Below, one piece after another: positions 1-10,000 of a DNA stretch of 10,000 nt. Every line of letters begins with the position of its first letter. Position 1 is the first letter of the stretch. This DNA comes from Chloroflexota bacterium (GTDB lineage Bacteria > Chloroflexota > Anaerolineae > Anaerolineales > Villigracilaceae). The notes beneath the pieces are model-generated. The model was given only the letters and a program-made list of their open reading frames with translations. It was not told where the DNA came from and searched no databases. The stretch lies in NCBI GenBank assembly GCA_020217065.1, contig JAIWOB010000129.1, forward strand, positions 1 to 10,000. Direction: 5' to 3'. A program made the position numbers and the translations under genes.

Positions 1-801
1 TGGGAGTTCTTTCAGCGGGAGCCGTTTCAATTGATTGTGACCGACTGGATGATGCCCCGCCTCGACGGACCAGGGCTGATACAAAAAGTCCGCGCCGCTC
101 AGGAGAGATACGTCTATATCATCATGCTCACCGCCATAGACGAAAAGCCCAAGGTGGTCATGGGGCTGGAGGCGGGCGCCGACGAATACCTGACCAAGCC
201 CTTCAACAAGAACGAGCTTCTAGCGCGGATTGCGAGCGGCAAGCGTATCCTCACCCTAGAGCGGCAACTCACCGAGGCGCGCCAGCAGGTGGAAGTCCTT
301 GCCAGGCATGACGGGCTGACGGGTTTGCTGAACCGCAGGTCAATCGAGGAATGCGCTGAGGCGGAGTTCAAGATGACCGCCCGCAAAGAACGCCCAATGA
401 GCGTCATCCTGCTCGATGTGGACCACTTCAAAAACGTCAACGACCAGTTTGGACACGCCGCCGGCGACCAAACCCTGCGACAAATAGCAAAGACGCTCAA
501 GGAAAACTTACGCGATTATGACCGCGTCGGACGATGGGGCGGCGAGGAGTTTATCCTTATCCTGCCGGACACCGAATTGAAAGACGCCGTTAAAGCGGCG
601 GAACGCCTCAGGACGCAAATAGAGCAAACGGAAATTCCGTTGGAAAACGAAAAGACGATTTCCGTCCGCGTCAGTCTTGGGGTGGCTTGCACAATTGACG
701 GCTTCCCGTCCCTCTCGAAGTTGATTGACGCCGCCGACCAGGCGCTGTATAAGGCGAAACAAAACGGACGCAACCGCGTCTGCGTTTTTGGAGAAGAGTA
801 A
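1..801 (+). CDS. Response regulator with receiver and GGDEF domains (diguanylate cyclase), 5'-truncated by window edge
   Basis: Makes c-di-GMP from two GTP, gated by phosphorylation of the receiver domain (PleD/WspR-like). The frame is open from base 1, so the true start lies upstream; 266 codons are visible. Counting from the first codon, the receiver part shows the phospho-acceptor Asp15 (in TDWMMPRLDG), Thr44 (LTA) and Lys66 (TKPF). A helical linker (about 82-102) leads into GGDEF, with HDGLTGLLNRR, the metal-binding Asp in LLDVDHFK (139-141), and the signature GGEEF at 180-184, which is the active form. An RDYD at 171-174, five residues before GGEEF, matches the RxxD inhibitory I-site, so product feedback is likely. 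GH13 begins 2 nt after its stop, implying one transcript and coupled translation. The receiver's N-terminal acidic pair is outside the window. The cognate kinase is not visible. Confidence 0.95.
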   Translation, partial: WEFFQREPFQLIVTDWMMPRLDGPGLIQKVRAAQERYVYIIMLTAIDEKPKVVMGLEAGADEYLTKPFNKNELLARIASGKRILTLERQLTEARQQVEVLARHDGLTGLLNRRSIEECAEAEFKMTARKERPMSVILLDVDHFKNVNDQFGHAAGDQTLRQIAKTLKENLRDYDRVGRWGGEEFILILPDTELKDAVKAAERLRTQIEQTEIPLENEKTISVRVSLGVACTIDGFPSLSKLIDAADQALYKAKQNGRNRVCVFGEE

Positions 802-803
802 AC

Positions 804-2402
804 ATGCCCGCTCCCTGGTATCATAAGACAAGCCTTTACCAAATTTATCCGCGTTCGTTTTACGACAGCGACGGCGACGGCGTCGGCGACATCAAGGGGA
901 TTCTGCAAAAACTGGACTACATCCAAGGGCTCGGCTTCGAGACGATTTGGTGCTCGCCCTTCTTTTCTTCGCCCCAGGCGGATTTCGGTTACGACATCTC
1001 GGACTACGCCGGCATCGCCCCCGAATACGGCGTCCTGGACGACGCGCTGCGCCTCATCGAGGAAGTCCACCGGCGCGGGATGAAAATCATCTTCGACATG
1101 GTTCTAAACCACACTTCGGACCAGCATCCCTGGTTCAAAGAGTCGCGTTCCTCGCGCGATAACCCCAAAGCCGATTGGTACATCTGGCGCGACAAGCCTA
1201 ACAACTGGAACAGCATCACGGGCGGCAGCGGCTGGCATTTCGCCGCCGAGCGCGGACAATATTTCTGGAGCAGTTTTCTTCCCTTTCAGCCCGACCTGAA
1301 CTACCGCAATCCCGAAGTAAAGCGAGCCATGTTTGATATCGTCCGCTTTTGGCTGGGCAAGGGCGTGGATGGGTTCCGCCTCGACATTTTCAACGTCATC
1401 TATAAAGACGCGCAATTCCGCAACAACCCCTTCTCCTTCAAGTTGATTCAGACCGAAGACGACCCGTCGGGATTTTTCCAAGAGGCAAAATACACGGCGA
1501 ACCAGGCGGAGAGTTTTCAATTTGCGCGGGAGCTCCGTAAAGTCGCCGACGAGTTTGGCGAAAAACTTCTCCTTGGGGAAGTCACCGGAGACCGCGCCAT
1601 CATCCGCAAGTTTTTAGGAGAAGAAACCAACGACGGCTTGGGACTGGTCTTCGACTTTGGAATGCTCGATTTCAAATTCACGGCGGATTACTTCGGCAAT
1701 CTAATTAAAGAAATGGAAAGGCATTATCCCGAACCGTTCGCGCCGGTTTACGTCTTCAGCAACCACGACAGGCACAGAAGCGCGCACCGTCTGCGCGGGG
1801 ACCTTCGTAAAGCGAAACTGCTCCACCTGCTGCAATGGACTGCGCGCGGAACGCCTTGCATGTATTACGGCGAAGAGATTGGAATGACGAATTTTCCCCA
1901 GCCTTTCCGCTCCGCGCTCGACCCCGTTCCGCATAAATTCAAACGCATCCCGCGCTTCGTCTTCGACGGGCTTGGACTGCTCATCAACCGCGACGAAGTC
2001 CGCACGCCGATGCAATGGGATGAAACAAAGAACGCGGGGTTTTCTTCGGCTGAAACAACCTGGCTGCCCGTGCATGAAAATTACAAGTCAATCAACGTCG
2101 AGCGCGAGGACAAAGACAAAAACTCATTGCTCAACGTCGTCCGCGCGCTGGGAAAACTTCGCAAAGAGAACGCGGTTTTGCGGGAAGGTTCGCTCGAACT
2201 CATGAACGGACTGCCCGGCGGCGTACTTGGATATGCGAGGAAATTGGGCGACGAGAGGGCGGTCGTTTTGCTTAATTTCGACGAGCGGGCAAAGGAAATC
2301 CCCTTGGAGCGTTCGGGATGCCTTCTCAAATTATCGGAAGCGGATGAGATAAAAGAAAAAGCCGTTCGGTTGAACGGCTTGAGCGGGATAGTTGTCAAGT
2401 AG
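804..2402 (+). CDS. GH13 family alpha-glucosidase (oligo-1,6-glucosidase / alpha-amylase family)
   Basis: Retaining glycoside hydrolase that cleaves (or transfers) alpha-glucosyl units from malto- or isomalto-oligosaccharides; no signal peptide, so cytoplasmic. All GH13 signatures are present: a Ca-loop-like DSDGDGVGDIKG (21-32), region I DMVLNH (98-103), QPDLN (162-166, typical of the oligo-1,6-glucosidase group), region II GFRLD with nucleophile Asp194, region III LLLGE with acid/base Glu259, region IV NHD with Asp322, and RTPMQWD (400-406). At 532 aa it is close to the usual 540-560 aa, and the C-terminal beta domain looks complete. The residue after the nucleophile is Ile195; aliphatic residues there favour alpha-1,6 bonds and Thr favours alpha-1,4 in characterised enzymes, so alpha-1,6 activity is plausible. 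The ATG at 804 has GGAGAAG about 8 nt upstream. Trehalose synthase or sucrose phosphorylase-like activity is not excluded. Confidence 0.93.
   Translation: MPAPWYHKTSLYQIYPRSFYDSDGDGVGDIKGILQKLDYIQGLGFETIWCSPFFSSPQADFGYDISDYAGIAPEYGVLDDALRLIEEVHRRGMKIIFDMVLNHTSDQHPWFKESRSSRDNPKADWYIWRDKPNNWNSITGGSGWHFAAERGQYFWSSFLPFQPDLNYRNPEVKRAMFDIVRFWLGKGVDGFRLDIFNVIYKDAQFRNNPFSFKLIQTEDDPSGFFQEAKYTANQAESFQFARELRKVADEFGEKLLLGEVTGDRAIIRKFLGEETNDGLGLVFDFGMLDFKFTADYFGNLIKEMERHYPEPFAPVYVFSNHDRHRSAHRLRGDLRKAKLLHLLQWTARGTPCMYYGEEIGMTNFPQPFRSALDPVPHKFKRIPRFVFDGLGLLINRDEVRTPMQWDETKNAGFSSAETTWLPVHENYKSINVEREDKDKNSLLNVVRALGKLRKENAVLREGSLELMNGLPGGVLGYARKLGDERAVVLLNFDERAKEIPLERSGCLLKLSEADEIKEKAVRLNGLSGIVVK
2350..2380 (-). 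terminator. Intrinsic terminator of alaS, inside the GH13 3' coding end
   Basis: Read on the minus strand, AAGCCGTTC-aacc-GAACGGCTT forms a perfect 9-bp stem with a 4-nt loop (2380-2359), followed by a T-rich tract TTTTTCTTTT. It lies about 48 nt after the alaS stop. It is encoded entirely within the last codons of the convergent GH13 gene. Only 25 nt separate the two stop codons, so there is no room for it between the genes. Confidence 0.8.
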
Positions 2403-2427
2403 CGGCGGCGGATTACGCTTTTCCGCT

Positions 2428-5130
2428 TTACTTCAATTTTTCTTCCAGAACGTTCGGCAATTTAGCGAACGCTTCTTTGGCGTTTCCGGTCAGGCTTCCC
2501 TGCGCCAGGTTGGGACGTCCGCCGCCTTTTCCGCCGATGCCCAGGATAAGGTCGCCAGCCTTTAGCCCGCGCTTAACCGCGTCTTCCGTCACAGCCGCAA
2601 TCACAACGGAGCCGGTCGTTAAAACAACCGCGCCATTCTTCGGGTATTTCTCGCGGAATTTGTCGGCAAGGGAACGCAGGGTTTCCACGTCGGCGTTGGG
2701 GATTTCCGCGCCTAGAACGTTCACGTCCTTAATCCGTTGAACGTTGGCAAGTTGGTCGTTAAAAGCCGCGAAAGCCGATTGCGAACGAAGGTCTGCGAGT
2801 TTCTTTTTGAGGTCGGAAACTTCGTCCTGTAAGGCTTCCACTTTCGCGGGGACTTCTTCCACGCTTGACTTCAACGCGCCCGCAGCCTGCTTCAGCGTTT
2901 TGAAGCGCTTCTGAATCAACTCGTAAGCGCCGCGCCCCGTCACCGCCTCGATGCGGCGAATCCCAGCCGCCGCCGAGCCTTCGCTGACAATAAGAAACGC
3001 GCCGACGTCAGACGTGCGCTCAAGGTGCGTGCCGCCGCAAAGTTCATAAGAATATCGTTCGTTCTCATCTTCAAGAATGGAAATGGTGCGGACAGTCTCG
3101 CCATACTTCTCGCCAAAGAGCGCCATCGCGCCTTCCTTGCGGGCTTCATCCAGCGGCTTGATTTCCTTGTGGACGGGCATGTCGGCGGCGACCGCCTCAT
3201 TGACCAATTTCTCGACGCGCTCGATTTGCTCGGAAGTCATGGCTTCGGGGTGGGTAAAGTCGAAGCGCAGATGAGTCGGCGCGACAAGGGAGCCCGCCTG
3301 CCGCGCATGCTCGCCGAGGACTTCATGCAGGGCTTTGTGTAACAGATGCGTGGCGGTGTGATTCCGCATGATGTCGTGACGGCGGACCATATCCACCTCG
3401 GCGACGGCTTTGTCGCCGACCTTAGGATGCCCCGAAATGACCTGCCCGACATGAGCGATGACGCCAGCGGCGGCGCGGCGGACGGCGGACACTTCAATCT
3501 CCCAATCCTTGCCGCGAATATATCCCTCATCGCCAACCTGACCGCCCGCTTCGATGTAGAAACCAGTCTTCGGCAGGATGACTTCAACCTGGTCGTCGAG
3601 GGACGCAGAAGAAACCGACTCGCCGTTGACAATCAACGCGAGGATTTCGCCCTCTACCTTTGCGCTGGTATAGGGGTCGTACTCCACGCCGCGCTCGTCC
3701 AACTTGCCCCTTGCCTGCAAATCTTTCAAAATGCCCGCAAAAAATTCTGAATCTTCGCCGCCCAGTTTGCCCATCGCCTTCCCGCCGCCGGAAGCCGCGC
3801 TATGTTCTTCCTTGGCGGCGTGAAAGCCCGCTTCGTCAACGTCAAGACCCTGTTCGCGGGCAATATCGCGGGAGATTTCAAAGGGCAAGCCGTAGGTGGC
3901 GTACAGGTCAAAGGCTTTGCGTCCGTCGAGGACTTTGGCGTTTGCGGCGCGAAGTTCAGAGAGGAGATTCTCCAGATGGGCGGCGCCAGCCTCCACCGTG
4001 CGCGCAAAACGGATTTCCTCGCGGGTGAGGTTGTCCAAAATTGTGGCGCGATTCTTTTCCAATTCGGGATAAAAATCTCCATACTGGGCGATGACCGCCT
4101 CCGCAACTTTGGCAAGGAACGGCTCTTTAAGACCAATCTTCGCGCCAAAGCGGGCGGCGCGGCGGACAACCATCCGCGTAATATAGTTGCGTCCGCCGTT
4201 GCCGGGGACAACGCCGTCGGCGATGAGAAAGGCGGCGCCTCGAACATGGTCGCAAATGACGCGGTAGGGCGTGAAGTCGGCAAGCATTTCCGCTTCGCTG
4301 TGACCGGTGAGAGAGCGCAGGACCTCCAACGAACCGCTAAAGAGGTCGGTCTTGTAGTTGGAGTCGACCCCTTGCAGTACCGCGACAATACGCTCGAAGC
4401 CCATGCCCGTGTCCACATGTTTGGCGGGCAGAAGTTCAAGGCGGCCGTCGTCGAACAGGTTGTATTGGATAAAGACGTTGTTCCAGAGTTCGAGGAAGCG
4501 CGTGCATTCGCCGTTGACTCCGCAGCGATGCGGCTGCCCGCGCAGGTTATCGCGCTCTTCGCCGAGGTCAATGTGGATTTCGGAGCAAGGTCCGCAGGGA
4601 CCCGTTTCAGCCATCTGCCAGAAGTTTTCCTTGCGCCCGAAGAAGAGAACGTGAGACGGGTCAAAACCGGGCTGGCGCTTCCAAATTTCCGCCGCTTCGT
4701 CGTCGCGCGGAATGTTGCCTTTGTCGTCTTCAAAGCAGGTGGCGTAAAGCCTATCTTTGGGCAATCCCCAGACTTCGGTGAGCAATTCCCACGACCAGGC
4801 GATGGCTTCCTTCTTGTAATAATCGCCAAAAGACCAATTGCCGAGCATCTCAAAAAAAGTGTGATGGGTATCGTCGCGTCCCACGTCTTCGAGGTCGTTA
4901 TGCTTGCCCGCCACGCGCATACATTTCTGGGAATCCACGGCGCGGGTATAGGGCTTTTTGTCCGTGCCGATAAAAACGTCCTTGAATTGCACCATGCCCG
5001 AATTGGTGAACAGCAGCGTGCTGTCGCCGCCCGGCACAAGGGACATGGAAGGCACGGCGGTATGCCCGCGCTCGACGAAGAAATCAATGAAATCCTGGCG
5101 AATCTGGTTGCCTGTTAGTTTTTTGCTCAT
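2428..5130 (-). CDS. alaS: Alanyl-tRNA synthetase
   Basis: Charges tRNA-Ala with alanine and hydrolyses mischarged Ser/Gly-tRNA-Ala. At 900 aa it matches full-length bacterial AlaRS (about 875). The class II catalytic core occupies roughly 1-250, with FTNSGMVQFKDVF (41-53), DVGRDDTHHTFFEMLGNWSFG (motif 2 area, 82-102) and TGMGFERI (241-248). The tRNA-recognition domain follows. The editing domain has the zinc and catalytic ligands HTATH (591-595) and CGGTH (698-702). A coiled-coil stretch (about 755-785) leads to the C-Ala domain with GIGGKGGGRPNLAQGS (864-879). A Cys-containing segment HRCGVNGEC (201-209) sits in the aminoacylation domain where the E. coli enzyme has a different loop. The ATG at 5130 has GGAG 6 nt upstream. 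Upstream lie two promoters and an Ala-codon leader with a terminator, suggesting regulation by alanyl-tRNA supply. Confidence 0.98.
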   Translation of the reverse strand: MSKKLTGNQIRQDFIDFFVERGHTAVPSMSLVPGGDSTLLFTNSGMVQFKDVFIGTDKKPYTRAVDSQKCMRVAGKHNDLEDVGRDDTHHTFFEMLGNWSFGDYYKKEAIAWSWELLTEVWGLPKDRLYATCFEDDKGNIPRDDEAAEIWKRQPGFDPSHVLFFGRKENFWQMAETGPCGPCSEIHIDLGEERDNLRGQPHRCGVNGECTRFLELWNNVFIQYNLFDDGRLELLPAKHVDTGMGFERIVAVLQGVDSNYKTDLFSGSLEVLRSLTGHSEAEMLADFTPYRVICDHVRGAAFLIADGVVPGNGGRNYITRMVVRRAARFGAKIGLKEPFLAKVAEAVIAQYGDFYPELEKNRATILDNLTREEIRFARTVEAGAAHLENLLSELRAANAKVLDGRKAFDLYATYGLPFEISRDIAREQGLDVDEAGFHAAKEEHSAASGGGKAMGKLGGEDSEFFAGILKDLQARGKLDERGVEYDPYTSAKVEGEILALIVNGESVSSASLDDQVEVILPKTGFYIEAGGQVGDEGYIRGKDWEIEVSAVRRAAAGVIAHVGQVISGHPKVGDKAVAEVDMVRRHDIMRNHTATHLLHKALHEVLGEHARQAGSLVAPTHLRFDFTHPEAMTSEQIERVEKLVNEAVAADMPVHKEIKPLDEARKEGAMALFGEKYGETVRTISILEDENERYSYELCGGTHLERTSDVGAFLIVSEGSAAAGIRRIEAVTGRGAYELIQKRFKTLKQAAGALKSSVEEVPAKVEALQDEVSDLKKKLADLRSQSAFAAFNDQLANVQRIKDVNVLGAEIPNADVETLRSLADKFREKYPKNGAVVLTTGSVVIAAVTEDAVKRGLKAGDLILGIGGKGGGRPNLAQGSLTGNAKEAFAKLPNVLEEKLK

Positions 5131-5162
5131 AGAACGCTCCGAGTTTTGATGATGACTGGCGA

Positions 5163-5171
5163 ATTATACCA
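5163..5171 (-). promoter_or_regulatory. Proximal alaS promoter (extended -10)
   Basis: On the minus strand TGG-TATAAT (5171-5163) is a consensus extended -10 box. The predicted start is near 5156, giving a 26-nt 5' UTR with GGAG before the alaS ATG. The -35 region is poor (TCTTCA at 17-bp spacing), which an extended -10 tolerates. It lies downstream of the leader terminator, so it would give alaS transcription that bypasses attenuation. Confidence 0.65.
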
Positions 5172-5241
5172 ATCAAAGGAAAGGATGAAGAATCAATTGT
5201 GAAAGATGAAAATTGTAGGGCGGGTCGTCCCTGCGACAAAT

Positions 5242-5276
5242 AAAAAAAAGCCCCGAACCTGTCGGTTTCGGGGCTT
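5242..5276 (-). terminator. Leader terminator (attenuator hairpin) upstream of alaS
   Basis: Minus-strand AAGCCCCGAA (5276-5267) pairs perfectly with TTCGGGGCTT (5257-5248), with a possible inner CC-GACA-GG extension, then a run of eight T (5249-5242, overlapping the stem end). This is a strong textbook intrinsic terminator. It sits 19 nt after the stop of the Ala-rich leader ORF and 112 nt before the alaS start codon, so it would abort transcripts from the distal promoter. It also could end read-through from the upstream uspA gene. Confidence 0.85.
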
Positions 5277-5294
5277 AAGTTTCTTTGCGCAGTC

Positions 5295-5378
5295 TCAAGC
5301 CGTGACAGGTTCGCAGAACGCGCGCGCAGCGGCGGCGGCTTGAGCGGCGGAATTGAGAGAATAGCCTTTTGTCTTCAT
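5295..5378 (-). CDS. Alanine-rich leader peptide upstream of alaS (27 aa)
   Basis: A short ORF, ATG at 5378 to TGA at 5295. Nine of 27 residues are Ala, clustered as AAQAAAAARA at residues 11-20; the peptide starts MKTKGYSLNS and ends FCEPVTA. Alanine codons before an alanyl-tRNA synthetase gene are what an amino-acid-specific leader peptide should show, so its role is probably to sense charged tRNA-Ala by ribosome position, not to act as a protein. It has no Shine-Dalgarno, and the predicted transcription start falls on or next to the A of its ATG, suggesting leaderless initiation. GCC, GCT and GCG codons are all used. A chance ORF in GC-rich DNA is the alternative, but the terminator and antiterminator pairing around it argue against that. 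Confidence 0.75.
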   Translation of the reverse strand: MKTKGYSLNSAAQAAAAARAFCEPVTA

Positions 5379-5379
5379 A

Positions 5380-5590
5380 GAGTAAATTATACCACGCGCG
5401 AAAATAACGACAGCCCTGAAAGACACGGCTTTCCTAAAATTCAAGCGTTTGCATGGAACGGGGCAAACCCGTCGTCCATTTTACCAACACGCTTCCAATT
5501 CGCCGGCGCAAATCGGAAGGTAAGTTATCCGCTCAGGACCGGAAGAAGGGCGGGTTCTTTCAGCCCTGAGGTTTTCCTTCGCTCTGCGAT
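5380..5590. other. Intergenic region between leader promoter and uspA stop
   Basis: Apart from the distal leader promoter, I see no gene here. There is one foldable segment on the + strand, ATGGA-ACGGG-gcaaa-CCCGT-cg-TCCAT (5453-5479), followed by TTTT; no + strand gene ends before it, so its role is unclear. A looser inverted repeat AGGGC/GCCCT at about 5548-5567 follows the uspA stop but lacks a T tract. CAGCCCTGA occurs twice (5411, 5561). Confidence 0.4.
5386..5413 (-). promoter_or_regulatory. Distal alaS / leader promoter
   Basis: Minus-strand TGG-TATAAT with -10 at 5391-5386 is the same extended -10 as in the proximal promoter. A weak -35 CTGTCG (5413-5408) is 16 bp upstream. The predicted start is about 5379, one base before the leader-peptide ATG. 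Confidence 0.65.
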
Positions 5591-6025
5591 TTAATTGGGA
5601 TGTATCAGCAGGACCGGAATGCGCGAGGCGTGGACCACCTCTTCCGCTACGCTGCCTTTCAACAGGCGCTGGACGCCAACCCGCCCATGAGTGGACATGG
5701 CGATTACGTCGGCGTGCGTTTCCTCCGCAGCCTCCACAATCGCGTCTGGAATGGAGCCATCGCGCATGAGCACGGCGACTTTCACGCCTTCCTTCCGCAA
5801 TTTGGAGACTTCCGTCTCCATGTACTCCAGCGCTTCTTTCTTGATTGAATCGGAAATCATCCTGCATTCGCCCTCGTCGCGGTGATAGAAGTTCGGGTCG
5901 GGCGTCACCGCCACCCGCAGGAGAACAAGTTCTGCGCCTTCGGATTTTGCAAGGGCTTGGGCGTGAGGAAGCGCCGCTTCCGCCAGCGGCGTGCCGTCAA
6001 GGGGAACGAGAATCTTCTTATACAT
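5591..6025 (-). CDS. Universal stress protein, UspA family (ATP-binding type)
   Basis: A single Usp domain of 144 aa, the usual size, cytoplasmic and normally dimeric; members bind ATP and help survival under starvation, oxidative or respiratory stress, with no defined reaction. The N-terminal strand is YKKILVPLDGTPLAEAALPHA (2-22) with the nucleotide-contacting Asp10. The C-terminal part has STHGRVGVQRLLKGSVAEEV (111-130), matching the Gly-x9-Gly-Ser ATP loop (Gly114, Gly124-Ser125), although the usual first Gly of G-x2-G is Ser111, a common variant. It ends in IPVLLIHP. The ATG at 6025 has a strong AAAGGAG with good spacing. It is monocistronic, with its own promoter near 6174-6202 carrying a CRP/FNR-like palindrome, and a 142-nt leader rich in inverted repeats. 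Confidence 0.95.
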   Translation of the reverse strand: MYKKILVPLDGTPLAEAALPHAQALAKSEGAELVLLRVAVTPDPNFYHRDEGECRMISDSIKKEALEYMETEVSKLRKEGVKVAVLMRDGSIPDAIVEAAEETHADVIAMSTHGRVGVQRLLKGSVAEEVVHASRIPVLLIHPN

Positions 6026-6043
6026 GTCACATCTCCTTTCCGC

Positions 6044-6167
6044 AAAAAGGACATGCTACCGCTTATTCATCGTCCCGCAGGGTTTCCCCCAGGGCAGGGT
6101 ATGGTTTCGTCAAATTTTCAGCAGGCTTTGCCTGCGGGACACTCCGCGTGAAGAAGCGAACATGTCC
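6044..6167 (-). promoter_or_regulatory. Structured 5' leader of uspA with alternative hairpins
   Basis: Transcribed on the minus strand, the leader has nested long-range pairings: GGACATG (6167-6161) with CATGTCC (6055-6049), CGCTT (6158-6154) with AAGCG (6064-6060), and a perfect 10-bp GTCCCGCAGG (6140-6131) with CCTGCGGGAC (6081-6072). These compete with two local hairpins: GCAGGC-aaa-GCCTGC (6135-6121), and GGAC-(g)-ATG...CATGTCC (about 6075-6049), which is followed directly by TTTTT (6048-6044). The predicted transcript start coincides with the first G of the closing stem. This is the layout of a switchable leader, or else of a short palindromic intergenic repeat. No known riboswitch motif was recognised. 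Confidence 0.5.
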
Positions 6168-6173
6168 ATATTT

Positions 6174-6202
6174 AATTTAGCAAAACGCGAACGGGAATTC
6201 AA
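6174..6202 (-). promoter_or_regulatory. uspA promoter
   Basis: Minus-strand -35 TTGAAT (6202-6197), 17-bp spacer, -10 TAAATT (6179-6174); predicted start about 6167. This is the only well-spaced pair I found upstream of uspA, and it abuts a palindrome at the activator position. Confidence 0.55.
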
Positions 6203-6216
6203 GTGACGGTTGTCAC
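6203..6216. promoter_or_regulatory. CRP/FNR-like operator, GTGAC-N4-GTCAC
   Basis: A perfect palindrome GTGAC-ggtt-GTCAC, containing the GTGA-N6-TCAC core of CRP/FNR-family sites. Its centre (6209.5) lies about 42.5 bp upstream of the predicted uspA start, essentially the class II activator position (-41.5), touching the -35 box. It is also upstream of the divergent PilZ gene, about 86 bp before that promoter's -35. Which regulator binds is unknown. Confidence 0.5.
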
Positions 6217-6294
6217 TATCGCAACGGCAAGTCGCCAAAGACGGCAAATGCTTGCAATATCAATACAAAACGCCGAGAAGCCCGCGCCGCGGGA

Positions 6295-6322
6295 TTGATT
6301 TTGACCTCAAATCCGGTAAACT
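6295..6322 (+). promoter_or_regulatory. Candidate promoter of the PilZ gene
   Basis: TTGATT (6295-6300), 16-bp spacer, TAAACT (6317-6322), with start near 6329 and the ribosome site 6 nt later. An alternative pairing is TTGACC (6301-6306) with TATATG (6322-6327), at a poor 15-bp spacing. Confidence 0.4.
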
Positions 6323-6344
6323 ATATGTGAAATTGGAGGCGCAA

Positions 6345-6713
6345 ATGAGCAGAATAAGAATGGAGAGACGAAGAAAAGTAACCGCTTTTACGCCGGTTTA
6401 CGATGTCCGCGCCAATCTCCTGTTGGGTTACCTGGGCGACCTGACGCTCAAAGGCGCACTGCTGGTCAGCGAAAAACCCATCGAGGCTGGGCGGACGATG
6501 ACGCTGGCGATTGATTTCCGCGACGCCCCCGACGCCCCTCCCGCGCGCATGACGGTTTCCGCCCGAGTAGCGTGGTGCAAACTGGAGGAGCGCCGCACTT
6601 ACTACAATGTCGGCATGGAATTTTTGGAAATAACGGACGAAAACAGGCGATTGATTGAGGACGCTTTGGCAAAATTCGAATTCAGCCTCAAAAAACCCAA
6701 GACAACCGCATAA
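6345..6713 (+). CDS. Small PilZ domain protein (putative c-di-GMP receptor)
   Basis: A 122-aa stand-alone PilZ domain. The N-terminal arginine-rich stretch MSRIRMERRRK contains RxxxR (Arg5-Arg9) and the second signature D32-L-T-L-K-G37 matches [D/N]x[S/T]xxG, the two elements that clamp c-di-GMP. The later strands VSARVAWC and YYNVGMEFLEI are typical of the beta-barrel. No partner domain or signal peptide is present, so it probably acts in the cytoplasm by binding a target protein once loaded with c-di-GMP. The frame is open upstream to a TTG at 6210, but the ATG at 6345 is preferred: GGAGG (6335-6339) lies 5 nt before it and the domain starts there. The target and process (motility, surface, secretion) cannot be read from the context. 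Confidence 0.88.
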   Translation: MSRIRMERRRKVTAFTPVYDVRANLLLGYLGDLTLKGALLVSEKPIEAGRTMTLAIDFRDAPDAPPARMTVSARVAWCKLEERRTYYNVGMEFLEITDENRRLIEDALAKFEFSLKKPKTTA

Positions 6714-6750
6714 TTAATTCCCCCTTTATTCCTAAATTCAACTTCGAACC

Positions 6751-6782
6751 CGCGCCAGGCGTTATACTTGGCGCGAGTTTTT
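6751..6782 (+). terminator. Intrinsic terminator after the PilZ gene
   Basis: CGCGCCA (6751-6757) pairs with TGGCGCG (6769-6775) as a 7-bp GC-rich stem with an 11-nt loop, followed by AGTTTTT. The loop contains TATACT (6763-6768), which could serve as -10 for the next gene (start near 6775), but no acceptable -35 is visible. Confidence 0.75.
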
Positions 6783-6807
6783 ACTTTAGAAAAAAGGAGA
6801 GAGCGAC

Positions 6808-7605
6808 GTGAAAAAACGGTTTATTTCCCTCGCCATAGCGGCGTTAACGTTCGCCGCGCTGGCATGTAATATGGGCGCAACCCCGCCGCCCGCAACGCCG
6901 TCCCTGCCGGACGGGAACGCTACAGACGAATCCATTCCGACGCCGGCGGAATTCCCGCTGGAATCCCAACCCGCTGGAGAATGCGCCAATCCATATCTGC
7001 CTGTCGTCACAGGCGCGAGTTGGAGCTACAAAATGACAGGCTCCGCTTCGGATACGTTCACGCGCAGCATTGTCGCGGTTGACGAAAAAAGTTTCACCGA
7101 CCAGGATGTCTTCGACGTCGGAGTCGCCCGTCAGGGAAAATGGGAATGCGAAAGCGGAAATTTGAAAGCGCTTAATCCCTCGAACGGCGTTTCTTCCAGC
7201 GTTAATACCGAAAACCTCGCAGTGGATTTTCAGACGACCGCCTCCAGCGGAGTCACTTTGCCGGCGGCAATCCGTCCGGGCGACGCCTGGGAGCAGGCTC
7301 TTACGTTGGAAGGCTCTCAAACCGTGGACGGGCTGGAAATGCCCGCGAAGAACGACCTCAAGAATACATGCAAAGCCGTGGGTTTAGAATCGGTGAGCGT
7401 AGAGGCTGGAACCTTTAACGCCATGCGGGTTGAATGCGTGACGACAATGTCCTTGTCGCTTAACATGCAGGGCGTTCCTCTCGACATGACGCTAACCCTG
7501 AATGGAATAAACTGGTACGCCGAAAATATCGGAATGGTCAAATCAACGTCCAGCGGGCAGGGCTTCGAAAGCGTCATCGAGCTGCTTTCTTACTCCATCC
7601 CATAG
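6808..7605 (+). CDS. Secreted lipoprotein of unknown function
   Basis: 265 aa. An N-terminal signal (KKR, then hydrophobic 5-19) ends in an A-L-A-C lipobox with lipidated Cys20; Ala at -3 is slightly off the usual Leu/Val, but the following Asn and the Pro/Thr/Ser-rich linker (about 21-56) fit a surface lipoprotein. The mature domain begins CANPYLPVVTGASWSY (59-74) and ends with AGTFNAMRVEC (200-210) and WYAENIGMVKSTSSG (236-250), a pattern seen in periplasmic or surface beta-rich proteins of the DUF3108/LolA-like type; that is resemblance only, and I cannot name a family. Four further Cys (59, 114, 188, 210) could form two disulfides. The GTG start at 6808 has AAGGAGAG at the right distance. 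It follows the PilZ terminator and so is probably its own unit. Confidence 0.85.
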   Translation: MKKRFISLAIAALTFAALACNMGATPPPATPSLPDGNATDESIPTPAEFPLESQPAGECANPYLPVVTGASWSYKMTGSASDTFTRSIVAVDEKSFTDQDVFDVGVARQGKWECESGNLKALNPSNGVSSSVNTENLAVDFQTTASSGVTLPAAIRPGDAWEQALTLEGSQTVDGLEMPAKNDLKNTCKAVGLESVSVEAGTFNAMRVECVTTMSLSLNMQGVPLDMTLTLNGINWYAENIGMVKSTSSGQGFESVIELLSYSIP

Positions 7606-7731
7606 AGCGTCAAGCCTGAGCGCGGCGTCGGAAGCGGAAAGCCCGCGCCGCGCAGGCAATTTATCCCAAATAATCTCGCGGGCTAAGCCCCAAAAGACCC
7701 AATGTGCGTCGAAAAACTTTCAACCGACCGC
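7606..7731. other. Convergent intergenic region with GC-rich inverted repeat
   Basis: Between the lipoprotein stop and the STAS stop. GCGCGGC (7620-7626) and GCCGCGC (7647-7653) form a perfect 7-bp stem with a 20-nt loop, 14 nt after the lipoprotein stop. No T tract follows on either strand, so it is at best a weak or factor-dependent terminator serving one or both genes. Confidence 0.4.
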
Positions 7732-8091
7732 TTAATTCATGTTGTCGAATTTTGCGTTCAACACCGTTTCGACGGATTCGAAATAAGAATAGACGGGAAC
7801 GACAGAAGGCGCTCCGCCCTCTTCGAGGCTCCGAAGCGTTTCAAAATTCGGATTTAAAATCGCCATCTTTCCCCCGCGGCTTAAAATTGTTTTTGCAGCC
7901 TTTAGCAGCAAACGGACGCCGGCGGACGAGATAAAATCCACCTCAGACAAATCTACAACCGCGCGGACATCTTCGCCCGTAAGGAATGCGAAAAAATCGA
8001 ACTCTATCTGGCTCGTTCCCGCCGCGTCCATCCTGCCGCGAAGGGCGATTACCTTTATGCCGCCAACCGTTTCCTTCCGATAAATTTCCAT
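7732..8091 (-). CDS. Single-domain STAS protein (anti-sigma factor antagonist-like)
   Basis: 119 aa, one STAS domain as in SpoIIAA/RsbV/BtrV. It starts with a short strand and VIALRGRMDAAGTSQIE (14-30), and the core loop VDLSEVDFISSAGVRLLL (46-63) carries Ser55-Ser56, the region where kinase anti-sigma factors phosphorylate such proteins. The motif is SSAG, not the DSSG of B. subtilis SpoIIAA, so the phospho-acceptor is one of these two serines by inference. Unphosphorylated, such proteins sequester an anti-sigma factor or kinase. No kinase (RsbW-like), phosphatase or sigma factor gene is adjacent, so the partner must be elsewhere. The ATG at 8091 has a modest AGGCGG about 6 nt upstream. A consensus -10 TATAAT lies 30 nt upstream of the start. 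Confidence 0.9.
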   Translation of the reverse strand: MEIYRKETVGGIKVIALRGRMDAAGTSQIEFDFFAFLTGEDVRAVVDLSEVDFISSAGVRLLLKAAKTILSRGGKMAILNPNFETLRSLEEGGAPSVVPVYSYFESVETVLNAKFDNMN

Positions 8092-8120
8092 AGGTCCGCC
8101 TGTATTTGAAATTTTGGACG

Positions 8121-8126
8121 ATTATA
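8121..8126 (-). promoter_or_regulatory. -10 box of the STAS gene promoter
   Basis: Minus-strand TATAAT (8126-8121); the predicted start is about 8114, a 22-nt leader before the STAS ATG. There is no good -35 (ACAACA at 17 bp). A perfect palindrome TTGTTAACAA (8146-8155) covers the place where the -35 should be, suggesting regulator control. Confidence 0.45.
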
Positions 8127-8145
8127 TTAAGATTGTCCGCGCTTG

Positions 8146-8155
8146 TTGTTAACAA
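8146..8155. promoter_or_regulatory. Palindrome TTGTTAACAA, possible operator
   Basis: Perfect 10-bp palindrome centred about 36 bp before the predicted STAS transcription start. It is short and could be chance. Confidence 0.25.
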
Positions 8156-8244
8156 AAGGTTATGATTCTTCCCGCGCGCGGGGAAAATCGCATCCCGTTA
8201 AAGCGCCAATAAGTCCGAAAAAATAAAAATAAATCGCTTAAAAA

Positions 8245-8273
8245 TTGACATCCCTACGGAAAAAGTATAGAAT
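8245..8273 (+). promoter_or_regulatory. Promoter of the family 5 binding-protein gene
   Basis: Perfect -35 TTGACA (8245-8250), exact 17-bp spacer, -10 TAGAAT (8268-8273, one mismatch). It lies in a locally AT-rich stretch. Predicted start about 8280, giving a leader of about 154 nt. Confidence 0.75.
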
Positions 8274-8279
8274 TACAAG

Positions 8280-8433
8280 AAACAAAGCGTAATCTGCATC
8301 GCCAAAATCTCAAGTCGTTCGTTGTCAGGCAAAGAGAAAGTCGCACGGCGTAAAGGGGTAGAAAAACGTCAGGCAAAGGCTGGCGAAACGCCCGGTTTTT
8401 GTCGTTAAATTTTTTGGTTCGGCGGAGGAGAAA
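8280..8433 (+). promoter_or_regulatory. Long 5' leader with duplicated GTCAGGCAAAG
   Basis: GTCAGGCAAAG occurs at 8324-8334 and 8368-8378. The second copy runs into a small hairpin GGCG-aaa-CGCC (8382-8392) with TTTTTG a few bases later, and GGAGGAG precedes the ATG. The length and repeated GCAAA elements are compatible with a regulatory leader, but I do not recognise a known riboswitch. Confidence 0.3.
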
Positions 8434-10000
8434 ATGTCCCTATCAAAAATTGCGTCGTTGGTTTTTCTTATCCTGCTTGTCGCAGCGTCTTTATCCGGCT
8501 GCCAGCCAAACGCCCCCGCGCCGTCGGAACAAAAAAATATCACCATCATCATTCCTGAAGACCCGCCTTCCTTCAATCCGGTCATCACCGACACCGGTTA
8601 TGACTCGCTGGTTATGGAATTGGTCATGCTCGGCTTGAGCGACATTGACGCGGAGGGCAACGTCTTCCCCGAACTTGCCGCCGAACTTCCCACTATCGAA
8701 AACGGCGGCGTGGTCGCAGACGAAGACGCCGGCGCGATGAGCGTGACCTGGAAGATGCGCCAAGACGTTCAATGGGCGGACGGAAAACCCGTCACCGCGG
8801 ACGACGTAATTTTCACCTATGAGGCGATTGTCAACCCCGAAACGGGCGGTTGGATTGCGGGGATTGACTACATTGACAGCGTGGAAAAAATTGACGATTA
8901 CACCTTCACGATTCACTACAACGCCATCTACCCCGGCTACCTGACCCAGTTCGGCGGCGAACAAGTGGTCATCTGGCCCGCTCACTATTGCGACGCCTCG
9001 CAAGGCTTTGCCGCCTGGGACTGCGCCCGCAAGCCGTTGAGCGATGGTCCCTTCATTCTTTCGGAATGGGTAAACGGCGACCATATGACCTTCGTCCGCA
9101 ACGACAACTACTTCGAGAAAGACAAGCCGCAAATAGACAAAATCACCGTCCGCATTGTGCCAGACCAATCGGTACGCAAGACCATGCTCATCAACGGCGA
9201 CGCCGACCTCGACATGTGGACCACCGAACAAATGATTCACGACCTGAAGGACGAGCCGAATGTGGAAGTCAGCCTCAGCCCGTACAACCGCTGGGTAATG
9301 CGCATCTTTTTCAACCTTGCGGCAAAGGGGACCACCGACCCCGTTGCGACCCCTCACCCAATTCTCTCCGACCTGCGCGTGCGGCAAGCCATCCGTGCCG
9401 CGATTGACGTGGACACCATCTCGAAGGAATTCTTCCTCGGCTACGCCAAACCAACCTGGACGGAATTCTTCCGCCCGCCCTATGAATGCGACATCCCGCG
9501 CCCCAGCTATGACCCCGCCGCCGCAGCCGCCCTGCTGGACGAAGCCGGCTGGAAAGACACCGACGGCGACGGAGTCCGCGAGTGTCGTGGCTGCTCAACC
9601 GCCGAAGAAGGCTATAAAATGGAGATGGAGTTCATCACCTACGCCGAGTACGGCGAGCCGCTTCAACTGACCCAGCAATTCATCGCCGAAGGACTGGGGA
9701 AAATCGGCGTCAAACTCAACCTGACCGTGGTCGAAGGCAGCGTGCTTTGGGCGGCTTCCACCGACGGCGGCATTGAACAAAGCGGCAATTTCGACATGGA
9801 TATTTGGGACGACGGCTATCCCGGCCTAGACCCCACCGATTTCCTCTGGGGATATTACTCCACAGAAGCCGCCGTGCCGGACGCCGGCTACAATTATGGC
9901 AGGTGGTCCAACGAAAAATTCGACGCCCTGCTCAGCGAAGTTTACACATTGGACGAAGAAGTCCGCAAGCAAAAATTCTGCGAGATAGCGGAAGTTTTGG
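8434..10000 (+). CDS. ABC transporter substrate-binding lipoprotein, family 5 (peptide/nickel/opine type), 3'-truncated by window edge
   Basis: Captures a solute (oligopeptide, nickel, opine or sugar in this family) outside the membrane for an ABC importer. 522 codons are visible and open at the window end; relatives run 520-620 aa, so only the C-terminus is missing. The signal peptide ends in a good lipobox L20-S21-G22-C23. The family 5 signature QWADGKPVTADDVIFTYE is at 113-130, with later typical segments RKPLSDGPFILSEW, RVRQAIRAAIDVDTI and AALLDEAGWKDTDGDGVRE. The acidic loop DTDGDGVRE (375-383) resembles a Ca-binding loop common in such proteins and is followed by a C-x2-C (384, 387). 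ATG at 8434 follows GGAGGAG. Permease and ATPase genes would be expected just downstream but are outside the window. Substrate cannot be assigned. Confidence 0.93.
   Translation, partial: MSLSKIASLVFLILLVAASLSGCQPNAPAPSEQKNITIIIPEDPPSFNPVITDTGYDSLVMELVMLGLSDIDAEGNVFPELAAELPTIENGGVVADEDAGAMSVTWKMRQDVQWADGKPVTADDVIFTYEAIVNPETGGWIAGIDYIDSVEKIDDYTFTIHYNAIYPGYLTQFGGEQVVIWPAHYCDASQGFAAWDCARKPLSDGPFILSEWVNGDHMTFVRNDNYFEKDKPQIDKITVRIVPDQSVRKTMLINGDADLDMWTTEQMIHDLKDEPNVEVSLSPYNRWVMRIFFNLAAKGTTDPVATPHPILSDLRVRQAIRAAIDVDTISKEFFLGYAKPTWTEFFRPPYECDIPRPSYDPAAAAALLDEAGWKDTDGDGVRECRGCSTAEEGYKMEMEFITYAEYGEPLQLTQQFIAEGLGKIGVKLNLTVVEGSVLWAASTDGGIEQSGNFDMDIWDDGYPGLDPTDFLWGYYSTEAAVPDAGYNYGRWSNEKFDALLSEVYTLDEEVRKQKFCEIAEVL

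Follow-up and report, generated by a model that had tools for sequence, protein, structure and literature searches.

Ribosome-mediated attenuation and other sensors of tRNA charging

Classical ribosome-mediated attenuators are those of trp, his, leu, thr and pheST, in which a codon-rich leader ORF, RNA regions that pair as 1:2, 2:3 and 3:4, and an intrinsic terminator lie upstream of the gene; in enterobacteria, a Phe leader attenuator stands at pheS. The element described here, upstream of the alanyl-tRNA synthetase gene alaS in a member of the Anaerolineales, shares this layout and differs from the classical cases in its specificity (Ala, with a Tyr counterpart), its leaderless start, its occurrence in Chloroflexota and the presence of a downstream promoter for alaS. 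The T-box (RF00230) is likewise a sensor of tRNA charging that controls synthetase genes, but it binds tRNA directly, whereas the alaS element would need translation.

Proteobacteria and Actinobacteria offer the best-documented cases of ribosome-mediated attenuation (available text of PMC4833913), and cases in Firmicutes are also known (available text of PMC9413887). As far as the text covered extends, an actinobacterial survey gives candidate structures for trp, cys and leu genes, as well as T-boxes before isoleucyl-tRNA synthetase genes (PMC1262725). Another described system is alaL of Streptomyces lividans TK24, a 22-aa ORF with 6 Ala that lies before alaS and for which an attenuator was proposed from RNA-seq (available text of PMC8079986). 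It resembles the present element as a short Ala-containing ORF ahead of alaS, in an organism where several other leaders are reported to be leaderless, and it differs in phylum and in peptide; the likeness is one of description, and the text covered of that paper holds neither alternative RNA structures nor a comparative test for alaL (PMC8079986). A reading made earlier from the sequence of this locus alone (hereafter the sequence-only reading) had known of no control of alaS by a translated Ala leader and had suggested that this may be an undescribed regulator in its lineage; with alaL proposed earlier, the Chloroflexota leader is not the first of its kind. The leaderless actinobacterial attenuators more generally (leuL, trpL and thrL of S. 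lividans, and those of Corynebacterium) are similar, in the parts of these reports covered, in having the ORF at the 5' end of the mRNA and in controlling amino-acid or synthetase genes, while they respond, except for alaL, to other amino acids; here too the comparison is by description.

The leader of alaS in the window

The window, that is, the whole stretch of DNA analysed, is an entire contig of 10 kb from an incomplete genome (G000). Genomes of the same genus (57 in the sample) and of the wider family (120) served for comparison. The leader occupies positions 5394-5242 of the minus strand, upstream of alaS, and comprises an extended -10 promoter, a leaderless ORF, a 1:2 helix, an antiterminator and an intrinsic terminator. 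The features are as follows.

2428..5130, minus strand: alaS, alanine--tRNA ligase, 900 aa (TIGR00344 match of 858.9 bits, cut-off 457.05)
5386..5394, minus strand: predicted promoter P1, extended -10 TGGTATAAT (TATAAT 5391-5386, TG 5394-5393; a clear -35 was not seen)
5295..5378, minus strand: leader ORF MKTKGYSLNSAAQAAAAARAFCEPVTA with its stop, 27 codons, 9 Ala, predicted leaderless (sequence reading and Ala-rich ORFs at the loci of relatives)
5336..5344, minus strand: region 1, CTCAAGCCG, overlapping the Ala codons (9-bp pairing with CGGCTTGAG, 5302-5294)
5304..5313, minus strand: region 2, 5' part, the antiterminator strand CGAACCTGTC (perfect 10-bp pairing with 5263-5254)
5294..5302, minus strand: region 2, 3' part, CGGCTTGAG, including the leader stop codon (partner of region 1)
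5254..5263, minus strand: region 3, the antiterminator partner GACAGGTTCG, in the terminator loop and descending arm (CAGGT core)
5242..5275, minus strand: intrinsic terminator, stem 5275-5267 with 5257-5249, T8 at 5249-5242 (conservation of stem pairs)
5163..5172, minus strand: predicted promoter P2, alaS-proximal extended -10 TTGGTATAAT, 3' of the terminator (TATAAT 5168-5163; conserved box)

The sequence-only reading had named a promoter, the 27-codon ORF with its nine Ala codons, the 9-bp pairing of the Ala-codon region with the stop region, the perfect 10-bp antiterminator pairing and the terminator, and each of these was found again in the DNA as listed. It had been without P2, the leaderless start, the parallel leader before tyrS, and a predicted extension of the antiterminator in which, according to duplex prediction, GGCTT of region 2 (within CGGCTTGAG) pairs with AAGCC of the ascending arm of the terminator. 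The leader ATG (5378) lies 7 nt downstream of the P1 -10, thus the mRNA is predicted to be leaderless, with its start at, or adjoining, the A of that ATG.

A simple promoter and terminator scan of the window listed neither P1 nor the leader terminator, probably because P1 has no -35 and the terminator loop is above the limit of the scan, and the folding energy of the whole leader is unremarkable (z -1.61). The case depends on comparison.

Occurrence among relatives

Searched at the DNA level, 31 relatives yielded matches to the leader part in 7 genomes, the window's own included (some match was obtained in 10), and the first covariance model was built from those 7 leader sequences. By covariance model, the element was found with at least 108 bits in 29 of the 57 genus genomes, all 7 among them, and always upstream of alaS (29/29); each of the 29, again counting the window's genome, has a leader ORF of 25-27 aa with 6-10 Ala, and G038 carries an extra copy cut by a contig end. 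The N-terminal part of AlaS was detected in 47 of the 57 genomes, so by subtraction the leader is absent in 17 of the 47, which indicates that it is dispensable. Inspected by eye, the 17 leader-less upstream regions have P2 and lack an Ala-rich leader; a related terminator is found in G043 and G067, and an unrelated hairpin in G008 and G058.

In the wider family, a model of 30 sequences matched 32 of the 120 genomes at E<=0.001, in 5 of 26 genera. Leaders upstream of alaS were read in three further genera of the family, represented by G213 (g16), by G195, G287, G334 and G384 (g15), and by G410 (g212), while G439 (g209) matched weakly and the G043 element is degenerate. Outside the family, the first model gave seven weak matches, none with alaS downstream. 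Among the 80 loci kept, the named relatives nearest by AlaS come from Anaerolineales metagenome genomes, which would place the lineage in this order of Chloroflexota; one of them, L143, has the same kind of leader and an AlaS that is 78% identical to the window's in the best segment. On an AlaS tree obtained by a quick method, in which many forks are unsupported, the leader label requires 12 changes (G067 was grouped with G043, as the same kind of terminator occurs in both), and this pattern is read as a probable early gain followed by repeated loss.

Constraint on codons and on RNA

Enrichment of Ala codons in orthologous leaders, on which the sequence-only reading had staked its claim, is clear, since the 29 genus leaders hold on average 8.7 Ala in 25.7 codons (33.6% of residues). 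In the aligned ORFs, length differences are multiples of three, and the spacer between stop and terminator varies by single bases. Most of the 29 peptides end in PATA or PVTA. Diversity is flat across the three codon positions (0.224, 0.194 and 0.241), which means that ordinary purifying selection has left no sign on the peptide itself. In G213 the leader stop shares the first base of ACCTG and in G384 it comes before ACCTG, and in both ACCTG and CGGCTTGAG are unchanged; the retention of these segments where they are untranslated argues that the constraint acts on the RNA. The G384 leader has only 4 Ala in 21 codons, its RNA being kept.

In 30 aligned leaders, the 15 pairs of the 1:2 helix and the terminator taken together are standard in 99.3% of cells, the two parts of the 1:2 hairpin in 98.3% and 100%, and the seven counted stem pairs of the terminator in 100%. 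The five pairs of the antiterminator core are standard in all 30 leaders, and ACCTG and CAGGT are invariant. Double changes affect two pairs, both in the terminator and each in one sequence, and the antiterminator has no covariation in these 30 leaders; covariation at alaS is weak because the core pairs scarcely vary. Helix covariation, the other support to which the sequence-only reading had looked, is therefore borne out in part: the helices are conserved, their covariation at alaS is weak, and the sister leader of tyrS does covary. When the duplex of region 2 with the terminator was set against shuffled sequences, no more than 13 of the 30 leaders came within the best 5%. Taken with the recurrence of the layout in relatives, these comparisons support the Ala-codon attenuator put forward for alaS, and the sequences confirm the layout itself.

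Spacing, timing and the proposed mechanism

In 30/30 leaders, 23-32 nt separate ACCTG from the second Ala codon near region 1, and the distance from ACCTG to the stop is exactly 13 nt in 29 of 30, the exception being G213 (-2). With an assumed footprint size, these distances fit the earlier proposal that a stalled ribosome exposes region 2 and that a ribosome at the stop hides it. In a timing model using such an assumed footprint and transcripts ending just past region 3, the antiterminator reached P>0.5 in 29 of 30 leaders if the ribosome had stalled at the second Ala codon close to region 1. The number fell to 8 of 30 for ribosome-free transcripts and to 0 of 30 for a ribosome at the stop, the last count being a consequence of the mask itself. 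At full-length equilibrium with a stalled ribosome, the terminator prevails (mean 0.80 vs 0.10 for the antiterminator; exceptions G057, G063 and G213), the terminator means being slightly low since an indexing error set the terminator values of G007, G018 and G054 to 0.00 throughout, which leaves the antiterminator counts unaffected. Switching is thus reproduced by the co-transcriptional window only and not by the whole-transcript equilibrium model, and because equilibrium prefers the terminator even under stalling, antitermination would have to be kinetic.

The element is very likely a ribosome-mediated transcription attenuator for alaS. Its parts, their conservation, their position before the gene and their alternative pairings are read in the DNA of many genomes, and from them we infer the transcription starts, termination, translation, stalling and kinetic decision that such a device would involve. 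P1 would yield a leaderless mRNA on whose Ala-rich leader a ribosome starts immediately. When Ala-tRNA(Ala) is scarce, the ribosome would stall in the Ala codons and mask region 1, leaving region 2 to pair with the emerging region 3, and the terminator would come too late to prevent RNA polymerase from reading into alaS. When Ala-tRNA is plentiful, the ribosome would reach the stop and mask region 2, and the terminator would form. In an untranslated leader, the 1:2 hairpin would keep region 2 engaged, which, among the leaders modelled, tips the outcome towards termination in the majority but not in every case.

A sister leader before tyrS

The one-contig genome G062 was scanned on both strands in 80 spaced 20-kb stretches (1,600 kb), chosen regardless of gene content, for a TATAAT-like box 5-9 nt before an ORF of 10-45 codons with a terminator within 90 nt. 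Of the 157 leaderless short ORFs obtained, four have a terminator: the alaS leader, MSGEFRSCKYYFDTAP before a gene matching tyrS (TIGR00234), and two with the poorer boxes TATTAT and TATCAT, which look accidental. None of the 38 leaderless ORFs in the first 400 kb, a part that does not contain alaS, is Ala-rich, and the same scan retrieved all 30 known leader loci.

Tyrosyl-tRNA synthetase was detected in 50 of the 57 genus genomes. Among the best 30 of these 50 loci, a leaderless Tyr-rich leader ORF with a terminator precedes tyrS in 28 (22 by a stricter scan), each with 2-4 Tyr codons and an ATG start codon, or GTG in two cases; within the 30 loci it was not found in G001, which has no TATAAT, and G053, which has little upstream sequence. 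The leader of the window's genome is MTVVLFDNYDCYRP (G000:C154:3554-3647; L440, L376), and the 30 genus loci are L347-L376. Seven matches to a tyrS model were read, four of which lie before tyrS (G000, G195, G155 and G229) and three of which (G226, G117 and G222) were judged false; the leaders in other genera are MNFTFAFSYYYSHA in G155, MSAVCIANVYYSRHP in G195 and MEDRSRSLGYYYPCR in G229, the last from a weak match (E 0.066).

In the tyrS leader, region 2 reads GCGATGGTG or GCGGTAGTG, and its pairing with the terminator loop holds in 96.8% of cells. Covariation links one base of region 2 to its partner in region 3 (GC 18, AU 7, GU 2, other 1), with no shuffle of 500 as high in double-change cells, and the same base to its partner in region 1 (CG 13, UA 7, UG 6, other 2; 3 of 500 shuffles), these counts not being probabilities because the shuffles ignore relatedness. 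As a control, region 3 was slid by -3; pairing then persisted in 78.0% of cells, and the same 7 double changes were again there, as the loop repeats itself. When modelled as stalled, ribosome-free or with the ribosome at the stop, the antiterminator forms in 28, 19 and 0 of 28 leaders, respectively. It thus often forms without a ribosome, which makes the untranslated state less clear than for alaS, and in the G000 tyrS leader a stall brings no gain (0.76 without, 0.67 with). The RNA looks unrelated to that of the alaS leader, and an Rfam search of 20 tyrS loci returned tRNA genes only. Judged from these sequences, the tyrS leader seems to be a second attenuator of the same clade.

Two promoters and the alternative explanations

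A P1-type TATAAT lies 6-9 nt upstream of the leader ATG in all 30 aligned leaders, in keeping with the promoter claimed by the sequence-only reading, and 19 of them have TGn directly upstream of the box. The P2 box is conserved too, with a TATAAT 27-41 nt upstream of the alaS ATG in 30/30 leader-bearing loci, and TTGG ahead of the box in 29. A conserved predicted promoter behind the terminator means that the attenuator cannot be the sole control of alaS; it probably tunes an extra promoter, P1, beside the gene's own P2. P2 would be of a strength and constancy suited to a basal role, setting the basal level of alaS, and attenuated P1 would supply more on demand.

The presence of P2 in leader-bearing and leader-less relatives alike could also mean that P2 alone drives alaS, that the hairpin merely ends upstream or leader transcripts and that the ORF is incidental. 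The silence of the simple scan at the leader, and the absence of the leader from 17 of the 47 genus genomes in which an alaS start was detected, agree with this explanation, which we nevertheless consider improbable, since it leaves unexplained why 29 genomes have the Ala codons, why ACCTG and CAGGT are invariant, why region 2 is conserved where it is untranslated (G213 and G384), and why the same layout, with Tyr codons, recurs before tyrS. Still less probable is that the ORF, under a promoter of its own and with its own terminator, encodes a functional small protein such as an inhibitory or membrane peptide. The constant length of 25-27 aa and the similar ends of the 29 peptides would be in line with a protein, but codon diversity has no clear third-position excess, G213 and G384 have lost the C-terminal part while keeping its RNA, and among the inspected matches away from alaS the only related-looking one is a degenerate duplicate in G040 without an Ala run. 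A leader of the translational or reinitiation type, which would raise the translation of alaS and not its transcription, as proposed for leader genes near a structural gene (available text of PMC4833913), is scarcely credible, given that in the 30 leader-bearing loci the leader stop and the alaS ATG are 105-276 nt apart, with a terminator and second promoter in between.

Probable attenuators beside T-boxes in one lineage

All 57 genus genomes have T-boxes (RF00230) at E<=0.001, 53 of them above the cut-off, and the two examined (L291 and L292) lie upstream of pheS. At the gathering score, neither the T-box nor any other Rfam family was present in the window or at 20 further alaS loci, of which 8 have the Ala leader and 12 lack one or have a related terminator only. 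The best match to an Rfam amino-acid leader was RF00506 (Thr_leader) with 16.1 bits vs 55, and all 15 weak matches were below gathering. The same genomes having T-boxes, the lineage would combine two charging sensors, of which one is direct and the other acts through the ribosome.

Judging from its sequences, the clade thus seems to control two or more synthetase genes by ribosome-mediated attenuation and to have T-boxes as well. We consider it likely that this Anaerolineales family (Chloroflexota) has a set of ribosome attenuators of its own, leaderless and codon-specific, at aminoacyl-tRNA synthetase genes, covering at least alaS (Ala) and tyrS (Tyr), with T-boxes in the same genomes, and that the one at alaS is a charging-controlled promoter placed ahead of an existing basal promoter and repeatedly lost. 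Within one clade, then, the leaders of two synthetase genes would each match the codons of their amino acid, while their RNA designs show no apparent relation to one another. The coexistence of both sensors makes it testable why a given synthetase receives a T-box or a ribosome attenuator and, if the proposal is true, it implies that leaderless mRNAs are translated close behind RNA polymerase in these uncultured bacteria. The literature matches listed, whose coverage mostly stops short of subscription journals, contain no attenuator for Chloroflexota or for tyrS. Earlier alaS or tyrS cases could be included in a study, reportedly by Lopatovskaya et al. in 2010, that compares attenuation across amino-acid and aminoacyl-tRNA operons. 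The mechanism is known; what appears to be new is the leader family, the leader at tyrS and the setting in Chloroflexota.

Other alaS loci and minor observations

The idea that Ala leaders are widespread in the class was considered and rejected, as a looser scan of 198 alaS upstream regions flagged, outside the family, only L137, L032 and L262, the last being a 17-codon ORF without a box. With the leaderless box required, an Ala-rich ORF was present in 2 of 123 non-family Chloroflexota regions (L137 and L032), and the same 123 regions gave, as a control, one Gly-rich ORF, plus one Ser-rich ORF on the opposite strand; among 57 alaS regions mostly from other phyla, no Ala-rich ORF with a box was found (L184, from the Anaerolineales, is counted in both sets). 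The ORFs of L137 (MNIRKPAAASKAAAAIMLAAALKILMEPEKPDL) and L032 (MHRFKNSIITLNSKAAALTAAVSVGAVAGVPASEPQILA) are Ala-rich, leaderless and located before alaS in less related Anaerolineae, with RNA that looks unrelated. Their terminator pairing was equalled by 44 and 12 of 500 shuffles, which is suggestive only, and they are possibly independent Ala attenuators.

At the g15 loci L092 and L093, TCGGGACTG is by eye complementary to CAGTCCCGA at the ascending side of the terminator, an antiterminator design unlike that of the window; in the duplex test, 300, 184 and 281 of 500 shuffles did as well for the g15 leaders L092, L093 and L097, which is not significant, and 34 did so for L094 and 25 for L125. 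Upstream of alaS, L125 has a leaderless 38-codon ORF (MQLQPLNRASALCPATRKQQRGANAGRSFLSSAEPVTA) in which Ala codons are scattered, together with a terminator whose ascending arm contains CCGGCTC, the complement of a GAGCCGG close to the stop of the ORF.

Five weak model matches away from alaS (in G048, G034, G047, G056 and G043:C2) were inspected and rejected as plain terminators or chance. L201 (G040:C369:30722-30824) is a second, degenerate leader, MQQTFTSSRPLYTRSVTA, which lacks the Ala run, lies about 1.5 kb upstream of the intact one and precedes an apparent membrane-protein gene. The alaS frame is broken in G017 (G017:C2:310214-313045) and has an in-frame TGA in G039 (G039:C61:2116-3015), both possibly sequencing or assembly errors.

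At L102 (G043) and L122, a DUF4926 gene (PF16277, G043), found only in G043 and L122, lies before alaS, ends in ...HYEPAMA or ...HYEPATA, and is followed by a leader-like terminator. In L122, its last codons nearly match the 3' end of the leader (GAACCTGCCACGGC.TGA). On the sequence of these two loci, the 3' half of the leader (EPATA, stop and terminator) may derive from the DUF4926 gene, or the reverse.
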